Part shown: positions 1-49,475 of the stretch, one piece after another
How positions within the stretch are numbered: position 1 is the stretch's first letter
How the letters are laid out: every line of letters begins with the position of its first letter
Origin: Tepidanaerobacteraceae bacterium
GTDB lineage: Bacteria > Bacillota > Thermosediminibacteria > Thermosediminibacterales > Thermosediminibacteraceae
Assembly: GCA_030446005.1 (NCBI GenBank)
Contig: JASUSP010000003.1
Span: 1 to 49,475 of the forward strand
DNA length: 49,475 nucleotides
Direction: 5' to 3'
The notes under the pieces: model-generated
Database searches by the model: none
Told to the model about the DNA's origin: nothing
The model's input: only the letters and a program-made list of their open reading frames with translations
Made by a program: the position numbers and the translations under genes

Positions 1-80
1 GAGAAGATGGATAAATCCCCCTATAGGAGATTAAAACTAGTTATCAGGGTATTGTTAACAGTACTTGTACTTTCTGGAAA

Positions 81-109
81 ATTATATCATAACCTCAGTC
101 CATTTTATT
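81..109 (-). promoter_or_regulatory. Putative extended -10 promoter reading off the left edge
   Basis: On the minus strand TATAAT (81-86) is preceded by TG one base upstream (TGATATAAT, 81-89), the extended -10 form. The matching -35 position (104-109, ATAAAA) is poor, as is usual for extended -10 promoters. It lies just after the thrS stop and would transcribe leftward out of the window. In many Firmicutes infC-rpmI-rplT follows thrS, so it may serve such an operon, but that gene is not visible. The rest of 1-104 shows no gene. Confidence 0.4.
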
Positions 110-2018
110 CTTTGTTTTTTATCCTTACCGTTATTTCTTGAATAAACTCTTCCAAACTTTTTGCTCCCACATCACCTTTTTCTCTTATTCTTACAGAAAC
201 GGTACCTTCTGCCTCTTCCCTTTCCCCTACAACAAGCATGTACGGGATTTTTTGCATTTGAGCTTCCCTTATTTTATAACCCACTTTCTCGTTTCTTTCG
301 TCCAATTCTACTCTAATATCGTGAGCCTCCAGTTTTCTTTTTACTTCCCTCCCGTATTCCAAAAATTTTTGACTCACGGGTATTACCTTTACTTGTACCG
401 GTGCTAGCCACACCGGAAACGCTCCTGCGTAGTGTTCTATAAGAATTCCTATAAAACGTTCAAGGCTCCCGAAAATAGTCCGGTGAATCATTACAGGGCG
501 GTGCCTTTCACCATCCGGACCGATGTAGGTAAGGTCAAAGCGTTCCGGCATCATAAAATCGAGCTGAATTGTGCCGCACTGCCAGGTACGACCTATGCTA
601 TCTTTTAGGTGAAAATCTATCTTCGGGCCGTAGAAAGCTCCATCGCCTTCATTTACTTTGTAATCAAAACCTTTTTTTTCCAAAGCATTTCTCAAAGCCG
701 ATGTGGCTTTCTCCCAAAGCTCGTCGGGGCCCATAGAGTTTTCAGGTCGAGTCGACAACTCCACATGGTAATCAAAACCGAAAATCTTGTAAATGTAATC
801 CGCAAGTTCTATGACGTCCATAATCTCATCTTCAATCTGCGACGGCATGACGTAAATATGAGCATCATCCTGAGTAAAGCTCCTCACCCTCATCAAACCA
901 TGTAAAACTCCCGAAAGCTCATGTCTGTGGACAAGACCTAACTCCGCCAGTTTCAGGGGGAACTCTCTGTAGCTATGGACCTGGCTTTTATATATCAATA
1001 TCCCGCCGGGACAGTTCATGGGCTTTATAGCGTACCCTTCCCCGTCTATTTGGGTAAAATACATGTTCGATTTATAATGGTCCCAGTGTCCAGAGCGCTT
1101 CCACAATTCTTCGTTCAATATTATGGGAGTTTTTATCTCCTGATATCCTCTTTTTTGGTGTTCCTTTCTCCAAAAATCAACTAACGTATTCCAGAGTATC
1201 ATTCCTTTAGGATGGAAGAACGGGAAACCGGGGCCTTCTTCATGCATGCTAAACAGGTCAAGTTCTTTCCCCAGTTTTCTATGGTCCCTCTTTTTAGCCT
1301 CCTCCAAATTCTTTAAGTATTCTTCCAGCATCGATTTTTTTGGAAAAGAAGTTCCGTAAATCCTCTGCAACATCTTATTGCGCGAATCACCTTTCCAGTA
1401 AGCACCCGCAAGACTCGTCAGCTTAAAGGCCTTTATCCTGCCTGTGGATGGTATGTGAGGACCTGCACATAAATCGAGAAACTCGCCGTTTTTATAAAAG
1501 CTTATCTTGGCGCCCTCCGGAAGATTTTGAACCAATTCAACTTTGTAAGGTTCTCCCATCTCCTGCAATTTTTTTATCGCTTCTTCTCTTGTTACTTCCA
1601 TACGGATGAATGGCTGATCTTCCGCTACAATTTTTTCCATTTCCTTTTCGATTTTTTCAAGGTCTTCAGGAGTGAAGCTCTTCTCCCTGTCAAAGTCGTA
1701 GTAAAAACCTTCTTCAATAGCCGGCCCAATGCCCAATTTAACATCGGGGAAAAGTCGTTTTACTGCCTGAGCCATTACGTGAGAAGTGCTATGCCTGAAC
1801 GCATCCCTGCCTTCCTCGTCCTCAAAAGTCAGAATTTCTACTTTAGAATCCTTCTCCAGCTTGAAACTCAAATCCACAAGTTCGCCATCAACTTTGGCTA
1901 CCAAAGCTTCCTTGGCCAATTTGGGACTTATGTCCTTCGCTATATCCATCACGGTAACACCTTTGGAATAAATTCTTTCTTCATCTCCTTTTAAGAACAC
2001 TCTCACTTGTTCCTGCAT
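105..2018 (-). CDS. thrS: Threonyl-tRNA synthetase
   Basis: This cytoplasmic enzyme charges tRNA-Thr with threonine using ATP. The 637-residue length is normal for the bacterial family. An N-terminal TGS domain (about residues 1-65) is followed by the editing domain with the HSTSH motif (76-80) and the LCAGPH stretch near residue 183. The class II catalytic core has the NCPGG segment, the VHRHELSG motif-2 region and the MIHRTIFGS motif-3 region, and an anticodon-binding domain forms the last 100 residues. The ATG start has an AGAGGTGG ribosome-binding site. The gene is preceded by a T-box leader with a threonine specifier, so it should be induced when uncharged tRNA-Thr accumulates. It appears to be monocistronic. 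Confidence 0.97.
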   Translation of the reverse strand: MQEQVRVFLKGDEERIYSKGVTVMDIAKDISPKLAKEALVAKVDGELVDLSFKLEKDSKVEILTFEDEEGRDAFRHSTSHVMAQAVKRLFPDVKLGIGPAIEEGFYYDFDREKSFTPEDLEKIEKEMEKIVAEDQPFIRMEVTREEAIKKLQEMGEPYKVELVQNLPEGAKISFYKNGEFLDLCAGPHIPSTGRIKAFKLTSLAGAYWKGDSRNKMLQRIYGTSFPKKSMLEEYLKNLEEAKKRDHRKLGKELDLFSMHEEGPGFPFFHPKGMILWNTLVDFWRKEHQKRGYQEIKTPIILNEELWKRSGHWDHYKSNMYFTQIDGEGYAIKPMNCPGGILIYKSQVHSYREFPLKLAELGLVHRHELSGVLHGLMRVRSFTQDDAHIYVMPSQIEDEIMDVIELADYIYKIFGFDYHVELSTRPENSMGPDELWEKATSALRNALEKKGFDYKVNEGDGAFYGPKIDFHLKDSIGRTWQCGTIQLDFMMPERFDLTYIGPDGERHRPVMIHRTIFGSLERFIGILIEHYAGAFPVWLAPVQVKVIPVSQKFLEYGREVKRKLEAHDIRVELDERNEKVGYKIREAQMQKIPYMLVVGEREEAEGTVSVRIREKGDVGAKSLEEFIQEITVRIKNKE

Positions 2019-2066
2019 TGCCCGACCACCTCTTTTCAGATCAATATTTTTTGTTAAAATTTAAAC

Positions 2067-2094
2067 ACCTCCCGCCCCGCAAGGGACGGGAGGT
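2067..2094 (-). terminator. T-box attenuator hairpin upstream of thrS
   Basis: On the minus strand CCTCCCG pairs with CGGGAGG around a GC-rich loop and is followed by the weak T-rich run TTTAAATTTT. It sits directly after the conserved T-box sequence (2097-2114), whose bases would compete for the 5' arm in the antiterminator form. It is therefore the conditional terminator of the thrS leader. Confidence 0.85.
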
Positions 2095-2269
2095 TGCTCC
2101 CGTGGTTCCACCCTCATTTTGAAACTCGTACGGCGTTAAAGGCACCACCTAAGAACTCCGAGGCGGTTTTCGGCTTACTATTCTCAGGACCTTTCCAGCT
2201 ACCGGTCCCTCTCTGGGAGAAATCGTAAGCCTACTCTTCTCTTCATAGTCCCTCGATATTATTCAGTTT
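2067..2269 (-). promoter_or_regulatory. T-box riboswitch, threonine specifier (ACC)
   Basis: The thrS leader has the diagnostic T-box sequence GGGTGGAACCACG on the minus strand near 2101-2113, just before the attenuator hairpin. Stem I is visible: GGCTTAC (2231-2225) pairs with GTAAGCC (2178-2172), and the AGAGAGGG and GCTGGAAAGG landmarks lie between them. On the 3' side of the specifier loop (GAAAACCGCC) the codon ACC, read from 2167 to 2165, specifies threonine. The GGTGGTGCC element lies between stem I and the antiterminator. Uncharged tRNA-Thr(GGU) should bind here and allow readthrough into thrS. Confidence 0.93.
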
Positions 2270-2275
2270 TAGTTA

Positions 2276-2304
2276 ATTATAATTCCCTTTCACTACAATG
2301 TCAA
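2276..2304 (-). promoter_or_regulatory. Sigma-A promoter of thrS T-box leader
   Basis: On the minus strand a perfect TTGACA (2304-2299) and a perfect TATAAT (2281-2276) are separated by 17 bases. Transcription would begin near 2269, just upstream of T-box stem I. Confidence 0.9.
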
Positions 2305-2327
2305 GTTTTACAAGACGATTTCAGGTT

Positions 2328-2936
2328 TCAATTAAAGAGGTACAAAAGGACAGCCTGGATGAATCCTATAAAGAATCCTATAACCCCACCTAGTATCTCG
2401 ATTTGTCTTAGCTCTTTCTTTGAAAGCTTTACTATAAGTTCCTCAAGCTGATTTAAATCAAGAGAATTCAATTTTTCTTCCACCATCGAACCCAAGTTGA
2501 ATTTTTCTTTTACCTTTGCTGCTAAATCTTTCTTTAATTCCTCATAAACAATTTCGCCATTTCTGTCCACGGCATCTATTAGAAAACTTGCTATTACCGT
2601 TTTTATTGAGCCAGGTAAATAAGCCAGCTTTTCATTGATTTTTTGTTCTATTATACTTTTAATTCTCGACAGTATTTGAAGTTTCATTTCCTCCGATGTC
2701 AATCGGTTTATTATATCATCGGAAGAGATAATCTCTTTTTCTAAGATTTCACCTATATTTTTTGCTATTTCCTTTCTCCTTTTGGGGATAAGACCCTGAA
2801 ATTCTACCCCAAAAATTTTTACCGGTTTCAAAGGACGGAATATCAGCCTTACCGCAAGCACGTTAGTCTGCCAGCCTATGAAAGCCCCTATTAAAGGTGT
2901 GAATACCAATTGAAAAATCGAGTATATGCCCTCCAT
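2328..2936 (-). CDS. DUF445 family membrane protein
   Basis: This 202-residue protein belongs to the DUF445 (YheB-like) family, whose biochemical role is unknown. The N-terminal hydrophobic segment (about 7-27) carries the family signature GWQTNVLAVRLIFRP, followed by GLIPKRRKEIAKNIGE (about 49-64). The middle is charged and helical, and a second hydrophobic segment closes the C-terminus (about 183-201). It is shorter than the roughly 370-residue YheB proteins but is open from a start with a GGTTGGAG ribosome-binding site. It lies between the tRNA operon terminator and the thrS promoter. No promoter of its own stands out, so it may be read by leakage through that terminator. Confidence 0.8.
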   Translation of the reverse strand: MEGIYSIFQLVFTPLIGAFIGWQTNVLAVRLIFRPLKPVKIFGVEFQGLIPKRRKEIAKNIGEILEKEIISSDDIINRLTSEEMKLQILSRIKSIIEQKINEKLAYLPGSIKTVIASFLIDAVDRNGEIVYEELKKDLAAKVKEKFNLGSMVEEKLNSLDLNQLEELIVKLSKKELRQIEILGGVIGFFIGFIQAVLLYLFN

Positions 2937-2962
2937 TTCTCCAACCTCACCTAATTACAAAT

Positions 2963-2983
2963 AAAAAAGCCCTTTATCAGGGC
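2963..2983 (-). terminator. Intrinsic terminator of the tRNA operon
   Basis: On the minus strand GCCCT-GATAA-AGGGC (2983-2969) is followed directly by six T residues (2968-2963). It lies about 80 bases past the last tRNA. An AT-rich imperfect hairpin near 3036-3053 precedes it. Confidence 0.8.
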
Positions 2984-3060
2984 CGAAGTGCTTTTCAGCT
3001 ACTTTAATTAATTCGGTTTAAGTATATGGCCACAGAAAAAAGCTCTTTTTGGCATAAAAA

Positions 3061-3135
3061 TGGTGGGCGCTGTAAGGATCGAACTTACGACCTCTTCCGC
3101 GTCAAGGAAGCGCTCTCCCACTGAGCTAAGCGCCC
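3061..3135 (-). tRNA. tRNA-Val (anticodon GAC)
   Basis: The minus strand folds as a 75-base cloverleaf including encoded CCA. The acceptor stem GGGCGCT pairs with AGCGCCC, the D arm is AGCTCAGTGGGAGAGC, the anticodon stem-loop is CTTCC-TTGACGC-GGAAG, and the T arm contains GTTCGATCC. It is the last gene of the tRNA operon and reads GUC and GUU. Confidence 0.97.
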
Positions 3136-3143
3136 ACTTTATA

Positions 3144-3232
3144 TGGTGCCGGGAACCGGAATCGAACCGGTATGGGTATTGCTACCCCCAGGATTTTAAG
3201 TCCTGTGCGTCTGCCAGTTCCGCCACCCCGGC
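3144..3232 (-). tRNA. tRNA-Leu (anticodon TAA)
   Basis: This class II tRNA is 89 bases long with encoded CCA. The acceptor stem begins GCCGGGG, the anticodon stem-loop is CAGGA-CTTAAAA-TCCTG, and a long variable arm (GGGGGTAGCAATACCC) precedes the T arm GGTTCGATTCC. The long variable arm and UAA anticodon identify leucine. Confidence 0.97.
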
Positions 3233-3245
3233 CTATTTTCTTTTT

Positions 3246-3319
<74 letters not shown>

Positions 3320-3333
3320 ATTTAAATAAAAAA

Positions 3334-3408
3334 TGGAGCGGAAGACGGGACTTGAACCCGCGACCCTCGCCTTGGCAAGGCGATGCTCTACCTCTGAGCC
3401 ACTTCCGC
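3334..3408 (-). tRNA. tRNA-Gly (anticodon GCC)
   Basis: This 75-base tRNA with encoded CCA has acceptor GCGGAAG/CTTCCGC, an anticodon stem-loop TCGCC-TTGCCAA-GGCGA, and T-arm GGTTCAAGTCC. Confidence 0.97.
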
Positions 3409-3414
3409 ATAAAG

Positions 3415-3490
<76 letters not shown>

Positions 3491-3500
3491 ATGCTTGATA

Positions 3501-3578
3501 TGGCGACCCAGAAGGGACTCGAACCCTCGACCTCCAGCGTGACAGGCTGGCGTTCTAAACCAACTGAACTACTGGGCC
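3501..3578 (-). tRNA. tRNA-Asp (anticodon GTC)
   Basis: This 78-base tRNA with encoded CCA has acceptor GGCCCAG/CTGGGTC, an anticodon stem-loop CCAGC-CTGTCAC-GCTGG, and T-arm GGTTCGAGTCC. The discriminator is G, as expected for aspartate. Confidence 0.97.
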
Positions 3579-3590
3579 GCATACCATTTT

Positions 3591-3666
3591 TGGTGGGCGA
3601 AACAGGGCTCGAACCTGTGACCCCGTGCTTGTAAGGCACGTGCTCTCCCAGCTGAGCTATCCGCCC
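3591..3666 (-). tRNA. tRNA-Val (anticodon TAC)
   Basis: This 76-base tRNA with encoded CCA has acceptor GGGCGGA, an anticodon stem-loop CGTGC-CTTACAA-GCACG, and T-arm GGTTCGAGCCC. It is the first gene of the tRNA operon, a few bases downstream of a consensus promoter. Confidence 0.97.
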
Positions 3667-3680
3667 TCGCGACAATTCTA

Positions 3681-3709
3681 AGTATACCCGATAATTAATT
3701 CGCTGTCAA
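3681..3709 (-). promoter_or_regulatory. Sigma-A promoter of the tRNA operon
   Basis: On the minus strand a perfect TTGACA (3709-3704) and TATACT (3686-3681) are separated by 17 bases. The predicted start lies about 8 bases before the first tRNA-Val. Confidence 0.92.
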
Positions 3710-3829
3710 AAACAATGAGATTTCTTTATAACTGTTTATTCTGTTTATCCATAAATTATCGCCTTTTTTCTTTGAATATCTAGTCAATATATCTGTCGTT
3801 CTTGCCTTTTCCCGGCAATACGAATTTGG

Positions 3830-4039
3830 TTAACTTTCTTTTTTCTGCTTATCTTCCTTGGCAAGACGCATCATTTTTTTTACCATGTGCCCTCCTATCT
3901 TGCCTGTTTCTCGCGCGGTTAAGTTTTCCCATCCTCTTTTTTTAATATCATCCTCAAGATCAAGTTCCCGTGCAACTTCAGCTTTCAATTTTTCAAGTTC
4001 TTTTTCTGATTTTGCTGCGGTTTTTTTATTTTTAGTCAT
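3830..4039 (-). CDS. Alpha/beta-type small acid-soluble spore protein (SspF-like)
   Basis: This 69-residue protein coats and protects DNA in dormant spores and is degraded at germination. The alpha/beta SASP signature GWENLTARETGKIGGHMVKK (about residues 36-55) is present. EVAREL (21-26) matches the site cut by the germination protease GPR, between E21 and V22. The tryptophan-containing form resembles the SspF branch. The N-terminus is unusually rich in lysine. The frame is open 45 bases further upstream, but AGGGGAG lies at ribosome-binding distance only from the ATG at 4039. A sigma-G-like promoter lies upstream, and it is transcribed apart from hisC. Confidence 0.88.
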   Translation of the reverse strand: MTKNKKTAAKSEKELEKLKAEVARELDLEDDIKKRGWENLTARETGKIGGHMVKKMMRLAKEDKQKKES

Positions 4040-4072
4040 GATTTCTCCCCTCGTCTTTCCTTCGTTTTTTAT

Positions 4073-4102
4073 AAGTCTGTTCAAATATTTTTATTTTTAT
4101 GC
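4073..4102 (-). promoter_or_regulatory. Putative sigma-G (forespore) promoter of the spore protein gene
   Basis: On the minus strand GCATA (4102-4098) and CAGACTT (4079-4073) are separated by 18 bases. This resembles the sigma-G pattern of a GCATA-like -35 and a CATACTA-like -10, with five of seven -10 bases matching. The location, 34 bases before the spore-protein start, supports the call. No good sigma-A promoter competes with it there. Confidence 0.5.
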
Positions 4103-4139
4103 ATTTATGCATCTACCACTTCAACGAGGGGAGCTTTCA

Positions 4140-5228
4140 TCATTGTAAATGTTCTTTCAAGATGTCTTTTAGGGAATTCACCAATAATTCGTTTTGCTCA
4201 GGTGTACCCACGCTAAAACGCAACATGTCTTCAACTTCTTTCCCTTCCGGCTTCCTTACAAGGATACCTTTTTCCAAGAGCTTTTGGTATACAAGGTCTC
4301 TTGGAACTTTGAATTTGCACAAGAGGAAGTTGGTACTGCTGGGGTACACCGTTATCCCAGGCAATTCTTTTAACTTGTTTTTTAATTCTTCCCTTGCCTT
4401 TATTATTTTCTTTTTTACCTCTTCCACCCAATCCATATGTTTTAAAACTTCAACCGCCGCTATCTGTGAAAAAAGATTTACATTGTAAGGCGGCTTAACT
4501 TTATAAAATTCTTCAACTATACTTTCATCCGCCACTGCATAGCCGATTCGCAAACCGGCCAGGGAAAATACTTTAGAAAAAGTTCTAATTATGACCAAAT
4601 TGGGAATTTGAGAAAGTCTATTTATAAATGTCTTACCGCCAAATTCATAATATGCTTCGTCTATAGCTACTATGCCGTTAAAATCGTTTATTAATTCCAA
4701 TACGTCGTTTTCCTCAAAGTAATCGCCCGTAGGATTATTGGGATAACAAATAAACATAACCTGAGGTATATCTTTCTTAAAATGGCTTTTTATTTTCGGA
4801 ACATCCAGCCTCCAACAGTACTCAGCGGAGTCTTTCTCCAACAGCAGGGGAACGCAAATTACTCTTGCACCGGATACCATCGAAAAGCTTTCGTAGCTTG
4901 GAAAAGATGGAACAGGTACAATAACCTCTCTTCCCGGTCCGGCAAAAGCCAAAACTATATCGTATATAATCTCATCCGCTCCGCTGCCTACAAATATCTT
5001 GTCCGATTCTACTCCCAAGTAGGCTGACAGCGCTTCTCTCAGCTCAACACAGTTAGGGTCGTAATAATAGTTAAAGCTTTCTTTCCTAACCCGGTCAAAA
5101 ATGGACTCCTTCAAATCTTCCGGCAGGTCGTAAGGGCTTTCATTAGCATGAAGCCTTATTGCTTCTTTTACTTTAGCAGGTTTATATGGAAGAAGGTTTA
5201 CAAGGTCTTCTCTTTTATACTTCGTCAT
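4140..5228 (-). CDS. hisC: Histidinol-phosphate aminotransferase
   Basis: This PLP enzyme converts imidazole acetol-phosphate to histidinol phosphate in histidine synthesis. It has the class I/II fold with ANESPY near the N-terminus, YPNNPTG, IDEAYYEF and the PLP-lysine motif RTFSK (K219 when counted from the chosen start). The terminal RFSVGTPEQN holds the phosphate-contacting arginine region. The frame opens at 5246, but the only good ribosome-binding site, GGGGG, lies about ten bases before the ATG at 5228, so I start there (362 residues). It stands alone without other his genes, and such stand-alone HisC proteins sometimes also serve aromatic amino-acid transamination. Its promoter diverges from that of nfu. 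Confidence 0.9.
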   Translation of the reverse strand: MTKYKREDLVNLLPYKPAKVKEAIRLHANESPYDLPEDLKESIFDRVRKESFNYYYDPNCVELREALSAYLGVESDKIFVGSGADEIIYDIVLAFAGPGREVIVPVPSFPSYESFSMVSGARVICVPLLLEKDSAEYCWRLDVPKIKSHFKKDIPQVMFICYPNNPTGDYFEENDVLELINDFNGIVAIDEAYYEFGGKTFINRLSQIPNLVIIRTFSKVFSLAGLRIGYAVADESIVEEFYKVKPPYNVNLFSQIAAVEVLKHMDWVEEVKKKIIKAREELKNKLKELPGITVYPSSTNFLLCKFKVPRDLVYQKLLEKGILVRKPEGKEVEDMLRFSVGTPEQNELLVNSLKDILKEHLQ

Positions 5229-5267
5229 ATCGTTATGTACCCCCATTCATACTTTAAATTAATAAAA

Positions 5268-5297
5268 ACTATAACATGAGTTACGAAAAAAAGTCAA
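5268..5297 (-). promoter_or_regulatory. Putative sigma-A promoter of hisC
   Basis: On the minus strand TTGACT (5297-5292) and TATAGT (5273-5268) are 18 bases apart, and TG one base before the -10 makes it an extended -10. It is back to back with the nfu promoter. Confidence 0.75.
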
Positions 5298-5315
5298 CGA
5301 AAGTGAGCAAAATAA

Positions 5316-5344
5316 TTGATACTGGCGGAGAGTTTTGATATAAT
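5316..5344 (+). promoter_or_regulatory. Sigma-A promoter of the nfu-like gene
   Basis: TTGATA (5316-5321) and a perfect TATAAT (5339-5344) are separated by 17 bases. The -10 covers the TTG at 5344, which rules that TTG out as a translation start. Confidence 0.9.
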
Positions 5345-5388
5345 TGACCTTACCAAAAAACATTTTCCACGAAAGGAAGTGCTACATC

Positions 5389-5613
5389 TTGAAGGAAAAA
5401 ATTGAAGAAGTTCTAAATAAGATACGCCCCTCCCTGCAAGCGGACGGCGGCGATGTGGAATTAGTGGATGTAGACGAAGAAAAGGGTATCGTTAAAGTAA
5501 GACTCACCGGAAGTTGCTTTGGTTGCCCGTTTTCAACCATGACTCTTAAAAATGGCATCGAACAGGTTCTAAAAGAGGAAGTGCCCGGAGTAAAAGAGGT
5601 ACAAGCAGTTTAA
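5389..5613 (+). CDS. Nfu-type Fe-S cluster carrier (NifU C-terminal domain)
   Basis: This 74-residue single-domain protein matches the C-terminal domain of NifU, which binds a 4Fe-4S cluster and passes it to target proteins. The cluster motif is C43-F-G-C46-P, in the context [11 protein letters not shown], and ADGGDVELV (18-26) is a second conserved block. The start is TTG at 5389, preceded by AAAGGAAG. It has its own promoter and a strong terminator, so it is separate from the iscR-iscS-iscU-mnmA operon downstream although it works in the same pathway. Confidence 0.9.
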
Positions 5614-5633
5614 AAAATAATTCATGATACCGT

Positions 5634-5676
5634 ACCGCTTTTTAAGTTCGAAACTTAAAAAGCGGTGTTTTGTTTT
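5634..5676 (+). terminator. Intrinsic terminator after the nfu-like gene
   Basis: A 13-base-pair stem, ACCGCTTTTTAAG (5634-5646) with CTTAAAAAGCGGT (5654-5666), closes a seven-base loop and is followed by GTTTTGTTTT. Confidence 0.93.
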
Positions 5677-5683
5677 AACCAGC

Positions 5684-5712
5684 TTGACATTCTAGTTCAT
5701 ATGGAGTATATT
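5684..5712 (+). promoter_or_regulatory. Sigma-A promoter of the isc operon
   Basis: A perfect TTGACA (5684-5689) and TATATT (5707-5712) are separated by 17 bases. The start should fall near 5719, giving a leader of about 40 bases before iscR. A weak CC-N13-GG dyad at 5725-5741 lies just past the start and could be an IscR operator, but the symmetry is poor. Confidence 0.9.
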
Positions 5713-5760
5713 ATTTACAGAAAACCAACTAAAACGATAGGAATTAAGGGGCGAATCAAA

Positions 5761-6213
5761 TTGAAACTCACGACTAAAGGCCGTTATGGTCTTACCGCCA
5801 TGTTTGATTTGGCTGTCAATTACGGGAAAGGGCCTATTCCTTTGAAAAGCATCGCCGACAGGCAGAATATCTCAGAACATTACTTGGAACAGCTCATAAT
5901 GGTCTTGAGAAAAGCGGGACTGGTAAAAAGCATCCGCGGCGCTCAAGGCGGCTATATGCTGGCCAAAAAACCTTCAGAAATAACGGTAGGCGATGTTTTA
6001 AGGGCCCTGGAAGGGCCGATTGGGCTTGTAGATTGTGTGCTAGAGCAGGACCCGGTGGAATGCGACAAAGCAGAAACTTGCATAATGCGGCTGGTGTGGG
6101 AAAAAATAAGGGACAGCATAATTCAAGCAGTAGATTCGATAACGCTTCAGGACATGTGCGACGAAGCCGAAAAACGCAAAACCTCATCGGAAAGCTATAT
6201 GTATTATATTTAG
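5761..6213 (+). CDS. iscR: Rrf2-family transcriptional regulator, IscR-like
   Basis: This 150-residue winged-helix regulator probably binds a 2Fe-2S cluster and controls the isc genes in response to cluster demand. The N-terminal helix-turn-helix spans about residues 1-65 (KLTTKGRYGLTAMFDLA, SIRGAQGGYMLAK). Three cysteines at 92, 101 and 107 (DCVLEQDPVECDKAETC) match the IscR ligand pattern. The frame is open from 5665, but AAGGGG lies ten bases before the TTG at 5761 and the homologous N-terminus begins there. It is the first gene of iscR-iscS-iscU-mnmA, so autoregulation is likely. Confidence 0.92.
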   Translation: MKLTTKGRYGLTAMFDLAVNYGKGPIPLKSIADRQNISEHYLEQLIMVLRKAGLVKSIRGAQGGYMLAKKPSEITVGDVLRALEGPIGLVDCVLEQDPVECDKAETCIMRLVWEKIRDSIIQAVDSITLQDMCDEAEKRKTSSESYMYYI

Positions 6214-6259
6214 TTTACAAGAATAAAATTTCATTTTATCAAAAAAAGGAGATGAACTT

Positions 6260-7438
6260 ATGAAAAGAGTTTATATGGACCATGCCGGTACTACTCCGGT
6301 AAGGCGAGAAGTCTTAGAAGCAATGCTACCTTATTTTACGGAAAGATTCGGTAACGCCTCGACCATATATTTTTACGGCCGTGAAGCAAAGTCAGCCATA
6401 GAAGAGGCCCGCGAAAAAGTCGCCCACCTCATAGGAGCTGACCCCCGAGAAGTATTTTTCACCGCAGGAGGTACCGAATCGGACAACTGGGCAATAAGGG
6501 GCATCGCCCATGCAAATAAGGAAAAGGGAAAACACATCATCACAAGCTCCATAGAGCACCATGCAGTACTTCACACTTGCGAGGATTTGGAAAAAGAAGG
6601 TTTCAAGGTGACCTATCTTCCCGTGGACAAATACGGTTTGGTAAAAGTTGAAGACGTAATGAACGCTATCACCGATGAAACAATTCTAGTCACCATAATG
6701 CACGCCAACAACGAAATAGGGACTATAGAGCCTATTGCAGAGATCGGGAAAGCACTTAAAATGCTCGACAGAAAAATATACTTTCACACCGATGCCGTGC
6801 AGACGGTGGGGAAAATCCCGGTCAACGTCGATGAACTAGGGGTAGACCTTTTGAGCATTTCAGCTCATAAAATTTACGGCCCTAAAGGCGTCGGCGCTTT
6901 ATATATCAGAAAAGGCACAAAAATTAAACCTTTCATGACCGGAGGTGCGCAGGAAAATAAAAGACGCGCAGGAACGGAAAACGTCCCCGGTATCGTCGGA
7001 TTTGGAAAAGCAGCGGAATTGGCTGAAAAAGAACTTATGGAACAATATGAAAAATTGTCTTATCTCAGGGACAAACTGATTAAAGGCATAATGGAAAGAA
7101 TACCGCACGTAATTTTAAATGGTCATCCCACCCAGAGATTGCCTCATAATGTAAACGTATGTTTTAAATATATAGAGGGTGAGTCCCTGCTCCTTAATCT
7201 GGATATGAAGGGTATTTGCGCGTCAAGCGGCTCTGCGTGCACCTCGGGTTCTCTCGAACCATCACACGTGCTTTTAGCGATAGGGCTACCTCATGAAATC
7301 GCCCATGGTTCTTTAAGGCTCACTTTAGGAAGGGATAATACGGAAGAAGACGTGGACTACGTGCTTGAAGTGCTTCCTGGCATAGTGGAAAAACTGCGCA
7401 GCATGTCTCCGCTTTTCCCATCAAAAGGAGGTAACTGA
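6260..7438 (+). CDS. iscS: Cysteine desulfurase IscS/NifS
   Basis: This PLP enzyme takes sulfur from cysteine, leaving alanine, and carries it as a persulfide to IscU and to tRNA-thiolating enzymes. The PLP lysine is K204 in [19 protein letters not shown] (70-78) binds cofactor phosphate, and EHHAV (99-103) stacks on the ring. The active-site loop [10 protein letters not shown] places the persulfide cysteine at C327. The length of 392 residues is typical of group I enzymes. The ATG follows AAAAAAGGAGATG. Two bases separate its stop from iscU, so translation is probably coupled. Confidence 0.96.
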
Positions 7439-7440
7439 AA

Positions 7441-7833
7441 ATGTACAGCGAAAAGGTGATGGAACATTTTACGAATCCCAGAAATGTGGGAGAAATCCCG
7501 GATGCGGATGGAATCGGAGAAGTTGGAAACCCGGTTTGCGGCGATCTAATGAAGATATATATAAAAGTTAAAGACAACGTGATCGAAGACATTAAATTTA
7601 AGACTTTCGGATGCGGAGCCGCCATAGCCACCAGCAGCATGGTTACCGAAATGGTAAAGGGAAAGACTATAGATGAAGCTTTAAAGGTCACGAACAAAGC
7701 GGTGGCCGATGCTTTGGGCGGATTACCCCCGGTGAAGATGCATTGCTCAAACCTCGCTGCCGATGCCCTGCACGCTGCCATAGAAGATTACAAGAGAAAA
7801 AAGGAGAGGAAAGATGTCGCTGAACAAAAATAG
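7441..7833 (+). CDS. iscU: Fe-S cluster assembly scaffold IscU/NifU
   Basis: This 130-residue scaffold assembles Fe-S clusters with sulfur from IscS. The three ligand cysteines are C33 (NPVCGD, with the conserved D35), C58 (FGCGAA) and C102 (HCSNLA). It carries only the N-terminal NifU domain. The C-terminal domain is encoded separately at 5389-5613, and the central ferredoxin-like part of classical NifU is absent. The last 20 bases overlap mnmA. Confidence 0.95.
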   Translation: MYSEKVMEHFTNPRNVGEIPDADGIGEVGNPVCGDLMKIYIKVKDNVIEDIKFKTFGCGAAIATSSMVTEMVKGKTIDEALKVTNKAVADALGGLPPVKMHCSNLAADALHAAIEDYKRKKERKDVAEQK

Positions 7834-8908
7834 AGTAGTCGTTGCCATGAGCGGTGGAGTGGATAGCTCTACCTGTGCTTATTTATTGAAGGAACAAGGC
7901 TACGAAGTGATAGGTATCACGATGCAAATCTGGCAGGACCCTTCCGAAGAATATGTATATCGCGAAGGGGGCTGTTGTTCCATCGGCGCCGTATATGATG
8001 CGCGTAAAGTGGCTGAAAAGCTAAAAATTCCTTATTACGTGCTGAATTTCAAGGAGTTATTCAGCGAAAAGGTAATTGACTACTTTGTGGACGAATACCT
8101 GGTAGGAAGGACTCCAAATCCCTGCATAGCTTGCAATAAATACATCAAGTTCGAAGCCCTTTTAAAAAAAGCAATGGAAATCGATGCGTTTTATCTCGCC
8201 ACAGGCCACTACGCCAGAATAGAATATGATTACGAATCCGGCAGGTACCTTTTAAAAAAGGGAAGGGATAAAACCAAGGACCAATCTTATGCCCTTTACA
8301 ACCTGACGCAGGAACAGCTTGAACATCTACTGCTGCCTTTAGGAGAATTCACAAAGAGTCAGATTAGACAAATCGCCCGCAATGCCGGTTTGCCCGTGGC
8401 AGAAAAACCCGACAGCCAGGAAATCTGCTTTGTTAACACGAATTACAAAGATTTCCTTAAAGAAAAGGCCTTTGAACGTATAAAGCCGGGACCAATTTTG
8501 GATACAAGCGGAAAGGTTTTGGGCCAGCATGATGGAATTGCCTTTTACACCATCGGTCAGAGGCGGGGATTAGGTATTTCCGCGGGAAGACCGCTTTACG
8601 TAGTCGACATCGACCCGGAAAAAAATGCAATAATAGTGGGTGAGGAAAAGGACCTATTTACCAAAGAATTTCAAGCGGAAAAAATCAACTGGATAGCTTT
8701 CGATTCGCTAACTCAAAAAATGAGGGCTTACGCAAAAATACGTTACAACTTCGAAGAAAAACCGGCCGAAATCCATCCTTTAGACTCCGGCAACGTAAAG
8801 GTTGTTTTCGACGAACCGCAAAAATCGGTAACGCCCGGACAGTCGGTGGTTTTTTATGACGGTGATTTGGTCTTAGGCGGTGGAATAATAGCTAAAAAGG
8901 GAGAATAA
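7814..8908 (+). CDS. mnmA: tRNA-specific 2-thiouridylase MnmA
   Basis: The enzyme adenylates and thiolates U34 of Glu, Gln and Lys tRNAs using persulfide sulfur that starts at IscS. The PP-loop SGGVDS is at 13-18. The catalytic cysteine C104 lies in NPCIACNKYIKF, the partner cysteine C205 in SQEICFV, and KDQSYALY near 155 is the conserved central motif. The length (364) is typical. The ATG has the ribosome-binding site AAGGAGAGG and overlaps iscU by 20 bases. Placement in the isc operon ties tRNA thiolation to sulfur supply. Confidence 0.96.
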   Translation: MSLNKNRVVVAMSGGVDSSTCAYLLKEQGYEVIGITMQIWQDPSEEYVYREGGCCSIGAVYDARKVAEKLKIPYYVLNFKELFSEKVIDYFVDEYLVGRTPNPCIACNKYIKFEALLKKAMEIDAFYLATGHYARIEYDYESGRYLLKKGRDKTKDQSYALYNLTQEQLEHLLLPLGEFTKSQIRQIARNAGLPVAEKPDSQEICFVNTNYKDFLKEKAFERIKPGPILDTSGKVLGQHDGIAFYTIGQRRGLGISAGRPLYVVDIDPEKNAIIVGEEKDLFTKEFQAEKINWIAFDSLTQKMRAYAKIRYNFEEKPAEIHPLDSGNVKVVFDEPQKSVTPGQSVVFYDGDLVLGGGIIAKKGE

Positions 8909-8917
8909 TGGCAAAAG

Positions 8918-9190
8918 CTAAATTTTTACGTCAATATGATTGCTGCTTTTTTTAAAGGGTTTTTCCCTTTTTTTATTTTTTTCATCCTTGCCTTTTTCTT
9001 TTTCTGAAGTCACCCCAATTTTTTCCGATTTAGAAGACGAATTTACTTTGCGCTTTTCTATCTCCTGTTGTTTTTGAAACTGCACACCCAGCATGGTTTG
9101 AATCGTTTTGCCGGATTCCTGCAGATTCTGATGTTCTTTTGCCACTTCCAAAGTCTTCGGAATAATTACCTGCATGTCAACGGGCCGCAA
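8918..9190 (-). CDS. Small conserved-looking protein at the end of the fla/che operon, function unknown
   Basis: I do not recognise a named family. The product (90 residues from the TTG at 9190) is hydrophilic, with no membrane segment or signal peptide. It opens with RPVDMQVIIPKTLEVAKEHQ, continues as a predicted helix rich in Q, E and K, then a K/E/S-rich low-complexity tail, and ends HIDVKI. GAAGG lies eight bases before the TTG, while the GTG at 9199 would abut it. The frame at 9199 overlaps the fapA stop by four bases, so translation is coupled. I have an impression that similar small proteins follow fapA in other clostridia, but cannot confirm it. It is the last gene of the operon and converges on mnmA nine bases away. 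Confidence 0.7.
   Translation of the reverse strand: MRPVDMQVIIPKTLEVAKEHQNLQESGKTIQTMLGVQFQKQQEIEKRKVNSSSKSEKIGVTSEKEKGKDEKNKKREKPFKKSSNHIDVKI
8954..8982 (+). terminator. Intrinsic terminator of the isc-mnmA operon, inside the convergent gene
   Basis: AAAGGG (8954-8959), a five-T loop and CCCTTT (8965-8970) form a short hairpin followed by TTTTATTTTTTT. It lies 46 bases past the mnmA stop and within the coding end of the convergent small gene, where it doubles as codons for lysine and phenylalanine. Confidence 0.65.
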
Positions 9191-9195
9191 GACCT

Positions 9196-10659
9196 TCACC
9201 TTCTTTCATACGGTCTTGACTTTATCTGACCTTCGTGATTGTAAAAGGTTACGTGTTCAAATCTATCCTTTAACCTCATGCTTGCATTGCCTATCACTAT
9301 GTTAACGCCCGGAAAAACCGTATCGCAGGCAGAAATCTTGGCACGAGCCATAGTCTCAATTAACAGCGTTAACCTCTCTTTTTCCTCTTCTAAAGCTTTC
9401 TTTTTTTCCAATAGTTCAGCTTCCGACTCCTTAAGCCTTTTTATCAAATTGGTTCTTTCTGGGGCTTCTATTCCTTTATTTGCCTGCTTTGCCATAATGT
9501 CCAAAGCAGTTTTGATTTTGACCAAATTGCTTTCCACACTTTCAAGTTCCTGGTTTATTTCGTATATTTTTCTTTTGTATCCGGGATTTACCCCTGCCTC
9601 CACTATAGTTACGGTCGCCATCGGCGAACCTATCACTTTTGCATTTATCTCCTTGCCTGCCCTTGCGCTGCCGCCCACCAAAAGGCCTTTTTTTCCTTTT
9701 ACTTCTATTTTGTTTCCTGCCGAAACTAAGCTGTGCATTATCGCTTCATTTACGATTATATTTTTTCCTGCTTCCAAGGTGCTGTTTTCTACAAACTTTG
9801 CAATAATATCCACGGCGGCTTTGACCATACCTTTTCCCATGCCTCGTATACCCCGTTTTAAAAAAACCTTTCCGCCTGATATGAGCTCGGCCGCTTCCAC
9901 ATAACCTTCTACTTCTATATCTCCTTCCGCTTTAATTTTGTATCCGCTCTTTATATTTCCGTAAACTTTTACGCTTCCAACAAAATCTATATCCCCTGTT
10001 GACGGCCCTACATCCCCCTTTATCTCCATTACGGGAAGCACGCTTATCCTGTCTTCGCCAATTACCGGATGTCCATCGATGGTTGAATATAAAAATTTCC
10101 CGTCATCCGATAATACAACATTTTTCCCCTGCCGCAGCCTAACTGGTTTGCCGTCCTTTGCCGGTAATACCTTCCCGGTCACCGTCTTTCCCGGGGACCC
10201 CTTTTCAGGAGGAATTATCTCGGCCAACAATTGCCCTTTTTCAACGTTGGTAATAAATCCAAGGTCGTGAAAATCTACCCTTCCATCTTCAGTGATTTTA
10301 GGTTTTAATTCCTTATTAATTTCTACGCGATATACAATTTCCCCATCCTTACCTTCTTTCGGCTCAATTCCCCTTGCTATTTCGACGGGAGTATTGTAGA
10401 TACCCTTTTTCAGCATTTCATTTATCTTGTCCGTATCTATTCCGAACACAACTCCACTTTTATTCAGCTCTTTTAAAACATCATCGAGGCTGAGGTTTGT
10501 TCTACCCCCGGAAGATGAAATTAAAGTAAGGGTTGCACTCATTTCATTTTCGGAAATCTCAACATGCATAAAAGGAGCCTGTTCGGGTCGGCTCACATTT
10601 TTTTGATAATTCACATCTGATAGATAATAACTGTTCTCGCCTGATTTGTTTTTTTCCAT
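9196..10659 (-). CDS. fapA: FapA family (DUF342) protein
   Basis: This 487-residue protein belongs to the FapA/DUF342 family, named for flagellar assembly protein A and linked to motility and polarity in other bacteria, with an uncharacterised mechanism. The central part (about 150-340) is a repetitive beta-helix-like region with many glycines (GDVGPSTGDIDFVGSV, GDIEVEGYVEAAELISGG, GNIIVNEAIMHS pattern). It is followed by a coiled coil (about 360-430) and a small C-terminal domain. The frame opens with GTG at 10668, but that codon lies in the ribosome-binding site AGGGGGTG, so the ATG at 10659 is preferred. It follows sigD directly. Confidence 0.88.
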   Translation of the reverse strand: MEKNKSGENSYYLSDVNYQKNVSRPEQAPFMHVEISENEMSATLTLISSSGGRTNLSLDDVLKELNKSGVVFGIDTDKINEMLKKGIYNTPVEIARGIEPKEGKDGEIVYRVEINKELKPKITEDGRVDFHDLGFITNVEKGQLLAEIIPPEKGSPGKTVTGKVLPAKDGKPVRLRQGKNVVLSDDGKFLYSTIDGHPVIGEDRISVLPVMEIKGDVGPSTGDIDFVGSVKVYGNIKSGYKIKAEGDIEVEGYVEAAELISGGKVFLKRGIRGMGKGMVKAAVDIIAKFVENSTLEAGKNIIVNEAIMHSLVSAGNKIEVKGKKGLLVGGSARAGKEINAKVIGSPMATVTIVEAGVNPGYKRKIYEINQELESVESNLVKIKTALDIMAKQANKGIEAPERTNLIKRLKESEAELLEKKKALEEEKERLTLLIETMARAKISACDTVFPGVNIVIGNASMRLKDRFEHVTFYNHEGQIKSRPYERR

Positions 10660-10671
10660 TAATTTCACCCC

Positions 10672-11412
10672 CTAATTTCTAAAATAGGCTTTCTTCCTGC
10701 TCAGGCTTCCCCTCAATCTCAATATAGCTTTTGTATGAAGCTGGGATACCCGCGCCGGCGAAAGATCCAGAACCGCCGAGATTTCTTTTAAGTTCAATCC
10801 CTCGTAGTAGTAAAGAGCGATTACGAGTTTTTCTTTATCCGGCAGTTTTTCTATCGCTTCCCCCAATAATTTTTTCAATTCCTCTTTTTCCACATAACGC
10901 TCCGGTCTTTCATCTTCCTCGGCCACTACTGAGAGAACTTCTTCAAGGGAAACTAAATTCGTTGCGGCCAATTCCTTATAAGTCTGTTGAAGTTCATCCA
11001 TAGTGATATTCAATTTTCTGCAGATGTCCTCATCCTTGACGTTTCCCTCTAATTCTTGTTCTAACTCGGAATAAGCCTGTTGCAAAATCTTCGCTTTTTC
11101 CATAGCCTTTTGGGGTATCCAATTCAACCTTCTCAGCTCATCGAGCATAGCTCCTTTAATTCTCATATAAGCAAACGTTTCAAACTTTACTCCCTTTTCT
11201 ACATCGTATCGGTCAATGGCTTGCAGCAGGCCTATTACTCCAACGCTTACAAGGTCATCGTAGTCCACCGATGGCGGCAAATTTATGGCCAGCCGGGCTG
11301 CTATATGTTTTACCAGAGGGATGTATGTCTTTACAAGCTTCTCTTTAAGAGTCGAGTCGCCTTTTGTCTTATATTCAATCAATAGATTTTCCGCCCTGAC
11401 TGCCTCCCGCAC
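10672..11412 (-). CDS. sigD: Flagellar/motility RNA polymerase sigma factor (FliA/SigD/WhiG family)
   Basis: This 246-residue sigma-70 factor should direct late flagellar and chemotaxis genes such as flagellin. Region 2 (about 25-95) contains DYDDLVSVGVIGLLQAIDRY and FETFAYMRIKGAMLDELR, the FliA/WhiG signature, followed by WIPQKAMEKA in region 3. Region 4 (about 185-240) has LNLKEISAVLDLSPARVSQL as the -35-binding helix-turn-helix. Its anti-sigma factor FlgM is not in the window. It sits at the operon's far end, as in Bacillus subtilis, where distance from the promoter makes its level limiting. The start is GTG. Confidence 0.93.
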   Translation of the reverse strand: MREAVRAENLLIEYKTKGDSTLKEKLVKTYIPLVKHIAARLAINLPPSVDYDDLVSVGVIGLLQAIDRYDVEKGVKFETFAYMRIKGAMLDELRRLNWIPQKAMEKAKILQQAYSELEQELEGNVKDEDICRKLNITMDELQQTYKELAATNLVSLEEVLSVVAEEDERPERYVEKEELKKLLGEAIEKLPDKEKLVIALYYYEGLNLKEISAVLDLSPARVSQLHTKAILRLRGSLSRKKAYFRN

Positions 11413-11429
11413 CCGACCACCTCAAATCA

Positions 11430-11915
11430 TTATAATATTTTTATTCCGTGCCCTATAGTTTTTACGGTCAATTTCCCTGTATCACAGCAAAATTCAATGG
11501 TTCTGCCGTAATTTCCCTCTACATCTTCTGCAATCAAGTCTATATTTAATTCAGATAGTTTCTTTCTTACTGCCTCCACATTTCTCTTTCCTATCATCAT
11601 TACGCTGTTTTCGGATTTTAACTGGAACATCTGTGCTCCTCCGGCTATTTTTGCCACGAGTTTTTTGGTGTTCGCTCCTTTATTCCTCATTTCTAATATA
11701 AGCAAATCTATAGCCGTATCTGCAAACTTGCCGGGATTAAAGTCACTTTTGCCGGTCAAACTGCTATCGGGGAGCATGATGTGAGCCAAACCACCGATTT
11801 TCTTCGCACCACAGTATAACGCAACTCCTACGCATGACCCCAGCCCAAAAGACACGAGCAATGCCGGTGCTTTGGCTGTTTTATATTCTCCCATCCCCAC
11901 ACGTATTATCTCCAT
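11430..11915 (-). CDS. cheD: Chemoreceptor glutamine deamidase CheD
   Basis: CheD deamidates glutamines on chemoreceptors and, in Bacillus and Thermotoga, binds CheC and stimulates its phosphatase activity. The catalytic cysteine is C28 in LGSCVGVALY and the histidine is H45 in AHIMLPDS, matching the cysteine-histidine pair of the family. The length of 161 is normal. The start lies 35 bases inside cheC, so the two partners are translationally coupled. Confidence 0.95.
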   Translation of the reverse strand: MEIIRVGMGEYKTAKAPALLVSFGLGSCVGVALYCGAKKIGGLAHIMLPDSSLTGKSDFNPGKFADTAIDLLILEMRNKGANTKKLVAKIAGGAQMFQLKSENSVMMIGKRNVEAVRKKLSELNIDLIAEDVEGNYGRTIEFCCDTGKLTVKTIGHGIKIL

Positions 11916-12519
11916 TAGAAGCCCTCACTCCAATAGTGTTTAAAAGTACTCTAAATGCATTATCATCATCCGGTATAAGAAAAAAGTGAACCTTTATACC
12001 GTCCAAACCTTCTTCAAATTCAGTTTCAAGCAAAAAAGCCGTATCTCCGATGTAACCATAAAGGCTTAAAGGAAAGCTGAGTATGGCACCGGCCATGTCA
12101 ATGGCAAGGCACGGCACCGAAACTCTTAAAGATAACCCCGTAAAATCCGCAAGAGCTGCTACAAAAGCACTGGCAATTATATTTCCCATTTCTTTCAACG
12201 CGGACTCTTCCAAAGCTGTCAAATCCAATTCCGTTTTTTCTTGCCGCAGCATTATCTTTAGCAGATTTAACGTATCGGCCGGCTGCATGATGAATAAAAT
12301 GTTAAAAGCAAGTTCACCTTCGATTCTAAAGAAGATTCCCGTAACCATGTTTTCCGGTCCGCCGACTAATTTTGACACTTCGTCAAAGGGCAAAACCTTG
12401 ACCTCCGGAATTCTCATTTTAACCCTTTTAGACAGAAGCATCGATAAAGCCGTTGCCGCATTTCCCGCACCTATATTGCCTATTTCTTTAAGGGCATCCA
12501 GTTCCATCTCTTTGAACAT
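11881..12519 (-). CDS. cheC: CheY-P phosphatase CheC
   Basis: CheC removes phosphate from CheY-P and is activated by CheD. Both copies of the E-x2-N-x22-P phosphatase signature are intact: E12, N15 and P38 in ALKEIGNIGAGN, and E110, N113 and P136 in ALKEMGNIIASA. The length of 212 agrees with CheC rather than the CheX or FliY forms. It is between cheW and cheD in the operon. Confidence 0.95.
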   Translation of the reverse strand: MFKEMELDALKEIGNIGAGNAATALSMLLSKRVKMRIPEVKVLPFDEVSKLVGGPENMVTGIFFRIEGELAFNILFIMQPADTLNLLKIMLRQEKTELDLTALEESALKEMGNIIASAFVAALADFTGLSLRVSVPCLAIDMAGAILSFPLSLYGYIGDTAFLLETEFEEGLDGIKVHFFLIPDDDNAFRVLLNTIGVRASNGDNTCGDGRI

Positions 12520-12529
12520 ATTTTTTACC

Positions 12530-12982
12530 TCACATTGCGGCCCGTGTCTCTGCCTCGCCGGGCCTCATTATTTTTTCAAGATTAAGTATTATGAGCAACC
12601 TGTCGCCGATTTTGCCTACTCCTTCCAAAAAATCGGAACTTATGTTTCCCGCCACCGATGGAGGTGGTTCAATGGAATCTTGAGGCAACTGGACAACCTC
12701 CGTGGCAGAATCCACTATCATTCCCACAGTCAAATCATCCAGCATGACTATAATGATTCTCGTATCGGCGGTAACTTCGCCTGAAGCAAGGCCGAATCTT
12801 TTCTTCAGGTCTATTACCGGGATGATTTCGCCCCTCAGGTTTATGACTCCTTCCACATAGTCGGGTGCTTTCGGAACCCTAGTTATAGGCATCATTCGCT
12901 CAATCGTATTTACATGCATTATGTCCACAGCGTATTCTTCCTGTCCGAGTTTGAAAACGACGAATTGGCGAATTTCTTCCAT
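12530..12982 (-). CDS. cheW: Chemotaxis coupling protein CheW
   Basis: CheW links chemoreceptors to the CheA kinase in membrane arrays. The 150-residue protein is a single CheW domain with FVVFKLGQEEYAVDIMHV near the start, then ITRVPKAPDYVEGVINLRG and IIPVIDLKKRFGL. GAGGGGGT precedes the ATG. It lies between cheA and cheC. Confidence 0.95.
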   Translation of the reverse strand: MEEIRQFVVFKLGQEEYAVDIMHVNTIERMMPITRVPKAPDYVEGVINLRGEIIPVIDLKKRFGLASGEVTADTRIIIVMLDDLTVGMIVDSATEVVQLPQDSIEPPPSVAGNISSDFLEGVGKIGDRLLIILNLEKIMRPGEAETRAAM

Positions 12983-13001
12983 TCAAATACCCCCTCGTCT
13001 T

Positions 13002-14978
13002 TTATATCAATGCATTTACATCCAAAATAAGGGCAACCTGGCCGTTCCCCAAAATAGTAGCTCCTGCAATGAATTTTATGTTTTTCAAAAAATTTCCCAG
13101 TGATTTTATCACTATTTCTTGCTCTCCCAAAAGGTTATCTACAATCAGCCCTACTTCTTTGTCGCCTTTTTTAACTATTACCACCGTAAAGGTCTCTTCG
13201 CCTGATTCATCGGTTGAAATGTCCAGGATATCGTGCAGCCTTAGTACCGGAACTACATTGCCCCTCAGCAAAATCACTTCGTTATTCTGAACTTTTTTCA
13301 ATTCCTCTTTTTGAAGAATTACTATCTCCTTTATGGAATTTAACGGAATGGCGTATTTTTCTTTCCCCAATTCCACCATTAAGGCCTGTATTATGGCGAG
13401 GGTCAACGGCAACCTTATCAAAAATGTGGTACCTTCATTTTTTCTTGTCTTTATCTCCACCGAACCACCCAGTGATTCGATTTTTGTTTTGACAACATCC
13501 AAGCCTACTCCCCTTCCGGAGATATCGGTGACTTTTTCTTTCGTGCTAAACCCCGATTCAAAAAGAAAATTCAATATTTCATTTTCTTTTAATTTTTTCC
13601 CCTGAGTCTTGTCTACCAGATTTAACTTTTGAGCTTTTTCCAAAACTTTTTCCAAATCTACGCCACATCCGTCATCGGACACTTCTATTACCACGTTATT
13701 ACCGTCGTGGTATGCCTTGAGTTTCAAGGTGCCCTCTTTAGGTTTTCCTTTTTTCACTCTTTCTTCCGGTGTTTCTATGCCGTGGTCCATCGCGTTTCTT
13801 ACAAGGTGTATCAGCGGGTCTCCGATTTCATCGATTATACTCCTGTCAAGTTCGGTTTCCGCTCCTTCTATAATAAGATTAACCTGCTTTTTCAACTCCT
13901 TCGAAAGGTCCCTAACGACCCTGGGAAAACGGTTGAATACGTTCTCTATGGGTACCATTCTCACCTTCATGACCGCATCGTGCAGGCTTGAGGTTATCCT
14001 CGCCAGGTATTCCAGGGCTTCCCGCCTTCTTTGTGCATGTTCGGGAGATTTATCCTGTTCTTCCAGACGGGTTTTTATTATTATTAGTTCGCTGACCAGG
14101 TTCATTAGGTTATCCAGCCGTTCGATGTCTACCCTGAGTGTCTTTGTCGTGTTTTTAACTTTGTTTTTATCATTGATTTTATCGGGTGCAGGTGTACTTT
14201 GCTTTGAAATAGAAGATTCGCTTTCTCCTATTTTATTTATTCCGGCGCTTATCTTTATTTCTTTTACAGTGACGCTTTTTATCTCCGAAACGGAATTTAC
14301 GGCACCCATAATTTCCTTCTCTGACTTTGACGTGACCAAATATATATAAAATTCATTTTCGAATTTCTCATCTTCGATATCCTGAACATGAGGTTTCGTC
14401 TTTATTATTTCACCCAAATTTTCCAGAGCCTTGAATACCAAAAACGCCCTGGCTGACTTTAGCAGGCAGTCATCATTTAATTTAACCAGTATTTCCCATA
14501 TCTTTAAACCTTTTTTTAAAGCTTCTTCCATTATCCGTAGTTCGAACTCATTGAAAGACTCCTCAACTTCGCCAGAAGATTGCTTCGAAGGTAATCCTCT
14601 TTCCCCTTCCAACAACCTTCGCAATTTGTCAATGACAGCGTTGATTTCTACCTGTCCTTCGTTCCCTTCGATGGAAATTTTATCTATCATTTTTTGAATT
14701 AAATCGACGCATTCCAAAAGGACATCCACAACCGAGCCCGTCACAGGAAAATTGCCGCTTCTTATCTCGTGCAGCAGGTTTTCCATCTCATGAGTTAATT
14801 CGGATATTTTGTTAAATCCCATCGTTCCTGCCATACCTTTTAGCGTATGGGCAGACCTGAAAATTTCTTCTACTACTTCGTGGCTGGGGGTCTTTTCCAG
14901 ATTTAACAGATTGCTGTTCAGATTTTCGATGTGTTCCGATGCTTCCTCTAAGAAGACGTTTAAATAACGGCTGTCCAT
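13002..14978 (-). CDS. cheA: Chemotaxis sensor histidine kinase CheA
   Basis: CheA autophosphorylates in response to chemoreceptors and passes phosphate to CheY. The Hpt domain (1-110) has the phosphorylated histidine H44 in SAHTLKGMAG. A CheY-binding P2-like domain covers about 148-242, then a lysine-rich linker. The dimerisation domain follows from about 280. The kinase domain has its N box at HLVRNAMDHG (N395), then SDDGCGVD and SGRGVGLDVV. A CheW-like domain (about 525-658) ends the protein. All parts are intact in 658 residues. The only other chemotaxis genes present are cheW, cheC, cheD and cheY. Confidence 0.96.
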   Translation of the reverse strand: MDSRYLNVFLEEASEHIENLNSNLLNLEKTPSHEVVEEIFRSAHTLKGMAGTMGFNKISELTHEMENLLHEIRSGNFPVTGSVVDVLLECVDLIQKMIDKISIEGNEGQVEINAVIDKLRRLLEGERGLPSKQSSGEVEESFNEFELRIMEEALKKGLKIWEILVKLNDDCLLKSARAFLVFKALENLGEIIKTKPHVQDIEDEKFENEFYIYLVTSKSEKEIMGAVNSVSEIKSVTVKEIKISAGINKIGESESSISKQSTPAPDKINDKNKVKNTTKTLRVDIERLDNLMNLVSELIIIKTRLEEQDKSPEHAQRRREALEYLARITSSLHDAVMKVRMVPIENVFNRFPRVVRDLSKELKKQVNLIIEGAETELDRSIIDEIGDPLIHLVRNAMDHGIETPEERVKKGKPKEGTLKLKAYHDGNNVVIEVSDDGCGVDLEKVLEKAQKLNLVDKTQGKKLKENEILNFLFESGFSTKEKVTDISGRGVGLDVVKTKIESLGGSVEIKTRKNEGTTFLIRLPLTLAIIQALMVELGKEKYAIPLNSIKEIVILQKEELKKVQNNEVILLRGNVVPVLRLHDILDISTDESGEETFTVVIVKKGDKEVGLIVDNLLGEQEIVIKSLGNFLKNIKFIAGATILGNGQVALILDVNALI

Positions 14979-15016
14979 CCCCTTTACCCTCCCATGATGA
15001 ATACTTCTTTGATTTT

Positions 15017-15655
15017 TTAAAGATAGCCTTTTCGTCGCAGCCTTCTTTGTTCTGCCAAAACAAACTTAATTATGTCATCTCTTTGCTGCTCATTTATCTC
15101 CACGAATTGAATTCCTATGTTGTACGGCTGTACACGCCTTAATTGGTCTTTTTCTATCCTAACGACCTTTGCCCTTACATCTACTTCTTTAGAATCAAGG
15201 GGCAATCTTATTTCAATCAAATCACCTTTTTCAAGTTGCTTGCCGAAATAAATCAAAGCTCCACTTGCGCTGAGGTCTATCAGAAAAGCTTTCAACCAAT
15301 TATCCGTATCAAAAGGTCTTATCCTAACCCTTCGCATCACCTGCACCCTAAAATAGTTTCTGCGCTGATTTTTTTCGGGCTGTCCAACCAGCACCACACC
15401 TATGACAGGAATAGGAGCATACCTTTTTTCCACAACTTTCGCCTTGACGTAATAAAAACAGTTGTTCTTCGCATAATAAATTTTGATGATTTCGTCATAT
15501 TCGAGAAAAAAGATTTTCCCTTCGATAAAAGGCATACCTAAAAAAAATCTGTCACCTTCAATATCCTCTACTTTAGTCGGCAATAATATTTTTTGCCGGT
15601 CTCTTTCCACCTCTATCTCTACCCTCATGCCAATTTCCAAAATTAGCTTGCTCAT
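15017..15655 (-). CDS. PilZ-domain protein, YcgR-like flagellar brake
   Basis: This 212-residue protein has an N-terminal YcgR-type domain (about 1-90) and a C-terminal PilZ domain (about 95-205). The c-di-GMP-binding motifs are complete: RRNYFR (98-103) and DLSASG (127-132). YcgR-type proteins bind c-di-GMP and slow the motor by contacting the stator or switch. Its place between flhG and cheA is where Bacillus subtilis carries cheB, so c-di-GMP control is built into the operon here. No diguanylate cyclase or phosphodiesterase lies in the window. Confidence 0.9.
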   Translation of the reverse strand: MSKLILEIGMRVEIEVERDRQKILLPTKVEDIEGDRFFLGMPFIEGKIFFLEYDEIIKIYYAKNNCFYYVKAKVVEKRYAPIPVIGVVLVGQPEKNQRRNYFRVQVMRRVRIRPFDTDNWLKAFLIDLSASGALIYFGKQLEKGDLIEIRLPLDSKEVDVRAKVVRIEKDQLRRVQPYNIGIQFVEINEQQRDDIIKFVLAEQRRLRRKGYL

Positions 15656-15670
15656 ACGTTTCCCCCATCC

Positions 15671-16540
15671 TCACTTCAGCATTAAGGATAGCAATTTCTT
15701 TAACCAACCGCCAACGGTCTGAGTTTCTACTTCAAGATTCATCCCGGCTGCTAAAAGTTTGCTTGCTATATTGGTCATGCATTTTGATGATAGGCTGTCT
15801 GGGTATTTCAGAAAAAATGGCACCTGTTCCATATTGGCCTGGTACACAGCCTTGTCCTCCAGTATAAATCCAAGATAATTCAGAGAAGTATTCAAAAATT
15901 TTTCCGAGGCATTAATCAATTTTTGAGCGGTCGTTTCGGCAACCTTGTAGTTGTCTGCTTTATTCACGACAATGTGGATCTTTTCCACTTCATCATGAAC
16001 CAACTTTATAACTGCATACGCATCGGCCAGGGCGGTATGCTCTGGTGTGGTAATTACGATTACCTCTTCCGACGCTCTTACGAAATTTATTACGTTCTTC
16101 GAAATCCCGGCACTTGTATCGATTACCATAAAATCTATTGGTATATCGATACTGCTGAAGGCCTTAATTAATATTTGTATTTCACTCTCGGACAAATTCG
16201 CCAAACTATAAAGTCCTGAAGCTCCGGGTATTATCCTTACTCCAGCCGGGCCATGCATTATGATGTCATTCATCGATTTTTGGCCGTTTAATACGTGAAA
16301 CAAGTTGAACTCTGGCGTCATGCCAATTAGCAGGTCGACGTTAGCCAGTCCCAAATCGGCATCTACAAGCAGAACGTTGTTCCCCATTTTTTGCAGGGCA
16401 ATCGATAGGTTCACGGCAAAATTAGTTTTTCCCACTCCGCCCTTTCCGCTGGTTACTGCAAGAACCCGAACCGAATTTGACATTTTCAATCGGAAGTGTT
16501 TTTTCTCCAACCCTCGCAATTTACTTGCCTGGTCATTCAT
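15671..16540 (-). CDS. flhG: MinD-like ATPase FlhG (YlxH)
   Basis: FlhG is a P-loop ATPase that controls flagellar number and placement with FlhF. The N-terminal DQASKLR (3-9) is the motif by which FlhG activates the FlhF GTPase. The deviant Walker A is SGKGGVGKT (31-39), VDADLGLANVDLL follows as the switch region, and a C-terminal amphipathic segment (LKKLLSLML) could bind membrane. Its ATG overlaps the flhF stop by one base (TGATG), so the two partners are translationally coupled. Confidence 0.94.
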   Translation of the reverse strand: MNDQASKLRGLEKKHFRLKMSNSVRVLAVTSGKGGVGKTNFAVNLSIALQKMGNNVLLVDADLGLANVDLLIGMTPEFNLFHVLNGQKSMNDIIMHGPAGVRIIPGASGLYSLANLSESEIQILIKAFSSIDIPIDFMVIDTSAGISKNVINFVRASEEVIVITTPEHTALADAYAVIKLVHDEVEKIHIVVNKADNYKVAETTAQKLINASEKFLNTSLNYLGFILEDKAVYQANMEQVPFFLKYPDSLSSKCMTNIASKLLAAGMNLEVETQTVGGWLKKLLSLMLK

Positions 16541-17655
16541 CAGCTGCTTCCCCCCAGAACAAGGTCAGCAATCCTTGCACCTGAAGCTACTTCTATGTCG
16601 TCCGGGACATTTTGCCCTATAGTGAGGTAAGAGGGACTGCAATTGCTAAAAATTATGGCATTTAATATCAATCCGTAGCTTTTAGTTTCGTCCAGCTTGG
16701 TAAATACGAGTTTTTTGTAGTTGAGTTCTTTGTAACTATCAAGAATCTCGTATACGTCCTTTGCTTTTGTGGTAACGCTTATCACCATATGGACTTCTGT
16801 AGGTTCTACCATCTCGATTAAACTTTTAATTTTCTTAATCTGCATCTTATTTCGCGGGCTTGTACCCATGGTGTCTACTAAAATAAGCTCGCAGTCGGAA
16901 AGCTTTTTCATAACCCTGGGAGCATCCGCAGGTTCAAAAATTACTTCTACAGGAATTTCAAGTAGGTCACCGTAGGTCTTCAATTGCTCTATAGCGCCTA
17001 CTCTATAGGTATCCGCTGCCACAAGAGCCACTTTTTTCTCCAGATTTAAACTGTACATTGCTGCTAATTTCGCTATGGTTGTGGTCTTCCCCACACCCGT
17101 CGGGCCGATAAAAACCACTTTACTCGACTGGTTCTCCGTAAAATTTATGGGCTCCGCTACTTTAATCATCGTCATTATTTTATTTTTTAGACAAGTTATT
17201 ACCGCATTTTTATCCAATCCTTTTTCTGCCACTTGCGGCTTTAGTTCATCAATAATTTCATCTATTAGTTTTCGCTCGAGTTCCGCCGAGGTCAGTTTTT
17301 CATATATTTCGTCCAAAGGCGGCGGTAAATCTTCTGAAGATTTCCCGTAAATCTCTCTTGCCGACAAGCTTTTAAGCAAATCCTTTACCTCGTTAATATC
17401 GTTTTTTATATCTTCCAATTCACGGCTATTTTCACGAACAGGCATTTCGTAAGTAATGGGTTTCAATTGTGGTTTTGGCGTTTGTGCAATATCGCTGGCA
17501 GCTATAACCTCCACTTTTGGTTTGGAAAAAAATCCTAAAATGCCGCCTTTTTTAATTTGTCTTGTCTGCAGTATTATTGCATCCTTTCCTAGTTCGCTTT
17601 TTACCTTGTAAAGAGCCTCCTGTATATTATCGGCCACATAGGTCTTTATCCTCAT
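16540..17655 (-). CDS. flhF: Signal-recognition-particle-type GTPase FlhF
   Basis: FlhF is a membrane-associated SRP-family GTPase that sets the site of flagellar assembly. The variable, basic N-terminal B domain covers about 1-110. The NG domain follows, with G1 [10 protein letters not shown] (184-193), a DTYRVGAIEQL insertion-box region, VDTMGTSPR and the specificity motif TKLDETK near 322. The 371-residue length is typical. It begins immediately after the flhA stop with no gap. Confidence 0.95.
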   Translation of the reverse strand: MRIKTYVADNIQEALYKVKSELGKDAIILQTRQIKKGGILGFFSKPKVEVIAASDIAQTPKPQLKPITYEMPVRENSRELEDIKNDINEVKDLLKSLSAREIYGKSSEDLPPPLDEIYEKLTSAELERKLIDEIIDELKPQVAEKGLDKNAVITCLKNKIMTMIKVAEPINFTENQSSKVVFIGPTGVGKTTTIAKLAAMYSLNLEKKVALVAADTYRVGAIEQLKTYGDLLEIPVEVIFEPADAPRVMKKLSDCELILVDTMGTSPRNKMQIKKIKSLIEMVEPTEVHMVISVTTKAKDVYEILDSYKELNYKKLVFTKLDETKSYGLILNAIIFSNCSPSYLTIGQNVPDDIEVASGARIADLVLGGSS

Positions 17656-19686
17656 CTACAATTTCACCGTCCCCACAGACCTTATCTCAATGTTCGGGTC
17701 GATTTCCTCGTAAGACAGAACCGGGATATCGGGCAGGCTGTGTTCGATTATTTTCTTAAAATGTCTTCTTACAAGTGGACTGGTCAGAACTACCGGCTGA
17801 ATTCCCTGTTTTGCCGCCTGATTTATTTTTTCAATCAACCCACCTACTATCTTTTGAACCACTTCAGGTTCTATAGATATGTAAGCTCCATTTTCAGTCT
17901 GAGATACTGAATTCGATATGTATTCTTCCAGGTCCCTGTCCAAGGTTATCACATTAGCTTTTTTGCCCGGGAAAAAGCGGGAGGTTATTACCCTCTTTAA
18001 CCTTTGCCTTACGTATTCCGTAAGAAGTTCGGTATCTTTTGTAAGGCTCGAATAGTCGCCCAATGCCTCCAATATAGTAACCATATCCCTTATCGGAACG
18101 TTTTCCCGCAACAGGTTGGAAAGTACCTTTTGAATTTCTCCCAAAGTAAAAACTTTCGGCACCAGTTCCTCGATAAGAGACGGGTACTGCTCCTTTAAAT
18201 TGTCAAGAATATTTTTGACATCCTGCCTTCCGATTAGCTCATGGGCGTACGCTTTTATCACTTCAGTCAAATGGGTGGCTAATACAGAAGCAGAATCAAC
18301 CACTGTGTATCCCAGCATTTCCGCTTTTTCTTTTTTCTCGGGGGATATCCATTTAGCGGGTAGACCAAAAGCAGGTTCTCTGGTTTCAATGCCGTCAATC
18401 TCTATCGGCCCACCGGAAGGGTTCATTACCAGATAGTGGTCTACTTTAAGCTCTCCCCTTACTGCTTCGACACCCTTTATTTTTATCACGTATTCGTTGG
18501 GCCTCAATTGGATGTTATCTCTCAGACGCACCATAGGAACTATCATGCCCAGGTCCATGGCGCACTGTCGCCTTATCATGATAACCCTATCGAGCAAGTC
18601 CCCTCCCTGGTTGACATCGGCCAGGGGGATTAGGTTGTAACCGAATTCCACTTCTATTGGGTCAACCTGAAGAAGCGATAGCAAGTTTTCGGGCTTTCTC
18701 ATCTCTTCCAATTCTTTCTCGTGTCTCATTTCCTGCACTTTTTTACTCTCTTTTTCCGATATCCTCTGAATGGAAAGTCCTATATATCCGAGTACACCTG
18801 CCAGCACCAGAAAAGGCAGGTGGGGTAAACCGGGTACCAATGCAAAAAAAGCAAGCAATCCCGCAGCCATATAAAGGACTTTGGGATAGGTAAGAAACTG
18901 CCTTATCAGCCCTTCACCCAAATTGCCTTCACTTGCCGCTTTTGTCACCACGATTCCGGTTGCGGTGGATACAAGAAGTGCCGGTATTTGACTCACGAGC
19001 CCGTCGCCTATTGTTAGAAGAGCGTAGCGATTCAGTGCAGTAACGGCGTCGAGTCCCTGAAATACCATACCCGTAATCAAGCCGCCGATGATGTTTATAA
19101 CGGTAATTATGATACCGGCTATTGCATCACCCTTGACAAACTTGCTGGCGCCGTCCATGGCACCGTAAAAATCGGCTTCCCTTTGAATGTTCATCCTGCG
19201 CTCTCTGGCTTCCGCCTCGGTTATCAGGCCTGAATTAAGGTCGGCATCGATGCTCATCTGCTTACCGGGCATCGCATCAAGGGTAAATCTCGCAGCCACC
19301 TCAGCAACTCTTTCGGCACCGCGCGTAATTACTATGAATTGGATTACGACTATTATGAGGAAAATGATAAAACCAACCAGAACGTTTCCCCTGATTACAA
19401 AATTGCCGAATGATTCGATGACCCTCCCCGCATACCCGTTTAGAAGGATTAACCTGGTTGAAGATACGTTAAGGGCAAGCCTAAAAAGCGTTGCAATTAG
19501 CAACAGTGCCGGAAACGTTGAAAAATTTAGGGGCTTTTCTACGTTCATGGCTACCAAAAGTATTACAAGGGAAAAGGTTATGTTGAACGAAAGTAAAATG
19601 TCCAGTATAGCCGCGGGAAGTGGTATGACCATCATAACGACGACAACTACGGCCAAAATAGCAACAGCCACATCATAAGACCTCAA
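17656..19686 (-). CDS. flhA: Flagellar type III export gate protein FlhA
   Basis: FlhA forms the nonameric export-gate ring of the flagellar type III secretion system. About eight membrane helices lie in residues 1-315, with the conserved RLALNVSSTRLILL stretch near 70 and the ion-path segment LDAMPGKQMSIDADLNSG (about 138-155). A large cytoplasmic substrate-docking domain forms the C-terminal half. The length of 676 is normal. Translation starts at TTG with GAGGGTGAG upstream, overlapping the flhB stop by four bases. Confidence 0.96.
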   Translation of the reverse strand: MRSYDVAVAILAVVVVVMMVIPLPAAILDILLSFNITFSLVILLVAMNVEKPLNFSTFPALLLIATLFRLALNVSSTRLILLNGYAGRVIESFGNFVIRGNVLVGFIIFLIIVVIQFIVITRGAERVAEVAARFTLDAMPGKQMSIDADLNSGLITEAEARERRMNIQREADFYGAMDGASKFVKGDAIAGIIITVINIIGGLITGMVFQGLDAVTALNRYALLTIGDGLVSQIPALLVSTATGIVVTKAASEGNLGEGLIRQFLTYPKVLYMAAGLLAFFALVPGLPHLPFLVLAGVLGYIGLSIQRISEKESKKVQEMRHEKELEEMRKPENLLSLLQVDPIEVEFGYNLIPLADVNQGGDLLDRVIMIRRQCAMDLGMIVPMVRLRDNIQLRPNEYVIKIKGVEAVRGELKVDHYLVMNPSGGPIEIDGIETREPAFGLPAKWISPEKKEKAEMLGYTVVDSASVLATHLTEVIKAYAHELIGRQDVKNILDNLKEQYPSLIEELVPKVFTLGEIQKVLSNLLRENVPIRDMVTILEALGDYSSLTKDTELLTEYVRQRLKRVITSRFFPGKKANVITLDRDLEEYISNSVSQTENGAYISIEPEVVQKIVGGLIEKINQAAKQGIQPVVLTSPLVRRHFKKIIEHSLPDIPVLSYEEIDPNIEIRSVGTVKL

Positions 19687-20762
19687 CCGCTCACCCTCTT
19701 TCCTTTCAAACTGTATACATAAGCCAGTATCTCTGCAACGGCATTGTATAATTTTTCAGGGATTACTTCTCCCACTTCCACCGATTTATACAAAGTTTGG
19801 GCAAGGGGCTTGTTTTCCACAATCGGGATGTCTTCCTTTTCAGCCATCTCTTTTATCTTTTCAGCAATGAAGCCCATTCCTTTCGCTAATACTACGGGTG
19901 CATCATGAATCGATGCATCGTATCCTAAAGCTACGGCTATATGGGTGGGGTTCGTGATTACTACATCGGCTTTTTTGACATCATGTATCATTCGCCGGCG
20001 CAACACTTGCCGCTGAGCCTGGCGTATCCTGGACTTAATTTGAGGATTACCCTCTACTTCTTTAAATTCTTCTTTAATATCCTCCTTTGACATCATAAGG
20101 CTTTTTTCATATTCGTACCACTGGTAAGCATAATCGAAAATTGAAAATCCAAGAAGTGCAATGCTTGTCTTTAACCCCACTTTAAAAATCAAATTTAAAA
20201 AGTAACCTATCGATTCTCCAAAGGTCATTTCCAACATAAAGGCCGCAGTTTCTCTCAATTCATAAAAGGCATTGTAGAATACGTAGATAATCAGGGTTAA
20301 TTTTATCACTGATTTTGCAAACTCTACCAGGCCTTTTTTTGAAAATATCCTCTTGAATCCTTCAGCTGGATTTATTCTTTCGAGTCTTGGAGAAAGGGGT
20401 TCCAGGCTAAAAACAAAACCCACCTGTGCCAAGTTAGCTGCTATGCCTATTAAAGCCGTACCAATGCCAATAGGAACAATCAGCTTGATAAAAAGTAGGG
20501 TTGAAGAATATAACACTTCATAAAGGTCATCAAAGGAAAGGTCCTTCCTTTTTAAATTTTCTATAAGAACATATTTGAGAAACGAAGCTGTATTTTCCAG
20601 AAGATTACTTCCGTAAATTTTTATCATAATTAACCCTGCTAAAAGGATAAGGGTTGAAACGAGCTCCCTACTTGAAAAAACCTGCCCTCGCTCTCTGGCT
20701 TTTTGCCTTCTTCGAGGCGTCGCCTTTTCCGTCTTTTCTTGGGCAAAAAGTTGCAGATTCAT
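19683..20762 (-). CDS. flhB: Flagellar export substrate-specificity switch protein FlhB
   Basis: FlhB has four membrane helices (about 30-215) and a cytoplasmic domain that cleaves itself at NPTH to switch export from rod-hook to filament proteins. The autocleavage motif is intact (N271-P272 in VVITNPTHIAVALGY). The N-terminal EKTEKATPRRRQKARERGQ segment is the family's basic start. It overlaps fliR by four bases (ATGA) and flhA by four. Confidence 0.96.
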   Translation of the reverse strand: MNLQLFAQEKTEKATPRRRQKARERGQVFSSRELVSTLILLAGLIMIKIYGSNLLENTASFLKYVLIENLKRKDLSFDDLYEVLYSSTLLFIKLIVPIGIGTALIGIAANLAQVGFVFSLEPLSPRLERINPAEGFKRIFSKKGLVEFAKSVIKLTLIIYVFYNAFYELRETAAFMLEMTFGESIGYFLNLIFKVGLKTSIALLGFSIFDYAYQWYEYEKSLMMSKEDIKEEFKEVEGNPQIKSRIRQAQRQVLRRRMIHDVKKADVVITNPTHIAVALGYDASIHDAPVVLAKGMGFIAEKIKEMAEKEDIPIVENKPLAQTLYKSVEVGEVIPEKLYNAVAEILAYVYSLKGKRVSG

Positions 20763-21523
20763 GGCCTGTTAATCATTCCCTGAATTACGAACTCCAACAT
20801 TTCGTAACTGCCGTTGAATAAAACATCCAATGTTATTACAAACGCAGGCAATAATATGATTAGGAAAAATACGCCTATGACTATCTTAAATGGCAATCCT
20901 ACTATGAAAACGTTCATTTGAGGTACTGTCCTTGCCATTATGCCCAGAGCAAAGTCCGCAAGCAGGGTAGCAGAAATAAGAGGGATGCTCATTTTAACGC
21001 CCGCTTCAAACATCGCATAAAAACTTTCTAAAACACCGTAAAGCAAATTCTGCCTTAAAACCTGTTCTCCGGGAGGTAATACCTCAAAGCTTTTAATCAA
21101 TGTGCTTAACAGTATATGATGTCCGTTGATGGTCAAAAATACAAGAATTGTAAGTATGTAAAAGAAATTTCCAAGAATGGGCACCTGAGTATTGATTTGC
21201 GGGTCTATAACGCTGACTATGCCGAATCCCATTTCAAAATCTACAATTTCACCGAAAATATATACTGCCGAAAACATTATAAGCACCACAAACCCCATCA
21301 AAAGGCCTACCGCTATTTCCTTTACAAAAAGAGCTACCGTTTCCCAAAGCGCATACGGTACCGCAATTTTATCTACAACGGGATATATTATTGAAACTAT
21401 CAGGGCTGACAATCCTGCACGGGCTTGAAACGGAAATTCTCGCCGGCCGAAAAAAGGTGCAATGGCAAAAAATCCAAAAATCCTAGTGAAAACCAGAAGA
21501 AAATTGATTATTTGTACTTCCAT
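20759..21523 (-). CDS. fliR: Flagellar export gate protein FliR
   Basis: This 254-residue integral membrane protein is a core part of the FliP5-FliQ4-FliR1 export gate. It is highly hydrophobic, with about six helices and the family stretch RAGLSALIVSIIYP near residue 35. The start follows GGCGGAGG. Gene order fliO-fliP-fliQ-fliR-flhB-flhA is conserved. Confidence 0.94.
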   Translation of the reverse strand: MEVQIINFLLVFTRIFGFFAIAPFFGRREFPFQARAGLSALIVSIIYPVVDKIAVPYALWETVALFVKEIAVGLLMGFVVLIMFSAVYIFGEIVDFEMGFGIVSVIDPQINTQVPILGNFFYILTILVFLTINGHHILLSTLIKSFEVLPPGEQVLRQNLLYGVLESFYAMFEAGVKMSIPLISATLLADFALGIMARTVPQMNVFIVGLPFKIVIGVFFLIILLPAFVITLDVLFNGSYEMLEFVIQGMINRP

Positions 21524-21538
21524 TTGTTCCTCCGCCGT

Positions 21539-21808
21539 TTAATAAATGAAGTAGGGAATGCCTCTAAACAGTGTTTCGGTAAAATTGACCATAATACCGA
21601 GCATCCAGGGGCCGAACAAGAGGATTGCCGCCATGACCGCCAATATTTTCGGCACGAAATTCAATGATTGATCCTGAATTTGCGTTGTCGCCTGAAAAAT
21701 GCTAATCAAAAGCCCTACCACCATCCCGATACCCAAAATAGGTGCGGCAACCAGCAGCAATACGCTCAACGCTTCCCTCGCTAAGTAAATCACTGTGTCC
21801 TGAGTCAC
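21539..21808 (-). CDS. fliQ: Flagellar export gate protein FliQ
   Basis: This 89-residue protein has the two membrane helices typical of FliQ (about 12-35 and 50-75), with ISIFQATTQIQDQSLNFVPK between them, the most conserved part of the family. Four copies join the export gate. Translation begins at GTG after GAGGTGGGATG. Confidence 0.94.
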   Translation of the reverse strand: MTQDTVIYLAREALSVLLLVAAPILGIGMVVGLLISIFQATTQIQDQSLNFVPKILAVMAAILLFGPWMLGIMVNFTETLFRGIPYFIY

Positions 21809-21821
21809 ATTTCATCCCACC

Positions 21822-22598
21822 TCAATTAAAACTTGACAAAAGCGAGCTTACCACAAGATTCCAACCATCCACCATCACAAAAAGCAGTATTTTGAACGGA
21901 AGAGAAATCATTACGGGCGGCAACATCAACATGCCCATCGACATAAGCGTACTTGCCACAACCATATCTATGACGAGAAATGGAATGAAAATCATGAAAC
22001 CCATTTGAAAAGCGGTCTTCAATTCACTGATAATAAAAGCAGGTATCAGTACGTATGTAGGTACATCATCCAACGTTTTTACCTGATTTTGAATTTTGGC
22101 GAAATGCAAAAATAGCGCCAAATCTTTTTCCCGGGTCTGCTTGAACATAAAATCCCTCAGGGGTTTTTGTGCCTTTTCAAAGGCCTCTTGAAAACTTATT
22201 TCTTCCCTCAAATAAGGTTGAATGGCATTTTTGTTTATATCGGAAAAGACAGGAGCCATTACAAAATAAGTGATAAAAAGCGCCAATCCTATGAGAACCT
22301 GGCTCGGCGGAACCTGTTGAACACCCAAGCCATTTCTAACGAACGAAAGCACGATGATTACCCGTATGAAAGAAGTCATCATTATGAGAATGGATGGCGC
22401 AAGGGACAGTATGGTGAGAGCAACTATTATCTGCAGCGTCAGCGCGGTTTCTTCAGGGGTATTGGCCGTCCTTACAAAATCGAAAAAAGGTACGGGAGCT
22501 TGAGGCGCAGCAAATGCTTTTGAAGGATTGAAAAAGATACTCGCCGCTAATACTGCCGAACACCATAGATTTATTATTTTTTTATTTTTATTCTTCAT
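21822..22598 (-). CDS. fliP: Flagellar export gate protein FliP
   Basis: FliP is the five-copy core of the export gate. The 258-residue protein has a cleavable signal peptide (about 1-30, ending SKAFA), as FliP proteins do, then four membrane helices. Conserved blocks include [20 protein letters not shown] and [18 protein letters not shown], and [13 protein letters not shown]. It overlaps fliO by four bases. Confidence 0.95.
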
Positions 22599-23146
22599 GA
22601 TTTGCCATCACCGTCTTTTGCACCGGAAAGATTTTTAAACTTCTTGAGGAAATATTCAAGCTGCATTCCAAAATTTCTGCTAACGTTGCCCGACTTTTCG
22701 GCTTCCTCTATTAATTCGACCATCTTTTCGTCCAGCTCCCCTATCACCCCTATCCCTTTATCCGATACCCCTAAGAGCTTCACACCCGCTGGAGATTTTA
22801 CTATATATATACGGTTTTTCGAGTCAAGATAAAGCACGTCCAATACTTCCATATATTTGCTCTTCCAACCCGAGGGCTTTGCATACCTTGCCATCCACCG
22901 CAGCACAAGAACCGCCAGCACGCATACCAGAACTATCGAGCCCAGATATACTGTGAAACCAATAAAGCTTTTTTCGTAAAAATTTGTTCGATTTTCTCTT
23001 CCGGACTGTTCGAAGTTATAATTTTTTAATTCTTTTATGTCAATTGAAGGAACTTCGCCGTTGTCGGCCAGCACCTTTGAAGTTAAAAACATTATTAAAA
23101 TCATAATCACCATAATTGCCGTATACGGGTAAATTCTTTGTTTCAT
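22595..23146 (-). CDS. fliO: Flagellar biosynthesis protein FliO (FliZ-type)
   Basis: FliO stabilises FliP during export-gate assembly. The protein (183 residues from the chosen start) has a signal-like N-terminal hydrophobic segment, a second membrane helix (about 52-75, [20 protein letters not shown]) and a cytoplasmic FliO domain with the [20 protein letters not shown] signature. The frame is open to 23248, but that would overlap cheY. AGAAGGTAAAGGT sits before the ATG at 23146, which lies between the genes. Confidence 0.85.
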
Positions 23147-23159
23147 ACCTTTACCTTCT

Positions 23160-23519
23160 TTACGAAAGTGCTTTTTTAACGGCTTCCACCACCCTGTCTG
23201 GCTGAAAGGGTTTAACAATGAAATCCCTCGCTCCGGCCTGTATGGCATCTATGACCATTGCCTGCTGCCCCATAGCCGAACACATGATTATCTTTGCATT
23301 GGGGTCTATTTCTTTTATTTTCCTTACCGCCTCAATTCCATCCATTTCCGGCATCGTTATGTCCATAATAACGAGGCTGGGCTTTAATGCTCTGTACTTT
23401 TCTACCGCCACGGCGCCGTTTTCGGCTTCCCCCGCCACTTCAAAGCCATTTTTTGTGAGTATGTCTTTTATCATCATTCTCATAAAAGCTGCATCGTCTA
23501 CAATCAAAATTCCCGCCAT
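23160..23519 (-). CDS. cheY: Chemotaxis response regulator CheY
   Basis: This 119-residue stand-alone receiver takes phosphate from CheA and binds the switch. The acidic pocket is D8-D9, the phosphorylated aspartate is D53 (VIMDITMPEMDG), and S81 and K103 complete the active site. No output domain is present. Its position between fliY and fliO is the same as in Bacillus subtilis. N-terminal peptides of both FliM and FliY, just upstream, carry the CheY-docking motif. Confidence 0.96.
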   Translation of the reverse strand: MAGILIVDDAAFMRMMIKDILTKNGFEVAGEAENGAVAVEKYRALKPSLVIMDITMPEMDGIEAVRKIKEIDPNAKIIMCSAMGQQAMVIDAIQAGARDFIVKPFQPDRVVEAVKKALS

Positions 23520-23539
23520 TTTGACTCCTCCTTACACTT

Positions 23540-24643
23540 TTACTGTAAATAATCGATTTTTTCGTTGTAATTTATAATTTCCGTTATCCTCACTCCAAAA
23601 TTTTCGTCAATAACCACGACCTCTCCTTTCGCTATGCGTTTACCGTTTACCAGGATATCCACCGGCTCTCCCGCCATTTTTTCCAATTCGATTATGGAAC
23701 CCGGCCCTATTTCCAGTATTTCTTTTATCTTTTTGACCGTCCGCCCGAGTTCAACGGAAATCTCTAAAGGAACATCCATAATAAGGTCCAACGAAGATTT
23801 CTTGCCCGAAGTTGCCCTATCATCAAAGTCTTCAAGCTCAATCGGCCTAACTTCAACTTTGTCCTTCTCATTTTTAGTAAATTGCCTTTCCTTTTCCCGA
23901 TTCTCTTCAGAAAGGTGTTTTTCCTCCGTCATTTTAACTTCTACATTTTCCGCTTCCTCTGCAGCGCTTTCTTTAGAAGACACTTCATATAATTCCCTTA
24001 CCATTTTTTTTGCAAACGGAACCGACATCAAAAGCATTATTTGGCTTTCTATTAATTCTCCAACCTCCATTTTGAAGGACACTTTCACTATCTTTTCTTC
24101 TTTTTTGAAATAATTCTGCAGCGACTCATCGCTAAAACTAATTCGCTGGAGCTTTGGAGGAGAAATGTTAATATTTTTTTTCAGCAATGTAGAAAGGGAT
24201 GTTGCCGAAGACCCCATCATCTGATTCATGGCTTCGCCGATGGCACTCAGCCTCAACTCGTCCAATTCTACATCTGTGTTGCTTCCATCTCCACCCATCA
24301 TCAAATCAGCTATAATTTTGGCATCCTCTTCTTTTATGATAAGGATGGTGCTTCCTTCAATACCTTCCGTATAGTCCACTATCACCGCTATAAATGGAAT
24401 GGAAAATTCCTTCTGCAATTCTTCGATGGTGGTGATGGTCACATTAGGAGTGGTAATGGTGACTCTGTTTCTCAGCAGCGTATAAAGGGTGGTGGCCGAT
24501 GTACCAATGGATATATTTCCTATTTCTCCCAAAGTGTCTTTTTCCTCTTGGGTGAGGACTTCTCCTTCATTTTTTTTGGAAAGAGTTTTTGCAAGGAGTT
24601 CATTTATTTCCTCTTGCGATAATATTCGATTTTCATCCATCAT
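23540..24643 (-). CDS. fliY: Flagellar motor switch phosphatase FliY
   Basis: FliY replaces FliN in many Firmicutes. It is part of the motor switch and also removes phosphate from CheY-P. Residues near the start (ILSQEEINELL) form a CheY-docking peptide. A CheC-like region follows with two phosphatase helices (TLGEIGNISIGTSATTL and AIGEAMNQMMGSSATSL). An acidic low-complexity linker then leads to the C-terminal SpoA/FliN domain (about 285-365, VPLEISVELGRTVKKIKEIL). GAAAGGGATG points to the ATG at 24643, which overlaps the fliM end; an upstream GTG at 24661 lacks a site. Confidence 0.93.
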   Translation of the reverse strand: MMDENRILSQEEINELLAKTLSKKNEGEVLTQEEKDTLGEIGNISIGTSATTLYTLLRNRVTITTPNVTITTIEELQKEFSIPFIAVIVDYTEGIEGSTILIIKEEDAKIIADLMMGGDGSNTDVELDELRLSAIGEAMNQMMGSSATSLSTLLKKNINISPPKLQRISFSDESLQNYFKKEEKIVKVSFKMEVGELIESQIMLLMSVPFAKKMVRELYEVSSKESAAEEAENVEVKMTEEKHLSEENREKERQFTKNEKDKVEVRPIELEDFDDRATSGKKSSLDLIMDVPLEISVELGRTVKKIKEILEIGPGSIIELEKMAGEPVDILVNGKRIAKGEVVVIDENFGVRITEIINYNEKIDYLQ

Positions 24644-25631
24644 CTGCTTCATCCCTTTCACTTATAACTTTCGTAACCCTTACCGCCAGATGTCCGTTTC
24701 GCTTGCCCATTATTCCCTTATACTTGAGGGTGTCGTGTACGAAAATATCAAGCTCACCACTTACCCGCCTATCCAGCTGGATAACGTCCCCCACATCCAA
24801 GTTTAGAAAATCCCTAACTGTTATCTTCGCCCTTCCTACTTCGGCCCTTATTTCCGCACTGACCCTTTCTAGCTTCTTGGCAATCGTTTGAACGAAACTT
24901 CCGGCACCCTCTTTTTTACTGGTAGAAAGCCAAATTTTGGCGGACAATTTTGGCATAACAGGTTCGATTACTATGTACGGAATGCAGATATTCATCAAAC
25001 CATCGGTTTGTCCGACTTTTGTATTGATGGTGATTAATGCAATGGCTTCATTGGGCGAAACCAGTTGAACAAACTGAGGATTGGTCTCTAGTTTGTCAAA
25101 AACGGGGTCAAGCTCCATTATATCCTGCCAGGCTTCCTTTATAAGTTTTGCAAGTCTTGTGTAAACTCTCTGTAAGATATTGGATTCTATTTCTGTCGGC
25201 TCCCTCGGCTTTTCTTTGTATTCCCCGCTTCCCCCCAGCAGCCTTTCCACTATCGAAAAGGCCAAAGAGGTATCCATGGTAACGATTATGGCTCCTCTCA
25301 GGGGTTGAAAATCTACTATGCCTATAATCGACGGATTCGGGATTGAAGATATAAACTCCGAATAAGGCATCTGGTCAACGTTCGAAGCGTTTACCTGAAC
25401 AAGAGTCCTCAGCTGTGCTGAAAAATATGTAATCAGCTGCCGAGAAAAATTTTCATGAATAAGGTGCAGGGTGGTGAGCTGCTCTTTTGAAAATTTATTG
25501 GGTTTTTTAAAATCATAAACCTTTATTTTCTTTTCGGAAGCCTCTTTTTTAATCTCTTCAGCTTTTATCTCACCTGCGGTTAGTGCATTTATAAGAGCGT
25601 CAATTTCGCTTTGGGAAAGTATTTCGGACAA
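24633..25631 (-). CDS. fliM: Flagellar motor switch protein FliM
   Basis: FliM receives CheY-P and, with FliG and FliY, sets the direction of rotation. The N-terminal CheY-binding peptide ILSQSEIDALINAL is intact (4-17). The CheC-like middle domain (about 45-230) lacks the phosphatase residues, as expected for FliM. The C-terminal SpoA domain (about 255-325) contains KITVRDFLNLDVGDVIQLDR. The length of 332 is normal. Confidence 0.96.
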   Translation of the reverse strand: MSEILSQSEIDALINALTAGEIKAEEIKKEASEKKIKVYDFKKPNKFSKEQLTTLHLIHENFSRQLITYFSAQLRTLVQVNASNVDQMPYSEFISSIPNPSIIGIVDFQPLRGAIIVTMDTSLAFSIVERLLGGSGEYKEKPREPTEIESNILQRVYTRLAKLIKEAWQDIMELDPVFDKLETNPQFVQLVSPNEAIALITINTKVGQTDGLMNICIPYIVIEPVMPKLSAKIWLSTSKKEGAGSFVQTIAKKLERVSAEIRAEVGRAKITVRDFLNLDVGDVIQLDRRVSGELDIFVHDTLKYKGIMGKRNGHLAVRVTKVISERDEADDG

Positions 25632-25647
25632 ACCACTGACCTCCTTG

Positions 25648-26073
25648 CTAGTTCACAATAATACTTGTAAAATACACTTCCTCCACTTTCCCGTTATCCA
25701 CCACTTTGTTAATCATATCTTTCAATTCTTTTTTTAAAACTTCCATGCCCTTGCTGTCCTTTAAAGAGTCGTAAGTTTTCGAACGAAGGATAGCATATAC
25801 CCCGTCCTTTATCTCATACTCTTTCTGCTGCATTTCCTTTTCCGTTTTTTTGTCACTCAAAAGACAGACTATGGAAATCTTCACGTAACCTCTATCGGCA
25901 AGATTCGTCAAATAATCACCAAGAGGGTATGTTATATATTGTTTTTTTGCCTGCTGTTCAGGGTCATCTACCAGGATATTTTTGGTTATGACGTAGGCTG
26001 CAGCAGTAGTGATTATCAAAAACAAAACTGCAATTATCAAGAGTTTTAGGCCCGAGCGCACTTTGCTTGCCAT
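25648..26073 (-). CDS. fliL: Flagellar basal body-associated protein FliL
   Basis: FliL is a single-pass membrane protein near the stator that supports torque under load. The chosen product (141 residues) has one N-terminal helix (about 10-30, LKLLIIAVLFLIITTAAAYV) and a periplasm-side FliL domain ending in the family's VYFTSIIVN. GGAGGT lies at the right distance before the ATG at 26073; the in-frame start at 26091 would sit before that site. Confidence 0.92.
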   Translation of the reverse strand: MASKVRSGLKLLIIAVLFLIITTAAAYVITKNILVDDPEQQAKKQYITYPLGDYLTNLADRGYVKISIVCLLSDKKTEKEMQQKEYEIKDGVYAILRSKTYDSLKDSKGMEVLKKELKDMINKVVDNGKVEEVYFTSIIVN

Positions 26074-26087
26074 GAATTTACCTCCAT

Positions 26088-26834
26088 TCACCTGGGTTCT
26101 TGGCTAGTCGAAGAAGAACTTAGTATTATGATTTCCACACGCCTGTTTTGCGCGCGGTTTTTCTCCGAATCGTTGGGCACTATTGGATGGTACTCTCCGT
26201 ACCCAGCGGCGGATATCATGCGTGGGGGTATGCCGTGTTTTTCGATTAGGTATTTAACTACATTTACCGCCCTTGCTGTGGACAGTTCCCAATTCGATGG
26301 AAACTCCCTCGTATGTATCGGCACGTTATCCGTATGGCCCTCAACCCTTATGGGACGCTGGCTTTGTTTCAGGACGGGTGCGATTTCATCCAAAACTTGC
26401 CTGGCTTCATCCTTCAGATTAGCCTTGCCCGAATCGAACAGAGCCCCCTCCATGAACCTTATCGCAAGACCTCTTTCATTCAGAGTCACCGTTATTCCCT
26501 TAAAGCCATTTTCCTTTACGATTCCTAAAATTGTGTTCCCCAATTCTTTTAATTCTTCCTCCTGCTGCCGCTCTCCATTGAATAAATTTTCACCAGCAAG
26601 GCCTTCTTCCACAAACTCTCCTTCTACCAGCGACTTTCCCCCGTCCAATATGCCCAAGGAATCTTGCACTGAAGTTATGGCTAGTTCGAATTTTTTTACA
26701 TCCACATTCGAAAGCGCAAACAACAGGACGAAGAATATTAATATCTGCGTAACAAGATCGCCGTATGTGGTCATCCACAGAGGCGCACCCGGAGGCGGGG
26801 CATCTTCCGATTTTCTTCTTCTAGCGTTAGGCAA
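26088..26834 (-). CDS. motB: Flagellar stator protein MotB
   Basis: MotB anchors the stator to peptidoglycan and carries the ion-binding aspartate. The single membrane helix (about 20-42) contains MTTYGDLVTQILIFFVLLFA, whose D (residue 26 here) is the ion-binding site. The C-terminal OmpA-like domain has RVEGHTDNVPI, NWELSTARAVNVVKYL and NRRVEIII. GCGGTGAT suits the TTG at 26834; GTG at 26843 is an alternative. It overlaps motA by eight bases. Ion type (proton or sodium) cannot be decided by eye. Confidence 0.93.
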   Translation of the reverse strand: MPNARRRKSEDAPPPGAPLWMTTYGDLVTQILIFFVLLFALSNVDVKKFELAITSVQDSLGILDGGKSLVEGEFVEEGLAGENLFNGERQQEEELKELGNTILGIVKENGFKGITVTLNERGLAIRFMEGALFDSGKANLKDEARQVLDEIAPVLKQSQRPIRVEGHTDNVPIHTREFPSNWELSTARAVNVVKYLIEKHGIPPRMISAAGYGEYHPIVPNDSEKNRAQNRRVEIIILSSSSTSQEPR

Positions 26835-27630
26835 GATTATCACCGCTTTCGGCGTTTTCTTTTTCTCTTTCTTTATAGGATTTTCTAACTTCGGGCGATA
26901 GGAAAGCCTTCAGTTTTTCCTCTATGATCCTTGGGTTTTCGCCAGCCTGAATAGAAAGAATGCCCTCTATCATAATTTCCTTTAAGAGGATTTCCTGCCT
27001 GCTTCTCACTTTGAGCTTTCCTGCAATAGGATTAAAAACAAAATATGCGAGAAAAGCTCCGTAAAGGGTGGTAATAAGCGCTACCGCCATCCCGGGCCCT
27101 ACAGAGCTAGGGTCGTTTAATTTGCTCAGCATCTGTATAAGGCCAATTATGGTACCCAGCATTCCGTAAGACGGTGCGAGCGAACCCATGGTTTCGAAAA
27201 TGCTTTGGCCCTCTTTGTGCCTTTCTTCGAGAAAAGCAAGTTCCGTTTCCAAGATGTTTTTAACAAGCTCGGGGTCGGTGCCGTCCACCACCAGCATCAC
27301 GCCCCGTTTCATAAAATCATCTTGCAGTTGTTCCGCAGTTTCTTCCAGCGCCAGAAGACCTTCCCTTCTTGCGACATCGGCAAGCCTCACAATGGTCTTT
27401 ATGATTTCTTCAGCGCTTACGCTTTTTTCTACGAATACATTTTTTAATATCTTCAATACTCCGAGGAATTTCGAAAGAGGGTAACTAATCAAAGTGGAAG
27501 CCATGACCCCTCCGAGTACTATCATCAATGAAGGGATATTTATGAAAGCTTTAAGGTCTCCTCCCATATATATAGCCCATAGGAAAAGTCCAAGTCCTCC
27601 GACTATCCCGATTAGCGTCGCTCTATCCAT
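26827..27630 (-). CDS. motA: Flagellar stator protein MotA
   Basis: MotA forms the five-subunit ring around the MotB dimer and drives FliG. It has four membrane helices: two near the start (LIGIVGGLGLFLWAIYMGG and SLMIVLGGVMASTLISYP) and two late (LAPSYGMLGTIIGLIQML and ALITTLYGAFLAYFVFNP). The cytoplasmic loop between them carries the charged residues that meet FliG. AAGGGG precedes the ATG at 27630, and the in-frame GTG at 27639 is too close to that site. The first codons overlap the end of flbD. Confidence 0.94.
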   Translation of the reverse strand: MDRATLIGIVGGLGLFLWAIYMGGDLKAFINIPSLMIVLGGVMASTLISYPLSKFLGVLKILKNVFVEKSVSAEEIIKTIVRLADVARREGLLALEETAEQLQDDFMKRGVMLVVDGTDPELVKNILETELAFLEERHKEGQSIFETMGSLAPSYGMLGTIIGLIQMLSKLNDPSSVGPGMAVALITTLYGAFLAYFVFNPIAGKLKVRSRQEILLKEIMIEGILSIQAGENPRIIEEKLKAFLSPEVRKSYKEREKENAESGDNLA

Positions 27631-27823
27631 TAAATTCACTTCCCCTTACAATCCTTCTTTTGTATGCAACGATTTTATCCACTACTTCCTGGGGTGATTC
27701 TCTAACAATGTATGTCTTTTCGTTGGTAAGTTTTATAATCGTGTCCGGTGTTGGTTCTATGGTTTCGATTAAGTCCACATTCAGGAAAAATTTTTTGCCG
27801 TTAAGCCTTGTGAGTTCTATCAA
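27623..27823 (-). CDS. flbD: Flagellar protein FlbD/SwrD
   Basis: This 66-residue protein belongs to the FlbD family, called SwrD in Bacillus subtilis, where it raises motor torque for swarming. The pattern IELTRLNGKKFFLNVDLIE, then IEPTPDTIIKLTNEKTYIVRE, is the family hallmark. AGAGGTG precedes the TTG at 27823; the frame is open 18 bases upstream without a site. It lies between flgE and motAB, which fits a stator-related role. Confidence 0.9.
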   Translation of the reverse strand: MIELTRLNGKKFFLNVDLIETIEPTPDTIIKLTNEKTYIVRESPQEVVDKIVAYKRRIVRGSEFNG

Positions 27824-27852
27824 GGCTTCACCTCTTTTCAAAGGCTTTTACC

Positions 27853-27875
27853 GGCCCGGGCTTAATACCCGGGCC
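27853..27875 (-). other. GC-rich intercistronic hairpin after flgE
   Basis: GGCCCGGG (27853-27860) and CCCGGGCC (27868-27875) form a perfect eight-pair, all-GC stem around a seven-base loop. On the minus-strand message it starts five bases after the flgE stop. No T-run follows (GGTAAAAGCC), so it is unlikely to end transcription by itself. It could stabilise the upstream flgE message or mark a processing site. Confidence 0.75.
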
Positions 27876-27880
27876 TTAGG

Positions 27881-29122
27881 CTATCTTTTTATATTCACCA
27901 GTTCCTGCAGCATTTCATCCGATGCAGAAATTATCCTGGAGTTAGCCTGAAACCCCCTTTGAGTAACTATCATGCGGGTAAACTCTTCCGCCAGGTCCAC
28001 GTTGGACATCTCAAGAGAACCTGGACTTATAGTGCCCCTTCCGCCGGTTCCGGCCATTCCTATCTGAACTTCTCCCGAGTTATTAGAAGCCGTGTAGGTG
28101 TTGCCGCCCGCCTTTGTAAGGCCCGCCGGATTATCAAAAACCGCTAAGGCTACCTGCGCAAGTTCCATGCTCTGGCCGTTGTCAAAAACCCCGGTAATAA
28201 CACCCTTGGAGTCCACCGAAATCCCAAGCAAAGTTCCCGCAGCATAACCGTCTTGATAGGATAGGTCAACGGTAGTTTCTTTTGCAAACTGGGTTAATGC
28301 GGAAAAGTCTAAAGTTAAGTTAATTTCATCTGCTCCTTGGATAGTCAGTCGAACGGGATTGTTAATATCATTAATTGTACTTTGAGAAATATCGAGCTGA
28401 CCATTTGCGGTAAAAATCAGATGGCCCTGATTGTTGTTAATTCCCGATATAGTTACATCGGATGAGTCGTAATTAATTTCGTAGTCCCACTCATTTGATG
28501 CTGTTTTTTTAAAAGTAATGGTAAGATTATGGACGTTTCCTTTTGAATCGTATACTTTAAATGGTATAATATATTGCATATCAATAGGATCAGCGTCATT
28601 CAAATTCTTAGCGAATCTTACTTCGCTCGTGGCTTTGGCCGGCATCATCATGCCTTTTTGTATTCTTATGGATGTTATGTTCTGTGGAGTCTTGTCCGCG
28701 GCGCCCTGCCAGCCCAGGACTTTTAAGCCGTTAGACGTACTCACCAGGTTGCCTTCCTCGTCGAATCCGAAATTGCCGGCCCTCGTATAATAATAGTTCT
28801 GACCGTCGGAAAGTATGAAAAACCCGTCCCCTTCTATGGCAAGGTCCGTCATGTTGCCCGTAGCCTCAAGGCTTGAAGGGGTGTGGAGCGTCTCTATGGA
28901 AGCCAACGTCATACCCAATCCAACCTGCATGGGATTAGTGCCGCCGCGATTGCCTTGCGCCGAGGACGCACCTTTTATAGTTTGGTATAAGGCATCCTGA
29001 AATGTAACGCGACTCTTTTTGAAGCCCACCGTATTGACGTTGGCTATGTTATTTCCGATAACATCCATCATCGTCTGATGATTTCTCAGGCCCGTCACGG
29101 CCGAGAACATCGAGCGCATCAT
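27881..29122 (-). CDS. flgE: Flagellar hook protein FlgE
   Basis: FlgE builds the hook, about 130 copies per flagellum. The N-terminal D0 segment MRSMFSAVTGLRNHQTMMD followed by [20 protein letters not shown] is the rod-hook signature, and the C-terminus VTQRGFQANSRIISASDEML closes the D0 domain. The middle is variable and glycine and aspartate rich. GGGGAGG precedes the ATG. It is flanked by intercistronic hairpins. The 413-residue length is within the hook range. Confidence 0.95.
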   Translation of the reverse strand: MMRSMFSAVTGLRNHQTMMDVIGNNIANVNTVGFKKSRVTFQDALYQTIKGASSAQGNRGGTNPMQVGLGMTLASIETLHTPSSLEATGNMTDLAIEGDGFFILSDGQNYYYTRAGNFGFDEEGNLVSTSNGLKVLGWQGAADKTPQNITSIRIQKGMMMPAKATSEVRFAKNLNDADPIDMQYIIPFKVYDSKGNVHNLTITFKKTASNEWDYEINYDSSDVTISGINNNQGHLIFTANGQLDISQSTINDINNPVRLTIQGADEINLTLDFSALTQFAKETTVDLSYQDGYAAGTLLGISVDSKGVITGVFDNGQSMELAQVALAVFDNPAGLTKAGGNTYTASNNSGEVQIGMAGTGGRGTISPGSLEMSNVDLAEEFTRMIVTQRGFQANSRIISASDEMLQELVNIKR

Positions 29123-29160
29123 GGTATATTCCTCCCCTATATTTTTACATTGGTGCCTTT

Positions 29161-29209
29161 ACTCCCTCTGTCGTTCGGGAGTTCCGAGCCCCCTCAAAAG
29201 GTCCGGCTC
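29161..29209 (-). other. Two short intercistronic hairpins before flgE
   Basis: The gap between the upstream flagellar gene and flgE holds two inverted repeats. GAGCC (29186-29190) pairs with GGCTC (29205-29209), with an inner CCT/AGG pairing, and its outer arm covers the upstream stop codon. ACTCCC (29161-29166) pairs with GGGAGT (29177-29182). No T-runs follow. With the hairpin after flgE they bracket the hook gene. Confidence 0.5.
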
Positions 29210-29594
29210 ACATGATGACGGCACCGTCTATATTGGTAAACACATTCTCTTTTAAATTTGGTCCGTCTACCGCAGTTATGACCGTTCTGTTTTTGATGCT
29301 GACCACGAAAGCTACATCGTTTATGAGAATTAGCGACTCCCTTATACCTTTTTTTTCGGCCTTTTCCACTGCCGTATTTAGCTTTTCTAGTTGCTCGGAC
29401 GTCAAATTTATATTTCTTGATGACATTCTAAGCATTGCGTGCTTTGAAATTTTTATCTCCCCTTTTAGCTTCTCCTCCAGTATTTTTTGGAAATCTCCTG
29501 TCGCCTTTTCTACTCCTTGCTTGGGTTTACCCTGTCCTGCGTGCTCTATTCGATTTATCGGCAAATTAAAGGACAGCTTCATGTATTCGTCCAT
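29208..29594 (-). CDS. Flagellar operon protein of the TIGR02530 family
   Basis: This small protein (128 residues) matches the family named only as flagellar operon protein, found between flgD and flgE in Firmicutes and other groups. No membrane segment is visible. The conserved core ISKHAMLRMSSRNINLTSEQ followed by LILINDVAFVVSIKNRTVIT and the late NIDGAVIM are recognisable. GGTGGTG precedes the ATG at 29594. The location suggests a role in hook assembly; the function is not established to my knowledge. Confidence 0.85.
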   Translation of the reverse strand: MDEYMKLSFNLPINRIEHAGQGKPKQGVEKATGDFQKILEEKLKGEIKISKHAMLRMSSRNINLTSEQLEKLNTAVEKAEKKGIRESLILINDVAFVVSIKNRTVITAVDGPNLKENVFTNIDGAVIM

Positions 29595-29624
29595 ATTCAC
29601 CACCGTCCGACGTCAATCTGCCGT

Positions 29625-30014
29625 TCAGCTTATTTCAAATACGTCCTTTAACGAAATCAATCTTTCCTCATCGCCAACGATGAGTTTTAGCTCCCCTTGC
29701 GCAAATGATACGCCTTTTACCACTCCGGATACATAACCTCCTTCACTGCTGGCTTTTACATTTTTACCTATAAGGCTGATGGCCGACATAGTGGAAACCT
29801 GCTGATTCAAATTTTGAAGCTGTTCTAAAGTCGAGAAAGTAGCAAGCTGGGCTATGTATTCCTTGCTTTCTAGAGGTTCAAGCGGATTTTGAAACTTTAG
29901 CTCGGTTATCAGCAGCTTTAAAAAGTCATCTTTAGAAAGAGCGGATTTTCTTGCCGAGTAGTTACCGTTGTTCGCAGGCGTTTCGAAAACCCCACTAGTT
30001 TCCACAATGTTCAA
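29625..30014 (-). CDS. flgD: Flagellar hook capping protein FlgD
   Basis: FlgD caps the growing hook and helps hook subunits polymerise. The conserved N-terminal part is present: LSKDDFLKLLITELKFQNPLEPL then KEYIAQLATFSTLEQLQNL. The protein is short (129 residues), ending after a small beta region, without the extended Ig/tudor domains of proteobacterial FlgD. AAAGGGAGTG points to the TTG at 30014; the ATG at 30032, which overlaps the fliK stop, has no site. Confidence 0.92.
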   Translation of the reverse strand: MNIVETSGVFETPANNGNYSARKSALSKDDFLKLLITELKFQNPLEPLESKEYIAQLATFSTLEQLQNLNQQVSTMSAISLIGKNVKASSEGGYVSGVVKGVSFAQGELKLIVGDEERLISLKDVFEIS

Positions 30015-30028
30015 GATTTCACTCCCTT

Positions 30029-31255
30029 TCATACGGTATAATTTATCATGCTCGAACCCTCTACAATGCCGTAAGTAGTCTTTCCCCGGGCTACTTCTTT
30101 AAGGTTTTGGGGTATCTTTTCCTCTCCTTCTTCGCTTGTTTTAAAAACTTTTCTGTAATGGTCGTTACTATATTGGTCGTTTTCAAACCTTCTTTCGCTT
30201 TGTTGGTGCATATCGAATTGCATCGGAAAATCGTATATTTTTATTTCATTGATTTCGTAACCCTGCTTTGCAATGTGATTTTTTATTTCGGAAACGCTCG
30301 ACTGCATGAGTTCTTTTAAATGGGCGTTTTTTACGAAAAACTCCGCGTTAACTTCGCCTTTATCCTGCGTAATCCTCACAATCATCTCGCCTAAATGTTC
30401 CGGTTTTATCTTTATCCTTATTTCTCTCATCTGACCTTTTAGAGCAACTTGAACTTTTTCTACCAGTTCACCGAATATCGCATCTTTCAAAGCCGGGATT
30501 TTCCACGTATAACCTTTCTGACTCACAAATTCCCCTTCGGGTAAATCCAGGCTTGTATGGACTTCTTCCCTTATAGGAGCGGAAAGTGCAATTTCAAAAG
30601 TTTTCAAGGGACTTTCGTGTATTTTAAAAACTTCTCCGAGTGCTCCTCGCCCCTCCTCTGCTACGGTCTTCGAAAAATCGTAAACTTCCTTTTTTTGTTC
30701 GTGCTGAAGTTCTGCCTTCATTTCCACCTTCGGTTGTTTTTCTACATTATTTTCTATTGCTGTGCTCGTTATCTTTGCCATGTTGCCCGTTTTCGAAAGC
30801 TTCACAATCGAAATCTCGCTTTTTTCGTTAGATGGATTTTCGCCCGGCTTTTCAACCGAAGATAAACTCTTGCTTTTATCGAGATTTAATAATTCGGCGA
30901 TTGCCTTTGTTTTTTCATCAATATTTTCCGTCGTATTTAAACCCGTTACCACATCATTAATCGCAGCAGCCGTCTCCTCCGATGTTAAGTCCCGGGCCGT
31001 CATCCCTTCGCAGTGGATGGCAGGATTTAACAGTTGCAGCAGTACGTAAATATCGGTCGGTAAATTATCCTTTCCCAAACCTTCAACTTTTTCGGTCTTC
31101 CCCGAAAGAAATTCAAGCAGCTTTTTAAAACTTAGACATCCTGCAAAACCAAGGTCCGGGTAAGAGGTGATTTTCGCCTTCTTACCTGCGGCAATGGCGC
31201 AAAGCTCGTTTTCACTGATTGTAGCATTTATAGCCACGGCAACATCACCTACCAC
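30029..31255 (-). CDS. fliK: Flagellar hook-length control protein FliK
   Basis: FliK measures hook length and triggers the FlhB specificity switch. The N-terminal two thirds are variable and charged, as usual. The C-terminal FliK domain (about 270-350) contains REIRIKIKPEHLGEMIVRI and NAHLKELMQSSVSEIKNHI, which contact FlhB. The tail is polar and rich in charged residues. GGAGG is correctly spaced to the GTG at 31255; the in-frame GTG at 31264 overlaps it. It precedes flgD. Confidence 0.88.
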   Translation of the reverse strand: MVGDVAVAINATISENELCAIAAGKKAKITSYPDLGFAGCLSFKKLLEFLSGKTEKVEGLGKDNLPTDIYVLLQLLNPAIHCEGMTARDLTSEETAAAINDVVTGLNTTENIDEKTKAIAELLNLDKSKSLSSVEKPGENPSNEKSEISIVKLSKTGNMAKITSTAIENNVEKQPKVEMKAELQHEQKKEVYDFSKTVAEEGRGALGEVFKIHESPLKTFEIALSAPIREEVHTSLDLPEGEFVSQKGYTWKIPALKDAIFGELVEKVQVALKGQMREIRIKIKPEHLGEMIVRITQDKGEVNAEFFVKNAHLKELMQSSVSEIKNHIAKQGYEINEIKIYDFPMQFDMHQQSERRFENDQYSNDHYRKVFKTSEEGEEKIPQNLKEVARGKTTYGIVEGSSMINYTV

Positions 31256-31295
31256 CTTTTCCACCTCCTTTCAATAATAATTTTTAAATTTTCCC

Positions 31296-31859
31296 TTATT
31301 GTTCTCCTGATAGTTTTTTGGTTATTTCAGCTGCTCTTTTTGGGTCCATATTTGCCAAAATTTCGGACACAGCCTCTTTTTTCATATTCTTGAAAATCCT
31401 TATAACCACTTCATCTTCCAATGTTTCCATTATAGCTGCAGCCTTATTAGGGGCCATCAGCTCGTAATATTGGGCAACGTTTTTGATGTTCTGGACAGCT
31501 TCTTCTATTTTGACCTTTTCCTGATTTATTTTCATTTCCCTTTCATTTAGTTCCAGCTCTTTTTTTTCAAGTTCCTTTTGCTTTTGGTTTATTTCGCTAA
31601 AGCGCTGGTTTATTTTTTGCCATTCGGCGTCGAGCAGCCTTTTTTCCTTTTCTAACTGCTCTAAAAGGCTCTGTTCTTCCGACGAACCTTTCGCAAAAAG
31701 AGCGCCTATAACGGGAATTTTTGCTGCTGCACTGCTGAATGGAAGACTTTTTGCCCTGGTTATTAAAAACCACCCAGCAAAAATTATCGCCAAAAGCAGC
31801 AACACGATTAAAACAACAATCGCTATTTTGGGCTGCAAACCTTTGTTTTCACCGTTCAC
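31296..31859 (-). CDS. MotE-like protein (MgtE N-terminal domain, YlxF position)
   Basis: This 187-residue protein has one N-terminal membrane helix (about 12-35), a long coiled coil (about 60-118) and a C-terminal domain like the MgtE intracellular N-domain (AAAIMETLEDEVVIRIFKNM, ILANMDPKRAAEITKKL). Proteins of this build include MotE, which in other bacteria aids stator or flagellar assembly. It occupies the ylxF slot between fliJ and fliK. It is not a magnesium transporter, since the transport domain is missing. Confidence 0.8.
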   Translation of the reverse strand: MNGENKGLQPKIAIVVLIVLLLLAIIFAGWFLITRAKSLPFSSAAAKIPVIGALFAKGSSEEQSLLEQLEKEKRLLDAEWQKINQRFSEINQKQKELEKKELELNEREMKINQEKVKIEEAVQNIKNVAQYYELMAPNKAAAIMETLEDEVVIRIFKNMKKEAVSEILANMDPKRAAEITKKLSGEQ

Positions 31860-31861
31860 TT

Positions 31862-32317
31862 TTACAGTTCCTCCCGTCCTCGCTTAATGTAAGCGAGTGA
31901 GGCAATGTCGTCCAAAATCTTTTGTTCCTCCCGGTTCAGTTCTACAAGATAATGAGCATATCTTTTCTCTTTTAATTTTTCCATTACCTGTCTTTCTCGC
32001 CTCGCCGCCAAATACAATTCCATTGCTTCTTTCGATTTTTCCCTGGCACGCTTAACCCTGGATTCCTGATTTTTTAACCTGTCATTTAGGGTGTTCATCA
32101 TCGACTCGTAAAGCATTAGTTCAGCCGCTTTCAGCGATTGCTGCAATTCTCTTTCCATCACCTGCTTTATAACGTTCTTTTTCTCTTTTAAAGCTAAAAG
32201 CTCCTGTTTTTCTCTTTCAAGGTCCACGCGAGCTTCTATCAGCTGTTGTTCCCTAATCTGTTCAATTTTTTGCTTTATTCTCAATGGGGGATTTAAGTTG
32301 AATTTAAACCGCCTCAT
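31862..32317 (-). CDS. fliJ: Flagellar export chaperone FliJ
   Basis: FliJ is a coiled-coil stalk protein of the export ATPase that also recycles chaperones. The 151 residues are almost entirely helical heptads rich in E, K, Q and R, starting FKFNLNPPLRIKQKIEQIRE. It lies between fliI and the MotE-like gene, as expected. Sequence identity in this family is low, so position carries much of the call. Confidence 0.88.
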   Translation of the reverse strand: MRRFKFNLNPPLRIKQKIEQIREQQLIEARVDLEREKQELLALKEKKNVIKQVMERELQQSLKAAELMLYESMMNTLNDRLKNQESRVKRAREKSKEAMELYLAARRERQVMEKLKEKRYAHYLVELNREEQKILDDIASLAYIKRGREEL

Positions 32318-32323
32318 AGGCTT

Positions 32324-33649
32324 TTATAACTCTCCTTCAAAAATCCTCTTCAATCGCAACAGAGTTTCTTCGAAATCCACCTTTTCGTCCACATCCTGGA
32401 TTAGAAACTTTCTAATTTCGTTGATATATCTCAACGCTTCATCGATTCTAGGATTACTCCCCTTAACATAAGCACCCAGGTTAATAAGGTCTTCCGCTTC
32501 GTTGTAAACGGAAATCAAATCCTTTACTTTAGCAGCAAGCCTCTTATGGTCCTCGGTAATAACGTCGTTCATAAGCCTGCTGATACTCGACAAAACGTCG
32601 ATAGCCGGATAGTGGTTCTTATTCGCAAGAGTTCTTGAAAGCACAATGTGTCCGTCGAGAATGCCCCGCACGGCATCGGATATGGGTTCGTTTAGGTCGT
32701 CGCCATCTACCAAGACCGTATAAATTCCGGTAATAGAACCCCTGCTTGATGTACCCGCTCTTTCCAGGAGCTTAGGCAAAACAGCAAATACCGAAGGGGT
32801 GTACCCTCTCGTCACGGGAGGTTCGCCCGATGCCAAACCCACCTCTCGCTGTGCCATGGCAAACCTGGTAACGGAATCCATCATCAACAGTACATCGAGC
32901 CCCTTGTCCCGAAAATACTCAGCAATGGCTGTAGCCGTAAAAGCCGCTTTAGTCCTCAGCAGCGGAGGCTTATCCGATGTGGCAACGACCACAACAGACC
33001 TTTTTAATCCTTCTTCTCCCAAATCCTTATTTATAAAACTATTAAGTTCCCTTCCCCTCTCCCCTACAAGGGCTATAACATTTACGTCTGCCTTTGTATT
33101 TCTAGCAATCATGCCCAATAGAGTGCTTTTCCCAACTCCGCTGCCAGCAAAAATGCCTATCCTTTGTCCCCGTCCGCAAGTAATGAGAGCGTCTATAGCC
33201 TTTATTCCCAACGGCAAAGGGATATTTATCGGTGTTCGCTCTACGGGATTTGGGGGAGAGTTGTATAGCGGATAATAATCGCTGCTTTTTACAGGTCCTT
33301 TTCCGTCAATCGGATTGCCCAATCCATCCAAGATTCTGCCCAATAGCTCATCTCCGACCCGAACCATTAATTTTTTCCCCGTAGCTTCGACTTCTTCTCC
33401 CGGCGCAATGCCTTCCATTTCTCCGAGGGGCATTAATACTATTCTGTCATCGTGAAATCCGACCACTTCTGCCAACAGCTTTTCCCCCTGCCCGCGGGAC
33501 GGTTTTATTTTGCAAATCTCTCCTATCTCCGCCGGAGGGCCCTGAGATTCTATGGTAAGGCCCACAATTTTCGATATTTTCCCTTTTATCCTCAAAGTAT
33601 CGATACTATCGATGATTGCCTTGTAATTTTCAAAGAAGTTCCTACTCAT
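32324..33649 (-). CDS. fliI: Flagellar type III export ATPase FliI
   Basis: FliI is the hexameric F1-beta-like ATPase of the export apparatus. Walker A is GSGVGKST (169-176), Walker B falls in DVLLMMDSVTRFA, and LVGERGRE and PSVFAVLPKLLERAG are conserved FliI/YscN blocks. The length of 441 is normal. It overlaps fliH, its regulator, by eight bases. Confidence 0.97.
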   Translation of the reverse strand: MSRNFFENYKAIIDSIDTLRIKGKISKIVGLTIESQGPPAEIGEICKIKPSRGQGEKLLAEVVGFHDDRIVLMPLGEMEGIAPGEEVEATGKKLMVRVGDELLGRILDGLGNPIDGKGPVKSSDYYPLYNSPPNPVERTPINIPLPLGIKAIDALITCGRGQRIGIFAGSGVGKSTLLGMIARNTKADVNVIALVGERGRELNSFINKDLGEEGLKRSVVVVATSDKPPLLRTKAAFTATAIAEYFRDKGLDVLLMMDSVTRFAMAQREVGLASGEPPVTRGYTPSVFAVLPKLLERAGTSSRGSITGIYTVLVDGDDLNEPISDAVRGILDGHIVLSRTLANKNHYPAIDVLSSISRLMNDVITEDHKRLAAKVKDLISVYNEAEDLINLGAYVKGSNPRIDEALRYINEIRKFLIQDVDEKVDFEETLLRLKRIFEGEL

Positions 33650-34406
33650 ACAATACTTCCATTTCCATCAATTCCGTCTTTAGGTTTTCAAGCTGGGTGC
33701 GCAACCCGGCATCGATTTCAAAACAGTTTCCCGAAATTATGCATTCTCCTTCGGAAAGCGTCGGGTCCTTAACGAAGTTGACTTTTTTGTACCTCGCCTT
33801 TTGACAGATGTCTTCTATTTCTCCCTCAAGTCTTTGAAAGTCCTTTTCGCTAATCCTTACCAAAACGTCTTTTTCCTGCCCTATTTTTTCGAGGGCTGAC
33901 TTAACTATGCCGAGTATATATTCGCTATCTACTCGGGCGTGCTCCCTCAGTATTTTTTCGGCTACGTAAAAGGCCAGCTTCAAACATTCCTTTTCCATAG
34001 TCTTTAAATATTCTCTGTTTTGATTTAAAAGGTTCTCCCTCAATACGTTAAACTGCGCTAAATATTTTTCAAAGAGGGCCCGCAATTCCTTTTCGGCGTC
34101 TTCCTTTCCTTCCCTAAAGCCTTCTTCATAACCTTTTTCGAAAGCTTCCTTTTTTATTTCTTCCTGTTTTTTTATAGCATCTCGGATTATGGCCTCGCCA
34201 TCTTTCTTTGCTTTTTCGATTATTTCCGATGCTTTCCGGGCGGCATCGTCAAAAAGCTTGCTCGCCCTGCTTTTATAAAACGATTCAAGTGAAAAATAAG
34301 CACTTTCTTTCAAGGTATTTTCGGTTTTTATAGTTCGAAATTGTAAATCCTTTATTTTATAGGGAGCTTCCCTCGAAATCTCAACATCTTTTAAAACTTT
34401 AGACAA
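33642..34406 (-). CDS. fliH: Flagellar export ATPase regulator FliH
   Basis: FliH binds and restrains FliI and tethers it to the switch. The 254-residue protein has a charged helical middle (AARKASEIIEKAKKDGEAII, then EEGFREGKEDAEKEL) with the glycine-spaced GYEEGFREGK repeat typical of FliH, and a C-terminal FliH/V-ATPase E-like domain (about 120-240). Translation starts at TTG and overlaps the fliG end by eight bases. Confidence 0.92.
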   Translation of the reverse strand: MSKVLKDVEISREAPYKIKDLQFRTIKTENTLKESAYFSLESFYKSRASKLFDDAARKASEIIEKAKKDGEAIIRDAIKKQEEIKKEAFEKGYEEGFREGKEDAEKELRALFEKYLAQFNVLRENLLNQNREYLKTMEKECLKLAFYVAEKILREHARVDSEYILGIVKSALEKIGQEKDVLVRISEKDFQRLEGEIEDICQKARYKKVNFVKDPTLSEGECIISGNCFEIDAGLRTQLENLKTELMEMEVLYE

Positions 34407-35406
34407 TTATATCGTCGCCTCCCCCGCGGGAAATGATTATCTCGCCGGCATCTTCAAGCTTTCTTATGACGTTCACAATCTTTTGCTGGGCTTCTTCCAC
34501 ATCCCTTAGCCTTACGGGCCCTAAATACTGCATATCCTCCTTAATCATTTCGGCCTGGCGTTTCGACATATTGCTGAATATCTTGTTTTTGACTTCTTCG
34601 CTCGCTCCTTTAAGAGCCAGCACCAAATCCTGGTTATCTATTTCCCTCAATATCCGCTGTACCGACCTGTTATCGAGGGTTAGGATGTCTTCAAACACAA
34701 ACATCCTCTTCCTTATCTCTTCGGCTAATTCCGGATTTTCCATTTCGAGGGCTTCTATTATGTTCTTTTCCGTACTGCGGTCGACTCCGTTTAAAATATT
34801 AACTATAGCCTGTATTCCTCCCACATTGGTGTAATCCTCCACTACCACCGTAGACAGCTGTCGTTCCAAGACTTTTTCCACTTCCATGATGACTTCGGGT
34901 GAGACCCTTTCCATGGTAGCAATGCGTTTTGCTATATCCACCTGTTTTTCCGGCGGCAGTGATGAAAGGAGCAGCGCGGCTTTTTCCGGTTGAAGGTACG
35001 CCATTATCAGGGCTATGGTTTGCGAATTCTCGTTCTGTATAAAGTTCAAAAGCTGGGCAGGGTCGGCCTTTCGAACAAAGTCGAAGGGCCTGACCTGCAA
35101 CGTAGAAGTCAACTTACTGATGATTTCGAAGGCCTTCTGGGTTCCTAACGCCTTTTCCAGTATTTCTTTGGCGTATTCTATCCCGCCCTGAGCTATGTAA
35201 TCGTTGGCTACCATCATTTGATAAAATTCTTCAAAAACAGCTCTCCTTTCTTCCTCCCTAACCTTTCTTAAATTTGCTATATCGATTGTCAATTGCTCTA
35301 TCTCTTCTTCCTTTAAGTAGCGATATACTTTCGAAGCCACCTCAGGACCCAGGGCAACCATGAGTATTGCCGCTTTTTGCCTTCCGCTAATTTTGGACAA
35401 GGGCAT
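34399..35406 (-). CDS. fliG: Flagellar motor switch protein FliG
   Basis: FliG links the switch to the MS ring and is the part on which the stator pushes. Three armadillo-like domains are present. The C-terminal torque helix region includes FEDILTLDNRSVQRILREID with the conserved charged residues. SLPPEKQVDIAKRIATMERV lies in the middle domain. AGAGGTG supports the ATG at 35406 (335 residues) rather than the GTG at 35415, which overlaps it. Confidence 0.96.
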   Translation of the reverse strand: MPLSKISGRQKAAILMVALGPEVASKVYRYLKEEEIEQLTIDIANLRKVREEERRAVFEEFYQMMVANDYIAQGGIEYAKEILEKALGTQKAFEIISKLTSTLQVRPFDFVRKADPAQLLNFIQNENSQTIALIMAYLQPEKAALLLSSLPPEKQVDIAKRIATMERVSPEVIMEVEKVLERQLSTVVVEDYTNVGGIQAIVNILNGVDRSTEKNIIEALEMENPELAEEIRKRMFVFEDILTLDNRSVQRILREIDNQDLVLALKGASEEVKNKIFSNMSKRQAEMIKEDMQYLGPVRLRDVEEAQQKIVNVIRKLEDAGEIIISRGGGDDIIV

Positions 35407-35418
35407 TTCTAACACCTC

Positions 35419-36960
35419 TTAATCTTCGTTTAACCAGGTTCTAATGATTTTGGCAACCTCTTCGGGCCGCTGCCTTGCAAGTCTTTCAATATTTTTAAAC
35501 ATCTGTTCATTTTCGTCTATTTCGACCGAGGCAGCCTGTTGGGCTTCAGCCAACTGCTGGGCTAGTTTTGTCTCCTCCAGCTGGCGTTTTCGCCGCAACA
35601 TGGTCCTGTATATTATAGTCAATATTGCGGCACAAAGCAGAATACCGACAAATACTATTACCTGCTGCCTCCGCCGGTTTCGAGCTTCTTCACTCAACTG
35701 CCTTGAGAGCATATCGGCAAGCTGGGTATCAAAAGCCATTCCTTCGACCGTTATCTGGTCCCGCTGTATGTCGTAACCAACGGCATTTCCCACGAGGGCG
35801 ACTATTTTGTTTTTTTCATCCTCGGTTAAATCCCTGTTTATTACTACCGACACGGTGAGTTTTTTGACGGCTCCCGGGGCAACAACGATGTTTTCCCTTG
35901 ATTCGTTCAATTCGTAGTTGCGTATGACCTCGGTCTTCTGATAATCGGAGGCCCCTTCGGCGTTCTGCTGCTGATAAGTCCCGATGTTAGTTCCCGCTCC
36001 CGGTTCTCCCTGGGGGATATTGCCCTGTCCCGAAAAATGTTCCCTCAATTCCTGAACGCTTCTCAGCAATCCTTCGTTAAGTTCCGGATTTGAAGGTGCA
36101 AACGAGCGGTTTTCGACCGTCTTCTTATCAAAGTCCAGCTGGACGTTTACCCGTACAGCCACATTGCCCGGGCCGAATATCTGCTCGAGCAGCGACTGCA
36201 CGCTTGATTGCAGCTGTTTCTGGAAATTTTCCTGTATAGCAAGCTGTGCGTTGACTACTTCCTTCGTATTTCCCTCTTCCGAAAGTGGAATATTCGAGAG
36301 TATCCTCCCGTACTCATCGACAATGGTTATATTTTCCGGCTTAAGACCCTCTACAGAGTGGGCAATTAAATTTATGATACCCCTCGTTTCTTCCTCCGTG
36401 AGTTCCTTTCCCGGTTTCATTTTCAGAAAAACTGCGGCTGAAGGTTCTTTTTGACCGTCCGGCTCGATAAAAAGGCTTTTCTGGGGCTGAACAATATGTA
36501 CCCGTGCCGCCTCCACCTGTTCCATTTCCTCAATGGTCCTCGCAAGTTCTCCCTGCAAAGCCTGCGTATATTGAATCTGTTTTTCCCATTCGGTAATTCC
36601 AAGCCTGGTCTTGCCGAATATATCGCTGAAACCTATCTGTCCGCCTTTCGGCAGCCCTTCCCTGGCGAGTTCCAGTCTTACTTTGTAGACGTCCTTTGCG
36701 TCGGTAAGTATAGTCCTGCCGCCATCGGTGAGCCTGTACGGAATTTTCATATCATCCAACTTTTTTACGATTTCTCCCGCATCTTTTTCGTCTAAGTTGG
36801 AATAAAGCGGTACGTAATTTGGTCTTGTCACAAAATAACCCAATATGGCTACAACCAAAACAACAATGGCTGCACTCAATCCGAGCCTTATCTTTTGGGC
36901 TTTGCTTTTCGTTTCCCAGAACTCCTTCAACTTTTGTTTTATACTGTTAATAAAATCCAT
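35419..36960 (-). CDS. fliF: Flagellar MS-ring protein FliF
   Basis: FliF forms the membrane MS ring that seeds the flagellum. Two membrane helices (about 25-45 and 440-460) bracket a periplasm-side region with ring-building motifs, including PNYVPLYSNLDEKDAGEIV and ARVHIVQPQKSLFI. The C-terminal cytoplasmic tail, ending RQRPEEVAKIIRTWLNED, binds FliG. The length of 513 is typical. Confidence 0.96.
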   Translation of the reverse strand: MDFINSIKQKLKEFWETKSKAQKIRLGLSAAIVVLVVAILGYFVTRPNYVPLYSNLDEKDAGEIVKKLDDMKIPYRLTDGGRTILTDAKDVYKVRLELAREGLPKGGQIGFSDIFGKTRLGITEWEKQIQYTQALQGELARTIEEMEQVEAARVHIVQPQKSLFIEPDGQKEPSAAVFLKMKPGKELTEEETRGIINLIAHSVEGLKPENITIVDEYGRILSNIPLSEEGNTKEVVNAQLAIQENFQKQLQSSVQSLLEQIFGPGNVAVRVNVQLDFDKKTVENRSFAPSNPELNEGLLRSVQELREHFSGQGNIPQGEPGAGTNIGTYQQQNAEGASDYQKTEVIRNYELNESRENIVVAPGAVKKLTVSVVINRDLTEDEKNKIVALVGNAVGYDIQRDQITVEGMAFDTQLADMLSRQLSEEARNRRRQQVIVFVGILLCAAILTIIYRTMLRRKRQLEETKLAQQLAEAQQAASVEIDENEQMFKNIERLARQRPEEVAKIIRTWLNED

Positions 36961-36979
36961 TAAATTCCACCTTCACCTG

Positions 36980-37264
36980 TTATATCTGCATCCTCATAAT
37001 CTCCTGGTAAGCTTCTAGGGCTTTATTTCTCACTTGTATTGCCAAATCTAAAGAAAGTTTTGCTTTTTCCGCAGCAATCATTATTTCGTGGATGTTTATA
37101 TCTTCTCCGGCAAGCATTTTCCTTAGAGTATCGTCGTAATTTTTCTGATAACCGTTAATCGTTTCAAATGCCTTTTTTAACACATCGCTGAACGAGTCAC
37201 CGCTTTTACCGCTTTGTGACGCATATATAGTGCCGTTTAAATCCCCAATCCTTCCAACAATCAA
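36980..37264 (-). CDS. fliE: Flagellar hook-basal body protein FliE
   Basis: FliE joins the MS ring to the rod. The small protein (94 residues) has the FliE pattern SFSDVLKKAFETINGYQKN, then AGEDINIHEIMIAAEKAKLS and the C-terminal VRNKALEAYQEIMRMQI. The ATG at 37288 has no ribosome-binding site, whereas AAGGGGG is well placed before the TTG at 37264, so I start there. Confidence 0.92.
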   Translation of the reverse strand: MIVGRIGDLNGTIYASQSGKSGDSFSDVLKKAFETINGYQKNYDDTLRKMLAGEDINIHEIMIAAEKAKLSLDLAIQVRNKALEAYQEIMRMQI

Positions 37265-37297
37265 GCTACTTACCCCCTTCCCCTCCATCGAAATTCG

Positions 37298-37741
37298 TTA
37301 TGCGCTTCCTATCTCCAAAGCCTTACTTATCATGCTTTTGGCTGCGTTTATCGCCGTTACGTTTGCCTCATAACTTCTCGTTGCCGATATCATATCGACC
37401 ATTTCTGTTACGATGTTTACATTGGGCATCCTCACGTATCCGTTATCGTCTGCATCGGGATGCGATGGGTCGTAGACCAGTTTAAAAGGCGCCGGGTCGT
37501 CTTCTATCGCCACAACTCTAACACCTTCTCCTCTAGGCTTCGATAGCGAATCATTAAGTACATCTCTAAAACTAAAGTCGCGGCTTTTCTCCTGAAAAAT
37601 GACCCTTTTTCTTCTGTAAGGGCCTCCCTGTTCCGTGCGGGTAGTATTCACATTGGCTATGTTGTTTGAAATCACGTCCATCCGAAGCCTTTGGGCGGTA
37701 AGACCCGAAGCGCTAATCTCCATTGCCCTGAAGATACTCAT
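37298..37741 (-). CDS. flgC: Flagellar basal-body rod protein FlgC
   Basis: FlgC is a proximal rod subunit. The 147-residue protein has the rod signature [20 protein letters not shown] followed by [16 protein letters not shown], and the C-terminal [20 protein letters not shown] that pairs with it. It sits between flgB and fliE as in all close operons. Confidence 0.96.
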
Positions 37742-37746
37742 AACGA

Positions 37747-38157
37747 TTATCTCCTTCCTTCGGTAATTGCCGACCTCAATAAAGAAAACTGCCTTTGAAC
37801 TTGCTCGGCTAGTATATTGTAAGACAAAGCATTTTGCGCAAGTTCGACCATTTCCTTATCTATATCCACGTTGTTTCCATCGTTTCTGAAGGTCCTATCG
37901 TTTTGGACAACAACCTTCGGCTTTAATTCTATCACCGGCCATGCATTTCGAATATGCTTGTCACTGGTTGTTGAAAGGGGAAGTCTAGAACTATTTTCTT
38001 TTATATATTTTTGCAGCAAATCTTCGAAAACCACGCTAGACCTCTTAAAGTTCGGAGTATCCACATTCGCAATATTGTTCGCCAATACTTCGTGCCTCAA
38101 CCATTTTGCATCCATATACTTCTTTAACAAGCTGGGCATTTCAAAAATATCTAACAC
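37747..38157 (-). CDS. flgB: Flagellar basal-body rod protein FlgB
   Basis: FlgB is the first rod subunit and the first gene of the fla/che operon. The rod signature is [20 protein letters not shown], and the C-terminal [20 protein letters not shown] completes the coiled pair. GAAGGTG lies six bases before the GTG at 38157 (136 residues), while the in-frame GTG at 38166 lies within that site. A promoter lies about 150 bases upstream. Confidence 0.94.
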
Positions 38158-38308
38158 GTAATTCACCTTCTTTTTTCGACGATATATACGACTTAATCTC
38201 TTAACTTCGCCAAAAATTTATATTTTCCTGCTTTTGACCCAGAATTTAGAAATATTTAGTGCCGTTATAAAACCTGTGAAAGAGGGAAAACTTGTCTTTT
38301 TATGTCAC

Positions 38309-38337
38309 ATTATAACACACATGGATATTTTTGTATA
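38309..38337 (-). promoter_or_regulatory. Putative sigma-A promoter of the fla/che operon
   Basis: On the minus strand TATACA (38337-38332) and a perfect TATAAT (38314-38309) are 17 bases apart, with TG one base before the -10. This leaves a leader of about 145 bases before flgB. I see no other strong promoter between the codY terminator and flgB. No clear CodY box is visible. Confidence 0.7.
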
Positions 38338-38365
38338 TAATACTTTGGGACTACCAAAAAGCATC

Positions 38366-38397
38366 AAAAAAATGCGTGAAATAAAATTTCACGCATT
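38366..38397 (-). terminator. Intrinsic terminator of the xerC-hslVU-codY operon
   Basis: On the minus strand AATGCGTGAAA and TTTCACGCATT form an 11-pair stem around a five-base loop, followed by a T-run (38372-38366). It begins right after the codY stop. The flanking A and T runs would also let it act on the plus strand. Confidence 0.9.
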
Positions 38398-38399
38398 TT

Positions 38400-39185
38400 T
38401 TATGAGCGAACCTTTTTAAGTTCTTCCAGCAGTTTATCGTTCAAAACTTTTATATATGTTCCCTTCATACCCAGAGACCTGGATTCGATAACTCCTGCGC
38501 TTTCCAGCTTTCTCAGTGCGTTTACTATTACGGAGCGAGTTATTCCCACCCTATCGGCGATTTTGCTGGCCACCAGCAGTCCTTCGTTTCCGTCTAATTC
38601 TTCGAATATATGCTGCACTGCTTCTAGCTCCGAGAATGACAGGGTACCTATAGCAAGCTGGACCACCGCTTTTTTCCGTGCTTCTTCTTCTATCTCTTCC
38701 GTCTTCGACCTTAGGATTTCCATTCCGACGACCGTTGCACTGTATTCCGCAAGAACCAGGTCATCATCGGTAAATTTGTCGCCGAACCTGGCAAGAACTA
38801 GAGTGCCTAATCTTTCCCCTCCTCCGTTTATCGGCACGATAGTTACCAGTTTTCCGGGATGAGGACATCTCTGGGTGTTGTCAAACACGCATTCGAGCTC
38901 TTCTTGAGGTATGTTCGGCATTGTCTCGTGAATTTCCAGCAACTTGTCGTTGTACTCTTTGGGGAACATTCTTTCTTCCAGTACTCTGTTTTGTATCACG
39001 TCGCAGTCGTATTCGTTGAGAAGCGCGTAACCTAAAACCTTCCCCTTGCGGCTAGCCACATAAGCGTTGGCATTTAAGACTTCGCTCAAAATTTTACACA
39101 CTTCGCTGAAATCCACAGGGTACCCTGCAGACCTTTGTAGTAATTTGTTGATTCTCCTCGTTTTTTCTAGCAAATCACTGCTCAT
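38400..39185 (-). CDS. codY: GTP- and branched-chain-amino-acid-sensing repressor CodY
   Basis: CodY represses nutrient-stress genes when GTP and branched-chain amino acids are plentiful, and in several Firmicutes also flagellar genes. The 261-residue protein has the N-terminal GAF domain (about 1-155) and a C-terminal winged helix with [19 protein letters not shown], near residue 210, as DNA-binding helix. GGAGG precedes the ATG. It closes the xerC-hslV-hslU-codY operon directly upstream of flgB, the same order as in Bacillus. Confidence 0.97.
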
Positions 39186-39234
39186 TTTATATTTCCTCCT
39201 TTTCCGATTTTTTTAATAATAAATATATATTGTA

Positions 39235-40638
39235 TCATAAAATGTACATGCTTAAATCCTTATCTTTGACTATGTCCTTCAGTTTTTCGTTGACGTAATT
39301 TTTGTCAATTACAAGTTGGCTGGTATGTTCCTTTATTTCGGAAGCGTTAAAGGATATATCTTCCAATAGCTTTTCCATAATGGTATGGAGCCTTCTTGCG
39401 CCTATATTTTCCGTCTGCTGATTAACATGAACCGCTATACTCACTATCTCATCAATAGCATCTTCCGTAAAATGGATTTTTATTCCTTCAGTTTCCAGCA
39501 AAGCCTTATATTGTTTTATCAGTGAGTTTTTCGGCTCCACCAGGATTCTCTTTAAATCTTCCTTGGAGAGGCTCTTTAGCTCGACGCGAATCGGAAATCT
39601 TCCCTGCAGTTCCGGTATGAGGTCCGACGGCTTCGAAATGTGAAAAGCTCCTGCAGCGATAAAAAGGATATGGTCGGTCTTCACGGGTCCGTACTTCGTT
39701 ACAACCGTGCAACCCTCCACAATCGGAAGAATATCCCTCTGGACGCCTTCCCTTGATACATCAGGGCCCGCTCCGTGCTCTCTTCCGGCTATCTTGTCGA
39801 TTTCATCTATAAAGATGATGCCCGTCTCTTCGGCCCTTTTTATGGCCTCCGCTACAACTTCGTCCATATCTATCAGCTTTTGCGCTTCTTCTTGGGTCAA
39901 TATTTTCCTTGCGGTTTCGATGGTGACCTTTTTTCTCTTTTTTCGCCGCGGAATAAGGCCGCCGAACAAATCCTGGAAATTTATGCCCATTTCTTCAATT
40001 CCGTAATTCGAGAATACCTCAAGCACGGGCAGGGAATTGTCCTCAACTTCAATTTCTATCATTTCCTTATCCAGCTTACCTGATTTGATTTCCTCAAGTA
40101 GAGCCTTTCGCTTTTCTTTGGCCATTCTCAGTTTTGATTCGTATTCCTCGTCGTTTTCGTCCACCTTCGATATATTTCCGAAAAGGGCCTCAAAAGGATT
40201 CTTGAAACCGCTGCTTCTTGCAGGGTCAGGCTGCAGTATTTCCGAAATTCTAAGGTCTGCCAGTTCCCTTGCCCTGTCTTTTACCCGTTCCATTTTCTCT
40301 ATTTTGACCATCCTTATGGATGTCTCCACCAAATCCCTCACCATCGAATCCACATCGCGCCCGACGTAACCGACTTCAGTGAATTTAGTGGCTTCAACCT
40401 TGACGAAGGGGGCGTTCACCAGCTTTGCAAGTCTCCTTGCTATTTCCGTTTTGCCAACCCCTGTAGGACCAATCATAAGTATATTTTTGGGCATTATTTC
40501 TTCCTGAAGCTCCTTGGGCAACTTTTGCCTCCTGTATCTATTTCGAAGTGCAATGGCCACGCACCGTTTGGCTTCCTGCTGTCCTACTATGTATTTGTCC
40601 AATTCTTCAACAATCTTTTTTGGGGTTAAATCTTCCAA
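39235..40638 (-). CDS. hslU: ATP-dependent protease ATPase subunit HslU (ClpY)
   Basis: HslU is the AAA+ unfoldase that feeds proteins into the HslV peptidase. Walker A is GPTGVGKT (57-64) and Walker [10 protein letters not shown] (about 273). The GYVGRDVD pore loop lies near residue 90, and the I domain lies between the Walker motifs. LRHT-like sensor residues are replaced by the family's [10 protein letters not shown] near 420. The C-terminus DKDLSMYIL is the hook that inserts into HslV. Translation begins at TTG after AAGGAGGG. Confidence 0.96.
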
Positions 40639-40652
40639 AACTTCTTCCCTCC

Positions 40653-41183
40653 TTAGAGCACTTCCACGGATATGAAATCATTCGTATAAACGCATATGTC
40701 CGCTGCAATTTTTAAAGCTTCCTGAACTATTTTTTCGGGCGGTAAATCCGTAAAGCGGGAAAGAGCTCTGGCAGCGGCAAGGGCGTAAGGTCCTCCGGAC
40801 CCTATCGCCGCTATTCCGTCGTCGGGTTCTACCACTTCTCCGCTTCCCGAAATGATGAAAATATGTTCCCTGTCGGCCGCTATCAGTAAAGCCTCCAATT
40901 TCCTGAGCATTCTGTCGGTGCGCCATTCTTTTGCCAGTTCCACGGCAGCCCTTACGAGATTGCCGTGAAATTCCTCCAATTTTGCCTCGAATTTCTCAAA
41001 AAGGGTCACCGCGTCGGCCACCGAACCGGCAAAACCGGCCAGCACCCGCCCGTTATATATTTTTCTCACCTTTTTTGCGTGGTGCTTCATTATGGTGTTC
41101 TGTCCGAAAGTAACCTGCCCGTCTCCTGCCATTGCGGCGCCCTTTTGATTTACTATGGCAACTATGGTTGTCGCGGAAAACAT
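40653..41183 (-). CDS. hslV: ATP-dependent protease peptidase subunit HslV (ClpQ)
   Basis: HslV is the twelve-subunit threonine protease of the HslUV complex. The N-terminus [10 protein letters not shown] implies removal of the first four residues to expose the catalytic threonine T5. GDGQVTFGQ and [20 protein letters not shown] are family blocks, as is the [20 protein letters not shown] region. The length of 176 is usual. Its ATG overlaps the xerC stop by one base. Confidence 0.96.
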
Positions 41184-42097
41184 CAGATTTCCTCCTTCTT
41201 TTTTGCCCGAGGAAAAACCTTGTCGTATATTTCCTTGAGCCTCTCTTTCGTCACGTGAGTGTATAGCTGCGTTGTGGACAAGCTCACATGACCCAACAAT
41301 TCCTGGACGGTCTTCAGGTCTGCCCCATTGTTCAACATATGGGTTGCAAATGTGTGCCTGAGCGTGTGGGGGCTGATATTCTTGTTCAAAGATAACTCTT
41401 TCACATACTTATCTATTATTCTCCTCACGCTTCTGTCGGTCAACCTAGTTCCGTTCTTGTTCAGAAAAAGATATTCGCAGCTTAAGCTTTTTACAAGATA
41501 GGGCCTGCTTTTTTTCAAATATTCTTCAAGGCTTTCCGCCGCCTTCGACCCGAAAAACACTATCCTTTCCCGGGAACCCTTACCGTAAACTATTATGAAA
41601 TTAGCACCCATATTTACATCTTTCAGCTTTATTGATACAAGCTCGCTGACCCTTACTCCGGTCGCATATAAAAGCTCCATAATGGCTTTATCGCGAATCC
41701 CCAGCACGTCTTTTTTAGGAGCCGAAAGCAGCGCTTCTATTTCTGCAGGATACAAAAACAACGGCAATTTTTTTGGGAGTTTCATCCCCTGCACCATTTT
41801 AGTAGGGTCTTCGGATATAAATCCTTCGGTAGTGAGATATTTAAAAAAGCTCCTCAAGGCTGAAAGTTTTCTGGTTATGGTTTTTTTTGCAACCCCTTTT
41901 TCTCTCAAATAAGCCAAAAATCCTCTTATATCCAGATGAGTTACATTTTTCAAACTCTTTGTTTCGGACATTTTACTCTGTTCTAAATATTCGATAAACT
42001 GTCCCAAATCGTTGGCATAGGCTTTCAGGGTGTTCTCGGACTGGTTCTTAGCTGCTTTTATGTAATTAATAAAGCTGTCTATCACCTCGTATTCCAT
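41183..42097 (-). CDS. xerC: Tyrosine recombinase XerC (CodV type)
   Basis: XerC-type recombinases resolve chromosome dimers at dif sites. The 304-residue protein has an N-terminal SAM-like domain (about 5-90) and a catalytic domain with all active residues: R149 (ATGVRVSEL), K173, H244 and R247 (HTLRH), H270 and the nucleophile Y279. Its place upstream of hslV matches codV of Bacillus subtilis, which argues for a housekeeping role rather than a mobile-element integrase. Confidence 0.92.
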
Positions 42098-42127
42098 GGC
42101 TTTTCAACCTCGCAGCGAACAACTAAT

Positions 42128-42156
42128 ATACTACCACAACCTTTGATTTTATGCAA
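42128..42156 (-). promoter_or_regulatory. Weak candidate promoter of xerC-hslV-hslU-codY
   Basis: On the minus strand TTGCAT (42156-42151) and TAGTAT (42133-42128) are 17 bases apart, about 30 bases before xerC. An overlapping TATATT would have a 20-base spacer. The match is modest. The 119-base gap to trmFO is very AT-rich, and I see no GC-rich terminator in it. Confidence 0.3.
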
Positions 42157-42216
42157 GATTAAATTCTAAATTATTTTTAAATTATATGTTAAATTTTTTT
42201 GAAATTATGACCTTAC

Positions 42217-43530
42217 CTACATTTTTAACCCATTTGCCCGGATAAATTCCTTCAATACTTCCAGGGAACGCTCTGCCAAGAGCTGATTTCTCTCCTTTTT
42301 TGATTTTACCTTTATCTTAAGCGGAGGAAGCAAACCGAAATTAGCCTTCATCGGCTGAAAATTGCGGGGGTCGGCAGTAGCCACATAATTGCACAGCGAC
42401 CCCATCACGGTTTCCAGCGGGAACGGAAGGGGACTTTGCCCTTTCATGCGGCGAACCATGTTAATTCCCGCTACTATACCGGATGCCGCCGATTCTATAT
42501 ACCCTTCCACACCGGTTATTTGACCTGCAAAAAAAAGTCCTGGAGCCGATTTTACCTCGAACCAAGGATGTAAGAATTTTGGACTCATTATAAAAGTATT
42601 CCTGTGTATAAAACCGTAGCGGACAAACTCGGGGTCTTTTAAGCCCGGAATTTTACTGAAAACCCTTTTTTGTTCCGGCCATTTGAGGCTTGTTTGAAAA
42701 CCCACCATATTGAATAGAGTTCCTTCCTTGTTTTCTTTCCTAAGCTGAACAACAGCGAAAGGCTGCTTACCGGTTCTCGGGTCTATTATTCCCACCGGCT
42801 TTAGCGGGCCGAAAAGAAGCGTCTTCGGGCCTCTTTTCGCCATCACTTCGATTGGCATGCACCCTTCGAAGAATACAGGTTTTTCGAATTCTCTAAGGGG
42901 ATGGACTTCGGCATTTATCAATTCGTTGTAAAACTCCATATATTCCTCTTCGGTCATCGGCAAATTCACATAATCTTCATCACCCTTGTTGTACCTCGAA
43001 CCCCAGAAAGCAACATTCCAATCTATGGAATCCCCGGTGATGATTGGTGCGGCAGCATCGTAGAAGTAAAGGTATTCCTTTCCCAAAAATTCGCTTATGG
43101 CCTTGGAAAGTTCATCCGAAGTTAGAGGGCCGGTCGCTATGACGGCAGGAGGCTCGGGTATATTAACCACTTCTTCTCTTTTTATCTCGATAAGAGGGTG
43201 TTCTTCGATGGCAGAAGTCACGGCCGAGGAAAACTTTTCCCGGTCCACGGCAAGAGCTGCACCGGCCGGAACGCTGTTTTCCTCGGCTTTTTTTATAATC
43301 AAAGAGCCTAAAAGCCGCATTTCTTCTTTTAAAAGCCCCGCAGCATTAGTGAGCTCGTTAGACCTCAAAGAATTGCTGCATACAAGCTCGGCCAGTTTGT
43401 CGGTATGGTGGGCCGGAGTAGTTTTTCTCGGCCTCATCTCGTAAAGTTCTACCTTAAACCCCATATTTGCTATATGCCATGCCGCTTCGCAACCAGCCAG
43501 ACCACCACCAATAACCTTTACCCTTTCCAT
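42217..43530 (-). CDS. trmFO: Folate- and FAD-dependent tRNA (uracil-54-C5)-methyltransferase TrmFO
   Basis: TrmFO makes ribothymidine at position 54 of tRNA using methylene-tetrahydrofolate. The FAD-binding GGGLAGCEAAWHIA is at the N-terminus (8-21). CSNSLRSNELTNAAGLLKEE and the FFEGCMPIEVMAKRGPKTL block, which carries a conserved cysteine, are both present. GITGVEGYIESAASG is near 340. The length of 437 is typical. It starts three bases after the topA stop, in the dprA-topA-trmFO order of Firmicutes. Confidence 0.96.
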   Translation of the reverse strand: MERVKVIGGGLAGCEAAWHIANMGFKVELYEMRPRKTTPAHHTDKLAELVCSNSLRSNELTNAAGLLKEEMRLLGSLIIKKAEENSVPAGAALAVDREKFSSAVTSAIEEHPLIEIKREEVVNIPEPPAVIATGPLTSDELSKAISEFLGKEYLYFYDAAAPIITGDSIDWNVAFWGSRYNKGDEDYVNLPMTEEEYMEFYNELINAEVHPLREFEKPVFFEGCMPIEVMAKRGPKTLLFGPLKPVGIIDPRTGKQPFAVVQLRKENKEGTLFNMVGFQTSLKWPEQKRVFSKIPGLKDPEFVRYGFIHRNTFIMSPKFLHPWFEVKSAPGLFFAGQITGVEGYIESAASGIVAGINMVRRMKGQSPLPFPLETVMGSLCNYVATADPRNFQPMKANFGLLPPLKIKVKSKKERNQLLAERSLEVLKEFIRANGLKM

Positions 43531-43533
43531 CCC

Positions 43534-45615
43534 TCATCCCTCCTCTTTTTTATAGCCGCACTCGGGATTAGTGCATACTGCAGTCTTTTTGTTTCTCACA
43601 GTCTTTTCCACCATCAAGCCGCCGCAACGGGGGCAGGGGGTTTCGCTGGGTGGGTCCCACAATACAAAATCGCAGCCGGGATAGTTGCTGCAACCATAAA
43701 ATTTCCGGCCTCTTTTTGATTTTCTAACTACGATATCTCCGCCGCACTTGGGGCATTTGACGCCAACTTGTTCTATTAACGGCTTTGTATTGCGGCATTC
43801 CGGAAAGCCGGAACACGCCATAAATTCGCCGTACTTTCCGCGCTTTATCACCATATTTCTGCCGCATATCTCGCACTTTTCTTCGGTGACTTCATCTTCA
43901 ATCTTCACTTCCTCGATTTTTTCTTCGGCGACCTTAAGCTTCTCTTTGAAAGGTTCATAAAAAGATTCTACTATTCGCTGCCAGTCTTCCTCTCCCGATT
44001 CTATTTTATCCAGCTGATTTTCCATTTCTGCTGTAAAATCAAGGTCTACTATATCGCTAAAATATTCCTTCAATATTTCGGTCACTATTTGCCCTAATTC
44101 TGTCGGCTTAAATCTTCCCTTTTCTTTTTTTACGTAACCTCTTTTTTGAATGGTATCTATAATGGGCGCGTAAGTACTCGGACGACCTATACCCCTTTCT
44201 TCCAGCGCCTTTACCAGCATGGCTTCAGTATACCTGGGTGGCGGCTGGGTAAAATGCTGTTCGGGTTTGATTTGCAAAAGCATGAGCTTTTGCCCTTCTG
44301 CAAGTTCGGGCAGCAAACCTTCTTCCCTTTCCGTTTCTTCGTCGGCTCCTTCGGTATAAACGGCCATGAAACCCGAAAATTTAAGGGTTGAACCTGAAGC
44401 CTTAAAAACATAATCCCCGGCTTTTATTTCCGCCGAAACTGTATCATACACCGCCGGCGTCATCTGGCTTGCCACAAACCTTTCCCATATCAATTTGTAG
44501 AGTTTGTACTGGTCAGCAGTCAGTGAGTTCTTAATAGATTCGGGATGCCGGAAAACGGAAGTGGGTCTTATGGCTTCATGGGCATCCTGAATATTCTTTT
44601 TGTTCTTTTGGGCCGACGTACCGCTTCCTATATATTCTGTTCCATAATTTTTCAATATATACTCTTTTGCTTCTCTTTGAGCTTGTTCCGATATTCTAGT
44701 CGAATCGGTCCTTATATACGTTACAAGGCCGACAGTGCCCTCTCCCTCGATATCAAGTCCCTCGTAAAGCTGCTGAGCTACCATCATCGTCTTTTTGGCG
44801 GTAAAGCCCAGTTTCCTTGAAGCTTCTTGCTGCATGGTGCTCGTCGTAAAAGGCGGCGACGGATTACGGCGACGCTCGCCTTTTTTGACCTCTACTACCG
44901 TGAAGATTTCTTTTTGCAGATCGGCTACGATTTTTTCTACCTCTTTGCGGTCTTTCAAACTCAGTTTTTCCTCGCACTTAGAATGAAGCTTGGCCAGGAA
45001 AGCATTGCTACCTTCCTGACATGCAAGTTCTACCTCAATCGTCCAGTATTCTTCAGGGACGAATTCGGCTATCTCCTTTTCCCTGTCGCATATCATCCTC
45101 ACGGCGGCCGACTGAACCCTGCCGGCACTCAATCCCCACTTGACCTTGCGCCATAAAATCGGGCTTATTTTGTAACCCACCAACCGGTCCAAAATTCGCC
45201 TGGCCTGCTGGGCATCAACGAGATTCATGTCTATTTTCCGAGGATGGCGCAGGGATTCGGAAACGGCATTTTTGGTTATTTCGTGGAATTCCACCCTGCA
45301 CGGGGATTCAAGGGGAAGCTCAAGTAGATGCGCAAGGTGCCACGATATGGCTTCGCCCTCCCTATCCGGGTCCGTCGCAAGCAAGATGTTTTTCGCTTTG
45401 GCAGCCTCTTTTCTTAAGTTTTCTATTATAGGTCCTTTTCCTCGGATAGTTATATATTTTGGCACAAAGCCATTTTCAACATCTATGCCGAGCTGGCTTT
45501 TCGGCAGGTCCCTGACATGGCCCATAGAGGCCATTACCTTGTATTCCTTTCCCAAAAAACGGCTGATAGTCTTTGCTTTTGCCGGAGATTCAACTATTAT
45601 GAGCGACTTTGCCAT
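43534..45615 (-). CDS. topA: DNA topoisomerase I
   Basis: This type IA enzyme relaxes negative supercoils. The Toprim domain begins at residue 3 (KSLIIVESPAKAKTI, with ATDPDREGEAISWHL near 85). The active-site tyrosine is in GLVTYIRTDSTRIS (about residue 298). Three C-terminal four-cysteine zinc ribbons are intact: CEICGRNM, CPKCGGDI and CPRCGGLM, each with its paired downstream cysteines. The length of 693 fits Bacillus-type enzymes. GAGGTG precedes the ATG. Confidence 0.97.
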   Translation of the reverse strand: MAKSLIIVESPAKAKTISRFLGKEYKVMASMGHVRDLPKSQLGIDVENGFVPKYITIRGKGPIIENLRKEAAKAKNILLATDPDREGEAISWHLAHLLELPLESPCRVEFHEITKNAVSESLRHPRKIDMNLVDAQQARRILDRLVGYKISPILWRKVKWGLSAGRVQSAAVRMICDREKEIAEFVPEEYWTIEVELACQEGSNAFLAKLHSKCEEKLSLKDRKEVEKIVADLQKEIFTVVEVKKGERRRNPSPPFTTSTMQQEASRKLGFTAKKTMMVAQQLYEGLDIEGEGTVGLVTYIRTDSTRISEQAQREAKEYILKNYGTEYIGSGTSAQKNKKNIQDAHEAIRPTSVFRHPESIKNSLTADQYKLYKLIWERFVASQMTPAVYDTVSAEIKAGDYVFKASGSTLKFSGFMAVYTEGADEETEREEGLLPELAEGQKLMLLQIKPEQHFTQPPPRYTEAMLVKALEERGIGRPSTYAPIIDTIQKRGYVKKEKGRFKPTELGQIVTEILKEYFSDIVDLDFTAEMENQLDKIESGEEDWQRIVESFYEPFKEKLKVAEEKIEEVKIEDEVTEEKCEICGRNMVIKRGKYGEFMACSGFPECRNTKPLIEQVGVKCPKCGGDIVVRKSKRGRKFYGCSNYPGCDFVLWDPPSETPCPRCGGLMVEKTVRNKKTAVCTNPECGYKKEEG

Positions 45616-45624
45616 ATTATCACC

Positions 45625-46701
45625 TCAAATTTTCATTACATATCCTCCCGGCAATAATGTTATCATATTTTTTAACTGTAGGCGTGTTATAACGGCGTTT
45701 ATTTCTCCAGGAGGTTTTTTCGTCTTTTGTACGATAAATTCTATGTTCACGGGAGTATAATCTATCATGTCTAACACTTCCGATTCCTCAAAAGTAAGTT
45801 CCGGTTCTTTTATTTCTGCGGAATCATTCTTCCTTAAATTCAGTTCCTCCAATATATCGTTTGCGCATTCTACTAATTTCGCTCCCTGCTTTATAAGCTT
45901 GTGAGTGCCGCGGCTGTAAGGGCTAAATACACTCCCGGGCACCGCAAAAACGTCCCTGCCCTGCTCTAAAGCAAAATCGGCAGTAATCAACGAACCGCTT
46001 TTTTCAGCCGCTTCTACCACCAGCGTCCCCCTAGTCATACCGCTTATAATTCTATTTCTAGCAGGAAAATTGGATGGTAAGGGTTTCGAATTGGCAGGAA
46101 AGCTGGTAATGACACACCCATTTTTAATTATCTTTTTCATAAGTTCGTGGTTTTCCGGGGGATAAACAACGTCTATACCGCATCCCAGAACGGCCGTGGT
46201 GGGGCCGCCCGCTTTTAGAGCGCCTTTATGGGCAAAAGAATCGATGCCACGGGCCATCCCGCTTACGACGTTTATATTGAATTCTGCAAGTTCCCCGGCT
46301 ATTTGCTCCGCTATTTTTTGCCCGTAAGATGTGGGTTTTCGCGTCCCCACTATCGCAATAGATTCCATATTTAACACAGAAGCTTCTCCCAGAACGTAAA
46401 GTACCACGGGCGGATCATAAATTTCCGCCAAAAGCCGGGGATACTCTTCGTCTTCGATGGTTATTATTTTAGCTCCGAGTTTTTGTATCCTTTCTATCTC
46501 ATCGAAAGGATTAACTTTTTTTCTGAATTCCAATATTATATCGCATATTTTGGGAGTGACTTCCGGCACGCTCAGCAATCTTTCTCTCGTCGCGTTCATA
46601 AAATCCGAATAGGTGTTAAAGCAATTTAATAATCCCCTTATCCTCACTGGCCCGAGGTAGGGGATCATATTCAGAGCCACCAACAACTCAAGCTCTGCCA
46701 T
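45625..46701 (-). CDS. dprA: DNA-processing protein DprA (Smf)
   Basis: DprA loads RecA onto incoming single strands during transformation and is widespread also in bacteria not known to be competent. The Rossmann-like core has AIVGTRKPTSYGQ, SGMARGIDSFAHKGAL and GSLITADFALEQGRDVFAVPG. A helix-hairpin-helix-like N-terminus (LVALNMIPYLGPVRIRGLL) and a C-terminal winged-helix DML1-type domain flank it. GAGGG is placed for the ATG at 46701 rather than that at 46707. Confidence 0.95.
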   Translation of the reverse strand: MAELELLVALNMIPYLGPVRIRGLLNCFNTYSDFMNATRERLLSVPEVTPKICDIILEFRKKVNPFDEIERIQKLGAKIITIEDEEYPRLLAEIYDPPVVLYVLGEASVLNMESIAIVGTRKPTSYGQKIAEQIAGELAEFNINVVSGMARGIDSFAHKGALKAGGPTTAVLGCGIDVVYPPENHELMKKIIKNGCVITSFPANSKPLPSNFPARNRIISGMTRGTLVVEAAEKSGSLITADFALEQGRDVFAVPGSVFSPYSRGTHKLIKQGAKLVECANDILEELNLRKNDSAEIKEPELTFEESEVLDMIDYTPVNIEFIVQKTKKPPGEINAVITRLQLKNMITLLPGGYVMKI

Positions 46702-46718
46702 TGCCATCCCTCAGTATA

Positions 46719-47246
46719 TTAGTATTCTATACCAGGTTGCGCAGATATACCTTTTTTGTAATGGTGCTTTATTTCTTTTACTTCGCTCACCATATCAGCT
46801 TTTTCCATCAATTTTTCCGTAGCATAACGACCCGTCAGTACCAGCGTGGTCCTCTCGGGTTTTAAATCTATCAAATTCAGAACCTTTTCTTCGGGTATCA
46901 GGCCGTAATCTACGGCCACGTTTATTTCATCAAGTATGACAAGGTCATACTCTCCACTGGAAATGACATCCCTGGCCAATTCAATACCTTCTCTGGCTAT
47001 TTTCAAATCTTCCGGGGCGGGATTTCCCTTTTTAACGAAACAATCTCTCCCCTTTTGAACCAGCTGGAAGTTGGGTAAATACTTTGCGGCCTGCACTTCA
47101 CCGTAATCGGGGCTCCCCTTCATGAACTGAATCATATATACCTTTTCCCCGTGTCCGATTGCCCTCAAAGCCAACCCAAAAGCCGCGGTAGTCTTGCCCT
47201 TGCCATTTCCGGTGTAAACCAAAACCAATCCCTTTTTGGATTTCAA
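46719..47246 (-). CDS. cobO: Cob(I)yrinic acid a,c-diamide adenosyltransferase (CobO/BtuR type)
   Basis: The enzyme adds the adenosyl group to cobalamin precursors from ATP. The P-loop GNGKGKTTAAFG (about 13-24) and VILDEINVAVDYGL (about 104-117) are diagnostic of the CobA/CobO family, and the C-terminus HHYKKGISAQPGIEY matches the usual ending. The length of 175 is normal. Translation starts at TTG after AAAGGAG. No other cobalamin gene lies in the window. It is the first gene behind a good promoter and probably leads cobO-dprA-topA-trmFO. Confidence 0.93.
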   Translation of the reverse strand: MKSKKGLVLVYTGNGKGKTTAAFGLALRAIGHGEKVYMIQFMKGSPDYGEVQAAKYLPNFQLVQKGRDCFVKKGNPAPEDLKIAREGIELARDVISSGEYDLVILDEINVAVDYGLIPEEKVLNLIDLKPERTTLVLTGRYATEKLMEKADMVSEVKEIKHHYKKGISAQPGIEY

Positions 47247-47270
47247 GTCATATCACTCCTTTAACAAAAA

Positions 47271-47299
47271 ATGATAACATATATTCCCTCTTTGGTCAA
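47271..47299 (-). promoter_or_regulatory. Sigma-A promoter upstream of cobO
   Basis: On the minus strand TTGACC (47299-47294) and TATCAT (47276-47271) are 17 bases apart, about 25 bases before the cobO start. No cobalamin riboswitch is visible in the short gap to comM. Confidence 0.75.
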
Positions 47300-47369
47300 A
47301 GATTGTTGCGAGGAAGCAACGGTTGTCACAAAATGGTATTTTTTGCTATGTCCCGGGAAATTTTTTCCC

Positions 47370-48902
47370 TCATACCTTTAAATATTGGAAGTATTTATCC
47401 AGGTTCCTAAATTGCAAGGCCTCGGCCAGGTGAATTTCTTTGATGTTTTCCGACTGATCCAAATCCGCTATGGTCCTCGCCACCTTCAGAATTTTATTGT
47501 GAGCCCTTGCACTTAACTTTAACTTTTCGAAAGCCTCCTTCATTAAAAGTTTTTCAGCCTTGCCCAGCTTGCAATATTTATTTATCATAGCCGGCGTAAG
47601 CTGGGAATTATAAAAAATGTTTTCTCCCTTATATCGCTCAAGCTGAATGTTCCTTGCCAGTTCAACCCTCTTTCTTATTGTGGCCGAATCCGTAGAGTTG
47701 ACTTTTTCCAAATCCGAAAACACAACGGGCAAAACACCAACCTGCATATCTATCCTATCGAGCAGGGGTCCCGAGATTTTGCTCAAATAACTATGCACTT
47801 TGTGGGGCGGGCAGGAACATTCATGGAAAGGGTCCTGAAAATAACCGCAAGGACATGGATTCATAGCCGCAACCAGCATGAAACTCGCAGGATAGGTAAC
47901 CGTCGCGTTCATCCTTGATATGGTTATTTTTCCTTCTTCCAGAGGTTCGCGAAGCAGTTCCAAAATTTCCTTCGAGAATTCCGGCAATTCATCCAAAAAT
48001 AAAACTCCGTGGTGCGCGAGGCTTATCTCACCGGGCCTTGGTATTCGACCGCCGCCCACCAACCCCACCGGCGTAATACCGTGATGGGGCGCCCTGAATG
48101 GCCTGGTCTTTATCAAAGAAGATTTGCCTGCCAAAAGTCCGGCGATACTGTAAATTTTTGTTAATTCTAAGGATTCTTCAAAAGTCATCGAAGGTAAAAT
48201 CGTGGGAATACGCTTTGCTATCATCGTTTTTCCCGAGCCGGGAGATCCAACCATAATAAGGTTATGGTGGCCGGATGCCGCTATCTCCAATGCCCTTTTT
48301 AAAACCTCCTGACCCTTTACCTCCGAAAAATCCCCTTCGAAATCTGCCGCTTTTGCAGCATCAATATCAGGTGTAATTTTACCGGGTTTATATTTTCCGT
48401 TAAAAAATTCAACAGCTTCTTTTAAGTTCTTCACACCTATTACATCTATGCCTTTGATGACAGCAGCCTCCTCAGCATTCTCCAATGGTACAACTATGCC
48501 TTTTAAGCCTTTCTGTTTTACCTCTATCGCCATAGGTAAAATTCCATTTACCGGCCTTACCTTTCCGTCTAGGGACAATTCCCCAACTATCGAATACCCC
48601 TGAAGCGCATTTACCGGGACCCGTTCGGTAGCTGCAAGAATGCCTAAGGCAATCGGAAGGTCAAAGTGGGGACCTTCCTTTTTTATATCAGCCGGCGCAA
48701 GATTCAACGTGATTCTTTTTATGGGAAAATCAAAATCCTGATTTTTTATAGCCGCTCTCACACGCTCCCGGGACTCCCTTACGGCCGTATCCGGAAGACC
48801 CACAATCTCGAAAGCAGGAAGGCCATTCGATATATATACCTCCACGTCAACGATTAAGCTTTCAATTCCGTATATGGCGCAGCTTTTTAATGAAGCTAGC
48901 AT
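47370..48902 (-). CDS. comM: Mg-chelatase-like AAA ATPase ComM (YifB)
   Basis: ComM is a hexameric helicase that drives branch migration during natural transformation in other bacteria. The N-terminal Lon-like domain (about 1-170) has LPAFEIVGLPDTAVRESRER. Walker A is GSPGSGKT (about 219-226), Walker B GVLFLDELPEF, and a cysteine-rich NPCPCGYFQDPFHECSC insertion is near 345. The C-terminal magnesium-chelatase domain ends the protein at normal length (510). AAAGGAGGA precedes the ATG. It may work with DprA encoded nearby. Confidence 0.95.
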   Translation of the reverse strand: MLASLKSCAIYGIESLIVDVEVYISNGLPAFEIVGLPDTAVRESRERVRAAIKNQDFDFPIKRITLNLAPADIKKEGPHFDLPIALGILAATERVPVNALQGYSIVGELSLDGKVRPVNGILPMAIEVKQKGLKGIVVPLENAEEAAVIKGIDVIGVKNLKEAVEFFNGKYKPGKITPDIDAAKAADFEGDFSEVKGQEVLKRALEIAASGHHNLIMVGSPGSGKTMIAKRIPTILPSMTFEESLELTKIYSIAGLLAGKSSLIKTRPFRAPHHGITPVGLVGGGRIPRPGEISLAHHGVLFLDELPEFSKEILELLREPLEEGKITISRMNATVTYPASFMLVAAMNPCPCGYFQDPFHECSCPPHKVHSYLSKISGPLLDRIDMQVGVLPVVFSDLEKVNSTDSATIRKRVELARNIQLERYKGENIFYNSQLTPAMINKYCKLGKAEKLLMKEAFEKLKLSARAHNKILKVARTIADLDQSENIKEIHLAEALQFRNLDKYFQYLKV

Positions 48903-48985
48903 TTTGTCCTCCTTTTTTTCTTTTCCATAAAGTGATTATTATCTTGCTCTTATTAACACAACAAGCAAACTATTTTCTAAAATTC

Positions 48986-48999
48986 TCCACAATTGTGGA
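48986..48999. repeat. 14-base perfect palindrome between comM and the decayed transporter
   Basis: TCCACAATTGTGGA is a perfect inverted repeat. A second short dyad, TTTTCC-TTCTT-GGAAAA, lies just beside it (about 49000-49016). They lie between the end of the decayed transporter gene and comM. They could be old terminator hairpins of the transporter or an operator. Confidence 0.5.
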
Positions 49000-49030
49000 T
49001 TTTCCTTCTTGGAAAAATAAAAAAAGAGAA

Positions 49031-49475
49031 CTATATCACTTTTATCAATACCAACAAAAATGGCATCACAATTATGCTAAAAATTGTGGTGTAGGTATTC
49101 ATGCTCGTCGCAAACTCGTAGTCGGCCCCGTAAACTCTCGTCATTATGGATGAATTTACCATAACGGGCATCGCCGACATTATTATGAAAACGTTTCTCA
49201 TAAGTTGCGGAACCTTTATAAATGAATTTAGTAGGTTAACAAGAAAATAGATTACGTCCAAAAATGATTTTGAACATTGACAAATAGAATATGCTCAATC
49301 ATTAAACCAGAAAAAAGGCAGTAATAATCTAACCAATGCTATAAGGCATCAGCTGGAAAATTTTATAAATTAAATCAAAACCTGAATCCGTGATAAGGAT
49401 TGCAATATAATCCATAAATACGGGACATTTCCATAGAAAGCTCTTCTTAAAAACTAAAATTTTCCATTGTGCTGT
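49031..49475 (-). pseudogene. Decayed AEC-family (auxin efflux carrier-like) transporter, C-terminal part
   Basis: The 49031-49261 frame gives VPQLMRNVFIIMSAMPVMVN, then YGADYEFATSMNTYTTIFSI, the C-terminal membrane helices of AEC permeases, but no N-terminal part. Reading further upstream, a frame open from the window edge to a TAG at 49331-49329 encodes SFLWKCPVFMDYIAIL then FDLIYKIFQLMPYSIG, which resembles the middle AEC helices. The piece between them (SGLMIEHILFVNVQNHF) is in another frame. So the gene is broken by a nonsense codon and at least two frame changes. The upstream half lies outside the window. Sequencing error cannot be excluded. Confidence 0.65.

Follow-up and report, generated by a model that had tools for sequence, protein, structure and literature searches.

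The last gene of the fla/che operon in the window (the whole 49,475-nucleotide stretch of DNA analyzed here), referred to below as gene X, belongs to a conserved family that is associated with flagella and linked to the sigD locus and whose members have two conserved ends joined by a variable, charged linker. We tentatively propose, while granting that the assignment could well be different, that this small flagellar gene encodes a cytoplasmic accessory protein of flagellar assembly that is made together with sigma-28 at the operon end. In many Bacillota flagella, gene X seems to be a component of the late-assembly module that has escaped study.

Reading frame and anatomy of gene X

The open reading frame originally predicted at 8918-9199 is present on the minus strand, with 93 codons counted from a GTG, the N-terminus as quoted, and a tail ending in ...NHIDVKI. 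It is the final gene of the fla/che operon (...cheC, cheD, sigD, fapA, gene X), also as predicted. The GTG at 9199 lacks ribosome-binding spacing and itself overlaps the sequence AAGAAGG, whereas the TTG at 9190 sits 8 nt behind AAGAAGG, and the homologues start with MSIRP... or M-[ST]-[IL]-R-P near this position. Because of this spacing and the start positions of the homologues, TTG 9190 is the likelier start codon, and the protein probably comprises 90 residues. With the TTG start, gene X begins 5 nt past the fapA stop and the two genes do not overlap; the previously proposed overlap with fapA is therefore doubtful, as it needs a start that is probably not used. The features of the locus are collected in Table 1.

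Table 1. Coordinates of gene X, its parts, and the two preceding genes in the window
Feature	Position	Strand	Basis or remark
Gene X (small flagellar gene)	8918..9190	-	90 codons from probable start TTG 9190, plus stop
Extension to GTG 9199	9191..9199	-	Start taken in the original prediction; overlaps fapA stop; probably untranslated as gene X
Conserved N-terminal segment LRPVDMQVIIPKT, residues 1-13	9152..9190	-	Column counts of 100 members; block pLDDT 68 and 60
Predicted helix, residues 14-51	9038..9151	-	AlphaFold2, low confidence, mean pLDDT 61
Linker rich in K and E, residues 52-82, no structure predicted	8945..9037	-	Block pLDDT 45-51
C-terminal peptide SNHIDVKI, residues 83-90	8921..8944	-	D in 99/99 members reaching the column
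fapA	9196..10668	-	PF03961 1e-76, PF20250 2.7e-55
sigD/fliA (sigma-28)	10672..11412	-	Sigma70 regions 2 and 4; position in fla/che operon

The dN/dS values of gene X (NG86) were 0.040/0.157 in comparison with Fervidicola ferrireducens and 0.148/0.958 in comparison with a more distant relative, MAG ZC4RG34, so that gene X is a real gene under purifying selection. A spurious open reading frame was considered and rejected on the strength of this selection and of the family profile matches.

Gene X is convergent with mnmA; the end of mnmA at 8908 and the gene X stop are 9 nt apart. A terminator-like hairpin with a T-run for mnmA (AAAGGG/CCCTTT) lies at 8954-8985 on the plus strand, antisense within the K-rich coding tail of gene X. 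Fervidicola and Thermovorax retain its stem, whereas ZC4RG34 has an altered one; hairpin sites in the region are not above those in shuffled sequences (3 vs 2.8), and the fold is unexceptional (z -1.3). Elsewhere in the window, seven tRNA genes (Val, Leu, Cys, Gly, Phe, Asp, and Val) occupy 3061-3666 on the minus strand, and the open reading frames listed there look spurious.

Column counts over 100 family members show that both the N-terminal motif and the C-terminal IDVKI motif are conserved. The N-terminal segment contains columns with D in 81, Q in 87, P in 69, R or K in 92, and an acidic residue in 89 members, and a column beyond it has V or I in 94 of the 100. Near the C-terminal end, G is present in 86 of 97 members, followed by a hydrophobic residue (99/99), the D given in Table 1, and I, V, L, F, or Y (97/99). 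The window protein fits the R-P-x-D-[LM]-Q-x-x-x-P-[RK] segment with LRPVDMQVIIPK and the C-terminal φ-D-φ-x-φ end of the family with HIDVKI, its tail SSNHIDVKI being without the G. The L107 member stops short of the tail; this homologue from a family-level relative (G005:C41, also L040) ends early in an A-rich stretch, which points to a broken gene or an assembly error.

The AlphaFold2 model of the gene X protein consists of one helix (residues 14-51) with coil elsewhere, at a pLDDT of 61.1 and a pTM of 0.25, so that the shape is only indicative. Inspection of the sequence by eye revealed no hydrophobic segment. The linker (residues 51-82) had the highest dN of the three parts in the comparisons of the window sequence with L002, L003, and also L004; when relatives were compared with one another, it did not rank highest in two of the three pairs.

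Family distribution and gene neighborhood

A search of genome contigs with the single protein identified 12 loci in Fervidicola, Thermovorax, Sporomusa, 'Epulonipiscium' MAGs, and others, including Sporomusa L006 (4e-9) and L007 (6e-9; tblastn, E-values relative to the candidates only). A profile built from eight sequences had matches in 22 of the 26 genomes that represent the window's class, and a profile of 20 sequences matched 178 of 398 genomes and 121 of 270 genera of the phylum, with one match per genome; these phylum counts are lower bounds, divergent copies being missed. The window protein matched profile A2 at 3.2e-25 and is itself a row of that profile. The profile search suggested with the original prediction thus places homologues well beyond close strains, in a real family that is tied to motility and usually adjoins fapA. 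Searches of Pfam (20 members), NCBIfam (a few members), and the PDB gave chance matches only, for example TrbJ_Ti, which scored 18.8 bits where the cut-off is 100.55; in NCBIfam no match came close to a cut-off. A gene found once per genome in nearly half of the phylum genomes sampled is thus absent from Pfam and NCBIfam as searched.

FliG was found in 177 of the 178 genomes with gene X, the exception being G197, an assembly in about 360 contigs. Another 152 of 329 FliG-positive genomes gave no gene X match (again with presence counted as a lower bound), and gene X is therefore accessory rather than needed by flagella generally. The usual flagellar models are not known to show gene X, and B. 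subtilis is not known to carry it.

Gene neighborhoods were compared in 100 hand-picked loci, two of which have no upstream and two no downstream sequence. Among the 98 loci that could be read upstream, 79 have fapA directly before gene X. Of the 19 that do not, 18 have a sigD match ending at most 160 nt upstream, so that gene X directly follows sigD. The window agrees with the family in that gene X adjoins sigD-fapA in a flagellate. The one locus without upstream fapA in which gene X is not behind sigD, L105 (G125:C30), has the homologue in a rod operon, in an order that we take to be fliG-, flgF-, flgG-, and flgJ-like genes before gene X and flgB-, flgC-, fliE-, and fliM-like genes after it.

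On the downstream side, a gene for a SwrB-like protein with a transmembrane segment and a helix-turn-helix (TM+HTH) directly follows gene X in 80 of 98 loci, commonly before rpsB, and 9 of the 100 loci have neither fapA upstream nor the SwrB-like gene downstream. The SwrB-like count comes from an iterated profile, for which a wider distance limit raised the number from 78 to 80 and which replaced a tighter pattern search that had found the gene in only 24 of 100 loci; a few of the matches are weak (L136 at 2.3e-7 and L147 at 1.5e-6). The gene matches DUF6115 in Sporomusa and L007, the two cases tested. The same profile weakly matches the apparent upstream sigma factor in several loci.

In Sporomusa ovata (L006), the order as judged by eye is a FlgV-like ORF with two transmembrane segments (2TM), sigD, fapA, gene X, and the TM+HTH gene. 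The FlgV-like ORF (1179-1502, plus strand) lies between cheD and sigD, where the window leaves no room for one. The gene at 4344-4934 of L006 is an example of the SwrB-like type behind gene X, with a TM anchor and a C-terminal HTH.

A C-terminal peptide in common with YjfB

The only element that the gene X family and YjfB have in common is the C-terminal peptide G-x-x-[IL]-D-[IVL]-x-φ. The pattern G-x(1,4)-φ-D-φ-x-φ directly before the stop occurs in 96 of 3785 open segments from 116 loci (segments of 70 residues or more, 100 gene X members among them), comprising 89 gene X proteins, six divergent copies, and one unrelated segment. Among the 283 open segments of the window, gene X alone has the φ-D-φ-x-φ end, that is, the pattern without the G. 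The tail pattern is present in 14 of 17 YjfB proteins, or 15 of 18 counting L192, and FlgV-like tails fall outside it as judged by eye.

Tail models were searched against 7388 open segments at E < 0.5. The YjfB tail model matched eight gene X members and the gene X tail model matched three YjfB tails, each model giving one unrelated match besides; overall, searching these segments for the N-terminal segment or for the tails returned gene X, its divergent copies, YjfB, and two unrelated segments (L117 and L077). The gene X tail model recovers just 69 of its own 100 members at this threshold, and the E-values are weak against a background made up mostly of flagellar loci in six frames; the small number of false matches is a stronger argument for a common tail than the E-values. 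Alignment of the two families with hhalign covered the last 15 columns only (probability 57, E 1e-4 for a single comparison), and nothing aligned once the tail had been removed (probability 0.2).

The 2024 FlgV paper (PMC11607428), in its available text, lists "YjfB (an uncharacterized small protein)" together with sigma-28, FapA, and a TM+HTH protein in a sub-module of flagellar superoperons, those of Bacillota included; its main text gives this small protein a label only, with no analysis or function in the portions available. Since the same neighbors are named and the order in Sporomusa ovata L006 agrees, the small protein called YjfB there is very probably the gene X family. Within the available text of PMC4526659, PMC13344023, PMC3865298, and PMC11607428, only the last mentions a small protein of this sub-module.

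Identity of gene X with the Pfam family YjfB (PF14070) was set aside, as there is no Pfam match, the N-terminal parts do not align, and the two have separate places in the genome. No PF14070 match was found in the window protein, its own genome, or 20 members, and hhalign detected in gene X no N-terminal region like the MDIAALS...SQ of YjfB (probability 0.2). A PF14070 protein is present in 17 of the 119 genomes searched, and 12 of these 17 also hold gene X; in the 11 of these with both places listed, the two genes are on different contigs (five genomes) or at least 41 kb apart on the same contig (six genomes).

Going by these sequence comparisons, the C-terminal peptide of the gene X and YjfB families, roughly P-x-x-G-x-x-[IL]-D-[IVL]-x-φ-COOH, could be an undescribed flagellar docking motif that is read by one partner and provides small proteins of the sigma-28 programme with a route to the flagellar base or export machinery, an idea to which we give roughly one chance in three.

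Candidate partners, proposed role, and known systems

The original prediction had regarded gene X as a FapA partner or a late motility factor; the tie to motility stands, and a dedicated FapA partnership is weakened by the 19 loci without an upstream fapA. A protein that binds FapA and aids its action in flagellar assembly or placement would explain why gene X so often lies directly behind fapA, and it also agrees with the co-occurrence of the two genes. By best E-value, the FapA matches fall into two types: a close one, at 1e-40 or below, in 158 genomes, and a distant one, no stronger than 1e-30 yet over the Pfam cut-off, in 128 genomes. In the 329 FliG-positive genomes, gene X and close FapA occur together in 138, gene X only in 39, close FapA only in 20, and neither in 132, counted irrespective of phylogeny. 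Sixteen of the 20 genomes with close FapA and no gene X match were examined. In 10 of them fapA is immediately followed by a divergent copy, detected at E <= 2e-4 among 782 open segments, and in six it is not, which brings the number of close-FapA genomes with gene X from 138 of 158 to 148. Where only the distant type is present, gene X occurs in 27 of 128 genomes, a proportion that makes the distant type unlike a gene X partner. Frames of this distant type in 13 genomes (for example G032:C57, G352:C1:2347351-2347926, and G149:C109) contain FapA_N, have about 590-770 codons, and lie away from sigD. Gene X directly follows sigD in 18 genomes, of which 14 encode a FapA-family protein of one type or the other at a different place: 13 have only a distant one (FapA_N 1e-34 to 1e-43), and G005, in which gene X appears to be broken, has a close FapA on another contig. 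The remaining four (G026, G270, G290, and G310) gave no FapA-family match in either domain search and speak against a dedicated partnership. So do 13 of the 39 FliG-positive genomes that carry gene X and lack close FapA: these 13 gave no PF03961 match at E <= 1e-10, although some of the assemblies are fragmented, and in G265 and G285 the contig breaks off shortly before gene X on its upstream side. The gene X tails, moreover, are intact in the FapA-less loci except for the cut-short L107 and the deviating L129. Because 13 of the 18 genomes hold a distant FapA-family protein, the independence of gene X from FapA rests on few genomes; judging by these gene inventories, gene X can be kept without FapA, in few clean cases, and a link to FapA is possible. 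Since gene X directly follows sigD at some loci, we do not adopt a dedicated FapA partner as the main reading and give it about one chance in four.

The constancy of sigD as a neighbor, with or without fapA in between, together with the small size and largely unstructured model of the protein, would suit a regulator of sigma-28, an anti- or co-factor like FlgM in kind and unrelated to it in sequence. This is improbable in our estimation: the Pfam matches of 20 members (E <= 1) include neither FlgM nor another anti-sigma family, and gene order by itself shows no action on sigma. In addition, flgM and sigD occupy separate loci in the flagellate C. difficile (CD0229 vs CD0266), according to the available text on that species. 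The C. difficile sigD paper also reports that the genes immediately following sigD fall when sigD is mutated, a polar effect being the probable cause. Slightly less probable than a sigma-28 regulator is a partner of the adjoining SwrB-like TM+HTH protein that acts on activation of the export apparatus, which would account for the frequent downstream neighbor and for which the available text of PMC13344023 can also be cited. The SwrB-like gene is only a putative counterpart of B. subtilis SwrB, and none was detected next to gene X in any of the six loci with the window's order (L059, L064, L066, L068, L069, and L107), although L063 and L156, other loci of the window's class, have one; DUF6115 had no match above the cut-off in the window's own, incomplete genome. 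Membership of gene X in YjfB_motility (PF14070) in another guise is very improbable. The name used for the small protein in the available text of PMC11607428, the aligned C-terminal peptides, and the reciprocal tail matches favor it, but the failure of the PF14070 model and of the N-terminal parts to match, and the presence of true PF14070 genes elsewhere in the same genomes, weigh against it.

In the preferred reading, gene X would serve flagellar assembly as an accessory tether or adaptor. Its N-terminal segment, together with the helix, would attach to one component of the flagellum or of its export machinery, and the linker would give the C-terminal peptide the reach to dock on a second site, where it might add a beta-strand. 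The tail might thereby dock on a flagellar partner common with YjfB, and the protein would act at the step that couples sigma-28 to late assembly. FapA and the SwrB-like TM+HTH protein would then be module mates of gene X and not its obligate partners.

Several known flagellar proteins resemble gene X in part. FlgM, the anti-sigma-28 factor, is mostly unstructured; like gene X it is small and flagellar, and it differs from gene X in sequence. The SwrB-like TM+HTH protein (DUF6115) is likewise a flagellar accessory protein and adjoins gene X, commonly between it and rpsB, but is the product of a separate gene with a membrane anchor and a C-terminal HTH, both absent from gene X; the PF19610 model matched neither the window protein nor 20 members, and the structural model contains one helix only. 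FlgV (BB0268, type 1), according to the available text of PMC11607428, is similar to gene X in lying near sigma-28 and in its disordered polar tail, whose end is a conserved hydrophobic peptide that includes a basic residue, and is not shown by the usual models B. subtilis and E. coli. It has two transmembrane helices, whereas gene X has none, and in Sporomusa the FlgV-like ORF precedes sigD and gene X follows fapA. YjfB_motility (PF14070) is a small motility protein whose tail pattern recurs in the gene X family, although the window's own copy is without the G, and it differs from gene X in the N-terminal region and in genome place; the peptide common to the two families is a concrete handle for finding the gene X partner.
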